Below, in pieces: positions 1 to 64,000 of a stretch of 64,000 nt of DNA. The notes under the pieces were generated by a model. The model was not told the DNA's origin. It made no database searches and saw only the letters and a program-made list of their open reading frames with translations. How positions within the stretch are numbered: position 1 is the first letter of the stretch; the number at the start of each line of letters is the position of its first letter. The stretch comes from an uncultured Lachnospiraceae bacterium (lineage in GTDB: Bacteria; Bacillota; Clostridia; Lachnospirales; Lachnospiraceae), in assembly GCA_902789735.1 (NCBI GenBank), contig CADAOZ010000008.1, positions 124,001 through 188,000 of the forward strand, read 5' to 3'. Made by a program: the position numbers and the translations under genes.

Positions 1-45
1 TATCTATCCGGGAGACGAATACTGATCCCTCCTCCGGACGCAGAA

Positions 46-83
46 AAAGCCTGCGGAATCCTTTGACAGATTCCGCAGGCTTT
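46..83 (-). terminator. Terminator of the infC-rpmI-rplT operon
   Basis: A perfect 15-bp stem (AAAGCCTGCGGAATC pairing with GATTCCGCAGGCTTT, 8-base loop) lies just after the rplT stop codon. On the minus strand it is followed by a T-rich stretch, as expected of an intrinsic terminator. Confidence 0.9.
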
Positions 84-104
84 ATTGTCCTGTTCAGGTC
101 TGTA

Positions 105-461
105 TTATGCCAGCTTTGCCTTTGCGATCTCGGCCAGAGCGGTGAAGCCTGCCGCGTCGTTGACTGCCATCTCGGAGAGCATCTTACGGTTGATGTCGAT
201 CTCAGCAAGCTTGAGGCCGTGCATAAATGTGCTGTAGGAAAGACCGTTCAGTCTTGCAGCAGCGTTGATACGTGTGATCCAGAGAGCTCTCATATCTCTC
301 TTCTTCTGCTTTCTGCCAGCGAACTGAGAAGCCTGGGCACGCATAACGGACTGCTTGGCAATCCTGTACTGCTTGGACCTTGCGCCTCTGTATCCCTTGG
401 CAAGCTTTAATACTCTGTTATGTTTTTTTCTGGCATTAAGAGCGCCTTTAATTCTAGCCAT
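105..461 (-). CDS. rplT: 50S ribosomal protein L20
   Basis: Large-subunit protein that binds 23S rRNA early in assembly. The 118 residues match the usual length, and the very basic N-terminus ([20 protein letters not shown]) is typical of L20. It is the last gene of infC-rpmI-rplT, 42 bases after rpmI, and a strong terminator follows. In other bacteria L20 represses its own operon by binding the infC or rpmI leader. The long leader upstream of infC here is compatible with that, but the repression itself is inference. Confidence 0.97.
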
Positions 462-503
462 TTTCTATTCCTCCATTCGAATACCGTGTGTCCGCCTAAA
501 GAA

Positions 504-701
504 TTACATGTAAGGCAGGATCTTCTTCATGTTCTTTACGTTTGTCTCGTCCAGGATTGTGTCCTTACGAAGGTTTCTCTTCCTCTTGGTGGACTTCTTG
601 GTCAGAATGTGGCGCTTGTAAGCTTTATTCCTGACAATCTTGCCGGTGCCGGTCATTTTAAAACGTTTCGCAGCTGATCTGCTGGTCTTCATCTTAGGCA
701 T
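504..701 (-). CDS. rpmI: 50S ribosomal protein L35
   Basis: Small basic ribosomal protein of 65 residues, the standard length, starting [15 protein letters not shown] and rich in Lys and Arg. It sits between infC and rplT in the conserved order. An AGGAGG-type ribosome binding site lies just upstream of the ATG. It is probably co-transcribed from the infC promoter, as no separate promoter is obvious in the 120 bases before it. Confidence 0.96.
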
Positions 702-821
702 TGTAAATTCCTCCTATTCCTTTTCAAAGATCTCGAACAAGCCCTGCTCGTCCGCCGCGGGACAATCCCGCATCTATTCTAACTGTCATTGGCCCGTCCA
801 TCATGGATGACCGGGAAACCT

Positions 822-1358
822 TCACTTTTTGGCAGCTAAAAACATAGTAAGACTTCTGCCCTCTACCTTGGGCTTTTTGTCGACGACCGCGATGTCCTTG
901 AGGGCTTCCGCGATGTCGGTCAGGATGTGGGCGCTGCTCTGCATATGAGCCATCTCACGGCCGCGGAAACGCAGAGTGACCTTGACTCTGTCGCCCTTGC
1001 TCAGGAACTTTCTGGCAGCATTGATCTTGGTGTTCAGATCGTTGGCGTCGATGTTGGGAGACATACGGATCTCCTTGATCTCTACGGTATGCTGTTTCTT
1101 CCTGGCATCCTTTTCCTTACGGGTCTTTTCGTATTTATATTTCCCGTAGTCAATGATCTTGCATACGGGCGGTCTTGCGTTGGGAGAAATCTTGACAAGG
1201 TCAAGCTCGGCCTCTTCGGCAAGCTTCCTGGCTTCCATCGCGGACATAATGCCCAGCTGTTCGCCAGTGGCGGAGATGACACGCACCTCTCTGTCCCGGA
1301 TCTGTTCGTTGATAAATAAATCGTCTTTTGATCTGTTATTGGATCTGTTGTTATTAAT
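822..1358 (-). CDS. infC: Translation initiation factor IF-3, AUU start
   Basis: IF-3 binds the 30S subunit and checks start-codon and initiator-tRNA pairing. The N-domain (NEQIRDREVRVI, GEQLGIMSAMEA, ICKIIDYGKYKYE-like) and C-domain (KEIRMSPNIDANDL, KVTLRFRGREMAH) are both complete. An in-frame ATG at 1374-1376 is unlikely to be the start, because the Shine-Dalgarno GGAGGG lies downstream of it. The codon correctly spaced from that site is ATT at 1356-1358, giving 178 residues. AUU starts are a known feature of infC and allow IF-3 to limit its own synthesis. The promoter and leader lie upstream. Confidence 0.93.
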   Translation of the reverse strand: MNNNRSNNRSKDDLFINEQIRDREVRVISATGEQLGIMSAMEARKLAEEAELDLVKISPNARPPVCKIIDYGKYKYEKTRKEKDARKKQHTVEIKEIRMSPNIDANDLNTKINAARKFLSKGDRVKVTLRFRGREMAHMQSSAHILTDIAEALKDIAVVDKKPKVEGRSLTMFLAAKK

Positions 1359-1603
1359 GGTCTTACCCTCCAACATATGACTGGTCTGTAATGCAGGCCG
1401 TGTTTACAAACAAAAAACAGCGCATACATGAGTATCCACTGTCCTGAATCCTGATACGCGCAGATATAGGGATGTACAGATTCCGATTGGATCTGTGTTC
1501 TGCTTTTATCAGTGATATGAACGCCGGAAGCTGTAATGTCGCCGCCGGGTGAGAGTGGAAACTCTGCTTTCTTGTTGCGTAAAAGTATCTGTCTGTCAGA
1601 CAC
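1359..1603 (-). promoter_or_regulatory. Long leader of infC, possible L20/IF-3 control region
   Basis: About 245 transcribed bases separate the predicted start site (near 1603) from the infC AUU codon. No open frame with a good ribosome site is seen. In B. subtilis and relatives this interval holds the L20-binding attenuator; I cannot fold it here to confirm the structure. The rest of the gap up to 1753 holds the promoter and a copy of the 28-bp repeat. Confidence 0.55.
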
Positions 1604-1609
1604 CATGTA

Positions 1610-1638
1610 ATAGTAGCATCGAAATACCGGCTTGTCAA
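1610..1638 (-). promoter_or_regulatory. SigA promoter of infC-rpmI-rplT
   Basis: On the minus strand TTGACA (1633-1638) and TACTAT (1610-1615) are separated by exactly 17 bases, a near-consensus vegetative promoter pointing at infC. Confidence 0.82.
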
Positions 1639-1681
1639 GAAAAGTTTTTCAGGTCCGGTAGAGTTTTTTGGTTCAATCGTA

Positions 1682-1687
1682 TATAAT
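1682..1687 (+). promoter_or_regulatory. Candidate -10 element for the small membrane protein gene
   Basis: A perfect TATAAT; no good -35 hexamer is visible 16-18 bases upstream. The predicted transcript would begin at about 1694, directly in front of a copy of the 28-bp palindromic repeat. Confidence 0.4.
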
Positions 1688-1694
1688 GGCAGGG

Positions 1695-1721
1695 TGAACC
1701 GGGCGTCAGACTTCCGGTTCA
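1695..1721 (+). repeat. Remote single copy of the 28-bp palindromic repeat
   Basis: TGAACCGG and CCGGTTCA arms enclose the core GCGTCAGACTT. This is a 27-bp version of the repeat clustered at 5844-6069. Read in the direction of the downstream gene it has the same sense as the copies in the purB leader. Confidence 0.85.
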
Positions 1722-1753
1722 GCCACGCCTATAACAAACGAAAGGGAATGATT

Positions 1754-2137
1754 ATGAACACAGATCCTTCAAATACAAGTAACCATAAGGCCAGCTCCGG
1801 CAAAAAGGCCCCCTGGACCCTGAAACGGGCTGCGGCTCTTTTCGCTGTGATCCTGCTGGTCACCATGTATCTGCTGGCCTTTGTCAGCGCCATCTTCCAT
1901 TTCCCGGGATCCGCCGCCCTGCTGCGGATCAGCCTGGCTCTGACGGTCGTCCTGCCTCTGTTTCTCTGGATCCTGATCTGGGGAATCGGCTTCCTGACCC
2001 ATAAAAAGAATTTCGCCAGCATCAATCTTTTGAATTCCAATCCGGAGGAACGCAGGAAAATGGAGAAAGCCCTGGCCAAGAGCGGTTCTCCGTCCGAAGA
2101 GGCTGCCGGACAGGACACAAAGCCGGAACCCAAATGA
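1754..2137 (+). CDS. Small two-helix membrane protein, unknown function
   Basis: I do not recognise this 127-residue protein. It has a polar N-terminus (MNTDPSNTSNHKASSGKKAP), two hydrophobic segments (about residues 30-52 and 60-88) and a charged C-terminal tail of about 40 residues rich in Glu, Lys and Pro. This suggests an inner-membrane protein with both ends in the cytoplasm. The ATG at 1754 is preferred to an upstream GTG at 1694 because AAAGGG at 1741-1746 is at the right distance, and the GTG lies inside a repeat. It is a single-gene unit ended by a terminator at 2219. Confidence 0.65.
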   Translation: MNTDPSNTSNHKASSGKKAPWTLKRAAALFAVILLVTMYLLAFVSAIFHFPGSAALLRISLALTVVLPLFLWILIWGIGFLTHKKNFASINLLNSNPEERRKMEKALAKSGSPSEEAAGQDTKPEPK

Positions 2138-2218
2138 TCTCCAAATAATCTCCAAATGATCTGCTGCGGCACTGCTGCGGCAGGCGCAGATTTAGACGTA
2201 AATAATGTACAGTTGAAA

Positions 2219-2250
2219 GTGGATGCCGCCGGAGCGCATCCGCTTTTTTA
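2219..2250 (+). terminator. Intrinsic terminator
   Basis: GTGGATGC pairs with GCATCCGC around a loop of about nine bases, followed by TTTTTT. It ends the transcript of the small membrane protein gene. Confidence 0.8.
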
Positions 2251-2277
2251 TGTTTTGAGACAGTCCCCGGGACAGTT

Positions 2278-2883
2278 TCATTCGGCCAGCAGGGCGTCCA
2301 GGTCACGTTCCGCCTGTTCCGGGCTGACACAATGGATGGTATGGAACCCCAGCCTGCGGGGCGCCTCCAGATTGACCTCCGTGTCATCAATAAATACGCA
2401 TCTTTCAGGATCCAGATTATAACGGGCCAGAATCTCCCTGTAAATGGGTTCCTCCGGCTTGATCAGGTGGCATTCATATGAGAATACGCCGCCGTCCATC
2501 TCAGGCATGAAATAGAGGACGCCTGGACAGTCATCGGTGACTTTCTGTGACCAGTTGGAAAGGTAGAGGACCTTCCGGCCTGTCCCTTTGACCTTGCGGA
2601 TCCAGCGGACCGCGTCTTCGGAAGGAACCACGATTCCTCTGATGTCCTCCATGATATGGCGGATCTCTTTTTCCAGGGCGGGATTCTCCGCCACGAAATG
2701 GTCAATGATCTCTGGGACCGGCATGACGGCCCGGTCCAGTTCTCTCCACCAGCGGGACAGGACGGTCGCCTGCATGATCTCCCGGCAGACCTCTTCACTG
2801 TAGCCAAAGCTGCGGAAGAATTTCATCCTGCCCAGAACGGACAGCACGCCGCCTATGTCAAAAATTACGGTATCGATCTTCAT
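2278..2883 (-). CDS. HAD-superfamily hydrolase
   Basis: Haloacid-dehalogenase-type phosphatase of 201 residues. Motif I is FDIGGVL at residues 8-14 with the nucleophile Asp. Motif II is YLSNWS. Motif IV is CVFIDDTEVNLEAPRRLG, with the two acidic residues that hold magnesium. The helical cap between motifs I and II places it in subfamily I, near YihX-like sugar-phosphate phosphatases or epoxide-hydrolase-like proteins. The substrate cannot be told from sequence. It stands alone, convergent with the preceding gene and codirectional with purA. Confidence 0.85.
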   Translation of the reverse strand: MKIDTVIFDIGGVLSVLGRMKFFRSFGYSEEVCREIMQATVLSRWWRELDRAVMPVPEIIDHFVAENPALEKEIRHIMEDIRGIVVPSEDAVRWIRKVKGTGRKVLYLSNWSQKVTDDCPGVLYFMPEMDGGVFSYECHLIKPEEPIYREILARYNLDPERCVFIDDTEVNLEAPRRLGFHTIHCVSPEQAERDLDALLAE

Positions 2884-2995
2884 TATAATAATTCTCCTGA
2901 ATCTATAGGGTCTTTATAATACGCGCCGCCGGGCGCATGAATACGGACAGCCGGGCCCTGGGGACCCGGCTGATTGTCAGCGGAAGCAGCCGGCT

Positions 2996-4291
2996 TCAGG
3001 CGTGGAGCCGGGACTTTCTGTAAATAATATCATCGCGGCCGGGACCATTGGAGACCATGGTAATCGGGAAGCCGATCCGTTCCTCAATGAATTCAATGTA
3101 ATTCCTGCAGTTCTCCGGCAGGTCTTCATACTTGCGGATGCCGCGGATATCACATTTCCATCCGGGCAGCATGGTATACACAGGCTTTGCCTTGGCCAGC
3201 TCATGGGTAACAGGGAATTCTGTCGTTTCTTTGCCATCGATCTCATAGGCAGTACAGACCGGAATCTCATCCAGATATCCCAGGACATCCAGGACGGTGA
3301 AAGCGACATCCGTGCAGCCCTGCAGCCTGCAGCCATATCTGGAAGCCACGCAGTCATACCAGCCCACTCTTCTGGGACGGCCGGTGGTAGCTCCGTACTC
3401 GCCGCCGTCACCGCCGCGCCGCCGCAGCTCATCTGCTTCCGCGCCGAAGATCTCGGAGGTGAATTCACCCGCGCCCACTGCTGAGGAATAAGCTTTGTTA
3501 ACGACTACGATCTGGCTTATGGCGTAAGGGGGCAGGCCCGCGCCGATGGCACCGTAAGCGGCCAGGGTCGAAGAAGAGGTGACCATAGGATAGATGCCGT
3601 GGTCCGGGTCCTTCATAGTGCCCAGCTGGCCTTCCAGAAGAATGGTCTTATTCTCTTTCAGGGCCTGATCCAGATATACGGAAACATTGCCCACATAAGG
3701 TTCCACCATATCTCTGTACTGATGGATGGTCTCCAGCAGTTCTTCGGGATCGATGGGATCTTTGCCGTACAGGTACTGCAGCAGGACATTCTTCTGCACG
3801 CAGACACGCTCGATCTTCTCCCGCAGGACATCGTCGTCCTGGAAGAGCTCATTGACCTGCCAGCCGATCTTGGCGTATTTATCGGAATAAAAAGGAGCGA
3901 TGCCTGACTTGGTAGAGCCGAAGGACTTGCCGCCCAGGCGTTCCTCTTCATACTGGTCAAACAGGATATGATAGGGCATGACGACCTGACATCTGTCAGA
4001 GATCATCAGGTTGGGGGCCGGAACGCCCCGCTTCTCAATCTCAGAAATCTCCCTGAACAGGATGGGGATATTCAGCGCCACGCCGTTGCCGATGATATTC
4101 ATGACATTCTGGTGAAAGGCACCGGAAGGAAGCGTGTGCAGGGCAAATTTACCATATTTGTTGACAATGGTATGGCCGGCATTGGCACCGCCCTGAAAAC
4201 GGATGACCACATCCGCCTGCTCTGCCAGTGTATCTGTAATTTTGCCTTTTCCCTCGTCTCCCCAGTTGGCGCCTACGACTGCTTTAACCAT
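2996..4291 (-). CDS. purA: Adenylosuccinate synthetase
   Basis: Makes adenylosuccinate from IMP, aspartate and GTP in AMP synthesis. The N-terminal GANWGDEGKGKITD P-loop, the NAGHT segment with catalytic His (GGANAGHTIV) and the GTP-contact region TGRPRRVGW are all present. Length is 431 residues, as usual. It follows purB by 50 bases on the same strand, so the two AMP-branch enzymes form one unit read from the promoter at 5965-5992. Confidence 0.97.
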   Translation of the reverse strand: MVKAVVGANWGDEGKGKITDTLAEQADVVIRFQGGANAGHTIVNKYGKFALHTLPSGAFHQNVMNIIGNGVALNIPILFREISEIEKRGVPAPNLMISDRCQVVMPYHILFDQYEEERLGGKSFGSTKSGIAPFYSDKYAKIGWQVNELFQDDDVLREKIERVCVQKNVLLQYLYGKDPIDPEELLETIHQYRDMVEPYVGNVSVYLDQALKENKTILLEGQLGTMKDPDHGIYPMVTSSSTLAAYGAIGAGLPPYAISQIVVVNKAYSSAVGAGEFTSEIFGAEADELRRRGGDGGEYGATTGRPRRVGWYDCVASRYGCRLQGCTDVAFTVLDVLGYLDEIPVCTAYEIDGKETTEFPVTHELAKAKPVYTMLPGWKCDIRGIRKYEDLPENCRNYIEFIEERIGFPITMVSNGPGRDDIIYRKSRLHA

Positions 4292-4341
4292 AAGTTCCTC
4301 CTTTGTTCATATTCTCTCAGTTTTCTTCGGAACATATGCCG

Positions 4342-5775
4342 TCAGACGTTGATCTCAGCGGTCACGCCCAGATCTGCCTGATTGGCTTTCAGCATGGGGT
4401 AAATGACCCCTGACAGATATTTCTCGACCTGATGGGGGGCACAGCCTACATACAGGGCCGGATCCATTGTCTTCTCCAGGTCTTCCAGGCTCAGTCCAAA
4501 GGCCGGATCGTCCGCGATCAGCTGCAGCAGGTTGTTGTCGAGCCCCTCTTCCTTGACTCTTCTGCCGGCCTGCATGGACAGTTCCCGGATCCTCTCGTGG
4601 AGTTCCTGCCTGTCGCCGCCTGCCTTGACAGCGTCCATCATGATATTTTCGGTCGCCATGAAGGGCAGCTCGGAACGGAGGCGCTTCTCAATGACTTTGG
4701 GATAGACCCGGAGTCCGTCTGTCACATTGATGCACAGGTCCAGAACGCCGTCGATGGCCAGAAAGCCTTCCGGTACGGAAAGCCGCTTATTGGCGGAATC
4801 ATCCAGGGTCCGCTCGAACCACTGGGTGCCTGCCGTGACAGCGGGGTTCAGGACGTCCACCATGACATAACGCGACAGGGAGCAGATCCGCTCGCTGCGC
4901 ATGGGGTTGCGTTTATAGGCCATGGCGGAAGATCCGATCTGGGACTTCTCAAAGGGCTCCTCCACTTCCTTGAGGTGCTGAAGGAGGCGGATATCGGTGG
5001 CCATCTTCATGGCAGACTGGGCGATGCCGCCCAGGGCGTTGACAACGATGGTATCCACTTTCCGGGGATAGGTCTGGCCCGACACATCATAGCAGGCTGT
5101 AAAGCCCATCTTTTCCGCGATCATGGGATCCAGCCGGTCGACTTTGTCATAATCCCCTTCGAACAGCTCCAGGAAGGAAGCCTGGGTGCCGGTGGTGCCT
5201 TTGCTGCCGAGCAGACGCAGGCTGGACAGGACGTGGTCGATCTCGCCCAGATCGATCATGAACTCCTGGATCCAGAGGGTGGCCCTTTTTCCGACTGTGG
5301 TCGGCTGCGCCGGCTGGAAATGGGTAAATCCCAGCGTGGGAAGATCTTTGTATTTATCCGCGAAGGCAGCCAGTCCCGCGATCACGTTAATCAGTTTTTT
5401 ACGGACCAGGCGCAGAGCCTCCCGCATGATAATGATATCTGTATTGTCACCTACGTAGCAGCTGGTCGCACCCAGATGGATGATTCCTTTGGCTTTGGGG
5501 CACTGCAGACCATAGGCGTAAACATGGCTCATGACATCATGCCTGACCACTTTTTCTCTGGCTTTTGCATCCTCATAGTTGATATCGGTCATATGAGCCC
5601 GGAGCTCTTCGATCTGCTCATCGGTAATGGGCAGGCCAAGCTCTTTTTCCGTCTCAGCCAGGGCCACCCAGAGGCGGCGCCATGTGCCGAACTTCATGTC
5701 GGGAGAAAAGATATACTGCATTTCCCTGCTGGCATATCGTTCGGACAGGGGACTTACATATCTGTCATTTGCCAT
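4342..5775 (-). CDS. purB: Adenylosuccinate lyase
   Basis: Cleaves fumarate from adenylosuccinate and from SAICAR. It has the fumarase/aspartase superfamily signature SSAMAYKRNPMRSE and the upstream catalytic-His region THFQPAQPTTVGKR; 477 residues is normal. The ATG at 5775 has GAAAGGA upstream. It is the first gene of purB-purA. Its mRNA leader is predicted to carry three copies of the 28-bp palindromic repeat, which is unusual and may matter for control or stability. Confidence 0.97.
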   Translation of the reverse strand: MANDRYVSPLSERYASREMQYIFSPDMKFGTWRRLWVALAETEKELGLPITDEQIEELRAHMTDINYEDAKAREKVVRHDVMSHVYAYGLQCPKAKGIIHLGATSCYVGDNTDIIIMREALRLVRKKLINVIAGLAAFADKYKDLPTLGFTHFQPAQPTTVGKRATLWIQEFMIDLGEIDHVLSSLRLLGSKGTTGTQASFLELFEGDYDKVDRLDPMIAEKMGFTACYDVSGQTYPRKVDTIVVNALGGIAQSAMKMATDIRLLQHLKEVEEPFEKSQIGSSAMAYKRNPMRSERICSLSRYVMVDVLNPAVTAGTQWFERTLDDSANKRLSVPEGFLAIDGVLDLCINVTDGLRVYPKVIEKRLRSELPFMATENIMMDAVKAGGDRQELHERIRELSMQAGRRVKEEGLDNNLLQLIADDPAFGLSLEDLEKTMDPALYVGCAPHQVEKYLSGVIYPMLKANQADLGVTAEINV

Positions 5776-5843
5776 TCTGTTCTGTTCCTTTCTTAATTAA
5801 ACGCGTTTCTCTGACAGAAAACACTGTTTCAGGTCCGGGCATG

Positions 5844-6069
5844 TGAACCGGGAAGTCTGACGCATGGTTCATTTGTGAACCGGCAAGTCTGACGCATGGT
5901 TCATGCATCTGAACCGGGAAGTCTGACGACTGGTTCATTTCCGGACAGGAAAAAATACGTTATTAGTATAGCAGTATTTTTTCTGCCGTCAATGATGAAC
6001 CACAAAGTCTGACGCCTGGTTCATGTGAACCGGGAAGTCTGACGCCTGGTTCACCTGACGCCTGGTTCA
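5844..6069 (-). repeat. Cluster of five and a half 28-bp palindromic repeats
   Basis: Copies lie at 5844-5871, 5876-5903, 5910-5937, 5996-6023 and 6026-6053, plus a right half at 6056-6069. In minus-strand sense each is TGAACC, 2-3 variable bases, CGTCAGACTT, 3 variable bases, GGTTCA. The arms are inverted repeats and the ten-base core is identical in all copies. Three copies fall in the purB leader. The others lie between its promoter and the end of the upstream gene, whose TGA stop is inside the half copy. This fills the 291-base gap between the genes. Confidence 0.92.
5965..5992 (-). promoter_or_regulatory. SigA promoter of purB-purA
   Basis: TTGACG (5987-5992) and TATACT (5965-5970) on the minus strand, 16-base spacer. 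The promoter sits in the only long gap between repeat copies, so the palindromes flank it on both sides. Confidence 0.75.
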
Positions 6070-6909
6070 CCCTATGGTCGGCAGGTTGGTCTCCCGGAAG
6101 CGGTCACGCAGTTCTCCGGCCTTGAGGTCCAGGAGGCTCTGCAGTTCTTCTGTGCGGCCTTCCCGCAGGTACTGTTTCATTTTGCGTATGGTCCTGCCTT
6201 CGCTGCCGGCCCTGCAGGCAGCCTGCGCCTGTTCGATCCCCTGCCGTACCAGCAGGGCATGATCGTAGAGCTCGGGATGTTCGCCGATGTAATCGTCCCA
6301 TTCCTCCTGGGACGTGACCATGCGCAGGGCTGCCAGATAGCACTTGCCGCTGTGGCGGTCATGGGTCAGCTTCCAGGCCCGGTAATAGCAGTCAGAAGCT
6401 TTGCGGAAGCTGAACTGGCCGGCATAAAGCCTGCCTTTCTGCTGCCAGACCCGGGACCGCATTTCCCTTTCCAGCTCCGGAAGCGCTGCCAGGACGCCGT
6501 CCAGCTCCGACTGGGCCTGGCCGATCCTTCCCTGACCGGCGGAATATTCCGCCCTGGCCAGCAGCTGCCGGTAGGGCTCCATGCCTTCACTCTCTTCCAT
6601 TTCCCGCCGGATCTCCTTCTGACGGGCCGGAGTCTGGAAGGCTGCATACTCCAGAATGACCATGACGAATTCCACATAGGCGTTTTTGCGGTCCAGCCAG
6701 GGCCTGAGCTTCGCGGCCAGTTCCGTCAGTCCGCATTCCGAACCCAGCCAGATGACCAGATCCGGATCCCGGATGCTGTCATCCAGCAGCTGGGCGCACT
6801 GGGCCAGGGAATAACAGAGTTCTTCAATGGTATAAACTTTGCGTTCTATCTTTTCGATCAGGTAGGGAGTCCTTGCCATCCTGCCCATCGTCAGTATCAG
6901 TCTGCTCAT
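6067..6909 (-). CDS. Small helical (TPR-like) protein of the DUF5716/DUF5717 cassette
   Basis: A protein of 280 residues with no named function. The N-terminus (MSRLILTMGRMARTPYLIEK) has the pattern I associate with a conserved Lachnospiraceae hypothetical protein found beside DUF5716/DUF5717 genes; that memory cannot be checked here. Residues about 110-220 are helix-rich with a TPR-like rhythm (ARAEYSAGQGRIGQAQSELDG, GRLYAGQFSFRKASDCYYRA). There is no signal peptide or membrane segment, so it is cytoplasmic. The start is placed at the ATG overlapping the previous gene by ATGA, which implies coupled translation. Its stop codon lies inside a repeat unit. Confidence 0.7.
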   Translation of the reverse strand: MSRLILTMGRMARTPYLIEKIERKVYTIEELCYSLAQCAQLLDDSIRDPDLVIWLGSECGLTELAAKLRPWLDRKNAYVEFVMVILEYAAFQTPARQKEIRREMEESEGMEPYRQLLARAEYSAGQGRIGQAQSELDGVLAALPELEREMRSRVWQQKGRLYAGQFSFRKASDCYYRAWKLTHDRHSGKCYLAALRMVTSQEEWDDYIGEHPELYDHALLVRQGIEQAQAACRAGSEGRTIRKMKQYLREGRTEELQSLLDLKAGELRDRFRETNLPTIG

Positions 6910-8201
6910 ATGACATTTACCTCCCCGGTCCACTGCTGTCCCGATGAAGGGAAAATAGCGCCGAATCCCAGATCCTCCACCCGGTAGCTGACCGCTTCCG
7001 CCCTGTCCATGGTCAGGGTCAGGCGGATTCTGGTCGTACCGGGCGGCCGCTCGGGAAGTCCCCGCAGCAGGATGGTCTCCGTCCGCCTGCCTCCGCCATT
7101 GAGGGGCGTCAGCACCAGTTCGATCTCATTGCCCGATTCCAGCAGGAATTCCTCCGACAGGACCGCGTCATACCACTTGGTCCCCGCGTCCAGCAGGGCA
7201 TGGTAGCAGTCCTTTCCGGCCCGGACAGCTTCCACACCTATATTCATCCGCAGGCAGTCCTCGGCAAGGTAGAAATAGTCCCCCAGGCCTTTGACCATAC
7301 CGCTTTTGAACAGAGCCCCGAAGGCGGCGCCTCTGCTGTAGAGATTGCCCCCCTGGAAGACCCGTCTGCCCTGGCCGATAAAACGCAGGGATTCCTGCAT
7401 CCATCTGCCTTTAAAGCCGTCGCCGATCAGATAGACCGCGGCGCCCCCTGCCCCGAAATCCATCTGCCGCAGGGCGTCCAGCAGCTGCCGGTCCCGGACT
7501 GCGGCGGACGCGCCGGGCGTCAGCTCGAAATGCCGGATCCTGGGCATGCTGATGGCGGGTTTTGTCTTATAGTTAAAAATCAGTTCTCCCAGCAGCAGGT
7601 CGCTGCCGCCGTCATTTTCACAGAGGATGACCCCCAGTCTGCGCTGCTGCTCCTGCTGGGCAAGGACATAATCAAAAAGGCATTCCATATGTCCCTGGTA
7701 AGAGATGTTCTCCACCGGCAGCTGCAGGCGTTCCAGCACCCCGTCCAGGGCTTCCACGATCTGACGGTCCGGACTGGGGACCGTAAAAACGATACTTTCA
7801 ATATCCTCCGGATCCACCTGTGCCGACAGCAGCTGCAGGCAGCGGCGCAGATAGACGGAAAGCAGGGTCACAGGGTCGCAGTCCTCCTCTCCGATCCTGA
7901 CCGTCTCTCCCAGCGCCGCCAGACGCAGCAGACCGGTCACAGGCTCCGTGCCCCGGGCCGCCGCGAAGGCCATGGCTTCCCTGCCGGTCAGCCACCTGCC
8001 GTCCTCTCCCCTGCAGATACAGGCGGGTATATTGTAGTCCTCCCGGCCCGCAGTCATGGAAAAGGTCACCGGGTCCCAGGTCCTCCTGCCGGTCGGCGTC
8101 ATGCGGAGCCGGTCTTTGGAAATCCAGGAAATCTGGCAGAATTTCTCCTGCAGATCAATGCCCAGATAGTATTTTTTTTCCTGCTTCTTCTTCAGTAACA
8201 T
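6906..8201 (-). CDS. Hsp70/actin-fold-like protein (DUF5716 type)
   Basis: Cytoplasmic protein of 431 residues. It has degenerate versions of the Hsp70/actin ATPase motifs in the right order: phosphate-1 GIDLQEKFCQIS (14-25), a TVPSPDRQ segment like Hsp70 TVPAYF (140-147), phosphate-2 ENDGGSDLLLGE (195-206), an adenosine-like YLIGDGFKG (257-265) and a GAAFGA helix (291-296). The last 95 residues read like a beta-rich Hsp70 substrate-binding domain without its lid. I recall the family as Pfam DUF5716, function unknown. It shares an operon with two helical proteins. ATP binding and a chaperone-like role are inference. GGAGAG precedes the ATG. Confidence 0.75.
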   Translation of the reverse strand: MLLKKKQEKKYYLGIDLQEKFCQISWISKDRLRMTPTGRRTWDPVTFSMTAGREDYNIPACICRGEDGRWLTGREAMAFAAARGTEPVTGLLRLAALGETVRIGEEDCDPVTLLSVYLRRCLQLLSAQVDPEDIESIVFTVPSPDRQIVEALDGVLERLQLPVENISYQGHMECLFDYVLAQQEQQRRLGVILCENDGGSDLLLGELIFNYKTKPAISMPRIRHFELTPGASAAVRDRQLLDALRQMDFGAGGAAVYLIGDGFKGRWMQESLRFIGQGRRVFQGGNLYSRGAAFGALFKSGMVKGLGDYFYLAEDCLRMNIGVEAVRAGKDCYHALLDAGTKWYDAVLSEEFLLESGNEIELVLTPLNGGGRRTETILLRGLPERPPGTTRIRLTLTMDRAEAVSYRVEDLGFGAIFPSSGQQWTGEVNVI

Positions 8202-8228
8202 GTATTTCTCTCCGGCTGTTCTTCCGTT

Positions 8229-8331
8229 CTGTATACTGTTGGATCCTGTATCCTGTCGGATTCTATATATTGTTGGATCCTGTCTCCTATCGGATTCTAT
8301 ATATTGTTGGATCCTGTCTCCTGCCAGATTC
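8229..8331. repeat. 34-bp tandem repeat, about 2.7 copies plus a fragment
   Basis: Units start at 8239, 8273 and 8307 with TTGGATCCTGT and end in TCTATATATTG; a partial unit lies before the first. They occupy nearly the whole gap between the DUF5717-like and DUF5716-like genes, and the stop codon of the former falls at the edge of the third unit. Confidence 0.9.
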
Positions 8332-11300
8332 AGCGGTCAAACAGCTCTCTGATCATGTAATCGGTCATATAGCAGCGGCGCAGGTGGTCGATGGCAGCCG
8401 CACAGTCGCCCTGCTGCAGGCTCCGGCTCATCCTGTCGATCAGGCCGAACCGGTCGACCGAAACCGTCTCAGGCTGGCTGCCCTGCCCCAGGGTCCCCTG
8501 CTCGGTAACGTGCTCCTCGCGGGGATCGTCCGTAATGAAATAGTTGATCTTTTCCCCGCAGAACAGCAGGAAAGAGGCTACATAATAGCCCGGATACATC
8601 TGCTTCATACGGCGGGAGGCAAAGGTCCCGCGGTCCGCGTTCTCCCGCAGGGAATAGTGGACCACGATATTGCGCGAGGCATTCCCGGCGGCTTCCGGAT
8701 CATGATAACTCAGCAGGGTCTCTCTGGCGAAGGCCTCGATCCTGCTGTCCAGGTCCGTCAGATGCCGGTAGAAGGGGAAAATCAGCTCCTGATCCAGCAG
8801 ACCCCGGATATAGGCAGCGGCCGTCTCACGCCTGCTGCCGGTCAGTTCCTCCTCCCGGGCCGCTTTCCGCAGCCAGACGATCCTGCATACCGGTGCCGGA
8901 TCGGGAATCTTTTCAATCAGGCCGCAGAGGGCATCTCCCGGATCGGTCTCGCGGATGAACAGACTGCCGCAGTATCTTTCCAGCAATTCCCTGACCGTAT
9001 CCGGCCTGGCTCTGTCATCCGAAGCATAGCGGACAAGAAGCGCCTCTTCGCCGTCAATGATCTGACCGGTAAAGTGGATCTGCTCACAGATCCGTTCGGT
9101 CAGGTCCCGGGTATCCATACCCTCCCGGTCCATGGCCCGGCGGATCTCTTCCAGCTCCGCGGACAGGCCCACAAAGAAACGGGATGCGTAGCGGAGCACC
9201 TTTTCACTGCGCGATCCGGACCGGAATGCTTCATGGCAGAATTCGCCCAGTATGGGATCGCGCCGGTCCGGATAGGCCTGGGCCGCGCTCTGGCAGATCC
9301 GCCACAGGGTCTCCTCCGCCACAGCGCCGGTTCCGCAGCGCTTCAGCAGGCGCAGGGCTTCCTCCGGTCTGCAGACACTGCAGAAGTGCAGGAAGGAGGA
9401 CCGGCTGCTGCCCTGCAGCATGGAATCATCCATGGCCCGCAGGACTTTTTCCATCTCGTAGCGGCGGCCCTGTTCCTCATAGAGGGCCAGGACGGAAAAC
9501 AGGATCTTACCCCTGTAGGCCGCGTGTATATCCCTGGCAGAAGCCAGGGCCGAAGCCGCATCCTCGGAAAGGGCGGTCACCCGGGGCTCTTCTCCCCGGA
9601 TCCCGGCCCGCAGCATGACAAACCGGGGATCGGTCGTGGAAATACCGGCCGGCAGATTCTCAATGATCTCCTCCGGCAGTTGCTCCGTGATCTGGTCCCT
9701 GCCGACGACAGCCCTGCTGCCCCTGCGGTCAGAGGCGAACAGACGGACTTCATCTCCGTAAAGGGGAAGGCGGCAGAGGCCGGACCGGACCGGCCAGGTC
9801 TCTTCTTTGCGAAAATGGTCATATATGACCGTCAGGCTTTCCGCGTCCGGCAGGGCCGGCCTGACCAGACAGGTAAACAGGGCCGGCACCAGACCTTCCG
9901 TGGAAGGCCGGATCTCAGAGTCCTCCAGCGAGGCCCGGCAGAGAAAAACTACATTGTCCGTTATACGGCCGCCCGCGATCTGCTCCTCCAGGAATGCCCG
10001 GATCTTAGGTTTGGTCCGCATATAGAGGCCTTCCAGCCTTTCTTTTCTTTCATAAATATAACGGTAAAGGAAACCTTTCCGCTCATAGCCCAGGATGGCC
10101 TGGTCGGTGATCTCCGACAAGGCCCGGGGCGGGATCTCTCCCGTAAAGTCGGCCGGCATGGAATTCATATAAAATTCATGCAGATGCGGCAGCTTGAGCG
10201 GAATTTCCTCCGCCCGGGCAAAACAGGAAAAATAAGCGGGGTCCGTGATATCCTCCCGGATCAGCAGGCTGCAGATCCGGCGCAGTATCTCCTCTTTCAT
10301 GGGAGAGAGGGCGGGGATATCCATGGCTTTGATCAGGATCCCGGCCAGCATGGGCGAGAATCCCCTGGAAGTGTCCACCATATAGAGGACCTGTTCCATG
10401 ACCCCCGGGGTCATGATCCCCCAGCGGACGGCGTAATGCAGGATCTGGAACAGATAGGTCCCGTTCTGTTTCCTGGGCGAACGGTAGCTGTCTTTCTCAA
10501 AAATGAGGGAGGGATTGGCCGCGATCATCTCCCAGGCCTCCAGATACATGACAGAGCCGCGGCTGCCCCGCTCATACTGCCTGCGCATGAATTCCCAGCG
10601 GGCTCCCGAATGGCCGCTGTATTCCGGCGCCAGTTCCATATACATCCAGGCGATCCGCCAGTTGCCTTCATTGCGGCGCAGACGCTCCCGGACCAGACGG
10701 GCCACTCTGGGCGTAATGATATGTCCGTCCTTATAGCAGAGGGCCGTCAGATACTGGCGGTAGCAGTAGAGCTCATCATCTTCATATTTATACTGCTGGT
10801 AGTTCATTTCCATGACTTCCGAAGCAGGTACGCCGGCCAGGCGTTTGCGCAGCAGATCCAGCCCTTCGGCTGCGGCCCGGCTGCGGTCCATGGCCAGCTG
10901 CAGGTGGATCTGGTACAGATCCGCCAGGATAGATCCCTGCTCAGCGGACCGCAGGCTGCTGATCAGGTGCCTGGCTTTGGCAAAGCAGACCTCCCTGTCC
11001 GTTCTGCCGGCCGCGGTCTCCTCGTAGCATCGCAGAAGTCCTGCTACGGCCCGGTCTCTGGCCCGGTTCCTGCGGACTGCGTGATCGGACCGGCGGTGGT
11101 AACGGATCCGCACCGGAATGATCCGGGTCTGCTCCGGAGAACGCAGGATGATCCGGGCATAGTTCCAGCCTGCATGGAGTCTTGTATCATCGATCCGGAC
11201 CCGGATAGAAGCGGCATTGCCTTCAAAATCCTCTGCAGACAGGGACGCGGGCACCAGCGTCAGATAGTCGCAGTCTGTTTCTGCCGTGATCTTTGTATAC

Positions 11301-11941
11301 CCCCAGCCGGACCGGAGGATCCCGATCTCATAAGCAGGATGCCGGACCCTGGCCTGATAGCCCGGGCCGAAGATCTCCGTCTCGATCCCGCTGATTTCTG
11401 TCTCAAAAGTAACAGGCGCCTTGCCGCAGGCCTGGACCAGAAAGGATTCCATATTGCGGCTGCTCCCCCGGTCTCTGGACAGACCGGCGTACAAAGCCCT
11501 GTCCGCGTCCGTCCGCAGAATGTCCGTAAAAGCCCGGCTGTAATAAAAGGCGAGGGCGGCGTCCCAATCGTCTTCCGCCATGGCCGGGAACCCATCTTTA
11601 TCCATGATCTGCTCACTCATGGATTCACTGACCGGCGCGGAGACCAGGACATGGTACGGTATGCTGTATTCCCCGTGGTCTGTGATCAGGCGGAAGCTCC
11701 CATCCACCACATCGCCGTCTTCAAAGCCGGCCGCGTCAAAGCGCCAGGGGAACATGCCCGTCCGGCTGCCGATCCTGGCCTCGCTGCATTCCATTCCCAC
11801 GCCCGAAGCCCGGACCACGCCCTCAAAGGCCTGGCCCAGGGGCTGCCGTACTTCAATATAGCCGTCCACCACCTGTCCGGGTGCCAGCATCAGATTCAGT
11901 TCATTGACTGAAAAAACCAGTCCGTTCATAGTCTGTTCCAT
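8330..11941 (-). CDS. Large solenoid-like protein (DUF5717 type)
   Basis: A very large protein of about 1204 residues and unknown function. Residues 1-100 and about 180-280 look like two beta-sandwich (Ig-like) domains, the second with a run such as DYLTLVPASLSAEDFEG and LHAGWNYARIIL. Residues about 290-1080 are almost wholly helical with repeat-like pairs, suggesting an alpha-solenoid scaffold. A short beta segment and a helical end follow. I recall Pfam DUF5717_N/DUF5717 for such proteins. No signal peptide or membrane helix is seen. The ATG at 11941 is preferred to a TTG 14 codons earlier. It is the first gene of the cassette. Confidence 0.75.
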   Translation of the reverse strand: MEQTMNGLVFSVNELNLMLAPGQVVDGYIEVRQPLGQAFEGVVRASGVGMECSEARIGSRTGMFPWRFDAAGFEDGDVVDGSFRLITDHGEYSIPYHVLVSAPVSESMSEQIMDKDGFPAMAEDDWDAALAFYYSRAFTDILRTDADRALYAGLSRDRGSSRNMESFLVQACGKAPVTFETEISGIETEIFGPGYQARVRHPAYEIGILRSGWGYTKITAETDCDYLTLVPASLSAEDFEGNAASIRVRIDDTRLHAGWNYARIILRSPEQTRIIPVRIRYHRRSDHAVRRNRARDRAVAGLLRCYEETAAGRTDREVCFAKARHLISSLRSAEQGSILADLYQIHLQLAMDRSRAAAEGLDLLRKRLAGVPASEVMEMNYQQYKYEDDELYCYRQYLTALCYKDGHIITPRVARLVRERLRRNEGNWRIAWMYMELAPEYSGHSGARWEFMRRQYERGSRGSVMYLEAWEMIAANPSLIFEKDSYRSPRKQNGTYLFQILHYAVRWGIMTPGVMEQVLYMVDTSRGFSPMLAGILIKAMDIPALSPMKEEILRRICSLLIREDITDPAYFSCFARAEEIPLKLPHLHEFYMNSMPADFTGEIPPRALSEITDQAILGYERKGFLYRYIYERKERLEGLYMRTKPKIRAFLEEQIAGGRITDNVVFLCRASLEDSEIRPSTEGLVPALFTCLVRPALPDAESLTVIYDHFRKEETWPVRSGLCRLPLYGDEVRLFASDRRGSRAVVGRDQITEQLPEEIIENLPAGISTTDPRFVMLRAGIRGEEPRVTALSEDAASALASARDIHAAYRGKILFSVLALYEEQGRRYEMEKVLRAMDDSMLQGSSRSSFLHFCSVCRPEEALRLLKRCGTGAVAEETLWRICQSAAQAYPDRRDPILGEFCHEAFRSGSRSEKVLRYASRFFVGLSAELEEIRRAMDREGMDTRDLTERICEQIHFTGQIIDGEEALLVRYASDDRARPDTVRELLERYCGSLFIRETDPGDALCGLIEKIPDPAPVCRIVWLRKAAREEELTGSRRETAAAYIRGLLDQELIFPFYRHLTDLDSRIEAFARETLLSYHDPEAAGNASRNIVVHYSLRENADRGTFASRRMKQMYPGYYVASFLLFCGEKINYFITDDPREEHVTEQGTLGQGSQPETVSVDRFGLIDRMSRSLQQGDCAAAIDHLRRCYMTDYMIRELFDR

Positions 11942-12124
11942 GGAATTTCGTTCCCTGTCCTGTCTGTTATCGTTATATAGCAAGCGCCGGATCTCTCCGG
12001 AGATCCGCTGTCCTTCCTCTGTTCTTCCTTACTCAGATCCGGCCGCCGGGAAAAAGCGGATCAAAAACTTCAAAAGGATTACGGTACACTTCCAAAAAGC
12101 ATCAAAATGACATCTGAAAGATAG

Positions 12125-12203
12125 TCAAATAGAGGATCAAATAGATATTCAAAAAACAATCAAACAGATATTCAAAAAAGAAACCAAAAGATATTTAAAA
12201 AAT
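12125..12203. repeat. Phased TCAAA/A-tract repeat upstream of the cassette
   Basis: TCAAA recurs at 12125, 12137, 12149, 12160 and 12172, almost one per helical turn. Within this, a 23-bp unit (TCAAA, AGATATTCAAAAAA) occurs twice (12137-12159, 12160-12182) and then decays. It lies between the htpG terminator and the DUF5717-like gene. Such phasing usually bends DNA. The rest of the 369-base gap holds a CGGATCTC-TCCG-GAGATCCG hairpin near 11990 and no clear promoter hexamers. Confidence 0.7.
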
Positions 12204-12234
12204 GCCCTGGGGAAACAGTGTTCCACAGGGCATT
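12201..12234 (-). terminator. Terminator of htpG
   Basis: AATGCCCTG and CAGGGCATT pair around a loop that itself contains a short GGAA/TTCC match. On the minus strand a run of six T follows the stem. Confidence 0.88.
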
Positions 12235-12310
12235 ATAACATAGTTCGTTGTTCTTCTGTATAGGCAGAGAGGCCAGGAAGGTCCTTCCCCGCACCTGCCT
12301 CCGGGATTCC

Positions 12311-14524
12311 TTATTCCGCGTCTGTCTCCGCTTCTGCGGGCTCTTCCGCTGCTGCAGATTCTTCCGCTTCTGCGGGCTCTTCCGTTGCTGCAGATTCTTC
12401 CGCTTCTGCAGGCTCTTCCGTTGCTGCAGATTCTTCCGCTTCTGCAGGCTCTTCCGCCTGCGCGGCATCTTTGGCCAGCATCAGCATGATGTCGTTGGAC
12501 CTCTGGATGAAGCGGCTCATGTCGTCCGCAGACAGGGGAGCGTTCTGGATCTGGGCCAGATCATAGAGCTGCTGGCAGATCAGTTTGGCGTCTTTACCCT
12601 CCTGGTGGTCCAGCAGATAGCTGACCAGGGGGTGTTTGGCGTTCAGGATCAGGGTCTGGCCTTCCTTGCCGAAACCGTCCATGCCAAAGCCCATGCCCTG
12701 AGCCGCATACATCTTCATCATATCAGCCATACGGCGGCTCTGTTCGTCTACGGTCAGGATGGAAGCGGTCTTCTTATCCTTGAGATTCTCCAGACGTACT
12801 GTCAGCTTGTCATTCTTCACGGCCTTTTTGATTGTTTTGGCCAGCTGTTCCTCCTGTTCGCGGAGAGCCGCAGCGGCCTTCTTGCCGGTACGGGCCTTGA
12901 GAGCGTCCTGGATGTCCGCATCGATCCTGGCGAAATGGATGCCTTCATTCTTGGCTTCCAGCTGCTGGATGAAGGGCTGGTCAATGTTATCCCGGAGGAT
13001 AAAGGCCTGCATCTTCTGGGCCCGGAACATCTTGATGTACTGGCTCTGCTGCTGTTCGTCGGTCACGTAGTAGATGGTGCGGTCCTGTTTGGGTTCTTCC
13101 GCCTTCTCCTCTTCCACGACCTCAGCCTCGACCTTTTCGCCGTTCTCATCTACGGCTTCCTCTTCTTCCACGTCGGTCTTATTGACTTCCAGCGCTTCGG
13201 GCAGGGTCAGGAACTTGCCGTCCAGATCCTTGAAGAGGATATAGTCGGTCATCTTCTTGCAGAACTTGTCGTCGCGCAGGCAGCCGTACTTGATGAAGGG
13301 ACTGATGTCGTCCCAGTACTTGTCGTAGTTCTCCTTATCGGTCTTGCACATGCCGGACAGCTTGTCCGCCACCTTCTTGGTAATATAATCGGAAATCTTG
13401 GTGACAAAACCGTCGTTCTGCAGGGCGCTTCTGGAAACGTTCAGGGGCAGGTCAGGGCAGTCAATGGCGCCCTTGAGCAGCATCAGGAATTCCGGAATGA
13501 CTTCCTTGATGTTATCCGCGATAAATACCTGGTTGTTATACAGCTTGATCACGCCCTCGGCGGATTCATATTCCAGGTTGATCTTGGGGAAGTAAAGGAT
13601 ACCCTTGAGATTGAAGGGATAGTCCATGTTCAGGTGGATCCAGAACAGGGGCTCCTTATAATCCTTGAAGACCTTTCTGTAGAATTCCTTGTACTCTTCG
13701 TCGGTGCAGTCTTTGGGATTCTTGGCCCAGAGGGGATGGATCTCGTTCATCAGGGCCGGGCGCTTGCGGATCTTCAGCTGCTTTTCCTGCTCTTCCGGCT
13801 GCTCTTCGCCTTCCTTCTTTTTGGGCTCGATCACTTCGATTACGACATCTTCCGGCTTTCTCTCAGACTCCTTAATCGTCTCGGTCATGGAAGTATTCAG
13901 CTCGGACAGATAAATCTCAACAGGCATGAAGGAACAGTACTTCTCGATGACTTCCTGGGCCCGCCAGTAGTTGGCGAATTCCTTGCAGTCATCTGACAGA
14001 TACAGGGTCACGACCGTACCCACATCTTTCCTGTCACTGGTATCCAGGGTGAACTCGCTGCCGCCGTCACATTCCCAGTGCACAGCCTGCGCGCCGTCCT
14101 GATAGGACAGGGTATCGATGGTCACTTTGTCCGCGACCATGAATGCGGAATAAAATCCCAGACCGAAATGTCCGATGATCTGGTCTCCGGTAGCCTTGTC
14201 CTTGTATTTTTCCAGGAACGCCTCCGCGCCGGAAAACGCGATATTATTGATGTATTCCTTGACCTCATCTCCGGTCATGCCAAGGCCGTTATCACAGACC
14301 TGGATAATCTTTTCCGCAGGGTCGACGATGATATCGATCCGTGCCTTATAATCTTCCGGCAGTTCATAATCACCGATCACATCCAGCTTTTTCAGCTTGG
14401 TGATCGCGTCGCAGCCGTTGGAGACCAGCTCTCTCAAAAAGATATCATGGTCTGAATAGAGCCACTTCTTGATGATCGGAAACATATTTTCACTGTTGAT
14501 TGATAATGATCCTCTTTCTGCCAT
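12311..14524 (-). CDS. htpG: Chaperone protein HtpG (Hsp90) with acidic repeat tail
   Basis: ATP-dependent Hsp90 chaperone. The GHKL ATPase motifs are clear: ELVSNGCDA (32-40), DNGLGM (78-83) and GHFGLGF (118-124). At 737 residues it is about 50-110 longer than most bacterial HtpG. The excess is an acidic insertion near residues 445-485 (EEEEAVDENGEKVEAEVVEE) and a C-terminal tail of about 50 residues built from a 12-residue unit EEPAEAEESAAT. That tail is encoded by 36-bp tandem repeats at 12331-12456. AAAGGAG precedes the ATG. A CIRCE element upstream indicates HrcA control. Confidence 0.96.
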   Translation of the reverse strand: MAERGSLSINSENMFPIIKKWLYSDHDIFLRELVSNGCDAITKLKKLDVIGDYELPEDYKARIDIIVDPAEKIIQVCDNGLGMTGDEVKEYINNIAFSGAEAFLEKYKDKATGDQIIGHFGLGFYSAFMVADKVTIDTLSYQDGAQAVHWECDGGSEFTLDTSDRKDVGTVVTLYLSDDCKEFANYWRAQEVIEKYCSFMPVEIYLSELNTSMTETIKESERKPEDVVIEVIEPKKKEGEEQPEEQEKQLKIRKRPALMNEIHPLWAKNPKDCTDEEYKEFYRKVFKDYKEPLFWIHLNMDYPFNLKGILYFPKINLEYESAEGVIKLYNNQVFIADNIKEVIPEFLMLLKGAIDCPDLPLNVSRSALQNDGFVTKISDYITKKVADKLSGMCKTDKENYDKYWDDISPFIKYGCLRDDKFCKKMTDYILFKDLDGKFLTLPEALEVNKTDVEEEEAVDENGEKVEAEVVEEEKAEEPKQDRTIYYVTDEQQQSQYIKMFRAQKMQAFILRDNIDQPFIQQLEAKNEGIHFARIDADIQDALKARTGKKAAAALREQEEQLAKTIKKAVKNDKLTVRLENLKDKKTASILTVDEQSRRMADMMKMYAAQGMGFGMDGFGKEGQTLILNAKHPLVSYLLDHQEGKDAKLICQQLYDLAQIQNAPLSADDMSRFIQRSNDIMLMLAKDAAQAEEPAEAEESAATEEPAEAEESAATEEPAEAEESAAAEEPAEAETDAE
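12331..12456 (-). repeat. 36-bp coding tandem repeat in the htpG tail
   Basis: Units begin at 12331, 12367, 12403 and 12439 with CTTCTGC(G/A)GGCTCTTCCG and keep the frame (12 codons each). Near-identity of the copies indicates recent expansion, so copy number may vary between strains. Confidence 0.92.
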
Positions 14525-14597
14525 ATCTGATTGCTCCTTTCAGTTCGAACAGTTAATTTAATTTTATATTTTTTGAATAGCCCTTTCCGGGCTGATG

Positions 14598-14783
14598 ACA
14601 ATTACTTACGTAATTGTTTTTTACAATTGATAAAACAATTGTCGTTAACAATTGCCAAAGCAATTGTTTTTTACAATTGATAAAACAATTGTCGTTAACA
14701 ATTACTAAAGCAATTGTTTTTTACAATTGATAAAACAATTGTCATATACAATTGCTAAAGCAATTGTTTTTACAATTGTTTAG
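14598..14783. repeat. 50-bp repeat array of ACAATTG palindromes in the htpG leader
   Basis: Units start at 14598, 14648, 14698 and 14748 (the last shortened). Each contains two 20-bp inverted repeats of the form ACAATTG, six bases, CAATTGT, separated by TTTT-rich bases. If transcription starts near 14775, the array is almost all of a 250-base 5' leader of htpG. Confidence 0.93.
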
Positions 14784-14810
14784 TGTATCCCTGATTAACA
14801 TAAAAGTCAA
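14782..14810 (-). promoter_or_regulatory. Candidate SigA promoter of htpG
   Basis: TTGACT (14805-14810) and TACACT (14782-14787) on the minus strand with a 17-base spacer. A second, weaker pair (TTACAG 14877-14882, TATAAG 14855-14860, 16-base spacer) would place CIRCE at the start of the transcript, the more usual arrangement. Confidence 0.6.
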
Positions 14811-14817
14811 CAAAAAA

Positions 14818-14844
14818 TTAGCACTCACTTGAAGCGAGTGCTAA
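14818..14844 (-). promoter_or_regulatory. CIRCE element (HrcA operator)
   Basis: TTAGCACTC, nine bases, GAGTGCTAA: a perfect CIRCE inverted repeat. HrcA binds this to repress class I heat-shock genes. The upstream gene ends at 14897 on the same strand, so htpG is the only obvious target. Confidence 0.96.
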
Positions 14845-14896
14845 TAACATCTTCCTTATATTCTTTCTTTCGCCGCCTGTAAGGGATGCCGGGGGA

Positions 14897-16174
14897 TCAG
14901 ATGCTTCCCTTCCAGAAAAACCATATGAAGAGATATCCCGTTATGACCGCGGTCAGTGTAAAGGGAACGCCGATCTTCATGAAATCCGGGAAGGATACTT
15001 CATAGCCTTCTTTTTTCAGCAGGCCCACTGCCGTGATGTTGGCAGAGGCGCCGATCGGGGTCAGGTTGCCGCCCAGGGTCGCCCCGGTCAGCAGTCCGAA
15101 ATAGAGGAGATAGGGAGAGATCCCAAGCCTCTGGGTAACGCCTGCCAGGACCGGCAGCATGGTGGCGACATAGGGAATGTTGTCGACAAAAGCGGAAATC
15201 ACGACAGATCCCCATACAATAATGGTATACAGGAGGAAGATATCATCTCCGCCGGTTCTGACAATGAAGTCCGAAAGGTCATCGATCACGCCGACTTCGT
15301 TGATGCCCTGGATGACCAGGAAGAGGCTCAGCAGCAGGGTCAGCGTCTGGGTATCCACGCTCCTGACCGCCTTGTTGGCGTTGAGCGTATTCCTGGTCTG
15401 GAAATAGTCCAGGCACATCATCAGGGCCGCTATGGTCATACAGATCAGGCCGTTGGTGACGGGCGGCTTTTCCTTGATAAAAGAAGCCGCGATCAGGCAT
15501 ACAACGACGCCGATCAGGCCGAATGTGGGGATATAGTTGGTCACTTTGGTCTTCTGGGTGGAAGTGATCTTCTGCTTGTCATTGCGGAAAATGAACATCA
15601 TGATCGGGACCGTCATCAGGGCTCCCAGTTCCACCGCGAAGAACATGCCCGGACGTCCCTGCATCCAGAAAAAGCTGATGAAATCCATGCCGGCGTAAGC
15701 GCCCAGCATGATCGAAGTCGTATCACCGACCAGCGTCGCGGCGCCCTGCAGGTTGGAAGAGACCGCGATACACAGGACCATAGCGACCGGAGAAATCTTC
15801 AGCTTTTTACAAATGGCCAGGGCCACCGGTGCGACCATAACGACGGTCGCCACATTATCAATAAAAGCGGAGATCAGACCCGCGAACAGGGACATATAGA
15901 TGGTGACCATCATGACATTCGGCGCCTTGTCCAGCAGAAGATCCGCAATCCTCTCAGGCATCCTGGAATCAATGAAATAATAGACCAGGATCATGGTGCC
16001 GGTCATCATCATCAGGACATTCCAGTCAATGGCCGGAATGACAGAGGCCAGGGGAACGATTCCGGATACGATAAATAAAACGGCCGTAAATACCGCGGCG
16101 CCGACCCGGTAGCGTGGCTGAAAGATCATGACCGCATAGAGCCCAATAAACAATGCTATAGCGAGTGTTTTCAC
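14897..16174 (-). CDS. ArsB/NhaD/SLC13-type anion or ion transporter
   Basis: Polytopic membrane protein of 425 residues with about 11-12 helices and two inverted halves, each with a re-entrant motif (FIDNVATVVMVAPVALAIC and FVDNIPYVATMLPVLAG) and GATLVGD/GATLGGNLTPIGA loops. This is the ion-transporter superfamily fold of ArsB, NhaD, citrate and P-protein carriers. The substrate is not assignable. The start is a GTG at 16174 with GGAGG just before it, one base after the lipoprotein stop, so the two are coupled. A longer reading starting at 16240 would overlap that gene and is rejected. Confidence 0.85.
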   Translation of the reverse strand: MKTLAIALFIGLYAVMIFQPRYRVGAAVFTAVLFIVSGIVPLASVIPAIDWNVLMMMTGTMILVYYFIDSRMPERIADLLLDKAPNVMMVTIYMSLFAGLISAFIDNVATVVMVAPVALAICKKLKISPVAMVLCIAVSSNLQGAATLVGDTTSIMLGAYAGMDFISFFWMQGRPGMFFAVELGALMTVPIMMFIFRNDKQKITSTQKTKVTNYIPTFGLIGVVVCLIAASFIKEKPPVTNGLICMTIAALMMCLDYFQTRNTLNANKAVRSVDTQTLTLLLSLFLVIQGINEVGVIDDLSDFIVRTGGDDIFLLYTIIVWGSVVISAFVDNIPYVATMLPVLAGVTQRLGISPYLLYFGLLTGATLGGNLTPIGASANITAVGLLKKEGYEVSFPDFMKIGVPFTLTAVITGYLFIWFFWKGSI

Positions 16175-16175
16175 C

Positions 16176-16823
16176 TTATCCTCCAAATGTATTGTTATAT
16201 GCCGCAATAAAAGTGTTGCCGGTATCTGCTTCCGGATCAACAGGTTCGATCTCCATGTTGTTCCACAGCTTCAGGTTGAGATCACTGTCCAGCCCGCGGA
16301 TAAAAGTATTGTATCTGTCCTCAAAGCCATCTCCCAGGCTCTGCCATACCTTGTCGGCCAGGGCATATTCCCGGAACATGGTGGTCAGCTCTTCCGCATC
16401 CATGAGCAGCCAGGCCTTTTCTTTCGCGGACAGGGCGTTGAAATATTTCTGGGCCGCGTCGGCCGCTTTCTGCTCTTCTTCGTCCGTGAGCATGATATTG
16501 TCGGCAATGGCCATGGCGTTCAGGGCCTTGACCCGGGAAATCTGGGAGATGGCCTTGTTCTTGATGGATTCTTTCATATCCGCAGTTTCCGCCTCTGACA
16601 GGCTGCCGCTTTCCAGCAGGGCCTGACAGTTCTTGATCTGATCCAGCAGATAGACCCGGACCTCACCGATCTCCGTATATTTTCCGCCCATCTGAAAGAC
16701 CTGGTCATCCGCGTAGCCGGTCGTCATGATGATCCGGCCGCAGCCTGAAAACAGGACCGCGCAGACCAGCAGCAGGGCCGCCAGCAGCCCCGCCCGGCGT
16801 TTGTAATATTCGCTTCGCTTCAT
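16176..16823 (-). CDS. Lipoprotein resembling the N-domain of SurA/PrsA foldases
   Basis: Secreted lipoprotein of 215 residues: basic start MKRSEYYKRR, hydrophobic core LLAALLLVCAVLF and lipobox LFSGC. The mature part begins IIMTTGYADDQVFQMGG and then a helical region, a pattern I associate with Lachnospiraceae peptidyl-prolyl-isomerase-like (SurA N-terminal) lipoproteins. No parvulin catalytic domain follows, so it would be a chaperone-only form. The ATG at 16823 is chosen because the signal peptide starts there. Its ribosome site lies in a 16-bp tandem duplication. Confidence 0.65.
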   Translation of the reverse strand: MKRSEYYKRRAGLLAALLLVCAVLFSGCGRIIMTTGYADDQVFQMGGKYTEIGEVRVYLLDQIKNCQALLESGSLSEAETADMKESIKNKAISQISRVKALNAMAIADNIMLTDEEEQKAADAAQKYFNALSAKEKAWLLMDAEELTTMFREYALADKVWQSLGDGFEDRYNTFIRGLDSDLNLKLWNNMEIEPVDPEADTGNTFIAAYNNTFGG

Positions 16824-16825
16824 AT

Positions 16826-16857
16826 ATATATCATTTCCTCTATATATCATTTCCTCT
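16826..16857 (-). repeat. 16-bp tandem duplication carrying the ribosome binding site
   Basis: The unit AGAGGAAATGATATAT (minus strand) occurs twice without a gap immediately before the lipoprotein ATG, giving two GAGGAAAT sites, one close to the start codon and one 16 bases further away. Confidence 0.85.
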
Positions 16858-16967
16858 GACCGGGCTCCTGCCCGGCTTCTGTCTTCTGATGTTTTGTTCT
16901 TCTCCATTCCGGACCTGTGCCGGCTGCCGTCATGCACTGGCCGCGGGATCATCTCCGGCCGCTCTCT

Positions 16968-17492
16968 TCACATTTCCTCTCCGGCAGGTACGGACGCGCC
17001 CCCGGCCTTTCTGGAATAGCGCAGGAAGGTATAGGGAATATCAAAATACGTCTGCTCATCAGAGTCGGCTGTGATCTCCCATTCCGGATCCCGGTCCAGA
17101 TTGGGGAAATAAGCGTCTGCCTCATAGGCGTAATCAATCATGGTCACATGGGCCGTATCACAGTAGGGAAGCATCTGGCGGTAGACACTCTCGCCGCCGA
17201 TGATATAGACGTCACTGCTCTCGTACTGCTTCAGTTCTTCCAGCAGTTCGGAGACACTGTGTACGACTGCGGCCCCGCGGACCTGCAGCTTCGGATTGGC
17301 GGACAGGACGATATTGGTCCTCCGGTCCAGAGGCTGCTGCATGGGGAAAGTCTCCAGGGTCTTCCTTCCGTAGACAACGACCTTGCCCAGCGTCTCCCGG
17401 CGGAACATCTTATGATCCCCGGGGATGCTGACGAGCAGCCTTCCTTTATTGCCTATAGCCCAGTTCCTGTCAACTGCAACGATCAGATTCAT
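16968..17492 (-). CDS. folA: Dihydrofolate reductase
   Basis: Reduces dihydrofolate with NADPH. It has the start MNLIVAVDRNWAIGNKG, the conserved Asp-type substrate-site helix (SIPGDHKMFRRETLG), the NADPH loop VVVYGRKTLETFP and the second nucleotide motif VYIIGGESVYRQMLP. At 174 residues it is normal size. It lies 36 bases after thyA, whose reaction produces dihydrofolate, so the pair closes the thymidylate cycle. AGGAGAG stands nine bases before the ATG. Confidence 0.95.
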   Translation of the reverse strand: MNLIVAVDRNWAIGNKGRLLVSIPGDHKMFRRETLGKVVVYGRKTLETFPMQQPLDRRTNIVLSANPKLQVRGAAVVHSVSELLEELKQYESSDVYIIGGESVYRQMLPYCDTAHVTMIDYAYEADAYFPNLDRDPEWEITADSDEQTYFDIPYTFLRYSRKAGGASVPAGEEM

Positions 17493-17528
17493 AAATATAT
17501 TCTCTCCTGCTGTGAAATTCCTGCCGGA

Positions 17529-18377
17529 TCAGATGGCGACCGGTATGTTTTTGATCTGCTCGCCTGTTTTGTATCCGGTCACAGATACGTCATCTCTTGT
17601 AAAGCTGTAGAAATCCCTGACCTCCGGATTCAGATGGAATTCCGGAGCCGGATACTGCTCCCGTTCGATCAGCTCCCGGATCAGGGGGATATGACGGTCA
17701 TAGATGTGGGCGTCGGCGATCATATGGACCAGCTCTCCGGCCCGCATGTCACAGACCTGGGCCAGCATGTGGACCAGGACCGCATACTGGACTACATTCC
17801 AGTTGTTGGCGGTCAATACGTCCTGGGACCGCTGGTTAAGGACCGCGTTTAGCGTCAGCTTATCATCTCCTTTTTTCTGCGTCACGTTAAAAGTCATGCT
17901 GTAGGCGCAGGGATAGAGCCGCATCTCATGCAGATCCTGGTGGACGTAAATATTGGTCATGATCCGCCTGCTGAAGGGATTGTGCTTCAGGTCATAAATG
18001 ACCCTGTCCACCTGATCCATCATCCCTTCCTTATACTGATGCTTCACGCCCAGCTGGTAGCCGTAAGCCTTGCCGATGGAACCGTTCTCATCCGCCCACT
18101 CATCCCAGATATGGCTGTGCAGATCATGGATGTTATTGGACTTCTGCTGCCAGATCCAGAGCATTTCGTCAGTGCAGCTCTTCAGGGCGGTCCGGCGCAG
18201 GGTCAGCAGGGGGAATTCCTCCTGCAGGTCATAACGGTTGCAGACGCCGAATTTCTTAATCGTATAGGCCGGCGTTCCGTCCGGCCAGTGGGGGCGGACT
18301 TTCTCTCCCTCTGTACTGGTGCCGTTCTCCAGAATATCTCTGCACATGGAAACAAATATCTGATCCGCTTTGCTCAA
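17529..18377 (-). CDS. thyA: Thymidylate synthase
   Basis: Methylates dUMP using methylene-tetrahydrofolate. Catalytic Cys is in LYPCAYSMTFNV, followed by the nucleotide-site NQRSQDVLTANNWNVVQYA and the C-terminal VTGY and folate-site end. The frame is open for another 45 codons upstream, but those codons are not conserved-looking. The best start is the TTG at 18375-18377 with GAGG seven bases upstream, giving 282 residues. It heads a likely operon thyA-folA, possibly extending to the lipoprotein and transporter. A TATAAT on the minus strand at 18519-18524 is a candidate -10. Confidence 0.93.
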   Translation of the reverse strand: MSKADQIFVSMCRDILENGTSTEGEKVRPHWPDGTPAYTIKKFGVCNRYDLQEEFPLLTLRRTALKSCTDEMLWIWQQKSNNIHDLHSHIWDEWADENGSIGKAYGYQLGVKHQYKEGMMDQVDRVIYDLKHNPFSRRIMTNIYVHQDLHEMRLYPCAYSMTFNVTQKKGDDKLTLNAVLNQRSQDVLTANNWNVVQYAVLVHMLAQVCDMRAGELVHMIADAHIYDRHIPLIRELIEREQYPAPEFHLNPEVRDFYSFTRDDVSVTGYKTGEQIKNIPVAI

Positions 18378-18548
18378 TGGAACACCTCTTTCTTTTTTGA
18401 CATCCCCTCCGAAAAACAAAGGCGGATGCCGGCGGCTGTCTCCGGACAGCCCGTACGAGCGCCCTCTGATCCTGTGACAAAAGGGCGCAAATTCAGCCAT
18501 GACGATTTGCAATACACCATTATACTCGAAAAGTCATGTCTTTGCCAC

Positions 18549-18579
18549 AAAAACAGGCATTCCAAAAAACAGGCATTCC
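18549..18579. repeat. Short tandem duplication between thyA and the next gene
   Basis: AAAAACAGGCATTCC is present twice with a 16-base period just after the metallo-hydrolase stop codon. No function is apparent. Confidence 0.7.
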
Positions 18580-18580
18580 G

Positions 18581-20185
18581 TCAGCGCTTATATTTCTCCA
18601 TCAGGGCCTTCAGATCCCGGGTAAAATGTTCCATATCCTTGTTGGGAAGCCCGCTACACATTTCAATGAAAGCGTTCAGGTCCCGGCCGGCTGTCTTCAG
18701 GCGGACAAAGATCTCGGAATGGGCACCCTTCTGTTCTTTCTGCATGACCGGTATTCCTTTGGTGATCTCAATAAATTTTCCGTTGGACAGGTCGTAGCGG
18801 GTCCCGCTGTACGGCGCCATGGCATTATAGCCGTACTCCTCTGACAGACAGTCGGCAAAGGCATCCGCCACCGCGTCATCTCCGTGTACAACAAAGACCT
18901 GCTTGGGTTTTGTCTTAAAACCGCCGATCCAGTGCAGCAGTCCCGCCTTGTCGGCATGGCCGGACATACCCTGCATCATCACAATTTCAGCCCGGACCTG
19001 GACCGGCTCGCCGAACAGTTTGATCTCACTTACGCCCTCCAGCAGCTTTCTGCCGGGAGACCCTTCCGCCTGATAACCGACGAATACGATGGTGGATTCC
19101 GGGCGGCCCAGATTGAACTGCAGGTGGTGGCGGATCCGGCCGGCGTCGCACATGCCGGAAGCGCTGATGATGACCTTGGGCTCATCATCCTCGTTGATCG
19201 CCTTGGATTCCTCCGACGTGATCGACAGGCGGAGATTTTTGAACTGGATCGGATTGATTCCCTGACGGACCAGGCTCATGGCTTCTTCGTCAAAGCACTC
19301 CTGCTCATTCTCCATAAAGATCTCTGTTGCGGAAACAGCCAGGGGGCTGTCCACATAAACCGGAAAATCCGGATAGTCCGGAATCATATTGTTGAATTTG
19401 ATCTGGCGGATGTAATAAAGCATGACCTGGGTCCGGCCGATGGCAAAGGACGGGATGACCACATTGCCGCCCCTGGACAGGGTCTCACTGATAATATTTG
19501 CCAGCTCCTCAACTGGATCGGTCTTCTCCTTCTCATGGTACCGGTCCCCGTAGGTGGATTCCATGACAACGTAATCCGCTTCCTCTGTCAGAGCAGGATC
19601 CCTGAGCAGGGGCTGGTCATTGTTGCCGATATCTCCGGAAAAGACAATCTTACGGGTGACGCCGCCTTCTGTCAGCCAGAGCTCAATGCTGCAGGAACCA
19701 AGCAGATGGCCGATATCTGTAAAGCGGAATTTAACGCCTTCGCAGAGGGTGAAGGTCTTATCATAAGGATAAGTACTGAACTGTTTCATGACCATCATGG
19801 CGTCTTCCATGGTGTAGAGCGGTTCGTACTCTTTCTCCTCTCCGCTTTTTTTGGCCTTTTTGCTGCGCCATTCTGTTTCCTGCGCCTGTATATGGGCAGA
19901 ATCCCGCAGCATAATCTCGCAAAGGGCACGGGTCGCACTTGTACAGATGACCCCTCCCCTGAATCCGTCATGGTAGATCTTGGGAAGCATCCCGCTGTGG
20001 TCGATATGGGCGTGGGTCAGAAAAACAAAATCAATGCTGGAGGGCGGGACCGGCAGCGGCTGATTTTCAAAAATGTCTCTGCCCTGTTCCATACCGACAT
20101 CGATCAAAATGCGTTTTCCGCCCACCTGCAGGTAATGGCAGCTGCCTGTTACTTCATGATCGGCTCCTATAAATCTGAGTTCCAT
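18581..20185 (-). CDS. Metallo-beta-lactamase/beta-CASP RNA-processing-type hydrolase
   Basis: Zinc-dependent nuclease-type enzyme of 534 residues. Zinc motif HAHIDHSG lies near residue 57, further ligands in GHLLGSCSIE and SGDIG, beta-CASP motifs in YVDSPLA and SGMCDAGRIRHH, and the C-terminal RMMBL segment MSGHADKAGLLHWI. It is close to the proteins annotated as MBL-fold hydrolases with an RNA specificity domain (CPSF/YSH1-like) rather than RNase J. Cytoplasmic and probably monocistronic. The RNA substrate is unknown. Confidence 0.9.
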   Translation of the reverse strand: MELRFIGADHEVTGSCHYLQVGGKRILIDVGMEQGRDIFENQPLPVPPSSIDFVFLTHAHIDHSGMLPKIYHDGFRGGVICTSATRALCEIMLRDSAHIQAQETEWRSKKAKKSGEEKEYEPLYTMEDAMMVMKQFSTYPYDKTFTLCEGVKFRFTDIGHLLGSCSIELWLTEGGVTRKIVFSGDIGNNDQPLLRDPALTEEADYVVMESTYGDRYHEKEKTDPVEELANIISETLSRGGNVVIPSFAIGRTQVMLYYIRQIKFNNMIPDYPDFPVYVDSPLAVSATEIFMENEQECFDEEAMSLVRQGINPIQFKNLRLSITSEESKAINEDDEPKVIISASGMCDAGRIRHHLQFNLGRPESTIVFVGYQAEGSPGRKLLEGVSEIKLFGEPVQVRAEIVMMQGMSGHADKAGLLHWIGGFKTKPKQVFVVHGDDAVADAFADCLSEEYGYNAMAPYSGTRYDLSNGKFIEITKGIPVMQKEQKGAHSEIFVRLKTAGRDLNAFIEMCSGLPNKDMEHFTRDLKALMEKYKR

Positions 20186-20253
20186 ATCTCCCTCCTGCTG
20201 TGTAACGTTCGGATTTCCTTTCTGTCATGCCCTTGTGCTGCGCAAATCCGTTC

Positions 20254-21123
20254 TCAGGCACCGAAAACAGCTTTTCGGACCAGGTACAGGAGCAGCAGAT
20301 GGACCGGGTAGAATATATAAAAGAAGTATTTGTTCTGCATTCCCTTTTTTCCATTATAGCACTTCAACAGTAAAAAGCCCGGAAATGACAGCAATTCACT
20401 TTCATTATAATAGCTGATCCAGGCCCAGCCGGCCGCCAGGGAAATGTCCCGGATCCTGTACAGTACATAGAAAATAACGACCAGCAGCACACCGCCATAC
20501 CGGTAGTCCGTACGGATCGCGGCTGCCAGTTTGCAGAATCCGGCGCAGGAGGACACGGAAACGATCCCGAAGACCGCGATATTGACAAATCTGTTCCCGT
20601 AGAGGCCGCAGCTGCCAACCGGCTGTCCCCTTTCCTCTTCCGGTACAGGATCCAGTCCTTTGTATGCCCTGATCGTATACTGCCGTCCCAGACAGGCCCC
20701 GGCCATGGCATCCATGGTCCAGACAGCCAGAAATCCCAGGGCCAGCGTAGCCATGACACTGCAGTGGATCTTCGTACTGCCGGGAAAGATCATTAAATTA
20801 AAGGGATAATGGGAAATTGCCGCGAACAGGAGCATCCTGATCAGATATCTGATCCGGCTGCGGGTATAGATCAGCGCTTCCACGACCATAAAACAGAATA
20901 TGGGAAAAGCAGTCCTGCCGATGCCCCGGCCGATCCTGTCCAGCACTTTCCCATAGGGAATGCTGTAAAGAATGGCCCTGCCGTCCGGTCCTTTGACCAC
21001 TTCCAGAAAACACAATGTTAGATGGTCGATGAACATGGTCACGACCGCGATCATTTTCAGCGCGCCGCCGTCGATCTGCAGCTTTCCTCCGAATATCCGA
21101 CTGTATCCTGTCATCTGGTTCAT
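20254..21123 (-). CDS. TraX family membrane protein (acetyltransferase-like)
   Basis: Polytopic protein of 289 residues with eight or nine helices. It begins LQIDGGALKMIAVVTMFIDH, the TraX signature with its membrane Asp/His, and has GRTAFPIFCFMVVEA and FYPVHLLLLY further on. TraX of F plasmid acetylates pilin. Chromosomal Firmicutes homologues have no fixed role, and no conjugation genes are near here. The ATG at 21123 with GAGAGGACGAG upstream is preferred to an earlier in-frame ATG. Confidence 0.85.
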   Translation of the reverse strand: MNQMTGYSRIFGGKLQIDGGALKMIAVVTMFIDHLTLCFLEVVKGPDGRAILYSIPYGKVLDRIGRGIGRTAFPIFCFMVVEALIYTRSRIRYLIRMLLFAAISHYPFNLMIFPGSTKIHCSVMATLALGFLAVWTMDAMAGACLGRQYTIRAYKGLDPVPEEERGQPVGSCGLYGNRFVNIAVFGIVSVSSCAGFCKLAAAIRTDYRYGGVLLVVIFYVLYRIRDISLAAGWAWISYYNESELLSFPGFLLLKCYNGKKGMQNKYFFYIFYPVHLLLLYLVRKAVFGA

Positions 21124-21323
21124 TCCGATCTCGTCCTCTCCCGGAAAGCAGGGCCGGGCGGCCGCTTTCCCTGATGGTAACATTTTATCACAAAAAGCCG
21201 AAAAATCTCCCGAAGAAGAACAAACGCTCCCGATATGACTTTACCCCAGAAAAAGCCATATCGGGAGCATTTTTCAATCAGCGCAGCACCGGCCGGCTGG
21301 CCAAATATTGCGCTTTGAGCACC

Positions 21324-21342
21324 TTATTACCCAGGGTAATAA
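21324..21342. promoter_or_regulatory. 19-bp palindrome between traX and tRNA-Gly
   Basis: TTATTACCC, A, GGGTAATAA is a perfect inverted repeat and could be an operator. A partly similar CCTGGTAATA follows at 21351. A separate long hairpin (GCTCCCGATATG with CATATCGGGAGC) lies at about 21227-21271 and has ATTTTT on the plus strand. Confidence 0.45.
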
Positions 21343-21383
21343 AAAAGGGCCCTGGTAATAGTGAAAATGGTTACTGTTAAATC

Positions 21384-21423
21384 AAAAAAACAGCGGAAAT
21401 CCGGCGTTTTCCGGACTTCCGCT
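21384..21423 (-). terminator. Terminator of tRNA-Gly(GCC)
   Basis: AGCGGAA-TCCGG pairs with CCGGA-TTCCGCT around a short loop. On the minus strand TTTTTTT follows. Confidence 0.85.
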
Positions 21424-21428
21424 TCAGA

Positions 21429-21500
21429 GCGATAGACGAGGCTCGAACTCGCGACCTCCACCTTGGCAAGGTGGCGTACTACCAACTGTACTACTATCGC
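21429..21500 (-). tRNA. tRNA-Gly (anticodon GCC)
   Basis: Acceptor arm GCGATAG/CTATCGC, anticodon arm CCACC-TTGCCAA-GGTGG and T arm with GTTCGAG all form. CCA is not encoded. Confidence 0.95.
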
Positions 21501-21665
21501 ATATGTATCTGTCAGCACATTTCTGTGATGGACAAATCATATATTATCCAAACTTGCAGATTTTGTCAATACTTTTTTTGAACCGCAGGGTCAAAAGGCC
21601 CGGAAACCTTTTACGGGTTTCCGGGCCCTGTGCTGCTGTCATATCAGACCTGCCTGTTCAACCGG

Positions 21666-22379
21666 TCACTCATAGATGGGGGAATCTGCTTTCTCCGCGT
21701 TCTTCATGAAGCGGAAAGCGACTATGTCCACAACGATGACCAGAACGACGAACAGAACCAGTCCGACCAGGCTGCTGACGGAAGCGAGGAAATCGTAAGC
21801 GCCATGGATCGCCACAGCAATGACGAGTCCCTTCCAGAAAGCATTTCTGGAACCAGCCTTGTCCCCATGCATGAGCAGATATTTGCCTTCTCCGTAATAG
21901 TATCCCAGGAACATACCGCAGATGGTATGCAGGGGGATGGAAAGAATAGCTCTCATTACGCCGGTATGGAAGCCGTACTCGAATACATAGAGCACATTCT
22001 CCAGGGCCGCGAAGCCGATTGCCGAAGATACCATGTAGACAATCCCGTCAAAACGGTAGTTGAATTCAGGGCTCTTCCATGTCGTGAGCCGGCCGCCCCA
22101 ATATTTACAGATTTCTTCGGAAATACCGACCACAAGAAAGTTCTCAAGAAGCAGTAAGATGATACTATCCTCCGGAAGGCCCAGCCGGGATAAGAATCCG
22201 ATCCCAATCGATTCCAGAATCACGGCCGGGATGGCTGATAAGGCGCCCAGGCCTATGATACCGGCGATCATTCCTCTGGGTTCCGACTCAATATCGTCCT
22301 GCCTGTAAATATAGACCAGGAAGAAGAGCGGCGGGATCAGAGCGATCAGAAGCAGTGCCAAAGGGCTTTCAGTACCCAT
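21666..22379 (-). CDS. PrsW-family intramembrane protease
   Basis: Membrane protein of 237 residues with about eight helices. The family motifs are visible: the double glutamate in VGISEEICKYWG, the ALENVLYVFEYG segment, the histidine motif IPLHTICGMFLGYYYG and the last AIHGAYDFL. PrsW in B. subtilis cuts the anti-sigma factor RsiW; no sigma or anti-sigma gene is nearby here. The ATG at 22379 follows GGAGG at a good distance, so a 13-codon longer reading is rejected. Confidence 0.9.
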   Translation of the reverse strand: MGTESPLALLLIALIPPLFFLVYIYRQDDIESEPRGMIAGIIGLGALSAIPAVILESIGIGFLSRLGLPEDSIILLLLENFLVVGISEEICKYWGGRLTTWKSPEFNYRFDGIVYMVSSAIGFAALENVLYVFEYGFHTGVMRAILSIPLHTICGMFLGYYYGEGKYLLMHGDKAGSRNAFWKGLVIAVAIHGAYDFLASVSSLVGLVLFVVLVIVVDIVAFRFMKNAEKADSPIYE

Positions 22380-22548
22380 ATGTATTACCTCCTCAAATAT
22401 AATTTCATAATGTGTCAATCATGAAATTATGAATAATTTCTAAACTAATATAGCATGTTTTCCTGTAAATATCGAGTTAATTCCCGGGATTGGAAAAAAA
22501 ACTTTCCGGACGGGCCGGAAGACACGGTTCCCTGCAGTTTCCCGGTTC

Positions 22549-23859
22549 TCAACGTTCCATCTTCCAGAAACTGACGGAATAGGCCGGCAGATGGCTGCCG
22601 CCGCCGAAATCATGGGTCTTTCCGGTGATCAGGTCCTCTGCCAGGCCGCAGCCGGCATCAAAGTGGGCAACATATTCCTCCTCATCGGCATTGATGGCTA
22701 CCATGACCCTCTCATGTTCGGATTTTCTCTCAAAGATGCACTGTTTATTGGTCAGGACCACGCTGCGGAAGCCGCCGTAATTCAGGGCTTCGGAATTCTT
22801 TTTAGCCTCTGCCAGACGGCTGATGAAATCGGTCAGTTCGTTCCATTCCGGCTGCTCAACCGCAGGACGCAGGGAGGGATCGCCGTTTTTCTTGTCTCCT
22901 TCCATGCCCCACTCGCTGCCGTAATAGATACAGGGGATACCGGGCATGCCAAAGACCATGCCATAGACCAGCGGCAGATGCTTTTTATTGTTAAGAATCG
23001 TGGCGATCCTGGACACATCATGATTGTCCGCGAAGGACAGCAGATGCCTGCCGGTGTAGAGGCACCAGGGATCGGATCCGAACTGCCGCATCAGGGAATG
23101 GCAGATCTCGAACATGTTCATGCTGTTGAAGCTGGAATGTATTCCTTTATAGCACTCATAGTTGGTGCAGCTGTGCAGCATGCCGGGGCCGATCTTGAGA
23201 TTGTAATCGCCGTGCAGCATTTCCCCGATCAGATAGAAGTCCTCCTTGAGGGAGTCTGTAAAGCCTCGCAGGCGGCGGACAAAATCATTGTCCAGGCAGT
23301 AAGCCACATCCAGACGCAGACCGTCAATACCGAAATACTCGACCCAGTATCTGACAGCGTCAAAAATATGGTCGACCACCGCGTCATTGCGCAGGTTCAG
23401 TTTGACCAGGTCATAGTTGCCTTCCCATCCTTCATACCAGAGTCCGTCATTATAGTTGGAATTTCCCTCAAAGCTGATATTGAACCAGTCTTTATACCAG
23501 GACTTCTCCCGATAGGTCAGGACATCCCGGAACTGGGTAAAGCCTCTGCCTACATGGTTAAAAACGCCGTCCAGGACGACCCGGATGCCATTCGCGTGGA
23601 GTTCATCACAGACCTTTTTGAAATCCTCATTGGTACCCAGCCTGACATCGATCTTCTTATAATCTCTGGTATTGTAGCCGTGAGTGTCAGACTCAAAGAC
23701 CGGGCAGAAATAGACCGCGTTGATGCCCAGCTTCCGCATATGGGGGATCCAGTCGATGACTTTCAGGATCCTGTGCTCCAGTTTTCCGTCATTATGGAAG
23801 GGAGCGCCGCAAAATCCAAGAGGATAAATCTGATAAAATACACTTTCTTCTGCCCACAT
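22549..23859 (-). CDS. Alpha-amylase-family (GH13) glycosidase
   Basis: Cytoplasmic enzyme of 436 residues with the TIM-barrel motifs in order: DGVFNHVG (region I), GLRLDVAYCL with the nucleophile Asp (region II), LIGEMLHGD with the acid Glu (III) and SFADNHDVSR (IV). There is no signal peptide and no carbohydrate-binding domain, so it acts on internal maltodextrins or cyclodextrins (neopullulanase/maltogenic type). Exact specificity is open. GAAAGGA precedes the ATG. No sugar transporter is adjacent. Confidence 0.9.
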   Translation of the reverse strand: MWAEESVFYQIYPLGFCGAPFHNDGKLEHRILKVIDWIPHMRKLGINAVYFCPVFESDTHGYNTRDYKKIDVRLGTNEDFKKVCDELHANGIRVVLDGVFNHVGRGFTQFRDVLTYREKSWYKDWFNISFEGNSNYNDGLWYEGWEGNYDLVKLNLRNDAVVDHIFDAVRYWVEYFGIDGLRLDVAYCLDNDFVRRLRGFTDSLKEDFYLIGEMLHGDYNLKIGPGMLHSCTNYECYKGIHSSFNSMNMFEICHSLMRQFGSDPWCLYTGRHLLSFADNHDVSRIATILNNKKHLPLVYGMVFGMPGIPCIYYGSEWGMEGDKKNGDPSLRPAVEQPEWNELTDFISRLAEAKKNSEALNYGGFRSVVLTNKQCIFERKSEHERVMVAINADEEEYVAHFDAGCGLAEDLITGKTHDFGGGSHLPAYSVSFWKMER

Positions 23860-24195
23860 AAGCTTGATTTCCTTTCATTTTAGTTAACATATTTTTGTTG
23901 ACTGCTTTGGTTCAGCGGTTTTGGAAACCGCGAAAAACCGTCCCCAAAACACACGGTCGATTTTTATTGAAAAACCGTCACTTTCTGGTCCTGTACCCCG
24001 AAGAAATCCCCAAATTCCACAAAGTTATCCACATTGACACACCTGTCATTTATAGTGTCAGAAATCACTATTTCGGGTCAAAACAGGGTAAGTCGTCTGA
24101 AAACTGCCTTTTCTGTCGGTTTACATATTTTTTTGACGGTGTTTTCCACAAAAAATGGGATCCGCACCCGGACAGGCCGCCGCCGGCGCCGGGGA
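23860..24195. other. Gene-free gap with short repeats
   Basis: Holds a perfect hairpin GCGGTTT-TGG-AAACCGC (23915-23931), two copies of GAAAAACCGTC (23932-23942 and 23969-23979) and an inverted, one-mismatch copy (24135-24147). It also holds one match to the DnaA box TTATCCACA (24025-24033). No reading frame or clear terminator is seen. Confidence 0.6.
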
Positions 24196-26631
24196 TCAGA
24201 GCCACTCATCCCAGAAGCGGCTGACCCTGTCGGATACCCGGTTGACTGTAACTGTCTCACACTCCGTCCATTCGGCCGGGAACAGCTGCCGGTAAGCCCC
24301 GGTCAGGAAGCGGTCATCCAGCAGGGCTACGATGCCTACATCCTCCGCGGTCCGGATCGCCCGGCCCGCTGCCTGCAGGACCTTGTTCATGCCGGGGTAA
24401 CGATAGGCGTAGTCAAAGCCCTTTTTCTCCTCCCGGTCGAAATATTCCCGGAGAATCTGCCGGTCCGGCCCGATCCCGGGTATTCCGGTCCCTATGACGA
24501 TGACCCCGATCAGGCGGTCATCCCTGAGATCGATGCCTTCCCCGAAAACGCCTCCCAGCACACAGAAGCCCAGCAGGCTGCGGTCATTGCGATAGGCGTT
24601 GAAGCGGTCCAGAAAGGCCTCTCTTTCCCCCTGGGACATGTCGGCGGTCTGAACCAGCACCCGGTTCTCCTCCGAATCCGGGTATTTTTCCAGATAAACA
24701 TCCGCTGTCTGTTCCAGAAAGGCATAGGAAGGGAAAAAGATCATATAGTTGCCGTGTCTGCAGGAGACTATATTGTAAATGCAATCCGCTATCTTTGTAA
24801 AGTTTTCCGGACTGCGGTCCCTGTAGCGGGAGGTCACATCGCCAACCAGGAAGACCCGGCGCCTTGCCGGATCAAAAGCGGAACGGGCATAGATTTCATA
24901 ATCCTCCTCTGTCCCGCCCAGAAGTTTTTTATAATACTGGACCGGAAGGAGCGTCGCGGAAAACAGGATCGAACCGCAGCCCCGGTCCATGCAGGCCCTG
25001 AGGCTCCGCCCCGGGTCCAGACAGAAGAGAATGATATTTCTGTCCTTCTCTTCCGCCGCTTCCGTATAGACCGCGTAGTCCTCCTCCATATTCTCGAAGA
25101 TCAGCAGATAATGGCCCAGCTCAAAATACATCTGCAGGATATCCTCCCGGGCCGCCCGCTTTTCTGCCGTTTGACTGGTTCGGTCACCCCTCCGGAAACG
25201 ATCCAGTTCCTGGCCCAGGGCCACATAAAGGAGGCTGACAGTGTCCGTAAAGTATGCCCATTCATCCTCTTCCAGCAGCCGCCATCCCCCTTCCGGCTCC
25301 GGGAGCCGGCGCAGGGCGGTCATACATTTCCCGGCCTTTTTCCACAAGGCAGGGAAAGGATTCCGGATCTTCTTCCGGAACTCCCTGAACAGAGATGTGT
25401 CCAGCCGGGCGCTGTACATATCCCTGCCCCGGTCCACCAGATTATGGGCTTCATCCACCATAAAAACATATTTCCCGCTGCCGGTTCCTTCTGCGAAAAA
25501 ACGGCGCAGGCGGGCATGAGGGTCAAATACATAATTATAATCGGCTATGATGGCGTCCGAGAAGCCGGTCAGATCCAGCGAAAGCTCGAAAGGACATACA
25601 TTCCAGCGTTCCGCCGCAGCTTCCACCGCCTCTCTGTTTATGTTGTCCGTTCCGGTCAATAACTCATAAATCGCTTCATTCACCCTGTCGTAATGGCCCG
25701 CGGCCCGGGGACAGCTGTCCGGATTGCAGGCCGGCCTGTCCAGCAGGCAGATTTTCTCTTTGGCGGTCAGCAGGACCCTGCGCAGACGCAGCCCCCTCTC
25801 TTCCAGAAGATCCATGGTCTGCAGGGCAACAGAGGCCGCCACATTCCTGGCCGTCAGATAGAAAAGCCTGTCCGCCTTACCCTCCCCCATGGCCTTGACG
25901 GCCGGGAAAAGGACCGCCAGGGTCTTGCCGCTGCCGGTGGGCGCCTCCAGAAACAGTTTCCTGCCCCGGACAATGGTCCGGTAGACCCCGGCCGCCAGGT
26001 CCCGCTGGCCTTCCCTGTAAGGGAAAGGAAATACGGCGGCTTTGATCGATTCCGTCCGCCGGTCTTTCCACCGGATCTCCTGCAGGGCCCAGCGCCGGTA
26101 TTCATGCATCAGGCCTTCCATCCACTGTTCCAGTTCCGCCGCAGTCCTGTAATACCAGAAATATTTGATCTCTTCCGTATCCAGGCTGCAGTAAGTCATG
26201 CGGATGCAGATTTCCTCCAGGGCATTGTCCCGGCACCAGATCCAGGCATAACAGAGGGCCTGGGCCAGATGGACCGGTTCCGGTTCCTTCATCCTGCTCA
26301 GTTTTCTGTATGTAGTCTTGATCTCATCAATGGTCCAGAGGCGGCCGGCGATCTCCATTTCCGGATTGACCGCCGGAAAGATCCCGTCCGCCCGGCCCTC
26401 GATCAGGACCGCGATCTCCTCCTCCCGCCATGCGTCCGGCAGGACCCAGGCGGCTTTCAGGGATACTTCTGAGGCGTATTCAGCCCCCTGGGCCCCCTGC
26501 AGCTTCCTGTGCATGAGGGCCCCGCGGACCATAGCATCTTCCGGGCTCCCCCCGCCCCTGTCGTCCAGATCGCCGGAACGCAGGAGGAATTCGACCAGGT
26601 TCCTGACAGATATTTTTATTTCATAACCCAT
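24196..26631 (-). CDS. Fe-S (XPD/DinG-like) helicase with N-terminal PD-(D/E)XK nuclease-like domain
   Basis: An 811-residue ATP-dependent DNA helicase. Residues 1-190 carry a RecB/Cas4-type nuclease pattern: RGALMHRKLQ with H41, LIEGRADGIF with D82, IDEIKT with E103 and K105, and Q124xxxY128. Walker A APTGSGKT is at 230-237 and the DEAH box is in MVDEAHNLVD. Between them are CLLDRPACNPDSC and a later NVCPFELS, giving four Cys for an Fe-S cluster. The C-terminal lobe has QAAGRAIRTAEDVG. Such fusions are known in Firmicutes and are thought to act in DNA repair. Confidence 0.9.
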   Translation of the reverse strand: MGYEIKISVRNLVEFLLRSGDLDDRGGGSPEDAMVRGALMHRKLQGAQGAEYASEVSLKAAWVLPDAWREEEIAVLIEGRADGIFPAVNPEMEIAGRLWTIDEIKTTYRKLSRMKEPEPVHLAQALCYAWIWCRDNALEEICIRMTYCSLDTEEIKYFWYYRTAAELEQWMEGLMHEYRRWALQEIRWKDRRTESIKAAVFPFPYREGQRDLAAGVYRTIVRGRKLFLEAPTGSGKTLAVLFPAVKAMGEGKADRLFYLTARNVAASVALQTMDLLEERGLRLRRVLLTAKEKICLLDRPACNPDSCPRAAGHYDRVNEAIYELLTGTDNINREAVEAAAERWNVCPFELSLDLTGFSDAIIADYNYVFDPHARLRRFFAEGTGSGKYVFMVDEAHNLVDRGRDMYSARLDTSLFREFRKKIRNPFPALWKKAGKCMTALRRLPEPEGGWRLLEEDEWAYFTDTVSLLYVALGQELDRFRRGDRTSQTAEKRAAREDILQMYFELGHYLLIFENMEEDYAVYTEAAEEKDRNIILFCLDPGRSLRACMDRGCGSILFSATLLPVQYYKKLLGGTEEDYEIYARSAFDPARRRVFLVGDVTSRYRDRSPENFTKIADCIYNIVSCRHGNYMIFFPSYAFLEQTADVYLEKYPDSEENRVLVQTADMSQGEREAFLDRFNAYRNDRSLLGFCVLGGVFGEGIDLRDDRLIGVIVIGTGIPGIGPDRQILREYFDREEKKGFDYAYRYPGMNKVLQAAGRAIRTAEDVGIVALLDDRFLTGAYRQLFPAEWTECETVTVNRVSDRVSRFWDEWL

Positions 26632-26935
26632 AACAATCTACGTCCATATCCCTGCCGCGGCAGGGCCATTTGTATGCTCACGTAAAAAATTATATATGAA
26701 AACGGCCCAAATGGCTATCCGTGCGGCAGCCGGAATAAAAGCCCGGGATAAAAGTCCGAAACGGATCCTCCGGAAATCTTTCCCGGAAAGTCCGGGAATC
26801 CGTATTGCAATTTAGGTCAAAATACGGTTAAATAAAAAAAGTTTTTTACGGCGTAACTTATAAAAACGGCGTCCGGCCGGGGAATCTTCTCACAGCAGCT
26901 TTCCCTCTCCGTGCGGCAGACGCAGAAAGGACACT
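26632..26935. promoter_or_regulatory. Divergent regulatory region between the helicase gene and asnA
   Basis: Contains a two-part inverted repeat (CTGCCGC 26652-26658 with GCGGCAG 26723-26729; GCCATTTG 26665-26672 with CAAATGGC 26708-26715) around an AT-rich loop. A second hairpin, TTCCCGGA-AAG-TCCGGGAA, is at 26780-26798. The candidate asnA promoter is TTGCAA (26805-26810), 17 bases, TTAAAT (26828-26833). No T-box sequence is visible. Confidence 0.5.
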
Positions 26936-27946
26936 ATGGATCACATTTATATTCCTGCTCATTATGAATCCGCCCTGGATCTCCATGAGACCCAGAAAGC
27001 CATTAAGATCGTCAAGGATTTCTTCCAGACGCTGCTGGCGGAGCGTCTCAATCTGCTCAGAGTCTCAGCGCCTCTGTTCGTTGACCCCGAATCCGGTCTG
27101 AACGATAACCTGAACGGCGTAGAACGTCCTGTTTCCTTTGATATTCTGGAACAGGAAGGGCGCTATGGCGAAGTCGTACAGTCCCTGGCCAAATGGAAAC
27201 GCTATGCCCTGAAAAAATACGGCTTCCATACCGATGAAGGCCTCTATACAGATATGAGCGCTATCCGCCGGGATGAGACCACCGACAACATCCACTCCAT
27301 CTATGTGGATCAGTGGGACTGGGAGAAGATCATCGCCCGGGATGACAGGACCGAGGAGACGCTCCGTTCTGTCGTCAGAGTTGTTTACAGGGTCCTGCGT
27401 CAGACAGAAAAGTACATGTCGATCCGTTATGAATACATCAAGGAATCCCTGCCCCATGATATTTATTTCATCACTTCCCAGGAGCTGCAGGATATGTATC
27501 CCGACAAAACTCCCAAGGAACGGGAATATCTGATCACCCGGGCCAAAGGAGCTGTCTTCATCATGCAGATCGGTGATAAACTGGCGGACGGCCAGCCCCA
27601 TGACGGCCGTGCCCCCGACTACGATGACTGGAGCCTGAACGGCGATATCCTGGTCTACTATCCGGTTCTGGATATCGCGCTGGAAATCTCCTCCATGGGG
27701 ATCCGTGTCGACGCCGACTCCCTCCGTTCCCAGCTGGAGAAATCCGGCTGTCAGGACAGGGCAAGGCTCCCCTTCCAGAAAGCCATCCTCAACAACGAAC
27801 TGCCCCTTACCATCGGCGGCGGTATCGGCCAGTCCAGGATCTGCATGTTCTTCCTGCGCAAGGCCCACATCGGCGAGGTTCAGTCCTCCCTCTGGCCGGA
27901 AGAGACCGAAGCCTACTGCGCGAAGCGCGGCGTAAAGCTTCTGTAA
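26936..27946 (+). CDS. asnA: Aspartate-ammonia ligase
   Basis: Makes asparagine from aspartate, ammonia and ATP. It is the AsnA type, related to class II aminoacyl-tRNA synthetases, not the glutamine-dependent AsnB. Conserved segments include SDNLNGVERPVSF-like (NDNLNGVERPVSFD), VDQWDWEK and the motif-3 region GGGIGQSRICMFFLRK. At 336 residues it has full length. AGAAAGGA precedes the ATG. A terminator follows, so it is a single gene; with gdhA next door it makes an ammonium-assimilation neighbourhood. Confidence 0.97.
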   Translation: MDHIYIPAHYESALDLHETQKAIKIVKDFFQTLLAERLNLLRVSAPLFVDPESGLNDNLNGVERPVSFDILEQEGRYGEVVQSLAKWKRYALKKYGFHTDEGLYTDMSAIRRDETTDNIHSIYVDQWDWEKIIARDDRTEETLRSVVRVVYRVLRQTEKYMSIRYEYIKESLPHDIYFITSQELQDMYPDKTPKEREYLITRAKGAVFIMQIGDKLADGQPHDGRAPDYDDWSLNGDILVYYPVLDIALEISSMGIRVDADSLRSQLEKSGCQDRARLPFQKAILNNELPLTIGGGIGQSRICMFFLRKAHIGEVQSSLWPEETEAYCAKRGVKLL

Positions 27947-27971
27947 GAACGGCCTGACCAAAACAGATACC

Positions 27972-28019
27972 GAACCGCGGCTGCGGCGGAATTATCCGCC
28001 GGCAGCCGCGGTTTTTTGT
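27972..28019 (+). terminator. Terminator of asnA
   Basis: CCGCGGCTG pairs with CAGCCGCGG around an inner CGGCGGAATTATCCGCCG hairpin, followed by TTTTTTG. Confidence 0.88.
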
Positions 28020-28061
28020 TATTTATGTCTGCATTTGTATATAAAGGGCCACAATCACTCA

Positions 28062-28087
28062 GTATCTTTGTATACACGTATTTAATT
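28062..28087. promoter_or_regulatory. TTGTAT...ATACAA inverted repeat in the gdhA upstream region
   Basis: TTTGTATAC followed 12 bases later by ATACAAG forms a short inverted repeat around CACGTATTTAATT. The same GTATAC word occurs twice more close to gdhA (28275-28280 and 28312-28317). Confidence 0.4.
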
Positions 28088-28184
28088 ATACAAGAATTAT
28101 TGTACATTCCTGCCAAAATCGCAGGCGTATTTTTTACAGGTTTTTGCGCTTTAACACTTGAAATCGATAAAAGAGGAGTTTATA

Positions 28185-29697
<1,513 letters not shown>

Positions 29698-29781
29698 TCC
29701 GGTATTTTTCCGGAATTCTTTCCCGGGAGGGGCCTGCCTGTAAAGGCAGCGTGTCCCGCATCAGAAATCGTATAAAAAAAC

Positions 29782-29847
29782 GGGAACAGCCCCCCCGCTG
29801 TTCCCCTACAGATCAGCTTCGGCCGCTGCCGAAGCTGATTCATTTTT
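29782..29847 (+). terminator. Double hairpin terminator region after gdhA
   Basis: GGGAACAGC-CCCCCC-GCTGTTCCC (29782-29805), then ATCAGCTTCGGC-CGCT-GCCGAAGCTGAT (29812-29839) followed by TCATTTTT. The second is the likelier terminator. The remaining gap to 30014 contains a small palindrome TTTCAAAAACTTGAAA (29905-29920) and a TATAAC, but no convincing promoter pair. Confidence 0.8.
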
Positions 29848-30014
29848 CTCCTGAAACATCAGGCGCATCAAAACAAACAAAAAACACCGGATCAAAACTG
29901 ACTATTTCAAAAACTTGAAATCAGCGATAGAATATAACCATAAGGGGAAGTTTTCATTTTTTTAACGCTGGAGCGGGATCGGCGTAAGGACCCGCGCAGA
30001 AAGGGGATACACAA

Positions 30015-31217
30015 ATGCCTCAGCAGCAATATGAACTGATCGCCCCATGCCATTTCGGGATGGAGAGCGTCGTCAAGAATGAAATCTACGATATAGGTTA
30101 TGAAATATCTGAGGTCACGGACGGCCGCGTTACCTTTATCGGCGACGCGGAAGCCATTGCCAGGGCCAATATATGCCTTCGTACAGCGGAGCGGATCCTT
30201 CTGAAAGCAGGCTCTTTCCATGCGGAGACCTGGGAGGAGCTCTTCCAGGGAACACTGAGCCTGCCCTGGGAGGCCTATCTGCCCCGGGAATCCAGGTTCT
30301 GGGTCACCAAAGCCGCCACTGTCAAGAGCAGGCTCTTCTCTCCCTCTGATATCCAGTCGGTCATGAAAAAGGCCATGGTCGAGCGGATGAAGAAGAAATA
30401 TATGATCGACCATTTCCCGGAGACCGGATCCCCCTATCCTGTCCGCGTCTTTATCAAAAAGGATGAGGTGACCTGCGCCATCGATACGACCGGCGAATCC
30501 CTGCACAAGCGGGGCTACCGCCGTATGGCCGTCAAGGCCCCCATTGCCGAGAATCTGGCCGCAGGCCTGATCATGCTCACCCCCTGGCGGCCCGGCCGGA
30601 TCCTGGTGGACCCTTTCTGCGGCAGCGGCACTTTCCTGATCGAAGCCGCCCTTTTATCCGCCCATATAGCGCCCGGCCTGCGCAGGCATTTCCTGGCAGA
30701 GGAATGGACCAATCTGATCCCCTCCTCCTACTGGACGGACGCCCGGGAGGAAGCCGAGGAAATGATCGACCTGTCGGTCGATACCGACCTGCAGGGCTAT
30801 GACATCGATCCCGCCGCCATCGCGGCCGCCCGGGAGAACGCCCGTCTGGCAGGCGTGGATAAGCTGATCCACTTCCAGACCAGGGGCGTAGAGGCACTCT
30901 CCCACCCCAAGAAATACGGTTTCCTGATCACCAACCCGCCTTACGGCGAACGCCTGACCGGCAGCGGTACTTCCTTCAGCCAGGACGGGGACCCGGAGGA
31001 TCTGTCCGGCATCTCCGAACTGTACAGGACCCTGGGAAGCCGCTTTAAGGAGCTGGATTCCTGGTCCATGTACCTGATCACCTCTTATGAAAAGGCCGAG
31101 CAGGACCTGGGCCTGAAAGCGGCCAGGAACCGCAAAATATACAACGGCATGCTGAAGACTTATTTCTATCAGTTTCCCGGCCCCAAGCCGCCCAACCGCA
31201 GACGCGCGGGCAGCTGA
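30015..31217 (+). CDS. THUMP-domain rRNA methyltransferase (RlmL/YpsC-like)
   Basis: SAM-dependent N2-guanine methyltransferase of 400 residues for 23S rRNA. An N-terminal ferredoxin-like/THUMP region (residues 1-160) precedes the Rossmann methylase with DPFCGSGTFLIEAA (motif I) and the catalytic ITNPPYGERL (motif IV). It corresponds to the N-terminal half of E. coli RlmL, as in other Firmicutes; no second RlmK half is present. It starts a plus-strand group with rdgB and a phosphodiesterase gene. Confidence 0.9.
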   Translation: MPQQQYELIAPCHFGMESVVKNEIYDIGYEISEVTDGRVTFIGDAEAIARANICLRTAERILLKAGSFHAETWEELFQGTLSLPWEAYLPRESRFWVTKAATVKSRLFSPSDIQSVMKKAMVERMKKKYMIDHFPETGSPYPVRVFIKKDEVTCAIDTTGESLHKRGYRRMAVKAPIAENLAAGLIMLTPWRPGRILVDPFCGSGTFLIEAALLSAHIAPGLRRHFLAEEWTNLIPSSYWTDAREEAEEMIDLSVDTDLQGYDIDPAAIAAARENARLAGVDKLIHFQTRGVEALSHPKKYGFLITNPPYGERLTGSGTSFSQDGDPEDLSGISELYRTLGSRFKELDSWSMYLITSYEKAEQDLGLKAARNRKIYNGMLKTYFYQFPGPKPPNRRRAGS

Positions 31218-31246
31218 CGGACCGTACATCAGAAAGGAGCGTCTGT

Positions 31247-31897
31247 TTGAGCATTCAGATCATATTCGCTACCGGCAACAGGAACAAAGTCCGGGAGATC
31301 CGGGAAATCATTACCCGGCCCGATGTATCCGTGGTGACCATGAAGGAAGCCGGCGTGGCAGCTGACCCGGAAGAAGACGGGACCAGCTTTGCGGAGAACG
31401 CCCTGATCAAAGCCCGGGCCGTCCATGAACTGGTCCTGCAGGCGGAGGCCGAAGGCCGTATGCCGGGGGAGAAGGAGGGAGTCACCAATATCGTCATGTC
31501 CGACGATTCCGGCCTTGTCGTCGACGCCCTGGGCGGGGAGCCCGGGATCTATTCCGCCCGTTATCTGGGCCGGGATACGGACTATAACTATAAGATGGGC
31601 TATATCATAGACCGTCTCAAAGATACCCCCTGGGAGGCGCGTACAGCCCGTTTTACGGCCTCTGTAGCCGCAGTCCTGCCCGATGGTACCTCATATACCG
31701 CCACCGGCCATATGGAGGGCTATATCGGCTATGAGATCGCCGGCGAGAACGGCTTCGGATATGATCCTTTCTTCTATCTGCCGGAGTATCAGATGACGAG
31801 CGCCCAGATCAGTCCGGAACAGAAGAACGCCATCAGCCACCGGGGCCGGGCCCTGCGGGCCATGCTGCATATACTGGAAGAACAGGGAGTTTTATGA
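31247..31897 (+). CDS. rdgB: XTP/dITP diphosphatase
   Basis: Housecleaning pyrophosphatase that removes dITP, dXTP and ITP. Signature FATGNRNKVREI at the start, DDSGLVVDALGGEPGIYSARY in the middle and the GYDPFFYLPE loop. At 216 residues it is slightly longer than most, through a charged insertion near residues 65-80 (EAEGRMPGEKEGV). Start is a TTG with AAAGGAG seven bases before it. Its stop overlaps the next ATG (ATGA), so the two are translationally coupled. Confidence 0.93.
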   Translation: MSIQIIFATGNRNKVREIREIITRPDVSVVTMKEAGVAADPEEDGTSFAENALIKARAVHELVLQAEAEGRMPGEKEGVTNIVMSDDSGLVVDALGGEPGIYSARYLGRDTDYNYKMGYIIDRLKDTPWEARTARFTASVAAVLPDGTSYTATGHMEGYIGYEIAGENGFGYDPFFYLPEYQMTSAQISPEQKNAISHRGRALRAMLHILEEQGVL

Positions 31898-32379
31898 GAA
31901 TTCTGATCATCAGCGATACCCACAGTGAAGATATGATCTTTGCGGATGTGGTGCGGGACGCGGGGCACTACGATGTACTGATCCACGCCGGTGACGCGGA
32001 AGGGAGCGAAGACATCTATGAAGAGGTATGCGGGACTCCCTTTTACTACGTGGCCGGCAATAATGATTTCTTTACCGCCGCCCCCTACGACCTGGAACTG
32101 GAGCTGTGCGGCAGCCGGATCTTCCTGACCCACGGCCACCATTACATGGTCTCCGCCACGGAAAGCGAGGTCATCGACGAAGGGCGGGACCGGCATGCGG
32201 ATATTGTGATCTACGGCCATACCCACCGCCCCTCCTGCAAAAAAGTCAAAGGCATGCTGGTTCTCAATCCCGGCAGCCTTGCTTTTCCCAGACAGCCCGG
32301 CCGTCTGCCCAGCTATATCCTGCTGGACCTGGAAGAAGGCCGGGAACCGGAGGCCCGGATCTGTTACGTAGAGCCGTAA
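31894..32379 (+). CDS. YfcE/MJ0936-type metallophosphodiesterase
   Basis: Calcineurin-like phosphoesterase of 161 residues. Metal motifs in order: DTHSE (D9, H11), HAGD, GNND, THGH and GHTH. This small family cleaves phosphodiesters in vitro; its natural substrate is unsettled. The rdgB-yfcE pairing with a 4-base overlap is common in Clostridia. A strong terminator follows. Confidence 0.92.
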   Translation: MRILIISDTHSEDMIFADVVRDAGHYDVLIHAGDAEGSEDIYEEVCGTPFYYVAGNNDFFTAAPYDLELELCGSRIFLTHGHHYMVSATESEVIDEGRDRHADIVIYGHTHRPSCKKVKGMLVLNPGSLAFPRQPGRLPSYILLDLEEGREPEARICYVEP

Positions 32380-32441
32380 CAGCCGCCTGTGCCGCACTTA
32401 AAAAACAGAGTATTCCAGGGTATCATCAAAAAAACAGACAA

Positions 32442-32492
32442 AAAAGATCCGGAAGGAACATTTCAGCAGGAAACGTTCCTTCCGGATCTTTT
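32442..32492. terminator. Bidirectional terminator
   Basis: A perfect 18-bp stem, AAAAGATCCGGAAGGAAC with GTTCCTTCCGGATCTTTT, around a 15-base loop, has T runs on both strands. It serves the plus-strand phosphodiesterase gene and the minus-strand tRNA cluster. Confidence 0.93.
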
Positions 32493-32494
32493 AT

Positions 32495-32575
<81 letters not shown>

Positions 32576-32627
32576 CTGTTTGCCAAAAGAATACCGCCCT
32601 GCCGAAGCAGCACGGTATTCCAGCGTG

Positions 32628-32700
32628 TGAGACATGGGGGACTCGAACCCCCGACAACCTGATTAAAAGTCAGGTGCTCTACCATCTGAGCTAATGTCCC
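32628..32700 (-). tRNA. tRNA-Lys (anticodon TTT)
   Basis: Acceptor GGGACAT/ATGTCTC and anticodon arm CCTGA-CTTTTAA-TCAGG; standard D and T arms. CCA is not encoded. Confidence 0.95.
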
Positions 32701-32704
32701 GGGC

Positions 32705-32777
32705 CTGGGCTAGTTGGATTCGAACCAACGTCTGCAGCAGTCAAAGTGCTGTGCCTTAACCACTTGGCTATAGCCCA
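32705..32777 (-). tRNA. tRNA-Gln (anticodon TTG)
   Basis: Acceptor TGGGCTA/TAGCCCA, typical of glutamine tRNAs with a weak first pair, and anticodon arm CAGCA-CTTTGAC-TGCTG. Confidence 0.94.
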
Positions 32778-32935
32778 TGATCATTCAGTTCCGCAGATCG
32801 TTCATTTCCAGGAATCATTTAAATCCCGGATAATTGAAACCAATCCATGTACACTTTCTGAACAAAAGTATTTTACCACAGGATTCAATTTCCGTACATA
32901 GAAAGAAAACCGAAAGAAGGCATGAAAAAACTGCA

Positions 32936-32959
32936 AAAAAAAGAACGCCTGCGCGTCCT
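32936..32959 (-). terminator. Terminator between tRNA-His and tRNA-Gln
   Basis: On the minus strand AGGACGC-GCAG-GCGTTCT is followed by a run of T. It would split the tRNA cluster into two transcripts or act as a partial stop. The 217-base gap has no other gene. Confidence 0.65.
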
Positions 32960-32994
32960 CTTCTGTTTTCACACAGCCAGCGGCTGTATGAAAG

Positions 32995-33069
32995 GGTGGG
33001 TAGAGGGACTCGAACCCTCGCTCTCCAGAACCACAATCTGGCGCGTTAACCAACTACGCCATACCCACC
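32995..33069 (-). tRNA. tRNA-His (anticodon GTG)
   Basis: Acceptor GTGGGTA/TACCCAC with the extra 5' G (G-1 opposite C73) that marks histidine tRNAs; anticodon arm CCAGA-TTGTGGT-TCTGG. Confidence 0.94.
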
Positions 33070-33117
33070 ATATCCGTCTTCAATGATTGAAATCGCATTT
33101 TTGAATCCGCGGATCAG

Positions 33118-33191
33118 TATGCCCGGGGGGACTCGAACCCTCGACAACCGGCTTAGAAGGCCGGTGCTCTATCCAGCTGAGCTACGGACAC
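33118..33191 (-). tRNA. tRNA-Arg (anticodon TCT)
   Basis: Anticodon arm CCGGC-CTTCTAA-GCCGG and D arm GCTCAGCTGGATAGAGC are regular. The acceptor GTGTCCG/CGGGCAT has two G-U pairs, and the T stem GAGGG/CCCCC has an A-C mismatch, so this copy is less regular than its neighbours. Confidence 0.88.
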
Positions 33192-33223
33192 ATAGAACAA
33201 GTCCCTGCAAGGGGCATTGTAAA

Positions 33224-33294
33224 AGCGGGTGATGGGAATCGAACCCACATATCTAGCTTGGAAGGCTAGTGTTCTACCACTGAACTACACCCGC
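33224..33294 (-). tRNA. tRNA-Gly (anticodon TCC)
   Basis: Acceptor GCGGGTG/CACCCGC and anticodon arm CTAGC-CTTCCAA-GCTAG. With tRNA-Gly(GCC) at 21.4 kb the window carries two glycine isoacceptors. Confidence 0.95.
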
Positions 33295-33350
33295 ATATCG
33301 CTGTGGAACCATTAAATTGTAGCATAAAGGCGTTCGGATTGCAAGCACAA

Positions 33351-33425
33351 TCGGGGTGACAGGATTCGAACCTGCGGCCTCCTGGTCCCAAACCAGGCGC
33401 TCTAGCCAAGCTGAGCTACACCCCG
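33351..33425 (-). tRNA. tRNA-Pro (anticodon TGG)
   Basis: Acceptor CGGGGTG/CACCCCG and anticodon arm CCTGG-TTTGGGA-CCAGG. It is first in the cluster, 30 bases after the promoter. Confidence 0.95.
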
Positions 33426-33454
33426 TTTTCGGACTCTTTTCAAACGCAAGTATG

Positions 33455-33483
33455 ATTATACCCAAAGGATTCCTGCCTGTCAA
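33455..33483 (-). promoter_or_regulatory. Consensus SigA promoter of the tRNA cluster
   Basis: TTGACA (33478-33483), 17 bases, TATAAT (33455-33460) on the minus strand: a full-consensus promoter reading Pro-Gly-Arg-His-Gln-Lys-Leu. Confidence 0.93.
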
Positions 33484-33542
33484 TCATTATTTTTCCTTTA
33501 TTTCGGCCGGCCCGCCGGACCGGCCAGGGCCTTTCCCGGAGG

Positions 33543-33971
33543 TCATTCCTCCGGGGAAGGCTGTCTTTTTATGAACTTATAGCCGGTAATGGATACGGAA
33601 GCGATCTTCGTTCCCAGATCGTCCGTGATCTCTGCCTCGTAGAAGCAGGTCCTGCTGCCGTCCCGGATCACATTGGCCGCCCCCATCAGTACGGACCCTT
33701 TCATGGGATTCAGAAAGCGGATGTGGCTGTCCAGGGTCACGACGCCGGCGGGCCCGTCAAATTCATAGTTGGAAGCCACCGCAAAGGCGAAATCCGCCAT
33801 TGTATTGTAGACGGCTCCCATGACCTGTCCCAGGGCGTTAAAGTGCCTGGCATCGGGCTTCAGGCTGACCACACAGTGACCCGGCCTGGCGTACTGTATA
33901 TAGATCCCGGTCGTCCCGGATGCATAGACATCATGACTGAAGTTTTCTCTGACCTGTTCTAATGTTTTCAT
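33543..33971 (-). CDS. Hotdog-fold thioesterase (PaaI/4HBT type)
   Basis: Small acyl-CoA thioesterase-like protein of 142 residues. The HFNALGQVMGAVYNTMADFAFAVAS stretch is the central hotdog helix with its conserved N/G and D positions, followed by the strand-rich GVVTLDSHIRFLNPMKGS. Its substrate is unknown. It lies just upstream of the tRNA cluster on the same strand and downstream of glgB, with no clear functional link to either. Confidence 0.85.
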   Translation of the reverse strand: MKTLEQVRENFSHDVYASGTTGIYIQYARPGHCVVSLKPDARHFNALGQVMGAVYNTMADFAFAVASNYEFDGPAGVVTLDSHIRFLNPMKGSVLMGAANVIRDGSRTCFYEAEITDDLGTKIASVSITGYKFIKRQPSPEE

Positions 33972-34008
33972 TCTGTTCCTTTATATGCATGTTCCGCCGG
34001 CCCTGCTG

Positions 34009-35874
34009 TCAGGCTTTTCCCGCGGTTCCCGCGGGCTTCGCAGCGCTTTTTCCGGGCGCTTTCTTAATTTCTTTGGTGTCCACCTCATAAAGAATGGAGG
34101 AGAAGGCGGGCAGCTCGATCTTATATCCGCTGTCCTGCATCAGGAAGGCGGGGCCTTTCTGATCTGCCGGGGTATTGCCGCCGTAAGGATACCAGTCGCT
34201 GTGCAGCAGCATTTCAATGGTGCCGGTCTTATCCGGATGGAAGTACCATGTCTGGGGTTCTATGGAGAAATTAAAGACTGCCAGCAGGCTCTTGTCCGGG
34301 TCCCTGCCGAACCGGCGCAGGGCAAATACATTATGGCCGTCTACATTGATGGCTTCCCATTTAAAGCCATCGTCTTCATAGTCTTTTTCATAGAAAGCAG
34401 GGTACTGCAGGTACAGCCTGTTGAGTTCAGTAATATATTCATGGAAAGAATCATGGGTCGGATACTGGAGCAGGAAGTAATCCAGCTCTTTGGTCTCGTC
34501 CCATTCCCGGAACATGGCGATCTCATTGCCCATGAAGTTGAGCTTCTTGCCGGGATGACAGTACATATACATGTAAAGCGTCCTGGCCTGGGGGAATTTC
34601 ATCTCATAATCGCCGAAGATCTTGTCGATGATGGTCTTCTTGCCGTGCACCACTTCATCATGGGAGAGAGGCAGCAGATACCTCTCATTGAAATAGTAGA
34701 ACATGGAGAAGGTCAGCTTGTCCGGCACGGCCGCTCTCTCATGGGACTGCTTCATAAAGTAATCCAGGGTGTCGTTCATCCAGCCCAGATCCCACTTGTA
34801 ATCGAAGCCCAGTCCGCCGGCCCAGACGGGTTTGGTGCCGCCGGGGAAGGATGTGGAATCCTCCGCGATCAGCATGGCGGTCGGATGCAGGCGGTGGAGG
34901 CCTTCATTCATGTTCTTGAGGAATTCGATGGAGGTCGGGTTCTCGCCCCGGTTCTCATCTCCCATCCAGTAGATCAGGCGGCTGACGGCGTCAAAACGCA
35001 GACCGTCAAAGTGATATTCCGTCAGCCAGTAGTTGGCCGCCGACTGCATGAAGCAGGCCACCTCCCGGCGGGCAAAGATAAAGTTGTAGCTGCCCCATTC
35101 ACTGGCTGTCACATCGCTGCTGGGATATTCATAGAGCTGGGTCCCGTCATACTCTTTAAGGGCGTAGTAATCCGTCGCGAAATGGGCGGGCACAAAGTCG
35201 ATAATGGCGCCGATGCCGGCATTGTGCAGGCGGTCTACGAATTCCTTCAGCTCCGTCGCAGTCCCGTACCGGGCCGTGGGTGAAAAGAATCCTGTGTTCT
35301 GGTAGCCCCAGCTGCCGTCAAAGGGATGCTCGGACAGGGGCATGATCTCTACATGGGTATAATGGTACTTTTTGACATAATCGATCAGTTCATCCACGAT
35401 GTCCAGATAATGGTACCAGCCGTTCTCATCCTTCTCATTGCGCTTCCAGGAACCCAGATGCAGCTCATAAATATTCAAAGGCCTGTCAAAGTTCAGGCTC
35501 CTGGCCTTCATCCATTTGTCATCCGTGAACTGGTACTCATACAGGTCCCGGACGATGGAGGCCCAGTTGGGCCGCAGTTCCATGCCAAAGCCGTAGGGGT
35601 CGCAGTGCTCGATCCGGCCCAGTTTGGAATAGATGACATACTTGTACATCTGGCCGACCCGGGCCTCTTTGACTGTCAGCTCCCAGAAGCCGTACCGCTC
35701 CGGCGTTTTCATGGGCAGTTCCTTCCAGTCGCTGAACTCGCCGATCAGCGATACTTTATCCGCGTTCAGGGCAAAAGTGCGGAAAACGATCCCCTTCCCG
35801 TCCTCTGCCGGATGCGCGCCGAAGTAATTATATGCGTCAAAGGCTGTGCCGTCATAAAATTTCTGTAAATCCAT
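34009..35874 (-). CDS. glgB: 1,4-alpha-glucan branching enzyme
   Basis: Forms alpha-1,6 branches in glycogen. An N-terminal CBM48 (YNYFGAHP to about residue 110) precedes the GH13 barrel. The catalytic motifs are GLRFDAVSRLIYW (nucleophile Asp), LIAEDSTSFPG (acid Glu) and LSHDEVVHGK. The 621 residues are slightly shorter than most, lacking the extra N-terminal module of some GlgB. The C-terminus ends in a Lys/Ala/Pro/Gly-rich tail (KKAPGKSAAKPAGTAGKA) outside the fold. No other glg genes are adjacent, so it is transcribed alone. Confidence 0.95.
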   Translation of the reverse strand: MDLQKFYDGTAFDAYNYFGAHPAEDGKGIVFRTFALNADKVSLIGEFSDWKELPMKTPERYGFWELTVKEARVGQMYKYVIYSKLGRIEHCDPYGFGMELRPNWASIVRDLYEYQFTDDKWMKARSLNFDRPLNIYELHLGSWKRNEKDENGWYHYLDIVDELIDYVKKYHYTHVEIMPLSEHPFDGSWGYQNTGFFSPTARYGTATELKEFVDRLHNAGIGAIIDFVPAHFATDYYALKEYDGTQLYEYPSSDVTASEWGSYNFIFARREVACFMQSAANYWLTEYHFDGLRFDAVSRLIYWMGDENRGENPTSIEFLKNMNEGLHRLHPTAMLIAEDSTSFPGGTKPVWAGGLGFDYKWDLGWMNDTLDYFMKQSHERAAVPDKLTFSMFYYFNERYLLPLSHDEVVHGKKTIIDKIFGDYEMKFPQARTLYMYMYCHPGKKLNFMGNEIAMFREWDETKELDYFLLQYPTHDSFHEYITELNRLYLQYPAFYEKDYEDDGFKWEAINVDGHNVFALRRFGRDPDKSLLAVFNFSIEPQTWYFHPDKTGTIEMLLHSDWYPYGGNTPADQKGPAFLMQDSGYKIELPAFSSILYEVDTKEIKKAPGKSAAKPAGTAGKA

Positions 35875-36035
35875 AATCGTCTCCTGAAAATAATGATCAT
35901 ATCAATATACGGTATATTCAATCATAACATTTTACCTAAAAATGTGCAATACTCCGCCATGTTGTCATACAAAATAGACAAAAATGTCGACGGCGCCGGA
36001 TTGTTTCCGTACGTTTATGCGTTTTCAGGATACCA

Positions 36036-36076
36036 GAAAAAACCGCGGAAACGGGTCTGTACCCGCTCCGCGGCTT
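36036..36076 (-). terminator. Terminator of the mannitol locus
   Basis: CCGCGG-A-CGGGT pairs with ACCCG-CT-CCGCGG around a CTGT loop; TTTTTT follows on the minus strand. It comes just after the HPr-like gene. Confidence 0.9.
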
Positions 36077-36102
36077 TTCAATATACTTCTGCTATACAGG
36101 CA

Positions 36103-36372
36103 TCACTTCCGCAGCCGTTCAATGGTCAGGATCTGTGTCTCCAGAGCCGCGGCCGCTTCCTCCTCGTCCGGGCCGGAAGCGGTCAGCTCGATGTTCCCGT
36201 CCTTCGGTTTGGGCAGACGCATCAGAGCCAGGGCGTTTTTGGCGTCAGCCAGCTCCTCTCCCACCGAAATCAGCAGGACCGATTCGAACTGTCTGGCCAG
36301 TACCGCCAGATCCGCAGCCGGCCTGGCATGGAAATGGGCGCCCGGCCGCATGGTGATGCTTTTGATCAGCAT
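36103..36372 (-). CDS. HPr-like phosphocarrier without the regulatory Ser46
   Basis: PTS phosphocarrier of 89 residues. His15 in GAHFHARPAADL is the Enzyme I phosphorylation site. Position 46, normally the HPr-kinase target in KS46IMG, reads DAKN46ALALM: Asn replaces Ser. So it can transfer phosphate but should not take part in HprK/CcpA signalling through Ser46. The gene is 23 bases after mtlD and ends the mannitol locus, suggesting a dedicated carrier for MtlA rather than the general HPr. That dedication is inference. Confidence 0.85.
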   Translation of the reverse strand: MLIKSITMRPGAHFHARPAADLAVLARQFESVLLISVGEELADAKNALALMRLPKPKDGNIELTASGPDEEEAAAALETQILTIERLRK

Positions 36373-36395
36373 GACGCTCCTTTACAGGAGACGGA

Positions 36396-37538
36396 TCAGG
36401 CCAGCTTGTCGTAAGCTTCCTTGACCTGGGCCAGAAGCGCTTCGTCTTCTACGCCGGAGATCTCCTTGAAGGCCTCGACTGCGCCCTTGGCAGCGATCTT
36501 CTCCTGCAGCTCTACCGCCTGCTTGTCTTCGGGGTTGACATAATGCAGGGCGGCGGCAATGCCGATGACCAGCTTGTCAACAGGCTCGCCGAAGGAAAGG
36601 GCAGTCATGGTAGGCTTGACCAGACGGTCGGTGGCGCTGAGCTTTCTGAGGGGCTCACGGCCGACACGCTTGACATCGTCATGCAGATAGGGGTTCTTGA
36701 ATCTGGCAATGATCTTCTCGATATAGGCCGCGTGCGCTTCGCCGTCCAGGCCGTATTTCTTTACAAGGCCGTTGCCGGACTGGATCATGGCTTCATGTAC
36801 GATCGCATAGATCTCCTCATCCAGGATCGCGTCCATGATGGTCTCTTTGCCCTTGAGGACGCCCAGATAAGCGGTGATGCAGTGGCCTGTGTTCAGGGTG
36901 AAGAGCTTTCTCTCAATGTAGGCATCCAGGTTGTCGACCAGGTTCATGCCTTCGATCTGAGGCAGTTCGCCGCAGAAGGAGCCTTTTTCCACGTTCCACT
37001 CAAAGTGGTCTTCTACCACAACGTCAATGGGATTCTCGCTGTGGATCGGGGGAACGATACGGTCAACGGAGCAGTCCGGGAAACCGATATACTTGTCGGC
37101 GTATGCCTTTTCCTCATCGGTCAGAAGGCCGTAGATGGCCGCCTTGAGCTGGCTGGAAGCGCGGATCGCGTTCTCGCAGGCGATGAAGTTCAGGGGCTTT
37201 GTGGAGCCGGCAGCGATACGGGCACGGATGCCTTCTGCCATTGTAGGGGCAACACGGGGAAGGACGACCAGGCCTACGGCTGTGGTGACCAGATCCGCTT
37301 CCGCGATGGGAGCAATGATCTCAGGCCCGTTGGACATAACGCCGTCAACACCGGTGATCTTCACGTCTCTCTTCTCCACATCCATGATATGGACCGTGTA
37401 CTCTTTGTCCGCCTTGATCCTGTCGATCACTGCGGCATTGACATCACCGAAGATTACCTTATAGCCGGCCTCTGCCAGGACCATGCCGATAAAACCACGT
37501 CCGATATTACCTGCGCCAAACATAACTGCTGATTTCAT
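36396..37538 (-). CDS. mtlD: Mannitol-1-phosphate 5-dehydrogenase
   Basis: Oxidises mannitol-1-phosphate to fructose-6-phosphate with NAD. The Rossmann motif FGAGNIGRGFIG is at residues 8-19, and the polyol-dehydrogenase catalytic region KLFTLNTGHCITAYLG carries the conserved Lys and His. The 380 residues are as expected. It is separated from mtlA by 307 bases with stable hairpins. It may have its own promoter: a TATAAT on the minus strand at 37604-37609, with a poor -35. Confidence 0.95.
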   Translation of the reverse strand: MKSAVMFGAGNIGRGFIGMVLAEAGYKVIFGDVNAAVIDRIKADKEYTVHIMDVEKRDVKITGVDGVMSNGPEIIAPIAEADLVTTAVGLVVLPRVAPTMAEGIRARIAAGSTKPLNFIACENAIRASSQLKAAIYGLLTDEEKAYADKYIGFPDCSVDRIVPPIHSENPIDVVVEDHFEWNVEKGSFCGELPQIEGMNLVDNLDAYIERKLFTLNTGHCITAYLGVLKGKETIMDAILDEEIYAIVHEAMIQSGNGLVKKYGLDGEAHAAYIEKIIARFKNPYLHDDVKRVGREPLRKLSATDRLVKPTMTALSFGEPVDKLVIGIAAALHYVNPEDKQAVELQEKIAAKGAVEAFKEISGVEDEALLAQVKEAYDKLA

Positions 37539-37845
37539 AATATTACCTTCTTTCCGGAGCAGGTCTTTGCCCCTTACCTGTACAATGAATTGCTGCTTCT
37601 TTTATTATATCTAATCTCTGTAACCAATACTCTTTACATATGTACGGGCTGTTTTCTCCGTCCATATCTGACATTCTGCCGCACAGGGGCAGCCGCATTC
37701 GCATAGCAGCCGGACTGCGTTTTACTGCATTCCGGCTGCGGGTCTGCCTGCTGCCAGGCAGTGCTCTGATCCCTGCAGCCTTCCCGCCCCGGAGGGCGGG
37801 AATTGCCGGTTCTCAGGATTTAAGTTTTAAGTCAGGTTCCTGTGA
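37539..37845 (-). other. Hairpin-rich spacer between mtlA and mtlD
   Basis: Three perfect hairpins: GCAGCCGGA/TCCGGCTGC (37706-37739), CTGCCTG/CAGGCAG (37744-37761) and TTCCCGCCC-CGGA-GGGCGGGAA (37781-37802). None has a T run on the minus strand, so they look more like mRNA-protecting or processing structures than terminators. A candidate -10 for mtlD is at 37604-37609. No gene is seen. Confidence 0.65.
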
Positions 37846-39714
37846 TCAGGAGAGCTGCTTGAGGATCCAGTCAACGTCGTTGGTTGTCTTCATCTTCTCG
37901 ATGACTTCCTCGTCATCCAGAGCGGTGGCAACCTTGGCCAGCATATCCAGATGCTCATCGCCGATACCCGCGATACCGAATACCAGCTGTGCCTTCTCAT
38001 CGCCGAACGGTACGCCGTCAGGATACTGTACGAAGACGATACCGGTCTTCTTGACTGTGCCCTTGGCCTGGGTCGTGCCGTGCGGGATCGCAAGGCCCAT
38101 GCCCATGTAAGTCGTGACGATCTTCTCACGCTCGAGCATCGCGTCGATGTAGGAAGGATCTACGCAGCCTCTGTCGACCAGGAGCTGTCCGGCCTGGCGG
38201 ATGGCTTCTTCCTTGGTGGCTGCCTTCTGGTTGAGCAGGATGCCTTCTTTGGTGAATACGTCAGGTTTTGTGACCTTTTCTACCGGATCTTCTGCCTCGG
38301 GAGCAGCTGTCATCATTGTGTCACCGGTGGAAATCTGCATGAACAGGTTGTCCAGAGCGGGATCCGCGAGGAAGTTGCCGATCTCAACGATCTGAGCGGT
38401 AGGGCAGGACTTCTTGGCGCGGTCTGCCAGGATGGTCTGTACGACGGCGATATCGCAGTCTGCAGGGATGTTGTCAACGGAAGTGTTCTTGACTACGATG
38501 TCAGGACGGAACTGTTTGATCCTGTTGCGGAACTTGGTAGCGCCCATTGCGGAGGAGCCCATGCCGGCGTCGCAGGCGAAGATGATCTTCTTGATATCAG
38601 CAACGTTGCCGACCTTGCCCGCGCTGACGGTCATGCCCTTGGCCTCTGCCTTCTTGGCGGCCAGGTCTGCCTGCGCGTCTTCCAGGCTGGCGCCCTTGTC
38701 AGTGAAGCGGATGATCGGGGAAGCGACCAGGAAGGAAATGGCTGCCGCGATCAGGACACCTGCCAGAACCAGGAGAATCTGATCCCTGGGAGCTACGGAC
38801 ATAAACGCGATGATGGAACCGGGTGAGGAAGGACCTACCAGACCAACCTTGAAGAAGCTGTAGAAAGCGATCGCGCAGATGTTACCAACGATCGGAGCGA
38901 TGATCACGATGGGGTTCATCAGTACATAAGGGAAGTAGATCTCATGGATACCGCCAAGGAAGTGGATGATGATCGCGCCGGGGGCGGACTGTCTGGTCGT
39001 ATCATCCTTGGAGAAGAACATGTAGGCAAGCAGGACGCCCAGGCCGGGGCCGGGGTTGGCTTCCAGCATGTACATGATGGACTTTCCGGCTTCTTCAACC
39101 TGTGTAGCACCGATGGGTGTGAAGATACCGTGGTTAATGGCGTTGTTCAGGAACAGGACCTTAGCGGGCTCAATGAAGATGGCTGCCAGAGGCAGAAGGT
39201 GCGCGTTGACCAGCGCATTGACGCCGGCTGTCAGGACATTCATGATACCTGTCATCAGCGGGCTCATGATATAGCTGCCGAAAATGGCCAGCAGCATACC
39301 CAGGATACCGACTGAGAAGTTGTTGATCAGCATCTCGAAGCCTGCGGGCATCTTGTCTTCCATGAATTTGTCGAACTGCTTGATGACCCAGCCGGCCAGG
39401 GGGCCCATGATCATGGCGCCCATCAGCATAGGCTGTCCTTCTGTGCCGCCGACACCCGCGATCGCGCCCATGACGGCGATACCGCCGATGACGCCGCCCC
39501 GGTCGCCGCCGACCATCTTACCGCCTGTATAAGCGATCAGAACGGGAAGCAGGTAGAACAGCATGTAAGGCTGGATCGCTGCCAGTTTCTCGTTGGGAAG
39601 CCAGCCTGCAGGGATGAACAGTGCTGTGATAAATCCCCATGCAATGAACGCGCCGATGTTGGGCATGACCATTGCGGAGAGGAATTTACCGAATTTCTGT
39701 AATGCGTTTTTCAT
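37846..39714 (-). CDS. mtlA: Mannitol-specific PTS enzyme IICBA
   Basis: Imports and phosphorylates mannitol. Residues 1-340 form the membrane EIIC with GGIHEIYFPY (254-263). EIIB has the phosphorylated Cys381 in FACDAGMGSSAMGA. EIIA carries His545 in GMGLAIPHGTTQAKG. All three domains are fused in 622 residues, as in E. coli; many Firmicutes have a separate MtlF (EIIA). It lies 36 bases after mtlR, so mtlR-mtlA form one unit with mtlD and the HPr-like gene further down. Confidence 0.95.
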   Translation of the reverse strand: MKNALQKFGKFLSAMVMPNIGAFIAWGFITALFIPAGWLPNEKLAAIQPYMLFYLLPVLIAYTGGKMVGGDRGGVIGGIAVMGAIAGVGGTEGQPMLMGAMIMGPLAGWVIKQFDKFMEDKMPAGFEMLINNFSVGILGMLLAIFGSYIMSPLMTGIMNVLTAGVNALVNAHLLPLAAIFIEPAKVLFLNNAINHGIFTPIGATQVEEAGKSIMYMLEANPGPGLGVLLAYMFFSKDDTTRQSAPGAIIIHFLGGIHEIYFPYVLMNPIVIIAPIVGNICAIAFYSFFKVGLVGPSSPGSIIAFMSVAPRDQILLVLAGVLIAAAISFLVASPIIRFTDKGASLEDAQADLAAKKAEAKGMTVSAGKVGNVADIKKIIFACDAGMGSSAMGATKFRNRIKQFRPDIVVKNTSVDNIPADCDIAVVQTILADRAKKSCPTAQIVEIGNFLADPALDNLFMQISTGDTMMTAAPEAEDPVEKVTKPDVFTKEGILLNQKAATKEEAIRQAGQLLVDRGCVDPSYIDAMLEREKIVTTYMGMGLAIPHGTTQAKGTVKKTGIVFVQYPDGVPFGDEKAQLVFGIAGIGDEHLDMLAKVATALDDEEVIEKMKTTNDVDWILKQLS

Positions 39715-39750
39715 GTGGTTACTCCTCCTCTTGAAAAAAACGTTGCTACA

Positions 39751-41862
39751 TTATTGCTGCCTGATAACATGTTGAAAATATTTCACAAGCGCTTCCCGGG
39801 CCAGGTTAAAGCCCGCGGCTTCATCGCCCCGTTGCAGCGCCTGCAGAAACCGTTCGTCTTCGACCAGCAGCGCGGACAGCCGGCCCGCCGGCTCTACGCG
39901 ATAGCTGTCTTTAAAGGATGCGGGAACGACCATGATGACGGCCCCCCGGATCATTGTCTCTGTGGTGGTAAGAGGTGTGTCCAGCACCAGAAAGCCGAAC
40001 CGGCTGTGTGCCACCAGATCGGAGGCCCCGTGGAAGAGGCAGATCTCCATGTCCGGAATGTAGGTGGCGCCCAGCTTTTCCCGTTCCTGGAAGCAGTCCG
40101 CAAGTCTGCGGACGTCTTCCTCTCCATCGGCGAAGACCGCCGCGGCCAGCTCCATCATATGGCGGATGTTGTCCGCTCCGGGCTGTCGGACCACCCGGAA
40201 ATGGTTGAGGATCTCTACGATCTCGGTACCGATCTCCGATGTCCGCTGAATGTCATCCACATTCATGGGCAGGCTCCGTCTGCCGCCCTGCTGCATCCTT
40301 TTCTGCAGCTTTTCCTTGCCGATCCGGTCGATTTCCTGGCTGACCAGGAGCTTGTCCTGGGCCTTGAGGACTTTCTCTACCACGATATAGGGAAAATCAA
40401 TATGGAGATCTGTTGTGGAGATGATCAGGTCGATCCCGTTCTCACGGAGGGCCTGGGTATCTATGGAAAAGGCTGAGATGACTTTCCGTACTTCCAGATT
40501 GTGGAAGGCGCCGGTCAGCGTCGCCGCCAGCATGCGGGAGGATCCGATTCCTGTGGGACAGACCACCGCGACCGATACTTTCTGCTTGCTGTTCTGGTAC
40601 CGCTCTGCCGATGCAGCGAAGTGCATGGCAATCAGTCCGATCTCCGCGTCATGGATGACTCTGGGCTGGACCCATTCCCGGAGTACTTCGCAGGCGGTTT
40701 CCGCGGCCGCGTAGATTTCCGGATAAGTCCTCTTCAGGTCTTCCGTATAGGTCACTCTGGAGACCAGGTTCAGCTCCAGCTGTTTCTCTGTCATGGAGAT
40801 ATGACTGACAAGATCATTGATCAGGGTACTGTCGCTCTTAAAGGGAATGCCTGTCAGCTGCTCCGCCACACTGGTCATGGCCATGACGACCTGACGTATG
40901 TTGAGCGCCTGCAGGGGATCCGAAAAGCTGCTGCCTCTGGACAGGATCCTGGTCGCGGAAAGATGCATGGCCAGATAGATCTTTTCCTTGGCGTTCACTT
41001 CCAGGTCGAACTGTTTCTCGATCTCAAAAGCGATGAGCTTGGCTGTCGGGAGCTCTGAAAGGCCCCGCAGACCATCCAGGTCCATATTCAGTTCGGTCAG
41101 GGAATGTCCGGACCGGATTCTGTAGATGGAAAGGGCAATCCTGACGATCAGGGCGATCTGGCCGCTGTCCGTATAGCAGATGTTCAGCCTGGCTTCCGTT
41201 TCCTTCAGAATCCGGATGGAGAACCGCAGCAGCTGCGGCGTGAGGAAAACAAGAAGGGGTTCTCTGGACAGACTCTGCATTTTCTCATCATCAGAGGTGC
41301 CCTGGGTGATCAGTCCGGGAATCCTTTCCACATCGCAGAACTCAAGGACCGCGTTGGAAATGGCCTGGCGTATGGCCAGCTCGGTTCCTTCCACAAAGAT
41401 GCCCAGGCCGGGCCTGCGGATGATCTGAACACTGTAATCCCTGAGCCATGTATCCAGGACATCCAGGTCTTCCGACAGGGTGCCGTCGGAGATCTTGTAC
41501 TTGGAAGTAAAGACCAGCGATTTGACCGGTTCATCTGAGAACAGAAGCTCTCCCAGGATATGTTTGCGGCGTTCCTGCCGGCTGTACATGGGGACCAGAT
41601 TGTCGGCGTCCAGCAGCTCTTCAATAAAGCGAAGTGTTTCAGGAGCTTCCCCGACCAGCATTCCCACGCCCGGTTTGCGTTCGAAATTGAAATCGTTATC
41701 CGACATCCATTTTTCGATAGCCGGTACTTCCCGCAGGATGGTCCTGGTGGACACCCCGAGTTTCTCGGAGATCACAGCTACCGTGATCGGCCTGCCGTCC
41801 ATCCTTGTGAGGATCCGAATGATCGATTTTTGCCGGGTTGTCAGTGTTGCTCTTTTCGACAT
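39751..41862 (-). CDS. mtlR: PRD-type mannitol operon activator (MtlR)
   Basis: BglG/MtlR-family DNA-binding activator of 703 residues. It has an N-terminal winged HTH (MDGRPITVAVISEKLGVSTR), a second Mga-like HTH, two PRD domains with conserved His (MHLSATRIL; MHFAASAERY), an EIIB-like domain with CPTGIGSSRM and a C-terminal EIIA-like domain (FHGASDLVAHSRFGFLVLD). PTS proteins phosphorylate these domains to report mannitol and glucose supply. The start at 41862 with AGGAGG is preferred to an ATG 7 codons earlier. It is placed first in the locus. Confidence 0.93.
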   Translation of the reverse strand: MSKRATLTTRQKSIIRILTRMDGRPITVAVISEKLGVSTRTILREVPAIEKWMSDNDFNFERKPGVGMLVGEAPETLRFIEELLDADNLVPMYSRQERRKHILGELLFSDEPVKSLVFTSKYKISDGTLSEDLDVLDTWLRDYSVQIIRRPGLGIFVEGTELAIRQAISNAVLEFCDVERIPGLITQGTSDDEKMQSLSREPLLVFLTPQLLRFSIRILKETEARLNICYTDSGQIALIVRIALSIYRIRSGHSLTELNMDLDGLRGLSELPTAKLIAFEIEKQFDLEVNAKEKIYLAMHLSATRILSRGSSFSDPLQALNIRQVVMAMTSVAEQLTGIPFKSDSTLINDLVSHISMTEKQLELNLVSRVTYTEDLKRTYPEIYAAAETACEVLREWVQPRVIHDAEIGLIAMHFAASAERYQNSKQKVSVAVVCPTGIGSSRMLAATLTGAFHNLEVRKVISAFSIDTQALRENGIDLIISTTDLHIDFPYIVVEKVLKAQDKLLVSQEIDRIGKEKLQKRMQQGGRRSLPMNVDDIQRTSEIGTEIVEILNHFRVVRQPGADNIRHMMELAAAVFADGEEDVRRLADCFQEREKLGATYIPDMEICLFHGASDLVAHSRFGFLVLDTPLTTTETMIRGAVIMVVPASFKDSYRVEPAGRLSALLVEDERFLQALQRGDEAAGFNLAREALVKYFQHVIRQQ

Positions 41863-42108
41863 TGTTTCCTCCTGATGATTCAATTATATTGGCAGTTTCG
41901 CCCGTTATCAATTCATGGATATGTCAGTTTTGTCACTAGAAATTAGTGACATCCTACACTTGACGCAGATTTGTCACTATCTCTTTATGACATTTTGCCA
42001 ATAGCGGCAGTAATACCTTGTTTGAATTGTCAATTGACAATATTGTGTTAATCAGTGTTTTAAATTAAGTAAAAATCCGTCATCAAAAAGCCGCCGGCAT
42101 AAAGAAAA
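41863..42108 (-). promoter_or_regulatory. Regulatory region of the mannitol locus with TGTCA palindromes
   Basis: Contains TGTCACTA, 5 bases, TAGTGACA (41931-41951), a further TTTGTCACTA at 41970-41979, and the 16-bp palindrome ATTGTCAATTGACAAT (42026-42041). TTGTCA at 41971 and TGCCAA near 41996-42001 recall the halves of the Bacillus MtlR site, but at a longer spacing. No clear -35/-10 pair was settled. Confidence 0.55.
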
Positions 42109-42134
42109 CAGCCGGATCCAGTTGGATCCGGCTG
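42109..42134 (-). terminator. Terminator of pgi
   Basis: CAGCCGGATCC-AGTT-GGATCCGGCTG is a perfect 11-bp stem; TTTTCTTT follows on the minus strand. Confidence 0.9.
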
Positions 42135-42237
42135 CCTGTCCTCATAATATTAAATTGATTGTCATTTTTCCGGTGGACGGACTTCATGACATCCGTATCT
42201 TTCCCGCATGTGGGAAGTCCGGTCCGCACTGATAAAA

Positions 42238-43824
42238 TCAGAAGATGCTGAGCAGTTCGCTGTAGGAAGTCAGGGCGCCGTCCGTGTTCTTTGCCAGGAC
42301 CTTCTTGGCCAGCAGTTTGCCGAGCTGTACGCCTTCCTGATCGAAGGAGTTGATGTTCCACGCGAAGCCCTGGAACATGACCTTGTTCTCGAAATGCGCC
42401 AGGATCGCGCCCAGGCTCTCAGGTGTGACCTTGTCGCCTACGATAATGGAAGAAGGCCTGCCGCCCGCGAAATACTTGTTGGGGTTCTCATCGTCTTTGC
42501 CGCAGGCGAACGCCATGATCTGGGCCGCTACGTTGGCGGACAGCTTCTGCTGGCTGGTGCTGCCTTCGATGATGACGTCATTTTCCATCTGGTTGTTCTT
42601 GAAGCCCAGGAACTGGATGGGAACAATGTCTGTGCCCTGATGCAGGAGCTGATAGAAGGAGTGCTGGCCGTTGGTGCCGGGCTCGCCGAAGATCACGGGG
42701 CCGGTCACATAGTCAACGGGCTCGCCGAAGCGGTTGACGCTCTTGCCGTTGGATTCCATATCCAGCTGCTGCAGGTGGGCAGGGAAGCGGATCAGGGCCT
42801 GGGAATAAGGCAGGACTGCTGTGATGCCATAGCCCAGGAAGTTGCGCTCATAAACACCGATCAGAGCGTCGAGCAGGGCAGGATTCTTCCTGATATCAGG
42901 GTTCTTGGCCAGGGCGTCTTCCGCTGCCGCGCCTGCCATGATGCGGTCAAAGATCTCCGGACCGAAGGCCAGGGACAGGATCGCGCCGCCGACACAGGAG
43001 GAGGAAGAATATCTGCCGCCGATGAAATCATCCATATAGAAGGAATCCAGATAAGCGGGGTTGTTGGCCAGAGGGGAGGTCGCGCTGGTAACCGCCAGCA
43101 TATGTTTGGAGGGATCCAGACCTGCCTTCTCCAGAGCGTCCTTGACGAACATTTCGTTGGTCAGGGTCTCCAGTGTGGTACCGGACTTGGAAACAACGAT
43201 AAAGAGGGCATGTGCCAGGTCTGTGCCCGCCAGGACCGCGGAAGCGTCATCAGGATCTACGTTGGAGATGAACTTGGCTTCCATCTTAAGGGTGCCGTTC
43301 ACCTTCGCCCAGTTCTCCAGAGCAAGATACAGGGCGCGGGGGCCAAGGTCGGATCCGCCGATACCGATCTGGACCGCTGTCGTATATTTCTCGCCGTTTT
43401 CATTGACGATCTCGCCCGCATGGACCTTCTTCGCGAATTCGCCGGCTCTCTTCTGCTGCGCCACATAGAAATCTCTCTTGTTCTCACCGTCGATCACAAC
43501 ATCATCACCCAGCTGGCTGCGGCAGAGCTGATGCAGGACTCTTCTCTTCTCACCGGTATTGATGATCTCACCGTTGTAAAGAGCCGCATACTTGTCTGTC
43601 AGCTGCGCTTCATCCGCGAATCCCTGCAGGGCGTCCAGCAGTGTGTCATCGACCTGCTTTGCGGCATAGCTGTAAACAAGACCGTTGGACATGGGAACTT
43701 TGTACTTCGCGACACGTTCCGCGCCGCTTTCGCCGGCCATAGCTGTCTTGACATCTACGGGCGCCTTGGCGATCTCCTGAAGTTTCTTGTAAGACTCTGT
43801 CTTATCAAAATTAATCCACTGCAT
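42238..43824 (-). CDS. pgi: Glucose-6-phosphate isomerase
   Basis: Interconverts glucose-6-phosphate and fructose-6-phosphate. Signature segments are GIGGSDLGPRALYLAL, FIVVSKSGTTLETLTNEMF (phosphate site), GRYSSSSCVGGAILSLAFG and FGEPGTNGQHSFYQLLHQGTD with the catalytic Glu/His. At 528 residues it is the longer, eubacterial/eukaryotic-like type. The ATG at 43824 follows AAGGAGG; 11 extra upstream codons are rejected. The promoter and terminator show a single-gene unit. Confidence 0.96.
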   Translation of the reverse strand: MQWINFDKTESYKKLQEIAKAPVDVKTAMAGESGAERVAKYKVPMSNGLVYSYAAKQVDDTLLDALQGFADEAQLTDKYAALYNGEIINTGEKRRVLHQLCRSQLGDDVVIDGENKRDFYVAQQKRAGEFAKKVHAGEIVNENGEKYTTAVQIGIGGSDLGPRALYLALENWAKVNGTLKMEAKFISNVDPDDASAVLAGTDLAHALFIVVSKSGTTLETLTNEMFVKDALEKAGLDPSKHMLAVTSATSPLANNPAYLDSFYMDDFIGGRYSSSSCVGGAILSLAFGPEIFDRIMAGAAAEDALAKNPDIRKNPALLDALIGVYERNFLGYGITAVLPYSQALIRFPAHLQQLDMESNGKSVNRFGEPVDYVTGPVIFGEPGTNGQHSFYQLLHQGTDIVPIQFLGFKNNQMENDVIIEGSTSQQKLSANVAAQIMAFACGKDDENPNKYFAGGRPSSIIVGDKVTPESLGAILAHFENKVMFQGFAWNINSFDQEGVQLGKLLAKKVLAKNTDGALTSYSELLSIF

Positions 43825-43881
43825 CTGTAACCTCCTTAAATATGTCAGTATTACCAATTAGTTTTTAATCCAACCTAATTA

Positions 43882-43910
43882 AGTATACAAAACCCACATG
43901 TTTTTTTCAA
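43882..43910 (-). promoter_or_regulatory. SigA promoter of pgi
   Basis: TTGAAA (43905-43910), 17 bases, TATACT (43882-43887) on the minus strand. Confidence 0.8.
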
Positions 43911-44107
43911 TGATTCAGGATTAGATGAAAGATATTCCTAATACAATATTTAGATTTCGTTTATAAAAATCCGCGGGCAGGGGACAGAAAACATTTTACC
44001 TTTCTACTGGAAATATGGTACAAAGAAATATAGCAATACATGAGCCGGCTGAAGTACAGCAAAAGTCACGGGAACGGGCCGGCTGTTTTCAATGACAGGA
44101 GACGCCT

Positions 44108-44830
44108 ATGAATATTCTAATCATCCGACACGGAGAACCTGACTACGCCAATGATTCCATTACGGAACGGGGCGCCGATGACGCCCGCAGGCTGGCGGCC
44201 ATCATCGACCGCTATCATATTGATGAATTCTATGTCTCTCCCCTGGGCCGGGCCCGGGCGACCATACAGCCCAGTCTGGACAGGCTGGGCGTCCAGGCAG
44301 AGGTCCTGCCCTGGCTGCGGGAATTCAGCGTGCCCATCCGCAGGCCCGACAAACCGGACAGCCCCATTCCCTGGGACTGGATGCCGGCAGACTGGACCGC
44401 GGAAGAGGATTTTTTTGACGAGTATAAATGGTCCTCGGTCCCGGTCATGCGGGACGCCGGCGTTCCGGAGCGGCTGCGTTTTGTAACAGAGCATCTGGAC
44501 GCCTTCCTGGCAGACCACGGCTATGTACGTGAAGGCCGTAATTATAAGGCAGTATCTCCCAACCACAAAACCGTTGCCTTCTTCTGTCATTTCGGTCTGG
44601 AATCCATCCTGCTGGGCCACCTGCTGCATCTGCCGGTCATGCCCCTCTGGCATGGGACCTGCGCCCTCACCACCTCGGTCACAAAGGTTACGACGGAGGA
44701 GCGTCAGGACGGGACCGCCTGCTTCCGCATGCTCTATTTCGGCGCCCTGCCCCATTTGTGGGAAGCCGGGATCGAACCTGCTTTCGCGGCCCGTTATGTG
44801 GAATGCTTTGAAGATGAAGGCCGTCACTGA
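44108..44830 (+). CDS. Histidine phosphatase (phosphoglycerate-mutase-like)
   Basis: Branch-type histidine phosphatase of 240 residues. LIIRHGEPDY gives the phospho-His motif RHG, and FFCHFGLESILLGHLLHLP supplies the second catalytic His. The long insertion (RRPDKPDSPIPWDWMPADW) distinguishes it from cofactor-dependent glycolytic PGM; I expect a small-molecule phosphatase of unknown substrate. CAGGAGACG precedes the ATG. It stands alone with its own terminator. Confidence 0.88.
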   Translation: MNILIIRHGEPDYANDSITERGADDARRLAAIIDRYHIDEFYVSPLGRARATIQPSLDRLGVQAEVLPWLREFSVPIRRPDKPDSPIPWDWMPADWTAEEDFFDEYKWSSVPVMRDAGVPERLRFVTEHLDAFLADHGYVREGRNYKAVSPNHKTVAFFCHFGLESILLGHLLHLPVMPLWHGTCALTTSVTKVTTEERQDGTACFRMLYFGALPHLWEAGIEPAFAARYVECFEDEGRH

Positions 44831-44849
44831 CTGCCGCCTGTAAAATGTG

Positions 44850-44907
44850 AAGAACGGATGCCATCCGCGCTCTGCCGCAAGGCAGGTAAGGATGACATCC
44901 GTTCTTT
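44850..44907 (+). terminator. Intrinsic terminator
   Basis: AAGAACGGATG pairs with CATCCGTTCTT; the loop contains a nested CTGCC-GCAA-GGCAG hairpin; TTTTGTT follows on the plus strand. Confidence 0.85.
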
Positions 44908-45013
44908 TGTTATGCTGCCGGCAGGTACGGACGCACCGGCGGCAGTTCTCACTGTTCCTGTTATCATATTATCATCATGGATTCCGCCGGAGGTCACGCG
45001 AAAATCCTCTCCG

Positions 45014-45946
45014 TCAGCGGACGATCTGCAGGCTGCCCAGATGGGACTGGGGCACAATGATCTTGAGCTTCTGGCGGATATTGGTCAGCTCCACATAATT
45101 ATGCTCGCCGCCGAATTCGCCGTCTCTGGTCCAGCTGATGGGGTCCTCCGACATGATGGTCAGATGATCGGTCTTAAAATGGTAGATCAGACTGGATTCC
45201 ATGGTATTGTTGCTGAGGGCCTGGAAGATCTCGTTGATCTCAATGGGATTCCTGGGCATTTTGATCAGTGTGACCTCAAACAGGCCGTCGCTGAGATCCA
45301 CGTTGTTGCCGGTAATGTTGGCGAAACCGCCCACGGATTTGGAGTTGGTGATCAGCCCTACCGCGAACTCATCCCTGATATTGATATTCTTTGCCTGTAC
45401 AATGGCCTTATAAGTCCGGATATTGCCCAGGGACATGGCGCCCCGGATAATATAGGCAAAATGTCCCAGGGTATTCTTGAGCTCCTGGGGCGTATCATAA
45501 GAGGTCTCTGTAAACAGGCCGAAGCCGGCTACATAAGTAAAATAGTCCTCCTGATTGAACCGTCCGATATCACAGTTAAAGACCTTGCCGGAAGCAATGA
45601 CTTCCGCGGCTTCCTTCATATCAGAAGGGATTCCCAGCGTGCCGGCAAAATCATTGGTGGTGCCGGAAGGGATATAGCCAATCGGAAGGAAAGGCAGTTC
45701 CCGGTTCTCCATCATACCGGAAACGACTTCGTCCAGGGTCCCGTCACCGCCGGCACAGCAGATATAGAGATATTCATTCTTGCACTCCCTGACAATCCTC
45801 CTGGCGTCTCCGGGCGCTTTGGTCGGATAACATTCCACGCTGTAGCCATGGGAAGAAAGGATGCTGATAATATCCAGCAGGGAATCCCTGATCCTGGACA
45901 TACCTGCCACAGGATTGAAAATGAATAATATCTTTTTCCAGAACAT
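45014..45946 (-). CDS. Diacylglycerol/lipid kinase family protein (YegS/DgkB-like)
   Basis: Soluble lipid kinase of 310 residues. It has the N-terminal FIFNPVAGMSRIRD, the nucleotide motif CAGGDGTLDEVVSG and the PSGTTNDFAGTLGIP segment typical of DagK_cat. The C-terminal domain has the usual GLFEVTLIK strand. Some relatives recycle diacylglycerol for phospholipid synthesis. No lipid gene is adjacent, so the substrate stays open. GGAGG precedes the ATG. Confidence 0.9.
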   Translation of the reverse strand: MFWKKILFIFNPVAGMSRIRDSLLDIISILSSHGYSVECYPTKAPGDARRIVRECKNEYLYICCAGGDGTLDEVVSGMMENRELPFLPIGYIPSGTTNDFAGTLGIPSDMKEAAEVIASGKVFNCDIGRFNQEDYFTYVAGFGLFTETSYDTPQELKNTLGHFAYIIRGAMSLGNIRTYKAIVQAKNINIRDEFAVGLITNSKSVGGFANITGNNVDLSDGLFEVTLIKMPRNPIEINEIFQALSNNTMESSLIYHFKTDHLTIMSEDPISWTRDGEFGGEHNYVELTNIRQKLKIIVPQSHLGSLQIVR

Positions 45947-46292
45947 GTACGGAAACCTCCATCTATTGTCTTACCTGCGCTGCTCCTTTATTCCTGTCCG
46001 GAAATACCATCGGGGATACGATGGCATATTACATCCGGAATACTTTGACGGATACTATCTATCATAACGCAAGTCAGAAAAAAATCCAGTCTTTAGTATG
46101 CCACAACCCCCCTCTTTTGTACCAGTTTTCACGGAAATTTCATAAACAGGACATTCTCAATACACAAATACAGGGACGAAAACCACTGCTGAATGGTCTT
46201 CGTCCCTGTTTCTGTCTGTTATGATTTCCGGCAGCCGGGATCAATACACGACGGCCACACCGCTGTCCGGGCTGCCGCTGCGGTTACCGTTT
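45947..46292. other. Gene-free gap with one hairpin
   Basis: CAGGGACGAA pairs with TTCGTCCCTG (46171-46208), with an inner ACCA/TGGT match. It lies downstream of the glutathione peroxidase gene and may end its transcript, though the minus-strand T run is poor. Nothing else is convincing. Confidence 0.5.
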
Positions 46293-46832
46293 TCAAAGCA
46301 GATCTGTCACGGCTTTCTCGACATCCTTCATTTTGGTGGTAGGCTCATAGCGGGCAACCACATTGCCTTCCCTGTCCACCAGGAACTTGGTGAAGTTCCA
46401 TTTGATCTCCGGGTTGTTCTTATAATCTTTATCGATCTTCTTGAGCATGGCCCCCATCATAATGGCCATGGGACCGGTAAAGCCCTTGAAGCCCTGCTGG
46501 CTCTTCAGATATTTGAACAAAGGCAGCGCATTTTCACCGTTGACATCAGATTTCTTCATCTGATCGAACTGTGTGTGATACTTGAGCGTGCAGAATTCAT
46601 GTACCTCGTCATCCGTACCGGGGGTCTGGCCTGCGAACTGGTTGCAGGGAACGTCTACGATCTCAAATCCCTGCTCATGGTATTTCTCATACATGTCCTC
46701 AAGATCCTTATAATGGGGCGTAAAGCCGCATCCGGTGGCCGTGTTGACGACCAGGACGACCTTGCCCCTGAAATTGGACATGGGGACCTCATTGCCTTTT
46801 CTGTCTGTTACGGAATAATCATAAAAACCCAT
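46293..46832 (-). CDS. Glutathione peroxidase family protein (Cys type)
   Basis: Thiol peroxidase of 179 residues. The active-site motif is NTATGCGFTPHY with Cys where some relatives use selenocysteine; the resolving-type PCNQFAGQTPG and the KWNFTKFLVDREG motif with Trp/Asn complete the triad. In anaerobes such enzymes usually draw electrons from thioredoxin rather than glutathione, which is inference here. A full-consensus promoter lies upstream. Confidence 0.93.
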   Translation of the reverse strand: MGFYDYSVTDRKGNEVPMSNFRGKVVLVVNTATGCGFTPHYKDLEDMYEKYHEQGFEIVDVPCNQFAGQTPGTDDEVHEFCTLKYHTQFDQMKKSDVNGENALPLFKYLKSQQGFKGFTGPMAIMMGAMLKKIDKDYKNNPEIKWNFTKFLVDREGNVVARYEPTTKMKDVEKAVTDLL

Positions 46833-46894
46833 TTCTTACCTCCTGAATTTCTCTCTATATTTGTATATACATGCTGCTTTATCTGTTGCTTAAA

Positions 46895-46923
46895 ATTATA
46901 TTGTACGCAATCTATTTTGTCAA
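46895..46923 (-). promoter_or_regulatory. Consensus SigA promoter of the glutathione peroxidase gene
   Basis: TTGACA (46918-46923), 17 bases, TATAAT (46895-46900) on the minus strand, both hexamers perfect. This suggests strong constitutive expression unless an operator overlaps it. Confidence 0.93.
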
Positions 46924-46983
46924 CTGTTTTCCCGGATTTTTTTCAACATATGCACAGAGTCCCGCAAATCCCGAGCCGGATCC

Positions 46984-47033
46984 AAAAAAACCGGCCCGGA
47001 CCGCAGAACTGGTAATCTGCCGGTCCGGACCGG
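46984..47033 (-). terminator. Terminator of the MarR-ABC operon
   Basis: CCGGTCCGGACCG and CGGTCCGGGCCGG pair around a 17-base loop; TTTTTTT follows on the minus strand. Confidence 0.9.
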
Positions 47034-47044
47034 TGTATATTTTC

Positions 47045-48976
47045 TCAGGCAGACGCCCTGCTGCCTGTGTAGAGCTGGTAGTACTTCTGTCCCAGCTCGA
47101 TCAGTTCGTCATGGGTGCCCTGCTCAATGATCCTGCCCTGCTCGAGGACGACAATCAGGTCGGAGTTGCGGACTGTGGACAGCCGGTGGGCAATGACAAA
47201 AGTGGTCCTGCCCTTCATCAGGCTGTCCATACCGTCCTGGACGATCTTCTCGGTCCTGGTATCAATGGAGCTGGTCGCTTCATCCAGGATCAGGACAGGC
47301 GGATCCGCGATGGCGGCCCGGGCAATGGCAAGGAGCTGCCGCTGGCCCTGGGACAGGTTGGCGCCGTCTCCGGTCAGCTTTGTATTATAGCCCTGGGGGA
47401 GCCTGCGGATAAAGCCGTCCGCGTTGGCCAATCTGGCGGCCGCGTAGACCTCCTCGTCCGTGGCGTCCAGCTTGCCGTAGCGGATGTTTTCCATAACGGT
47501 ATCCGTGAACAGGTGGGTATCCTGCAGGACCATGCCCAGGGACCGGCGCAGATCCAGCTTTTTGATTTTGTTGACATTGATGTTGTCGAAGCGGATCTTA
47601 CCGTCCTGGATATCATAAAAGCGGTTGATCAGGTTTGTGATGGTCGTCTTGCCGGCCCCGGTGGAACCGACCAGGGCAATTTTCATGCCGGGTTTCGCGT
47701 GCAGCCAGACATCATGCAGGACCATCTTGTCATCCGTGTAACCGAAATCCACCCCGTTAAAGGTGACATCGCCCTCCAGAGGCTTATAATCCGTCGTATC
47801 GGTGGCCTGGTGATGATGTTTCCAGGCCCAGCGGCCGGTATGCTCATCGGTCTCGACGATCTGCCCGTCTTCATATTTACAGTTGACCAGCATGACGTAA
47901 CCCTCGTCTGTCTCGGGCTTTTCATCCAGCAGGCGGAAAATACGCTCCGCGCCCGCCAGAGCCATGATGATACTGTTGAACTGCATGGAGACCTGGTTGA
48001 TCGGCATGCCGATATTCTTGGTAAAGGTCAGGAAACTGGCCAGGGCACCCACCGTAAAGCCGACGAACTGGTTGAGGGCCATCAGGCCGCCCACCGTGGC
48101 CGTGACAACGTAATTCAGGTTGCCCATCTGGGCATTGATGGGGCCGATGATGTTGGAATAGGCGTTCGCCTTGAAAGCGCTCTGGTAGAGATTCTCATTC
48201 AGTTCATCAAAGTCCCTGATGTTCTGCTGCTCATGGCAGAAGACCTTGACGACCTTCTGGCCGGCCATCATTTCCTCAATGAATCCGTTGAGTTTACCCA
48301 GGTTCTTCTGCTGGGCCACGAAGTTCCTGCCGGACAGGGAAGTCACCTTGACGGTCAGGAACAGCATCAGGCCGATCATGGCCAGGGTAACAAAGGTCAG
48401 GGGGAGATTCAGGACCACCATCATGGAAAAAATACTGACAATGGTGATAGTGCTGTTGAAGAGCTGAGGGATACTCTGGCTGACCATCTGCCGCAGGGTA
48501 TCGATATCATTGGTATAAACGGACATGATATCCCCGTGGGCGTGGGTATCAAAATACTTGATGGGCAGGCTTTCCATATGGTTGAAAAGCTCGGTCCGCA
48601 GACGCCGCAGGGTTCCCTGGCTGACCTGGATCATGATCCTGGACTGGGTGAACGCGGCCAGTACGCCGATCAGATAAAAACCGGCGACCCGGAGGATGGC
48701 GCCCGCCAGGGGACTGTAATCGGGATCGGCCTGTCCGATCATCGGGGTAATGTAGGCGTCGATCAGGGTCCTTGTGAACATGGTGCCTCTGACATTGGCC
48801 AGCACCGAGATCACGATGCAGGCAAGGACAGCGGCCATATGAAATTTATAATATTTCATTACATAGCTGAGCGTCCGCTTCATGAGCAGGCCCGGGTTCT
48901 CGACTTTGGGCCGGGGGCCGCCCCTGCGGCGGCTGCCGGGTCCTTTATATTCCTTTTCTTTTGCTTCCTGTGCCAT
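47045..48976 (-). CDS. ABC exporter half-transporter, canonical ATPase site
   Basis: Type IV (MsbA/LmrC-D-like) exporter subunit of 643 residues: six membrane helices (about 45-340) followed by an ATPase domain. Walker A GSTGAGKTTITNL, signature LSQGQRQLL and Walker B LILDEATSSID with the catalytic Glu are complete. The Arg/Gly-rich N-terminus (GPGSRRRGGPRPK) is cytoplasmic. It pairs with the gene 15 bases upstream as a heterodimer. The substrate is unknown; a MarR regulator in the operon suggests a drug or toxic compound. Confidence 0.92.
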   Translation of the reverse strand: MAQEAKEKEYKGPGSRRRGGPRPKVENPGLLMKRTLSYVMKYYKFHMAAVLACIVISVLANVRGTMFTRTLIDAYITPMIGQADPDYSPLAGAILRVAGFYLIGVLAAFTQSRIMIQVSQGTLRRLRTELFNHMESLPIKYFDTHAHGDIMSVYTNDIDTLRQMVSQSIPQLFNSTITIVSIFSMMVVLNLPLTFVTLAMIGLMLFLTVKVTSLSGRNFVAQQKNLGKLNGFIEEMMAGQKVVKVFCHEQQNIRDFDELNENLYQSAFKANAYSNIIGPINAQMGNLNYVVTATVGGLMALNQFVGFTVGALASFLTFTKNIGMPINQVSMQFNSIIMALAGAERIFRLLDEKPETDEGYVMLVNCKYEDGQIVETDEHTGRWAWKHHHQATDTTDYKPLEGDVTFNGVDFGYTDDKMVLHDVWLHAKPGMKIALVGSTGAGKTTITNLINRFYDIQDGKIRFDNINVNKIKKLDLRRSLGMVLQDTHLFTDTVMENIRYGKLDATDEEVYAAARLANADGFIRRLPQGYNTKLTGDGANLSQGQRQLLAIARAAIADPPVLILDEATSSIDTRTEKIVQDGMDSLMKGRTTFVIAHRLSTVRNSDLIVVLEQGRIIEQGTHDELIELGQKYYQLYTGSRASA

Positions 48977-48991
48977 GGGCCTCCTCCTTTC

Positions 48992-50728
48992 TTACTGGTC
49001 GAAATCGCCGTTGCCGCCGGTCTGGGATTCATAGACCTCCCGGTAAATGGCGTTGTTCTGCAGCAGGCTGTCAGGCGTATCAAAGCCGTCCACCTGGCCG
49101 TCTTCCATGACGATGACCCTGTCACAGTGCTGTACGCTGGAGATCCGCTGGGCGATGATCAGCTTGGTGGTATCCGGGATCTTCGTATCAAAGGCATGGT
49201 GGATTTTGGCGTCCGTAGCGGTATCGCAGGCGCTGGTGGAATCATCCAGGATCAGGATCCGGGGATTCTTGAGCAGGGCCCTGGCAATGCAGAGACGCTG
49301 CTTCTGGCCGCCGGACACATTGGTGCCGCCCTGTTCAATATAGGTGTTATAGCCATCGGGCAGGCAGTCAATGAACTCATCGGCGCAGGCCAGCCGGCAG
49401 GCTTCCCGGCATTCCTCTTCGGTGGCGTCAGGATTGCCCCAGCGCAGGTTGTCATAAATGGTCCCGCTGAACAGGACATTCTTCTGCAGGACAACAGAGA
49501 CCTGGTTGCGCAGGGCTTCCATATCATAGCTCCGGACATCCAGTCCGCCCACCCGGACACTGCCCTCCGTCACATCGTAGAGGCGGCTGATCAGGTTGAC
49601 CAGGCTGGATTTGGCGGAACCGGTGCCGCCGATGATGCCGACCGATTCTCCGGACCGGATCTGCAGGTTGATATCCTTGAGGACCGGCTCGCCCGCATCC
49701 TGGCGGTAGGAAAAGCTGACATGATCAAATTCGATGCTGCCGTCCCGGACTTCCGTGACCGGATTTTCGGGATTGCGCAGGCTGCTCTCCTCATTGATGA
49801 CTTCCGCGATACGGTTGGCACTGGCGCTGGACATGGTGATCATAATGATGACCATGGAGACCATCATCAGGTTCATCAGGATATTCATACAGTAGGTCAG
49901 CAGGCTCATCAGGTTACCGGTGGTCAGCGTCTCGGCTATGATCATATGGGCGCCTGTCCAGCTGATCAGCAGGATACAGATGTAGACGACACCCTGCATG
50001 ACCGGCATGACCGTGACCATGTTGTTCTCCGCCTTGACGAACATTTTGAAGATATTTCCGGCCGCCCGGGCAAATTTGTCCTTTTCATAATCCTCCCGGA
50101 CAAAGGCCTTGACCACGCGGATGGAGGTGACATTCTCCTGGACGCTCTCATTGAGGGCATCGTATTTCTCGAAGACCTGGCGGAAATACTGATGGGTCCT
50201 GGACATCATAAAGGCCATAAAAGCCGCCAGGACAGCCACCGCGACCAGATAGATCACCGCGATCCTGGGGCTGATGATAAAGGACATGGCCATGGCTACG
50301 ATCATGGACATGGGAGCCCGCATGGCCATACGCAGGATCATCTGGTAGGCGTTCTGCAGGTTGGTCACATCCGTTGTCAGCCTGGTGACCAGGCCGGAAG
50401 TGGAAAAACGGTCAATGTTGGCAAATGAAAAGGTCTGTATATTGTCGAACATGGCCTTGCGCAGGTTCCTGGCAAAGCCCGCGGAAGCCATGGCGCCGAA
50501 ATAGCCGCCCATGATACCGCAGAAAAGGCCGATCAGGGCCACCGCGATCATCTTGCCGCCCGTCGCCAGTATATAGGGCATATTGCCGCCGTTGATTCCG
50601 TAATCGACGATATTTCCCATCAGGACAGGGATGATCATCTCACAGATTACTTCCAGTATCATAAATAATGGCGTCAGTATGGAAGGCAGTTTAAACTCCT
50701 TTACCTGCGCCAGCAGCGTCTTCAGCAT
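48992..50728 (-). CDS. ABC exporter half-transporter, degenerate ATPase site
   Basis: Partner subunit of 578 residues with six membrane helices and one ATPase domain. Walker A reads GGTGSAKSSLVNL (Ala for the usual Gly), and Walker B is LILDDSTSACD, where Asp replaces the catalytic Glu. That is typical of the non-hydrolysing site in heterodimeric exporters such as BmrC/D and TM287/288. The start overlaps the end of the marR gene by 7 bases, so translation is coupled. Confidence 0.92.
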   Translation of the reverse strand: MLKTLLAQVKEFKLPSILTPLFMILEVICEMIIPVLMGNIVDYGINGGNMPYILATGGKMIAVALIGLFCGIMGGYFGAMASAGFARNLRKAMFDNIQTFSFANIDRFSTSGLVTRLTTDVTNLQNAYQMILRMAMRAPMSMIVAMAMSFIISPRIAVIYLVAVAVLAAFMAFMMSRTHQYFRQVFEKYDALNESVQENVTSIRVVKAFVREDYEKDKFARAAGNIFKMFVKAENNMVTVMPVMQGVVYICILLISWTGAHMIIAETLTTGNLMSLLTYCMNILMNLMMVSMVIIMITMSSASANRIAEVINEESSLRNPENPVTEVRDGSIEFDHVSFSYRQDAGEPVLKDINLQIRSGESVGIIGGTGSAKSSLVNLISRLYDVTEGSVRVGGLDVRSYDMEALRNQVSVVLQKNVLFSGTIYDNLRWGNPDATEEECREACRLACADEFIDCLPDGYNTYIEQGGTNVSGGQKQRLCIARALLKNPRILILDDSTSACDTATDAKIHHAFDTKIPDTTKLIIAQRISSVQHCDRVIVMEDGQVDGFDTPDSLLQNNAIYREVYESQTGGNGDFDQ

Positions 50729-51219
50729 TCTTCCGTCTCCTCCCGTTTCTCTGCTTCTGTCTGTTCCTGCTCCAGCTGCTTCAGATTGTCATAGATCCTG
50801 TCCAGATCTTTGGTAAAGCGGGCCGTCTCCTCCCGGGTAAAGCCTTTGACCATCTGCTCCTGCAGGCGGTGGATCCATTCATGGCCGCATGTGACCAGTT
50901 CACGGGCCTGGTCTGTCGCGACCACATTGCGGAAACGCTTATTGCCGGGATTGACGACACTGGTCACCAGCTCCTTTTCCTGCAGGCGCCTGACCAGGCC
51001 GATGCATGTAGGATGGGTGATCTGCAGGGCTTCTCCCAGCTCTTTCAGTGTGACCTCATGGTCTTCACTGATCAGAAGGTAATGCAGGACAGCGATCTGC
51101 GAGAATGTCATGTCCGATTTTTTCATGACATCATTGATCTGCTGTTCAAACAGCTTATTGACTTTTTTGAGTTTATAGCCCAGCGGCTCCTCCTGAATAT
51201 CATGGCGGCAGAACCCCAT
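50722..51219 (-). CDS. MarR-family transcriptional regulator
   Basis: Winged-helix repressor of 165 residues. HTH region: MTFSQIAVLHYLL, TLKELGEALQITHPTCIGLVRRLQEKELV; the wing is NPGNKRFRNVVAT; a long C-terminal helix allows dimer formation. First gene of marR-ABC-ABC. CAGGAGG precedes the ATG. An 18-bp palindrome 35 bases upstream is the likely operator, so the protein probably represses its own exporter operon until a ligand binds. Confidence 0.93.
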   Translation of the reverse strand: MGFCRHDIQEEPLGYKLKKVNKLFEQQINDVMKKSDMTFSQIAVLHYLLISEDHEVTLKELGEALQITHPTCIGLVRRLQEKELVTSVVNPGNKRFRNVVATDQARELVTCGHEWIHRLQEQMVKGFTREETARFTKDLDRIYDNLKQLEQEQTEAEKREETEEC

Positions 51220-51253
51220 ACCATCCTCCTGTCAGATCCGATTTTCTTATTTA

Positions 51254-51271
51254 TATGTAGCAGGCTACATA
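51254..51271. promoter_or_regulatory. Putative MarR operator
   Basis: TATGTAGC-AG-GCTACATA, a perfect 8-bp inverted repeat in the region between marR and the following gap, of the size MarR dimers bind. Confidence 0.65.
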
Positions 51272-51474
51272 AAGCAAATCAATCTTACTCGCATAAAGCC
51301 CCGATGTCAATAAGGGAACAGGGATTCATCCTATATATGGCCGTATGAAAATGTTTATTAAATTTTAATAAAATAAATGGGAGTTTTTTGCCGGAACCGG
51401 CATTTTTATAAGAACAGATTCCGCTAAAGAAAATACTCAGAAAAAGGGAAAAAGCGGAAAAACAGGCTGGGATT

Positions 51475-52491
51475 TCAGCCGGACACGGACCGGGCGGTCA
51501 GTGTGGTGCCCTCCATCAGCCGGTTCTGCAGGACCAGACGGGAAGGAATATAGGTCTCAAACCGGCTGATCTGGTCCAGAAGGGCTCTGGCGGCCATGGC
51601 GCCGGTCTTTGTATGATCGGAAAGGAGGCCGGTCAGGATTCTGTCCTGTCCCAGCAGGCTGCCCCCGTCTGTCAGCGAAACGACAGCCAGGTCCCCGGGA
51701 ACAGAGAAGCCTTTTCTGACCGCGGCCTCCATGCCTTTTTCCGCCGCCGCCTCATCCGGATAAATAATACAGTCCGGAGGTTCGGACATGGACAGAAGGG
51801 CTCCTGTGCACTCTTCTGCCGAAGAGGTCCGGTAAAAGCTCCCTTCCAGCAGATAGTGCTCAGAGAAGAAGAAACGGCGGCGGATGGCTTCCTTGCGGAA
51901 AGCAGCCCGGACGATCTGGCTGCCGCTGAACTCCTGACTGCTGATACAGGCCGGCCGCCGGTATCCCATACGGTCCAGATAGTCCATCAGCATGGCCATT
52001 CCGCCCTCTTCATCCGTCAGGACCGACGCTTTTCTGCCGATGGTCGTATGGACCGTGACAAGCGGCACCTCCATTTCCGCCAGCTGCATGATATCCAGAT
52101 CCGGGGAAATGGCGCCGTATACGCAGATCCCGTCCAGCTCCCTGAGTTTGTATCTGGCGGACAGGGACAGATTTTTGTCTCCCGGCAGCGCGCTCCCCAG
52201 CAGCGTCACGTCATATCCTTCTGACAGAAAGGTCCGGGACAGGGCGCTGTATGTTTCCAGGAACTGGCGGTTCTCCAGCAGCAGTTCTGTACCCCCGCTG
52301 CAGATGACTCCTACATGAAAGCTCCTGTGCCTGCATTTCTGCGGCGGCCTGGGGCTGTATCCCAGCCTGGCAGCCGCTTCAAGGATCCTGGAAGATGTTT
52401 CCTCGCTGATGTCCGGGTAGCCGTGCAGGGCCTTGCTGACGGTAGACGCCGACACCCCGCAGTATAGACTGATATCTTTGATTGTCGCCAT
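51475..52491 (-). CDS. LacI-family transcriptional regulator
   Basis: Repressor of 338 residues. The N-terminal HTH (TIKDISLYCGVSASTVSKAL) and hinge (SRILEAAARLGYSPR) are followed by a periplasmic-binding-protein-like effector domain. The ATG at 52491 with AAAGGAG is chosen; the frame runs 59 codons further but without conserved sequence. No sugar genes adjoin it, so its regulon lies elsewhere or is autoregulatory. Intergenic space on both sides is empty of other genes. Confidence 0.9.
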   Translation of the reverse strand: MATIKDISLYCGVSASTVSKALHGYPDISEETSSRILEAAARLGYSPRPPQKCRHRSFHVGVICSGGTELLLENRQFLETYSALSRTFLSEGYDVTLLGSALPGDKNLSLSARYKLRELDGICVYGAISPDLDIMQLAEMEVPLVTVHTTIGRKASVLTDEEGGMAMLMDYLDRMGYRRPACISSQEFSGSQIVRAAFRKEAIRRRFFFSEHYLLEGSFYRTSSAEECTGALLSMSEPPDCIIYPDEAAAEKGMEAAVRKGFSVPGDLAVVSLTDGGSLLGQDRILTGLLSDHTKTGAMAARALLDQISRFETYIPSRLVLQNRLMEGTTLTARSVSG

Positions 52492-52678
52492 GGTACTCTC
52501 CTTTCGTCTGCCGGCCGCGGCAGGCTCCTCCTTTCTGACGCGGACCGGCCGGTGGTCAGTATACGGGCAGGCGCCCGTAATTTCATGATACCGCCGGCAG
52601 ACCAGATTGGCAAAAAGGGTACAGGACCCGAGGACTGTCATGACAGGGACAGGAGCTGTATTTTCCAAAAATTAACTG

Positions 52679-52707
52679 TTGACAAATCCAGATCCGGGTA
52701 ATACAAT
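52679..52707 (+). promoter_or_regulatory. SigA promoter of tRNA-Arg(ACG)
   Basis: TTGACA (52679-52684), 17 bases, TACAAT (52702-52707). Confidence 0.88.
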
Positions 52708-52737
52708 ATAGAATGTTCCGCGGGGAACCGCAAATCT

Positions 52738-52811
52738 GTTGGTGTAGCTCAGCTGGATAGAGCGTCTGGCTACGGACCAGAAGGTCGCGAGTTCGAATCT
52801 TGTCACCAACA
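52738..52811 (+). tRNA. tRNA-Arg (anticodon ACG)
   Basis: Acceptor GTTGGTG/CACCAAC, anticodon arm TCTGG-CTACGGA-CCAGA, and regular D and T arms. A34 would be edited to inosine to read CGU/CGC/CGA. CCA is not encoded. Confidence 0.95.
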
Positions 52812-52814
52812 TTG

Positions 52815-52843
52815 AAGGAAGGATTTACATCCTTCCTTTTTTT
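52815..52843 (+). terminator. Terminator of tRNA-Arg(ACG)
   Basis: AAGGAAGG-ATTTACAT-CCTTCCTT runs into TTTTTTT directly after the tRNA. Confidence 0.9.
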
Positions 52844-52930
52844 GTGCGCTGCCCGATCCGCGCAGGAGCGGACGCCCGCTCCCCGGACCTGCCGCTGATG
52901 AAACGGGCATCTTCTGAAACCCGTACGATA

Positions 52931-53037
52931 AAAACCCCTGATACCGGTATGGAAGCCATGCTCTCGGAGCAAAGCTGCCGGACCGCGTTCCGGAATACAG
53001 TTCCGGAGGAAGGTCCATACCTTGTATCAGGGGTTTT
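52931..53037. terminator. 107-base branched inverted repeat, bidirectional terminator
   Basis: Outer arm AAAACCCCTGATAC with GTATCAGGGGTTTT, then TATGGA with TCCATA. Inside are GCTC-TCG-GAGC and CCGGA/TCCGG hairpins. T runs lie on both sides. It ends the thiolase gene on the minus strand, and its size and branching are unusual for a simple terminator. Confidence 0.7.
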
Positions 53038-53127
53038 CCTTATTTTATGGCCTGTTTTGTTTACAGCCGGAATCCGGACGCCGGCCGCCGCGGGACCGGA
53101 AGAGTCCTGTCCGGCCGAAAAGAAAGA

Positions 53128-54309
53128 TCAGTCTCTCTCAACGATGGCCGCGCAGCCCATACCGCCGCCTACGCAGAGGGTGGCAAGCCCCTTCTTGGCG
53201 TCTCTTCTCTGCATTTCATACAGCAGGGTGACCAGGATACGGCATCCGGACGCGCCTACGGGATGGCCCAGGGCAATGGCGCCGCCGTTGACGTTGAGGA
53301 TGTCATTGTTCCATGCCAGATCGTGGGCAACGGCTATGGACTGGGCCGCGAACGCCTCATTGGCCTCGATCAGGTCGAAATCGTTGATGGTATAGCCGGT
53401 CTTTTCCATGACCTTGCGGGTCGCGTAAACGGGACCGATGCCCATGATGTCGGGCCTGCAGCCTGCCAGCTCGCCGCCGATCCAGGTTGCCATGGGCGTA
53501 ACGCCCAGCTCTTTGGCCTTCTCTTCACTCATGACGATGATGGCAGCTGCCGCGTCATTGATGCCGGAAGCGTTGCCTGCCGTGACCTTGCCGTCTTTCT
53601 TGAAAGCGGGACGCAGCTTGGAGATGCCTTCCGCGGTCACGCCCTTACGGGGGCCTTCGTCTGTATCAAAAATGAAGGTCTTCTTTTTCTGTTTGACTTC
53701 TACGGGAACGATCTCGTCTTTGAACTTGCCGGCGGCAATGGCTGCCTCCGCCTTGTTCTGGGACCATGCCGCGAACTCATCGAGCTGCTCTCTGGTCAGG
53801 CCCCACTCGTCACAGATGTTCTCTGCGGTAATACCCATATGATAGCCGCCGAAGGCGTCTGTCAGGGCATCACGAATCATGGCGTCATCGATCTGGGCAG
53901 AACCCATACGATAGCCGTATCTGCCGCCGTACAACAGGTAAGGCGCCTTGGACATGTTCTCCATGCCGCCCGCGACGATGATATCCGCGTCGCCCATGCT
54001 GATCAGCTTGGCTGCCAGATTGACACAGTGCAGGCCGGAGCCGCAAAGTACGTTGATGGTAGTGGCAGGAACTTCCACCGGAATGCCCGCGTTGACAGCT
54101 GCCTGTCTGGCAGGGTTCTGGCCCAGGCCGGCCTGGATGACACAGCCCATGTACACTTCGTCGACCATATCGGGCTGGATGCCTGTCCGCTTCAGCGCCT
54201 CTTTAATAACGATGGTGCCCAGATCCGGTGCCGGAACGCCGCTAAGGCTCCCGCCCATGGTACCGATAGCTGTTCTGCAGGCGCCTGCCAGTACTACTTT
54301 TCTTGCCAT
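53128..54309 (-). CDS. thlA: Acetyl-CoA C-acetyltransferase (first copy)
   Basis: Condenses two acetyl-CoA to acetoacetyl-CoA. The nucleophile Cys is in [14 protein letters not shown], the [10 protein letters not shown] motif carries His, and the second Cys is in CVGGGMGCA. Length is 393 residues. The ATG at 54309 follows GGAGG; a 34-codon extension is rejected. It stands apart from the butyrate operon about 7 kb away, which has its own thiolase, so this is a paralogue with possibly different expression. Ends at the branched terminator. Confidence 0.94.
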
Positions 54310-54448
54310 AATGTTTTTACCTCCACATAGTTTGTCTGGTTGACTGTATCTCAGCCGCGGGCCCGCCGGTCCGCGGTGATCTTCTATTGTTAATATATTA
54401 ACATTATACATTCCGGCAACCGGAAAATCCAGTAGAATCCGGGGCCGT

Positions 54449-54943
54449 TCACTCTCTGGTCAGGTCCGCGTATTCCGCCTGCCAGGCCGCCTTCAGGAAA
54501 TCGTCCGGCCGCAGACGGATCTGGCAGCCGATCCTTCCGCCGCTGATATAGATCTCATCAAAGAGCATGGCTGTCTCATCCAGCCGGGTCACGAAGTTCT
54601 TTTTCATGCCGATGGCGGTACAGCCGCCCCTGACATAACCGGTCAGGTCAAAGAGCTCCTTTACATGGATCATCTGCACGGATTTCACGCCGACCGACCG
54701 GGCGCATTTTTTGAAGTCCAACTCCTCCTCAATGGGAATTACAAAGACATAATGGTCTCTGTCCGCCCCCAGGGTGACCAGGGTCTTGAAGACCTGTTCA
54801 TGGGGCAGCCCCAGCCGGTCTGCCGTATGAATTCCGTCAATAAAGTCATCGGTCACTTCATAAGACTGGCTGGTGAAGGGAATATTTTCCCGTTCCAGAA
54901 TGCGCATGGCATTGGTTTTTGTATCTGTCTGTTTCTTTGCCAT
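54449..54943 (-). CDS. ybaK: Cys-tRNA(Pro)/Cys-tRNA(Cys) deacylase YbaK
   Basis: Trans-editing factor of 164 residues that removes mis-attached amino acids from tRNA. Typical parts are [19 protein letters not shown], the [11 protein letters not shown] strand with the conserved Lys, the [16 protein letters not shown] segment and [16 protein letters not shown] precedes the ATG at 54943; a longer frame upstream lacks conserved sequence. It is transcribed towards the first thiolase gene with no obvious link. Confidence 0.92.
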
Positions 54944-55156
54944 AAATCCTCCCGGGATCCGCCGGTCAGGGCGGACCGTCATAACTATCATACTACAAAC
55001 AGGGGCCGGTTTCTGCGGAAATCTGACAAAATCCGTCGAATTCCCCGTCCTACGTGCCGTCTGAAATCTGGCCATAAAAACTTTGCCGGTTCTGGCATTT
55101 GCAATATGACCAGTTTGCTGTTACAGTAACTGCAGATTCATAAAAAGGAGGCAGTT

Positions 55157-55990
55157 ATGAAAAAAATCGCGACAATTCAGGATATCTCATGCATCGGCAA
55201 GTGCTCGCTGACGGTTGCCCTGCCCATTTTATCCGCCATGGGCATTGAAACGGCTGTGATTCCGACCGCTGTCCTGTCCACCCATACCGCTTTTGACGGT
55301 TTTACCTTCCGGGACCTGACCTCTGATATCGGGGGCATCCTGGACCACTGGAAAAAGGAAGGTTTTTCCTTTGACGCCGTCTACAGCGGCTATCTGGGCT
55401 CCCGGGAGCAGATCGACCTGGTCCGGCGTACCTGGAAGGAATTTTCCGGCCCGGAGACCCTGCATATCGTCGATCCTGCCATGGCAGACAACGGCAGCCT
55501 CTATAAAGGATTTTCACAGGAATTCGCGGATGAAATGGCCAGGCTCTGCGGGGAAGCGGATCTGATCATGCCCAACCTGACGGAGGCTGCCCTGATGACG
55601 CACAGTCCCTACCTTCCGGAAGGCGGCAGGACCTATATCCAGGATATGCTGCGCAGGCTGGCAGAGCTGGGCGCCCGTTATTCCATGCTGACCGGCGTAT
55701 CCCCGGACCCGGACCGCCTGGGCGCCATGATCTATGACAGCAGGGACAATATCTTCTATGAGTACTATAACGAAAAGCTGCCCGTGAAATTCCACGGGAC
55801 CGGAGATATATTCGCCAGCTGCATGGCCGGCGGCATGACGATTGGAAAAGGACTGGAGGAATCCATGGCCATTGCGGTGGACTATACCCTGGAATGTATC
55901 CGGGCCACCACCGCCAATCCGGGATACAACTGGTATGGCGTAGATTTCGAGACAGCCATCCCTTACCTGGTCAGGCGGATCGGGCGATAG
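55157..55990 (+). CDS. Pyridoxamine kinase
   Basis: ATP-dependent vitamin B6 kinase of 277 residues in the ribokinase fold (PdxK/PdxY-like). It starts KIATIQDISCIGKCSLTVALP and ends with the anion hole and catalytic Asp GTGDIFASCMAGG. In Clostridia this type is annotated pyridoxamine kinase and supports B6 salvage. AAAGGAGG precedes the ATG. Single gene with a shared terminator. Confidence 0.92.
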   Translation: MKKIATIQDISCIGKCSLTVALPILSAMGIETAVIPTAVLSTHTAFDGFTFRDLTSDIGGILDHWKKEGFSFDAVYSGYLGSREQIDLVRRTWKEFSGPETLHIVDPAMADNGSLYKGFSQEFADEMARLCGEADLIMPNLTEAALMTHSPYLPEGGRTYIQDMLRRLAELGARYSMLTGVSPDPDRLGAMIYDSRDNIFYEYYNEKLPVKFHGTGDIFASCMAGGMTIGKGLEESMAIAVDYTLECIRATTANPGYNWYGVDFETAIPYLVRRIGR

Positions 55991-56034
55991 GCAGGGGCTT
56001 CCAAATACAGGGAATCCAAAAATAAACAATAAAA

Positions 56035-56062
56035 AAGGGAGAGAGCCGCGGCTCTCTCCCTT
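56035..56062. terminator. Bidirectional terminator between pyridoxamine kinase and etfA
   Basis: AAGGGAGAGAGCC-GC-GGCTCTCTCCCTT; on the minus strand TTTTATTG follows (end of the butyrate operon), on the plus strand a weaker CTGCTTTC. Confidence 0.88.
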
Positions 56063-56100
56063 CTGCTTTCGCAGAACTTATATTCTTTCTAAAGCGCAGA

Positions 56101-57138
56101 TCACTTCTTTGCTTCCAGATCAGCAGCAATCTTCTTGGTCAGAGCGGGAACGACCTTGTTGAGGTCGCCGACGATACCGATATCAGCAACATCAAAGATA
56201 GGAGCGTTCTCATCTTTGTTGATTGCGATGATCAGATCGGACTCTTCCATGCCGGCTACGTGCTGGATGGCACCGGAGATACCGATGGCGAAGTAAATCT
56301 GGGGACGTACAGTCTGACCTGTCTGGCCGACCTGCAGATCCTTGGGCTTCCAGCCGGAATCTACGACCGCACGAGAGCAGGAAACTGTGCCGCCGATGAC
56401 CTCTGCCAGGTCATCCAGGATCTTGAAGTTCTCGGGGCTGCCAACGCCACGGCCGCCGGATACAAGGATCTTGGCTGCGCTGATGTCAGCAACGGACTTC
56501 TTCTCTTTGATGATCTCAAGGATCTGGGTATATTTGTCATTCTCAACGATGCCGGCGTCGAAGTTGACAACTTCTGCCTTGGCGCCTTCGATGGGAGCGA
56601 TCTTCTGCATAACGCCGGGACGGACAGTCGCCATCTGAGGACGGAAGTCAGGGCAGGCGATGGTGGCAATGGTGTTGCCGCCGAATGCAGGACGGGTCAT
56701 AAGCAGCAGATTGAACTTGGTGGGGTTGTTGAGCGGGAAATCACCGATGTCCAGCTTTGTGCAGTCTGCAGTCAGACCTGTGTGGATCCTGGAGGATACA
56801 CGGGGGCCGAGGTCACGGCCGATGGCGGTAGCGCCTACCAGAAGGATTTCAGGCTTGAACTCTTTGATGACAGCTGTCAGAGCCTGGGTGTAAGGCTCGG
56901 TCCTGTAGTCTTTCAGAGCGGGATCGTCAACAACGATAACTCTGTCAGCGCCGTAGCGTGCCAGTCTGTCTACCAGACCGCCGACTTCGTAACCGATCAG
57001 GACTGCTGTAACTTCCTTGGTCTCCAGGCTGGATGCCAGTTCTTTCGCTTTGCCGAGAAGCTCTAATGCGACCGGTGTGATCTCATTGTCTACCTGCTGA
57101 GCGAAGATAAATACTCCTTTATATTCTTCTAAAGACAT
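56101..57138 (-). CDS. etfA: Electron transfer flavoprotein alpha subunit
   Basis: Large subunit of the flavoprotein that works with butyryl-CoA dehydrogenase. The C-terminal FAD site is clear: SRAVVDSGW, VGQTGQTVRPQIYFAIGISGAIQH and INKDENAPIFDVAD. At 345 residues it lacks the extra N-terminal ferredoxin domain seen in some clostridial EtfA. Last gene of thl-crt-hbd-bcd-etfB-etfA. With EtfB and Bcd it probably bifurcates electrons from NADH to crotonyl-CoA and ferredoxin (known for this family, not shown here). Confidence 0.96.
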   Translation of the reverse strand: MSLEEYKGVFIFAQQVDNEITPVALELLGKAKELASSLETKEVTAVLIGYEVGGLVDRLARYGADRVIVVDDPALKDYRTEPYTQALTAVIKEFKPEILLVGATAIGRDLGPRVSSRIHTGLTADCTKLDIGDFPLNNPTKFNLLLMTRPAFGGNTIATIACPDFRPQMATVRPGVMQKIAPIEGAKAEVVNFDAGIVENDKYTQILEIIKEKKSVADISAAKILVSGGRGVGSPENFKILDDLAEVIGGTVSCSRAVVDSGWKPKDLQVGQTGQTVRPQIYFAIGISGAIQHVAGMEESDLIIAINKDENAPIFDVADIGIVGDLNKVVPALTKKIAADLEAKK

Positions 57139-57234
57139 GTTTCTTCTCCGTTCCGCGCTTAAAGCGCTTTTATAACTTTCTTTGTTAATGCTCCCTGCCG
57201 GCCGCAGCGCGCAGCCGGGGGATCCTTCCTTCTA

Positions 57235-58020
57235 TCAGATGTAGTGCTTCTCTTTGAGAATATCGAATACGATCTGTGCGCCTTCTTCATCACTGTCGGG
57301 CGTGTACTTTGTGCCGGCGCCCTTAGCGACCTTATCGGAAGCCTTTGCGATCTGGGTAGGTGAACCCTTCAGACCAAGGTTGCTGTCCTCAACATCCTTC
57401 AGATCTGCTCTGCCCCAAACGGTAACTTCTTTTTCGAACGCGTCGAAAATGCCGCCGGGTGTCATATAACGGGGCTCATTTAACTCGGAAAGTGCAGTGA
57501 CCAGGCAGGGCATCTTCGCTTTCACGATGTGATATCTGTCTTCAAACTGACGCTTGACGATCACGCTGTCGCCTTCTACCTTGAGATCTTCCGCGTAGGA
57601 GATCACGGGCAGGCCCAGATGCTCGGAGATCTGAGGGCCGACCTGTGCGGTATCACCATCGATGGCCTGACGGCCGGTGATGACCAGATCATAATCAAGG
57701 TTTCTGAGAGCGCCTGCGATCGTGGAAGAGGTTGCCCATGTATCGGCACCGCCCAGTACTCTGTCGGTTACAAGGATGCCCTTGTCTGCGCCCATGGCGA
57801 ATGCTTCACGAAGGACTGCATCAGCCTTGGGAAGGCCCATGGTCAGAACTGTGACCTCTGCGCCATACTCATCTTTTAATCTCAGTGCTGCTTCCAGACC
57901 AGCCTTGTCATCGGGGTTCATGATGGCAAGCATTGCAGCTCTGTCAAGTGTTCCATCGGGTTTGAACTTAACGCCGCCCTTTGTATCGGGAACCTGCTTT
58001 ACGCATACTACGACTTTCAT
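57235..58020 (-). CDS. etfB: Electron transfer flavoprotein beta subunit
   Basis: Small EtfAB subunit of 261 residues, start MKVVVCVKQVPDTKGGVKF. The family region DGDTAQVGPQISEHLGLP and ITGRQAIDGDTAQ is present, which in bifurcating complexes holds the second FAD. It lies 58 bases after bcd and 96 before etfA on the same strand, the usual order. Confidence 0.96.
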   Translation of the reverse strand: MKVVVCVKQVPDTKGGVKFKPDGTLDRAAMLAIMNPDDKAGLEAALRLKDEYGAEVTVLTMGLPKADAVLREAFAMGADKGILVTDRVLGGADTWATSSTIAGALRNLDYDLVITGRQAIDGDTAQVGPQISEHLGLPVISYAEDLKVEGDSVIVKRQFEDRYHIVKAKMPCLVTALSELNEPRYMTPGGIFDAFEKEVTVWGRADLKDVEDSNLGLKGSPTQIAKASDKVAKGAGTKYTPDSDEEGAQIVFDILKEKHYI

Positions 58021-58078
58021 GTGTCATTCTCCTTTGTTTATCAATCAAACTATACTCGGTGATCAAACCAGGTTCTGA

Positions 58079-59236
58079 TTATCTCAGCATGGAGCCGGAG
58101 ATGACCATACGCTGAACTTCGGATGTACCTTCATAGATCTCGGTGATCTTGGCATCACGCATCATGCGCTCAACTTCGTACTCTCTGATATAACCATAGC
58201 CGCCGAACAGCTGAACAGCCTTAGTCGTCACTTCCATAGCGGTCTGTGCTGCGAAAAGCTTGGCAGTTGCTGCCTCTACAGAGTAGACCTTCTGGGTTGC
58301 CTTTGCCATAGCTGCTTTGTAAACAAGGAGCTTCGCTGCCTCAACCTTGGAATACATCTCAGCCAGCTGGAACTGGGTGTTCTGGAACTGTGCGATGCTT
58401 CTGCCGAACTGCTTTCTCTCTTTGACATACTCAACGGTCCTTTCAAGAGCGCCCTCAGCAATTCCCAGAGCCTGTGCGGCGATACCGATACGGCCGCCGT
58501 CCAGGGTATGCATTGCATAGGCAAAGCCTCTGCCCTTCTGGCCCAGCAGGTTGGCTGCGGGGATTCTGCAGTCCTGGAAGATCAGTTCATAAGTGGAAGA
58601 ACCGCGGATACCCATCTTGTTCTCTTTGGTACCGAAGGTAAATCCGGGTGTATCCTTCTCAACGATGAAAGCGGAGAAGACTTTCTGCTTGCGGCCGCGC
58701 TTCTCAACGATATCTGTGTAAGCGATGATGATATAGATATCCGCTTCCTTACCGTTGGTGATGAAGCACTTGGAGCCGTTCAGGATATATTCGTCTGTCT
58801 CGGCGTCATAAACAGCCTTGGTCTGTACGCCCTGTGCGTCAGTACCTGCGCCGGGCTCGGTCAGACCGAACGCGCCAAGCTTCTCGCCCTTTGCCAGGGG
58901 AACCAGGTATTTCTGCTTCTGCTCTTCGTTGCCGTAGAACAGGATGGGATCACAGCAGAGGGAGCTGTGGGCGGAAACGATAACGGAAGTGGTTCCGCAG
59001 ACCTTTGCCATCTCTTCTACACACATGATGTAGGTAAGGGGATCGCAGCCCTGTCCGCCGTACTCCTTGGGAACGGCGATGCCCATGAAACCGTATTTCT
59101 GCATTTTTTCTACGGTATCTCTGGGGAAAATCTCAGTTTCATCAACGTCAATTGCACGAGGCTTTACTTCTTTTTCAGCGAAATCTTTGAACAGATCTCT
59201 CGCCATTTCATGCTGTTTGTCTAACTGAAAATCCAT
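58079..59236 (-). CDS. bcd: Butyryl-CoA dehydrogenase
   Basis: Acyl-CoA dehydrogenase of 385 residues that reduces crotonyl-CoA. It has the FAD-binding [27 protein letters not shown] and the C-terminal [14 protein letters not shown] with the catalytic Glu just upstream (IYEGTSE). Its place between hbd and etfB makes the short-chain assignment secure. NADH and ferredoxin coupling runs through EtfAB. Confidence 0.96.
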
Positions 59237-59311
59237 TGTATATCTCCTTTAATTTTATTCTCATCTGCCGGGGACTTGCGTCCCCGGCAGTCATGATCCA
59301 TGCGAATCCGC

Positions 59312-60184
59312 TTACTGCTTGTCGGTAGCTACCTTGCCGTTGCTGTAGTCATAGAAGCCGATGCCGGTCTTGACGCCCAGTCTCTTGCCGCGGACCATCT
59401 TACGAAGCAGAGGGCATGCGCGATATTTGGAATCGCCGGTGTCGTTGTAGATAACATCCATGATTGCCAGAACGATGTCCAGACCGATGTAGTCGCCCAG
59501 CTCCAGGGGACCCATGGGGTGGTTGCAGCCCAGCTTCATAGCGGTGTCGATGCCGGCGATATCGGAAACGCCTGCCTCGTAAACACAGATACCTTCGTTG
59601 ATCATGGGAACCAGGATCCTGTTGACTACGAAACCTGCTGCCTCATTGACCTGAACGGGGGTCTTGCCCAGCTGTACGGAGATGTCTTTGACCTTGTCAA
59701 CGATCTCGGCGGGTGTATTCAGACCTGCGATGACTTCGACCAGCTTCATAACAGGAGCGGGGTTGAAGAAGTGCATGCCGATGACGGGCTTGGACAGGCC
59801 GGAACCGATCTCGGTGATGGACAGGGAAGAAGTATTGGACGCATAGATGCAGTCAGGGTTCTGCACGATCTCGTCCTGCAGCTGCTTGAAGCAGGCTTTC
59901 TTGATGTCCATGACTTCCAGAGCCGCCTCAACGACCAGATCAGGGTCGACCGCGATGGTGTTCAGGCCGGTCACGATCTTGGCTACGATGCCGTCAGCGA
60001 CTGCCTGGTCCATTTTGCCGCGGGCAATTCTCTTATCGAAGCCCTTCTTGATCTTGGCAAGGCCGCCGGCCGCGAACTCTTCCTTGATATCGCAGAGATA
60101 TACCTTCTCGACCGCGTCACACTGCGCGAATGCCTGCGCAATACCGGAACCCATTGTACCAGCGCCAATAACTGCTACTTTCAT
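59312..60184 (-). CDS. hbd: 3-hydroxybutyryl-CoA dehydrogenase
   Basis: Reduces acetoacetyl-CoA to (S)-3-hydroxybutyryl-CoA. The Rossmann motif [14 protein letters not shown] opens the protein; catalytic His is in [17 protein letters not shown], followed by [17 protein letters not shown]. Length 290 is typical. It follows crt by 42 bases. Confidence 0.97.
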
Positions 60185-60226
60185 TTTATATTCCTCCTTA
60201 TGGATTGATAAACTGTCACCGTATGA

Positions 60227-61021
60227 TTACTTATTCTGGAAGTCTACGACTTTGACCTTTTTGGGGTCGTCTTTCTTGCGAAGGAAGTTGGCCATACCTT
60301 CCTGCTGATCATAGGTCTCGAAGCAGGAACCGAACAGCTTCTCTTCGATGACCAGTGCCTGGTCCATATCGACCTGGAGACCGTCATTGATGGCCTTCTT
60401 GCAGGCGCGGACCGCGATGGGAGCCTGTTTTGCGATCCTGGCTGCCATCTTTTTGGCTGCGGGAAGGAGCTCTTCCTGGGGATATACAGCGTTTACAAGG
60501 CCGATGCGGTATGCTTCGTCCGCCTTGATGTTGCTGTTGCTGAAGATGATCTGCTTGGCCATGCCGGGGCTGACCAGACGGGCCAGTCTCTGGGTGCCGC
60601 CGAAACCGGGGGTGATGCCCAGGCCTACTTCGGGCTGTCCGAACAGAGCGTTGTCGGAGCAGATACGGATGTCACAGCTCATGGCGATCTCGTTGCCGCC
60701 GCCCAGTGCGAAGCCGTTGACGGCCGCGATGACGGGGATCGGGAAAGTCTCGATCTTGCGGAAAATGTCATTTCCCTTCTTACCGAACGCTTCGCCTTCG
60801 GCCTTGGTCAGGGTGCTCATCTCGCCGATGTCCGCGCCGGCGACGAAGGATTTCTCGCCTGCGCCGGTCAGTACCAGGGCACGGACCGCATCCAGATCCA
60901 CGGCGTCCAGAACTGCTTCCAGATCATCGAGCACTGCGGAGTTGAGGGCGTTGAGCGCCTTCGGGCGATTGATGGTGATCACGCCTACTGCGCCTTCTAC
61001 TTCATAATCTACAAATCCCAT
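60227..61021 (-). CDS. crt: 3-hydroxybutyryl-CoA dehydratase (crotonase)
   Basis: Enoyl-CoA hydratase-type enzyme of 264 residues that makes crotonyl-CoA. The oxyanion-hole motifs are SFVAGADIGEM and NGFALGGGNEIAMSCDIRI, and the catalytic Glu pair lies in FGQPEVGLGITPGFGGTQRL. It is the second gene of the operon, 89 bases after the thiolase. Confidence 0.96.
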   Translation of the reverse strand: MGFVDYEVEGAVGVITINRPKALNALNSAVLDDLEAVLDAVDLDAVRALVLTGAGEKSFVAGADIGEMSTLTKAEGEAFGKKGNDIFRKIETFPIPVIAAVNGFALGGGNEIAMSCDIRICSDNALFGQPEVGLGITPGFGGTQRLARLVSPGMAKQIIFSNSNIKADEAYRIGLVNAVYPQEELLPAAKKMAARIAKQAPIAVRACKKAINDGLQVDMDQALVIEEKLFGSCFETYDQQEGMANFLRKKDDPKKVKVVDFQNK

Positions 61022-61110
61022 AACTTGTTTACCTCTCCTTTATATGTTTCGCTGTATCCAGCAAATGCGCCCCCGAAGATCCTTCTCCGAGGGGCGCAGT
61101 TTGAATCTAT

Positions 61111-62295
61111 TTATGCCTCGTATTTCTCAACGATGGTCGCGCAGCCCATGCCGCCGCCGATGCACAGAGTCGCAAGGCCTCTCTTGGCGCCGCTTCTCTG
61201 CATCTCATGCAGCAGGGTAACAAGGATACGACATCCGGAAGCGCCTACGGGATGGCCCAGGGCGATGGCGCCGCCGTTGACATTCAGCTTGGACAGGTCA
61301 AAGCCCAGCTCTCTGCCGACTGCTACGGACTGTGCCGCGAATGCTTCGTTGGCTTCATACAGATCGAAATCGTCGATGGTCAGGCCGGTCTTCTTGAGGA
61401 CCTTCTTTGTAGCGGCAACAGGGCCTACGCCCATGATGGAAGGATCTACGCCGCCCAGAGCGCCGGCTACCCATGTTGCCATAGGGGTAACGCCCAGCTC
61501 TTTGGCCTTCTCTTCGCTCATGACAATAACAGCGGCCGCGCCGTCATTGATACCGGAAGCGTTGGCAGCAGTGGTCACACCGTCAGGGTTGATGGTACGC
61601 AGCCTGGCAATGCTCTCGGCAGTTGTGCCGGGACGGGGGCCTTCATCGGTATCTACGATCACGGTTGCTTTTTTCTGTTTGACTTCTACGGGAACGATCT
61701 CCTCTTTGAAGATGCCCTTTTCCATGGCCGCGCAGGCCTTCTGCTGGGAATTGGCAGCGAATTCGTCGAGTTCTTCACGGGTCAGGCCCCACTGTGCGGC
61801 TACATTATCCGCGGTCCTGATCATGTGGTAGTCATTGAAAGCATCCCAGAGGGCATCCCTGATCATGGTATCGACCAGTTTGCCGTCGTTCATTCTGTAA
61901 CCATAACGGCCCTGCATAACTGCATAGGGAGCCATGGACATGTTCTCCATGCCGCCGGCTACTACGATATCGGCATCGCCGGCCAGGATCATGTCTGCCG
62001 CCATATTGACGCAGTTCAGACCGGAGCCGCAGACGACGTTGATGGTAACTGCAGGAACTTCCACCGGGAGACCGGCCTTGATCGAAGCCTGTCTCGCAAC
62101 GTTCTGTCCCTGACCTGCCTGGATGACGCAGCCCATCAGGACTTCATCGACCTGGTCAGCAGGGACACCTGCTCTGTTCAGGGCTTCCTTGATCACGATG
62201 GAACCCAGGGTTGCAGCAGGGGTTGTGCTGAGAGCGCCGCCCATTTTGCCGATTGCTGTACGGACAGCGCCTGCGATTACTACTTTCTTTGCCAT
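61111..62295 (-). CDS. thlA: Acetyl-CoA C-acetyltransferase (operon copy)
   Basis: Thiolase heading the butyrate operon, 394 residues. Nucleophile Cys in [24 protein letters not shown] and CIGGGMGCA at the end. It is clearly related to the copy at 53.1 kb but not identical (for example [17 protein letters not shown] against [17 protein letters not shown]). The ATG at 62295 is taken rather than the ATG four codons earlier, because the aligned start of the paralogue (MARKVV/MAKKVV) is here. Confidence 0.96.
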
Positions 62296-62379
62296 ACTAC
62301 TTTCCATCCTTTCCCATGTCGTCTGCGCGGCAGCCCAAACGACAAATTAGATTGTTAAATATTTATCATTGCATGTTGC

Positions 62380-62408
62380 ATTATATCACTCAGCCGGATG
62401 GTTTGCAA
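62380..62408 (-). promoter_or_regulatory. SigA promoter of the butyrate operon
   Basis: TTGCAA (62403-62408), 17 bases, TATAAT (62380-62385) on the minus strand, about 80 bases before the thiolase start. Confidence 0.75.
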
Positions 62409-62501
62409 TCACTTTTGCCCCTTGTTTAGAATCATTTTATACAATTCCCGCCTGATGTCTGAATTATGGGATCCGGCTGTAAGTGTCCGGGATTATTTTT
62501 T

Positions 62502-63029
62502 TTACAGATCGGGCTCCAGAAGGCCGTAGGTGTTGCCTTTTCTCTTGTAAACGACGCTGACCTGCTCTGTCTCCGCGTTCATGAAAACAAAGAAGTTATG
62601 GCCCAGCAGTTCCATCTGTACACAGGCGTCTTCGGGATACATGGGCTTGATCTCGAACTGTTTCTGCCTGACGATCCTGACGGTATCTTCGGCCGGCTCC
62701 GGACGATCCATGAACTCTTTCTTGAAGCTGGAGCCGCCCTGGTGCCTGCGGATCAGTTTGCCTTTGTATTTCTTGATCTGCCTTTCAATGACTTCCTCGA
62801 CCAGGTCAATGGATACATACATGTCATTGCTGACCTGCTCGGAACGGATGATGCTGCCCTTGACAGGTATGGTCACTTCGATCTTATGCCTGTCCTTGTC
62901 CACGCTGAGCGTGACATGGGCTGTCGTATCCGGGGCAAAGAATTTATCCAGCTTGCCCAGCTTATCCCGTACCGCCTCGTCCAGATTGGGCGTGACTTCC
63001 ATGTTCTTTCCAATAATCACATATTTCAT
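62502..63029 (-). CDS. hpf: Ribosome hibernation-promoting factor, long form
   Basis: Protein of 175 residues that stops and dimerises ribosomes in slow growth. The N-domain (MKYVIIGKNMEVTPNLDEAVRDKLGKLDKF) is the YfiA/RaiA fold; the C-terminal domain (QFEIKPMYPEDACVQMELLGHNFFVFMNAET) is the dimerisation module of long HPF, as in most Firmicutes. Single-gene unit; a TATAAT-like box lies near 63110 but no good -35 was found. Confidence 0.95.
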   Translation of the reverse strand: MKYVIIGKNMEVTPNLDEAVRDKLGKLDKFFAPDTTAHVTLSVDKDRHKIEVTIPVKGSIIRSEQVSNDMYVSIDLVEEVIERQIKKYKGKLIRRHQGGSSFKKEFMDRPEPAEDTVRIVRQKQFEIKPMYPEDACVQMELLGHNFFVFMNAETEQVSVVYKRKGNTYGLLEPDL

Positions 63030-63204
63030 TGCAGCCTCTTTCCGCCGCTCCCCAGGAGCGGCCTTTTAGTCGCCACTTTCAGTCAAAAGGCCTCATATGA
63101 CGCTGTTATAATTATAACATATTCCTTTGTCATACTGCACAGTTCCGCTGTCAGTCTTTATGAAAATATTATGAAAGATACTGGTAATACAGGAAACAAA
63201 AAAA

Positions 63205-63234
63205 AAGGACTGTACAGCAATCTGCACAGTCCTT
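63205..63234 (-). terminator. Terminator of the NlpC/P60 gene
   Basis: AAGGACTGT and ACAGTCCTT pair around a CAG/CTG inner stem; TTTTTTTTT follows on the minus strand. Confidence 0.92.
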
Positions 63235-63266
63235 ATCAGGATTTCTTCTGTATTTCAGTTCTTCTG

Positions 63267-64000
63267 TCAGGGAAAAATTCTCCTGATCGCGGAAATGGAA
63301 CGATACGCGGCGTTATTGGAAACCTTGATGCCGTCTCTGTGGTTGGAGGCATGCACGATCTTGCCGTCGCCGATATAAATAGCTACATGGCCGTAATAGC
63401 AGATCAGGTCGCCGGGGCGTGCCTCGGAAAGAGAAGAGACAGAAACGCCGCAGGAACGCTGGGCCGCATCATAATGAGGCAGGGATACGCCGAAATGGGC
63501 GTAAACAGCCTTGGTAAAGCCGGAGCAGTCACAGCCGTGGGTCAGGCTCTCGCCGCCCCATACATAAGGGTTGCCGATGAACTGCATGGCGTATCTGACG
63601 ACCGCTTCACCGGAGAAGGATTCATCATAGATCTTCTGGGCTTTGGCCTGCTTGGTGGCGGTAGCGTCCGCTGCCAGCTTGGCCTTGGCAACTACGCCGA
63701 TGGCAGTCGCTGCGCTGGTCTTGCCGCTTGCCGTCAGGGCCTGGGCCTTTGCGAGAACGTTCTCCGCTCTCATGGCTTCCGCCTTGGCATCCTCCAGTGT
63801 CTCGTAGGGGGATTCTTTCCTGGCCTCTACGACCTCCATGGTATCGCCTGTGGGATAGGATGTTTCAATCGTCGCGTATTCAGCGGAGATATAACCTTCC
63901 CCGTCTGTGGTGGCAACTTTGATCCAGTCGCCGTTCTCCTCTACGACCTCGACCTCATCGCCGTCGTGCACACGGGCAACGATATCATAATCGGTACCTG
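63267..64000 (-). CDS. NlpC/P60 cell-wall endopeptidase with SH3 domain, 5' part missing
   Basis: The frame runs off the window edge, so the N-terminus is missing. It begins inside a bacterial SH3 domain (TDYDIVARVHDGDEVEVVEE, ENGDWIKVATTDGEGYISAEY), then an Ala/Lys-rich helical linker of about 75 residues, then the NlpC/P60 (C40) catalytic domain. Catalytic Cys is in GCDCSGFTKAVY and His in GHVAIYIGDG. Such enzymes are exported and cut D-Glu-diaminoacid bonds in peptidoglycan. A signal peptide is expected beyond the window. Confidence 0.92.
   Translation of the reverse strand, partial: GTDYDIVARVHDGDEVEVVEENGDWIKVATTDGEGYISAEYATIETSYPTGDTMEVVEARKESPYETLEDAKAEAMRAENVLAKAQALTASGKTSAATAIGVVAKAKLAADATATKQAKAQKIYDESFSGEAVVRYAMQFIGNPYVWGGESLTHGCDCSGFTKAVYAHFGVSLPHYDAAQRSCGVSVSSLSEARPGDLICYYGHVAIYIGDGKIVHASNHRDGIKVSNNAAYRSISAIRRIFP

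Follow-up and report, generated by a model that had tools for sequence, protein, structure and literature searches.

A conserved Lachnospiraceae gene set built on an Hsp70-type protein without its main ATPase residues, and its relation to a larger multi-Hsp70 cluster

Lachnospiraceae are among the dominant bacterial families in the gut of mammals, and one of their gene sets raises a simple question: what does it do, and where does it come from? The set is near-universal in the family, with DUF5716 found in 293 of 299 genomes, mostly as a single occurrence, yet its two larger proteins appear in Pfam only as DUFs. The window analysed here, a stretch of 64,000 nucleotides from an uncultured Lachnospiraceae bacterium, carries the set as three minus-strand genes, termed P1204, P431 and P280 (Table 1). 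A preliminary description of this DNA took them for an ATP-driven Hsp70-type subunit with a large scaffold; the original sequence observation is confirmed, and that interpretation as a whole is partly supported. The trio is present, although P1204 counts 1203 residues from the ATG at 11941 instead of 1204, and the ATGA overlap of P431 and P280 is visible in the sequence. The description lacked both a fourth gene and a four-Hsp70/GrpE cluster in sister families.

Among the literature matches listed, none describes this gene set and none concerns DUF5717, while DUF5716 is named in one unrelated paper (PMC8115291, in the portion available). In a survey of DnaK-type paralogues (PMC11019930, available in part), words beginning Lachnospir- or Clostridi- occur 0 times in the main text.

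Table 1. Features of the locus, in window coordinates
Feature	Position	Strand	Evidence or remark
P280, helical TPR-related partner	6067..6909	-	280 aa; ATGA overlap with P431; profile match to TPR protein
P431, DUF5716, lidless Hsp70 fold without main ATPase residues	6906..8201	-	AF2, Foldseek, profile matches
SBD-beta-like domain of P431, residues 309-429	6915..7277	-	DSSP on AF2 model; Foldseek
Adenosine-motif remnant LIGDGF	7413..7430	-	Gly invariant at the first position, replaced at the second
Phosphate-1 loop remnant GIDLQEK; Asp retained, both Thr gone	8142..8162	-	Alignment with DnaK and relatives
P1204, DUF5717 scaffold	8330..11941	-	Pfam PF18984 and PF18983; AF2; Foldseek
Terminator-like hairpin after htpG, before P1204	12201..12234	-	-19.1 kcal/mol, z -4.7
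htpG (Hsp90), upstream neighbour	12311..14524	-	HSP90 1.3e-60 (Pfam)
CIRCE (HrcA operator), upstream of htpG	14818..14844	.	0 mismatches to consensus

Conservation and surroundings of the gene set

The gene order is kept in 79 of 80 named loci and in 20 of 20 further loci; the named loci, the top 80 of 497, therefore lean towards the window's near relatives. At locus L149, transporter-like genes occupy the place of P1204. Routine unlinking was not seen, and the three-gene linkage proposed earlier stands, as does the occurrence of DUF5716 and DUF5717 in Lachnospiraceae, to which their order can be added. Three of the six Lachnospiraceae genomes without DUF5716 have DUF5717 (G1046, G1074 and G1091, in two of the three in pieces near a contig start), and the others (G980, G1040 and G1164) have neither. 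Across the order, only 142 of 295 genomes carry DUF5716, 48 of these 142 belonging to the window's family. Outside the order, a DUF5717 match below the cut-off was observed in one genome (G792, 8e-5). All three genes are under purifying selection, with dN/dS values against the nearest relative of 0.047 for P431, 0.065 for P280 and 0.083 for P1204.

The trio had been placed directly downstream of an HrcA-regulated htpG. This gene does lie upstream, preceded by a perfect CIRCE, the single match to the consensus in a scan (shuffle mean 0.01). However, a strong terminator-like hairpin separates htpG from P1204, and among 79 named loci only four have htpG no more than 1 kb from P1204. None of 200 shuffles gave as good a hairpin. 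Six U follow it, of which the predicted fold pairs the first two; a simple promoter/terminator scan did not pick up this hairpin. Because of this hairpin, htpG and P1204 are unlikely to share one transcript, and htpG is probably not part of the P1204 unit; co-regulation with htpG by HrcA is weakened by both the hairpin and the rarity of the adjacency.

P431 and its putative partners

The computed fold of P431 is that of a lidless Hsp70. Its AlphaFold2 (AF2) model (pLDDT 90.1, pTM 0.84) consists of a nucleotide-binding domain with a shortened IIB region, followed by an SBD-beta-like domain of eight long strands (DSSP), with which the protein ends, the helical lid SBD-alpha being absent. When the model was compared with the PDB using Foldseek, the best 50 of 373 matches (E<=0.001) were all Hsp70-family (top E 1.2e-19, probability 1); nearly all of these 50 span both domains, with alignments to two-domain chains of 500-odd columns. 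P431 thereby combines an actin-like nucleotide-binding domain with SBD-beta, the combination that marks an Hsp70, and a cytoskeletal actin of MreB/FtsA type was rejected on the same matches. Homology is also detectable in sequence: the P431 family profile matches DnaK best among PDB sequences (1.4e-5), and each of the 12 rows at an E of 1 or below is DnaK or BiP/GRP78; a bridge is provided by protein B, the dead Hsp70 of the larger cluster. In Pfam, P431 reaches 248.8 bits against DUF5716_C (7.6e-74; cut-off 34.7). Prediction, structural matches and profiles thus bear out the Hsp70-type fold with a C-terminal beta domain read earlier from the letters, including an actin-type fold in the 431-residue protein.

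The ATPase machinery is a different matter. D8, T11, K70, E171, D194 and T199 are taken here, in numbering and role, to be the Hsp70 catalytic residues, and were counted in 22 P431-family members (the window, L032-L051 and L066, a set that also served for the tree and IIB lengths) aligned with DnaK and relatives. T11, K70 and E171 occur in 0 of 22 members, two being gapped at K70, and T199 in one; D8 is retained in 19 and D194 in 13, with E at that position in seven, giving D or E in 20. The adenosine motif keeps its first Gly (G260) in 22/22 and its second in 0/22, and ENDGGSD, previously read as a phosphate-2 motif, is not conserved within the family. Lobe IIB of Hsp70 contacts GrpE and forms a nucleotide clamp, helping to hold the nucleotide. 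The segment bearing it, from D194 to the adenosine motif, measures 59-77 residues in all 22 members, against 142 in DnaK and 138-151 in protein B, and the alignment of P431 and B profiles has a large gap at its position. Because K70 and E171 are lost in all 22 members and T199 in 21, with the IIB segment halved throughout, P431 is, judging from sequence, probably not ATP-driven, and the ATP-driven subunit proposed earlier was rejected on the residue losses. The retained D8 and acidic residue at D194 form a counterpoint, in that P431 may still bind nucleotide without hydrolysing it. To our knowledge, a bacterial Hsp70 kept under strong purifying selection after the loss of its ATPase residues is a rare case, a judgement and not the result of a survey.

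P1204 carries DUF5717_N (PF18984; 1.7e-148, 496.4 bits) and DUF5717 (PF18983; 1.8e-49, 169 bits), each against a cut-off of 25. The AF2 model, covering 1199 of its 1203 residues, reveals a beta domain, a helical linker, a second beta domain, a long alpha-solenoid with a beta insertion, and a C-terminal alpha/beta region; the large scaffold described earlier, a long solenoid preceded by two beta domains at the N-terminus, is therefore seen in the model, though at low global confidence (mean pLDDT 81.7 but pTM 0.51). Foldseek matches to this model are best for ciliary central-apparatus chains (E 3e-6), followed by Ctr9/SKI solenoid chains (E 2e-5), with TM-scores by query of 0.07-0.15.

P280 alone falls below every Pfam cut-off, TPR models included. 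Its profile nevertheless aligns over 177 columns with that of a protein of ~390 aa in the larger cluster (probability 99.4, E 6e-22), a clear TPR protein by Pfam in locus L067. The alignments behind these comparisons used 53 of 81 rows for P431, 42 of 78 for P1204, 30 of 81 for P280 and 11 of 12 each for B and the TPR protein.

A fourth gene accompanies the trio at 76 of 80 named loci (best 80 of 497), its protein having two apparent transmembrane segments between coiled-coil-like stretches and only sub-threshold noise in Pfam, apart from a fusion partner in L048. It is absent at the window's locus, and its profile matches nothing in the source genome (G000).

A larger cluster in sister families

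Of 20 loci fetched from other families of the order, 12 hold a larger cluster, arranged as scaffold, Hsp70, GrpE-domain protein, dead Hsp70, Hsp70, Hsp70-VWA and TPR protein. The three Hsp70s with intact residues are labelled A, C and D, one of them with a VWA domain after its SBD; the dead Hsp70 is B and the P431 family P. All six catalytic residues are kept in 12/12 of each of A, C and D, whereas B has K70 in 0/12, E171 in 1/12 and T199 in 0/12. Residue, tree and IIB counts draw only on larger clusters whose four Hsp70 genes are all complete (12 loci), leaving out L052 (gene order the same, but one Hsp70 split), L057, L058 and L060 (truncated at contig ends), and L059, L063 and L070 (partial or rearranged); L066 is reduced and Lachnospiraceae-like, lies in a genome with 5% contamination, and was not counted as a complete cluster. 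In some larger clusters, an upstream gene encodes a hydrophobic N-terminus and a coiled-coil-like tail.

Protein B joins the two families in sequence. In L067 it has 523 aa and matches both DUF5716_C (1.5e-26) and HSP70 (1.4e-17) in Pfam; the B profile, from 11 of 12 proteins, finds 124 PDB sequences at E<=0.001, the best 60 of 124 all being Hsp70/Hsp110; and the B profile aligns with that of P431 over the full length (E 8e-47). The tree takes the form (C,(B,P)), with SH-aLRT values of 100 for B+P, 98 for C, 91 for B and 100 for P, to be read with the risk of long-branch joins posed by the long P branch. By profile alignment and tree, P431 is orthologous to B, and from this topology the C/B duplication is therefore older than the B/P split.

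Judging from sequence, what remains in Lachnospiraceae is apparently the dead Hsp70 with the scaffold and the TPR protein, the intact Hsp70s and the GrpE of the cluster having been lost. GrpE is found over the cut-off twice in 9/9 larger-cluster genomes and once in 14/14 Lachnospiraceae tested, with an additional sub-cut-off match in G028. The less favoured opposite direction would be a gain of three Hsp70s and GrpE outside Lachnospiraceae; the larger cluster is patchy, since DUF5716 occurs in fewer than half of the order's genomes. The source genome has one Hsp70 frame over PF00012, its DnaK, and several Lachnospiraceae have further Hsp70s elsewhere in the genome. Thirteen such extra frames were fetched (12 from Lachnospiraceae, one from G024), and DnaK was the best profile for all 13, with at most 277.1 bits to A, C or D against at least 1043 for members, a yardstick that consists of the scores of the profiles' own members. 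For these 13 frames, an origin as relocated copies of A, C or D was rejected on this basis; the extra Hsp70s could be ATP-using partners.

Proposed function, alternatives and known systems

A reading judged somewhat more probable than not is that of a Lachnospiraceae core machine built on an Hsp70 that, lacking ATP hydrolysis, much of IIB and the lid, would serve as a permanent scaffold and client-binding subunit; this machine would derive from a previously undescribed cluster in which three intact Hsp70s (one with VWA) and a single dead one are joined by a GrpE of their own and a solenoid scaffold. That the gene set is a scaffolded, ATP-independent, putative client-binding platform descended from the larger multi-Hsp70 cluster is the preferred explanation of its role and is given an even chance. 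P431 retains the Hsp70 core, a nucleotide-binding fold plus a peptide-binding beta sandwich, but would no longer run the ATPase cycle, and would be one subunit of a small machine with P1204 as long scaffold and P280 as TPR-type adaptor. The fourth protein would tether this machine to the membrane in most relatives; such tethering cannot be general, because the gene is undetected in the window's locus and genome. The machine would have originated as the larger cluster lost its ATP-burning parts in Lachnospiraceae, with the scaffold, dead Hsp70 and TPR protein staying. Fold, residue losses, shared ancestry, conservation and linkage are shown computationally; we infer from them that the proteins form a complex. 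Like Ssz1, P431 would act in it as a scaffold subunit that holds or docks clients at all times and needs no ATP cycle to do so, and folding work would fall to DnaK and HtpG.

P431 might instead be a switch or sensor that binds no clients, keeping nucleotide bound and unhydrolysed and signalling its state to scaffold and coiled-coil membrane protein alike. The retained D8, the acidic residue at D194, the invariant first Gly of the adenosine motif and the frequent membrane-type fourth gene would all suit this role, and the function of the SBD groove is putative; the uniform loss of K70 and E171, the near-uniform loss of T199, the halved IIB segment and the SBD-beta fold still there in the model argue against it, and it is considered unlikely. 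The core distribution, the fourth gene's transmembrane segments and the gene upstream of some larger clusters are also consistent with an assembly factor dedicated to one envelope complex, in which the dead Hsp70 would recognise a single client on a membrane-anchored scaffold; set against this is the source genome, where the fourth gene is undetected, and the proposal is distinctly unlikely.

The set might also be a module for conflict or defence, akin to the GAP1-N2 GTPase systems, which carry HSP70, GrpE and FNIII-TPR or FNIII-DnaJ proteins; the larger cluster has a similar gene vocabulary, with its Hsp70s, GrpE, VWA, beta domains and TPR. However, Pfam finds no GTPase in any of the seven cluster proteins of L067 or in P1204, P431 and P280 (cluster proteins only), and PADLOC (E<=0.01) returns 0 families for P431, P1204, P280 and one fourth protein; its PDC-M61B matches (8.7e-11 and 4.4e-7) are weak, lie in the Hsp70 part and concern two L067 cluster Hsp70s only. 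A set that 293 of 299 genomes carry, usually as one copy, behaves like core genes and not like a patchy defence island, and a defence system was rejected on the PADLOC result for the window's proteins and this distribution, leaving the module very improbable. The loss of catalytic residues and half of the IIB segment could also mark P431 as a decaying remnant without function, a scarcely credible reading that selection and conservation (dN/dS, distribution and near-complete linkage) already contradict.

The set makes directly testable both the possible use of an Hsp70 SBD as a static subunit and the role of a four-Hsp70 and GrpE assembly beyond DnaK, with relatives that keep intact paralogues offering a natural experiment.

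Among the closest known systems are atypical Hsp70s that act as complex partners, namely Ssz1 of the yeast ribosome-associated complex (RAC) and Hsp110/Sse1. Ssz1 functions without ATP hydrolysis. RAC-entry chains, which we take to be Ssz1, rank 24, 34 and 47 and Sse1 ranks 49 among the Foldseek matches of P431 (best 50 of 373). In contrast to RAC, with its J-protein partner, no J-domain is seen by Pfam in P1204, P431, P280 or the seven cluster proteins of L067, one larger cluster, and P431 is bacterial, with a shortened IIB region.

GAP1-N2 GTPase systems, in the portion of PMC7159879 available, combine HSP70 and GrpE with an FNIII protein that carries a DnaJ or TPR fusion, a subset of the theme having a second HSP70 without peptide-binding domain, and VWA appearing in another theme of that paper. 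On this partial account they share Hsp70, GrpE and a beta domain with TPR with the larger cluster, whereas their GTPase and DnaJ have no counterpart found in the L067 cluster, and the Lachnospiraceae set is core, not accessory.

With Hsp70/DnaK (PF00012) itself, P431 shares the two-domain fold and, through protein B, common ancestry, differing in its lost K70, E171 and lid, T199 kept in 1/22, halved IIB segment and unconserved phosphate-2 motif. P431 and P1204 are members, over curated cut-offs, of the nameless Pfam families DUF5716 and DUF5717, which are hereby assigned to one system, the first as its Hsp70-derived subunit and the second as its scaffold.

A conserved gene set and its surroundings

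Three adjoining minus-strand genes, encoding the proteins P1204, P431 and P280, lie at the positions first read for them (table), and NCBIfam yielded no match for P431 or P1204. Pairwise dN/dS against the closest relative, an uncultured Lachnospiraceae bacterium with a 98% identical P431 (L077), was 0.047 for P431, 0.065 for P280 and 0.083 for P1204, low values which argue that all three are maintained proteins.

Pfam assignments in the window and at L067, the sole larger cluster (see below) scanned in full; L067 coordinates are those of the locus
Feature	Position	Strand	Pfam result
P1204	8330-11941	-	DUF5717_N (1.7e-148), DUF5717 (1.8e-49)
P431	6906-8201	-	DUF5716_C (7.6e-74)
P280	6067-6909	-	every family below cut-off
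L067 scaffold			DUF5717
L067 Hsp70 A			HSP70 (5e-76)
L067 565-645-aa-type protein			C-terminal GrpE (3e-13)
L067 B			DUF5716_C (1.5e-26), HSP70 (1.4e-17)
L067 C			HSP70 (7e-63)
L067 D	5897-7972		HSP70 (4.5e-96), VWA (1.9e-10) where the lid would be
L067 ~390-aa protein			TPR

DUF5716 was found in 293 of 299 genomes sampled from the Lachnospiraceae, usually as a single match, and in 292 of 298 genera; among the 246 genomes with completeness of 90% or more and contamination of 5% or less, 243 have it. The six genomes that lack it divide into three with DUF5717 and three with neither. Across the whole order 142 of 295 genomes carry it, including 48 Lachnospiraceae. In samples of 398 genomes across the phylum and 291 across the class, DUF5717 passed its cut-off solely in this family (5 and 10 hits). 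The order P1204-P431-P280, whose conservation the preliminary description set as a check, was read in named loci from the 80 best-matching of 497 relatives (Butyrivibrio, Kineothrix and other Lachnospiraceae, whose names identify the window's family). It held in 79 of these 80, the exception, L149, having transporter-like genes upstream, and in all 20 further family loci, each of a different genus. P1204 and P431 are separated by a median of 30 bp in named relatives (n = 77); in the window this gap (8202-8330) carries about three copies, by eye, of a ~35 bp imperfect tandem repeat of the AGGATCCAACAATATATAGAATCCG type.

The set had also been described as directly downstream of an HrcA-regulated htpG. 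The htpG gene, with a perfect CIRCE, does lie upstream of P1204, but a hairpin leading into six U intervenes (-19.1 kcal/mol, z -4.7, equalled by 0 of 200 shuffles), and htpG is within 1 kb of P1204 in only 4 of the 79 named relatives having P1204, while 28 of the 80 fetched loci contain it at any distance; the link is therefore local. Adjoining in the window, purB is found somewhere in the fetched locus in 58 of 80. The C-terminus of HtpG itself is an acidic tail built of repeated AEEPAEAEESAATEEP-type units (12311-12460).

Positions 5844-6053 hold five copies of an interspersed palindromic repeat, TGAACCNNGCGTCAGACTNNNNGGTTCA, with a half-match at 1695-1712. The whole genome has 76 copies at up to two mismatches (39 forward, 37 reverse), commonly in small clusters, and none of the reversed control pattern; it looks like a REP/MITE-type element.

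A fourth gene is present in 76 of the same 80 named loci and immediately follows the set in 14 of the 20 further loci, encoding a ~395-aa protein with, on reading the sequences by eye, two hydrophobic, apparently transmembrane segments flanked by coiled-coil-like stretches. It is not beside the window's genes, and a profile search for it gave no match in the window's genome or in a genus-mate (G1201). At L048 (5863-8712) it shares a single frame with a glutamyl-tRNA synthetase-type protein (PF00749 1e-103, PF19269 1.8e-45).

A degenerate Hsp70

The AlphaFold2 model of P431 (pLDDT 90.1, pTM 0.84; 53 aligned sequences) identifies it as an Hsp70 by predicted fold. Its best 50 PDB matches (E down to 1.2e-19) are Hsp70-family chains or chains of Hsp70-bearing complexes (DnaK, Hsc70, BiP, Ssb, RAC, Sse1 and ciliary Hsp70), those from complexes being partly inferred to be the Hsp70 subunit. 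When solved structures were searched with a profile of 22 family members, every match was a DnaK or BiP/GRP78 chain (best E 1.4e-5). The C-terminal part is modelled as eight long strands with no lid helices, bearing out the suggestion of an Hsp70-like protein with a terminal beta domain.

Alignment of these 22 members with the DnaK of the window's genome indicates that P431 has lost ATPase residues. The first Asp is kept in 19, but in DnaK numbering T11, K70 (two gapped) and E171 (His in 17) are kept in none and T199 in one, losses which speak against the ATP-driven subunit first envisaged. The ENDGGSD motif then noted is present in the window's P431 and in none of the other aligned sequences. 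The phosphate-2-to-adenosine stretch, which in DnaK spans 142 residues and contains lobe IIB, is 59-77 residues long in all 22, and the largest gap in a separate P431/B profile alignment falls at the same place.

Probable descent from a larger cluster

In the order's other families, DUF5716 proteins are mostly ~500-570 aa, frequently in adjoining pairs. At 12 of 20 loci fetched outside the Lachnospiraceae a complete larger cluster has identical order, although a gene is inserted in a few. One or two scaffold genes come first, then Hsp70 A (~558 aa), a protein of 565-645 aa, the Hsp70-like B (~518 aa), Hsp70s C (~546 aa) and D (~694 aa), and finally a protein of ~390 aa. At L052 the order is the same with D split. 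In the 12 loci with four complete Hsp70 genes, A, C and D retain all six catalytic residues throughout, whereas B has lost K70 in 12 and E171 in 11. A MIDAS-like DTTGSM was seen in the examined stretch of 10 of 12 counterparts of L067 D. Preceding the cluster at L157-L161, L163 and L164 is a ~300-480-aa protein with a hydrophobic N-terminus and, where read, a coiled-coil-like tail, possibly the counterpart of the Lachnospiraceae fourth protein.

P431 and B profiles align end to end (E 8e-47), and the P280 profile aligns with that of the ~390-aa TPR protein (E 6e-22). The tree, from a quick search with long-branch warnings, gave (C,(B,P)), P being the P431 family (SH-aLRT: B+P 100, C 98, B 91, P 100). 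Because B and C duplicated before B and P diverged, it is very likely that the genome from which the Lachnospiraceae gene descends carried C as well.

At the loci read, A, C and D have been lost. The window's genome yields a single PF00012 protein, DnaK, and some tested Lachnospiraceae have further Hsp70 frames away from the P431 locus. For 12 such frames or fragments (eight genomes) DnaK is the top-scoring profile, and no score with A, C or D exceeds 277 bits, against at least 1043 for members, which supports genome-level loss. Such extra Hsp70s, of ~500-600 aa, in several Lachnospiraceae (L180-L189) are DnaK-like by profile and unlinked to the locus. GrpE exceeded its cut-off twice in each of nine larger-cluster genomes tested and once in each of 14 Lachnospiraceae; a second match in G028 was below it.

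Possible working and known systems

The fold, the residue losses, the shortening of IIB, the shared descent, the gene linkage and the presence in nearly all genomes are computed; the working built on them is proposed. GrpE contacts lobe IIB; that the Lachnospiraceae lack both much of this lobe and the GrpE of the cluster therefore fits a subunit freed from nucleotide exchange. P431 would bind clients or partners constitutively, with P1204 as scaffold, P280 as adaptor and the fourth protein, where present, as membrane tether. The P1204 model (pTM 0.51) has two beta domains then a solenoid, with best Foldseek matches to ciliary central-apparatus chains (E 3e-6) and Ctr9/SKI solenoid chains (2e-5) at query TM-scores of 0.07-0.15.

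That P431 is a static client-binding platform is given an even chance. It competes with a reading of P431 as a nucleotide sensor, and with readings of the whole set as a dedicated envelope assembly factor or as a conflict system.

Among the matches listed, no paper on the gene set was found by DUF5716, DUF5717 or topic, in a search whose coverage excludes most subscription journals and preprints, and the words Lachnospiraceae and Clostridia do not occur in the main text of a DnaK paralogue survey (PMC11019930). The closest description found concerns a GAP1-N2 GTPase theme in which HSP70 and GrpE accompany FNIII-TPR or FNIII-DnaJ proteins (PMC7159879). No GTPase was present among the cluster proteins scanned here; the GAP1-N2 theme shares gene vocabulary with the larger cluster, but is centred on a GTPase.
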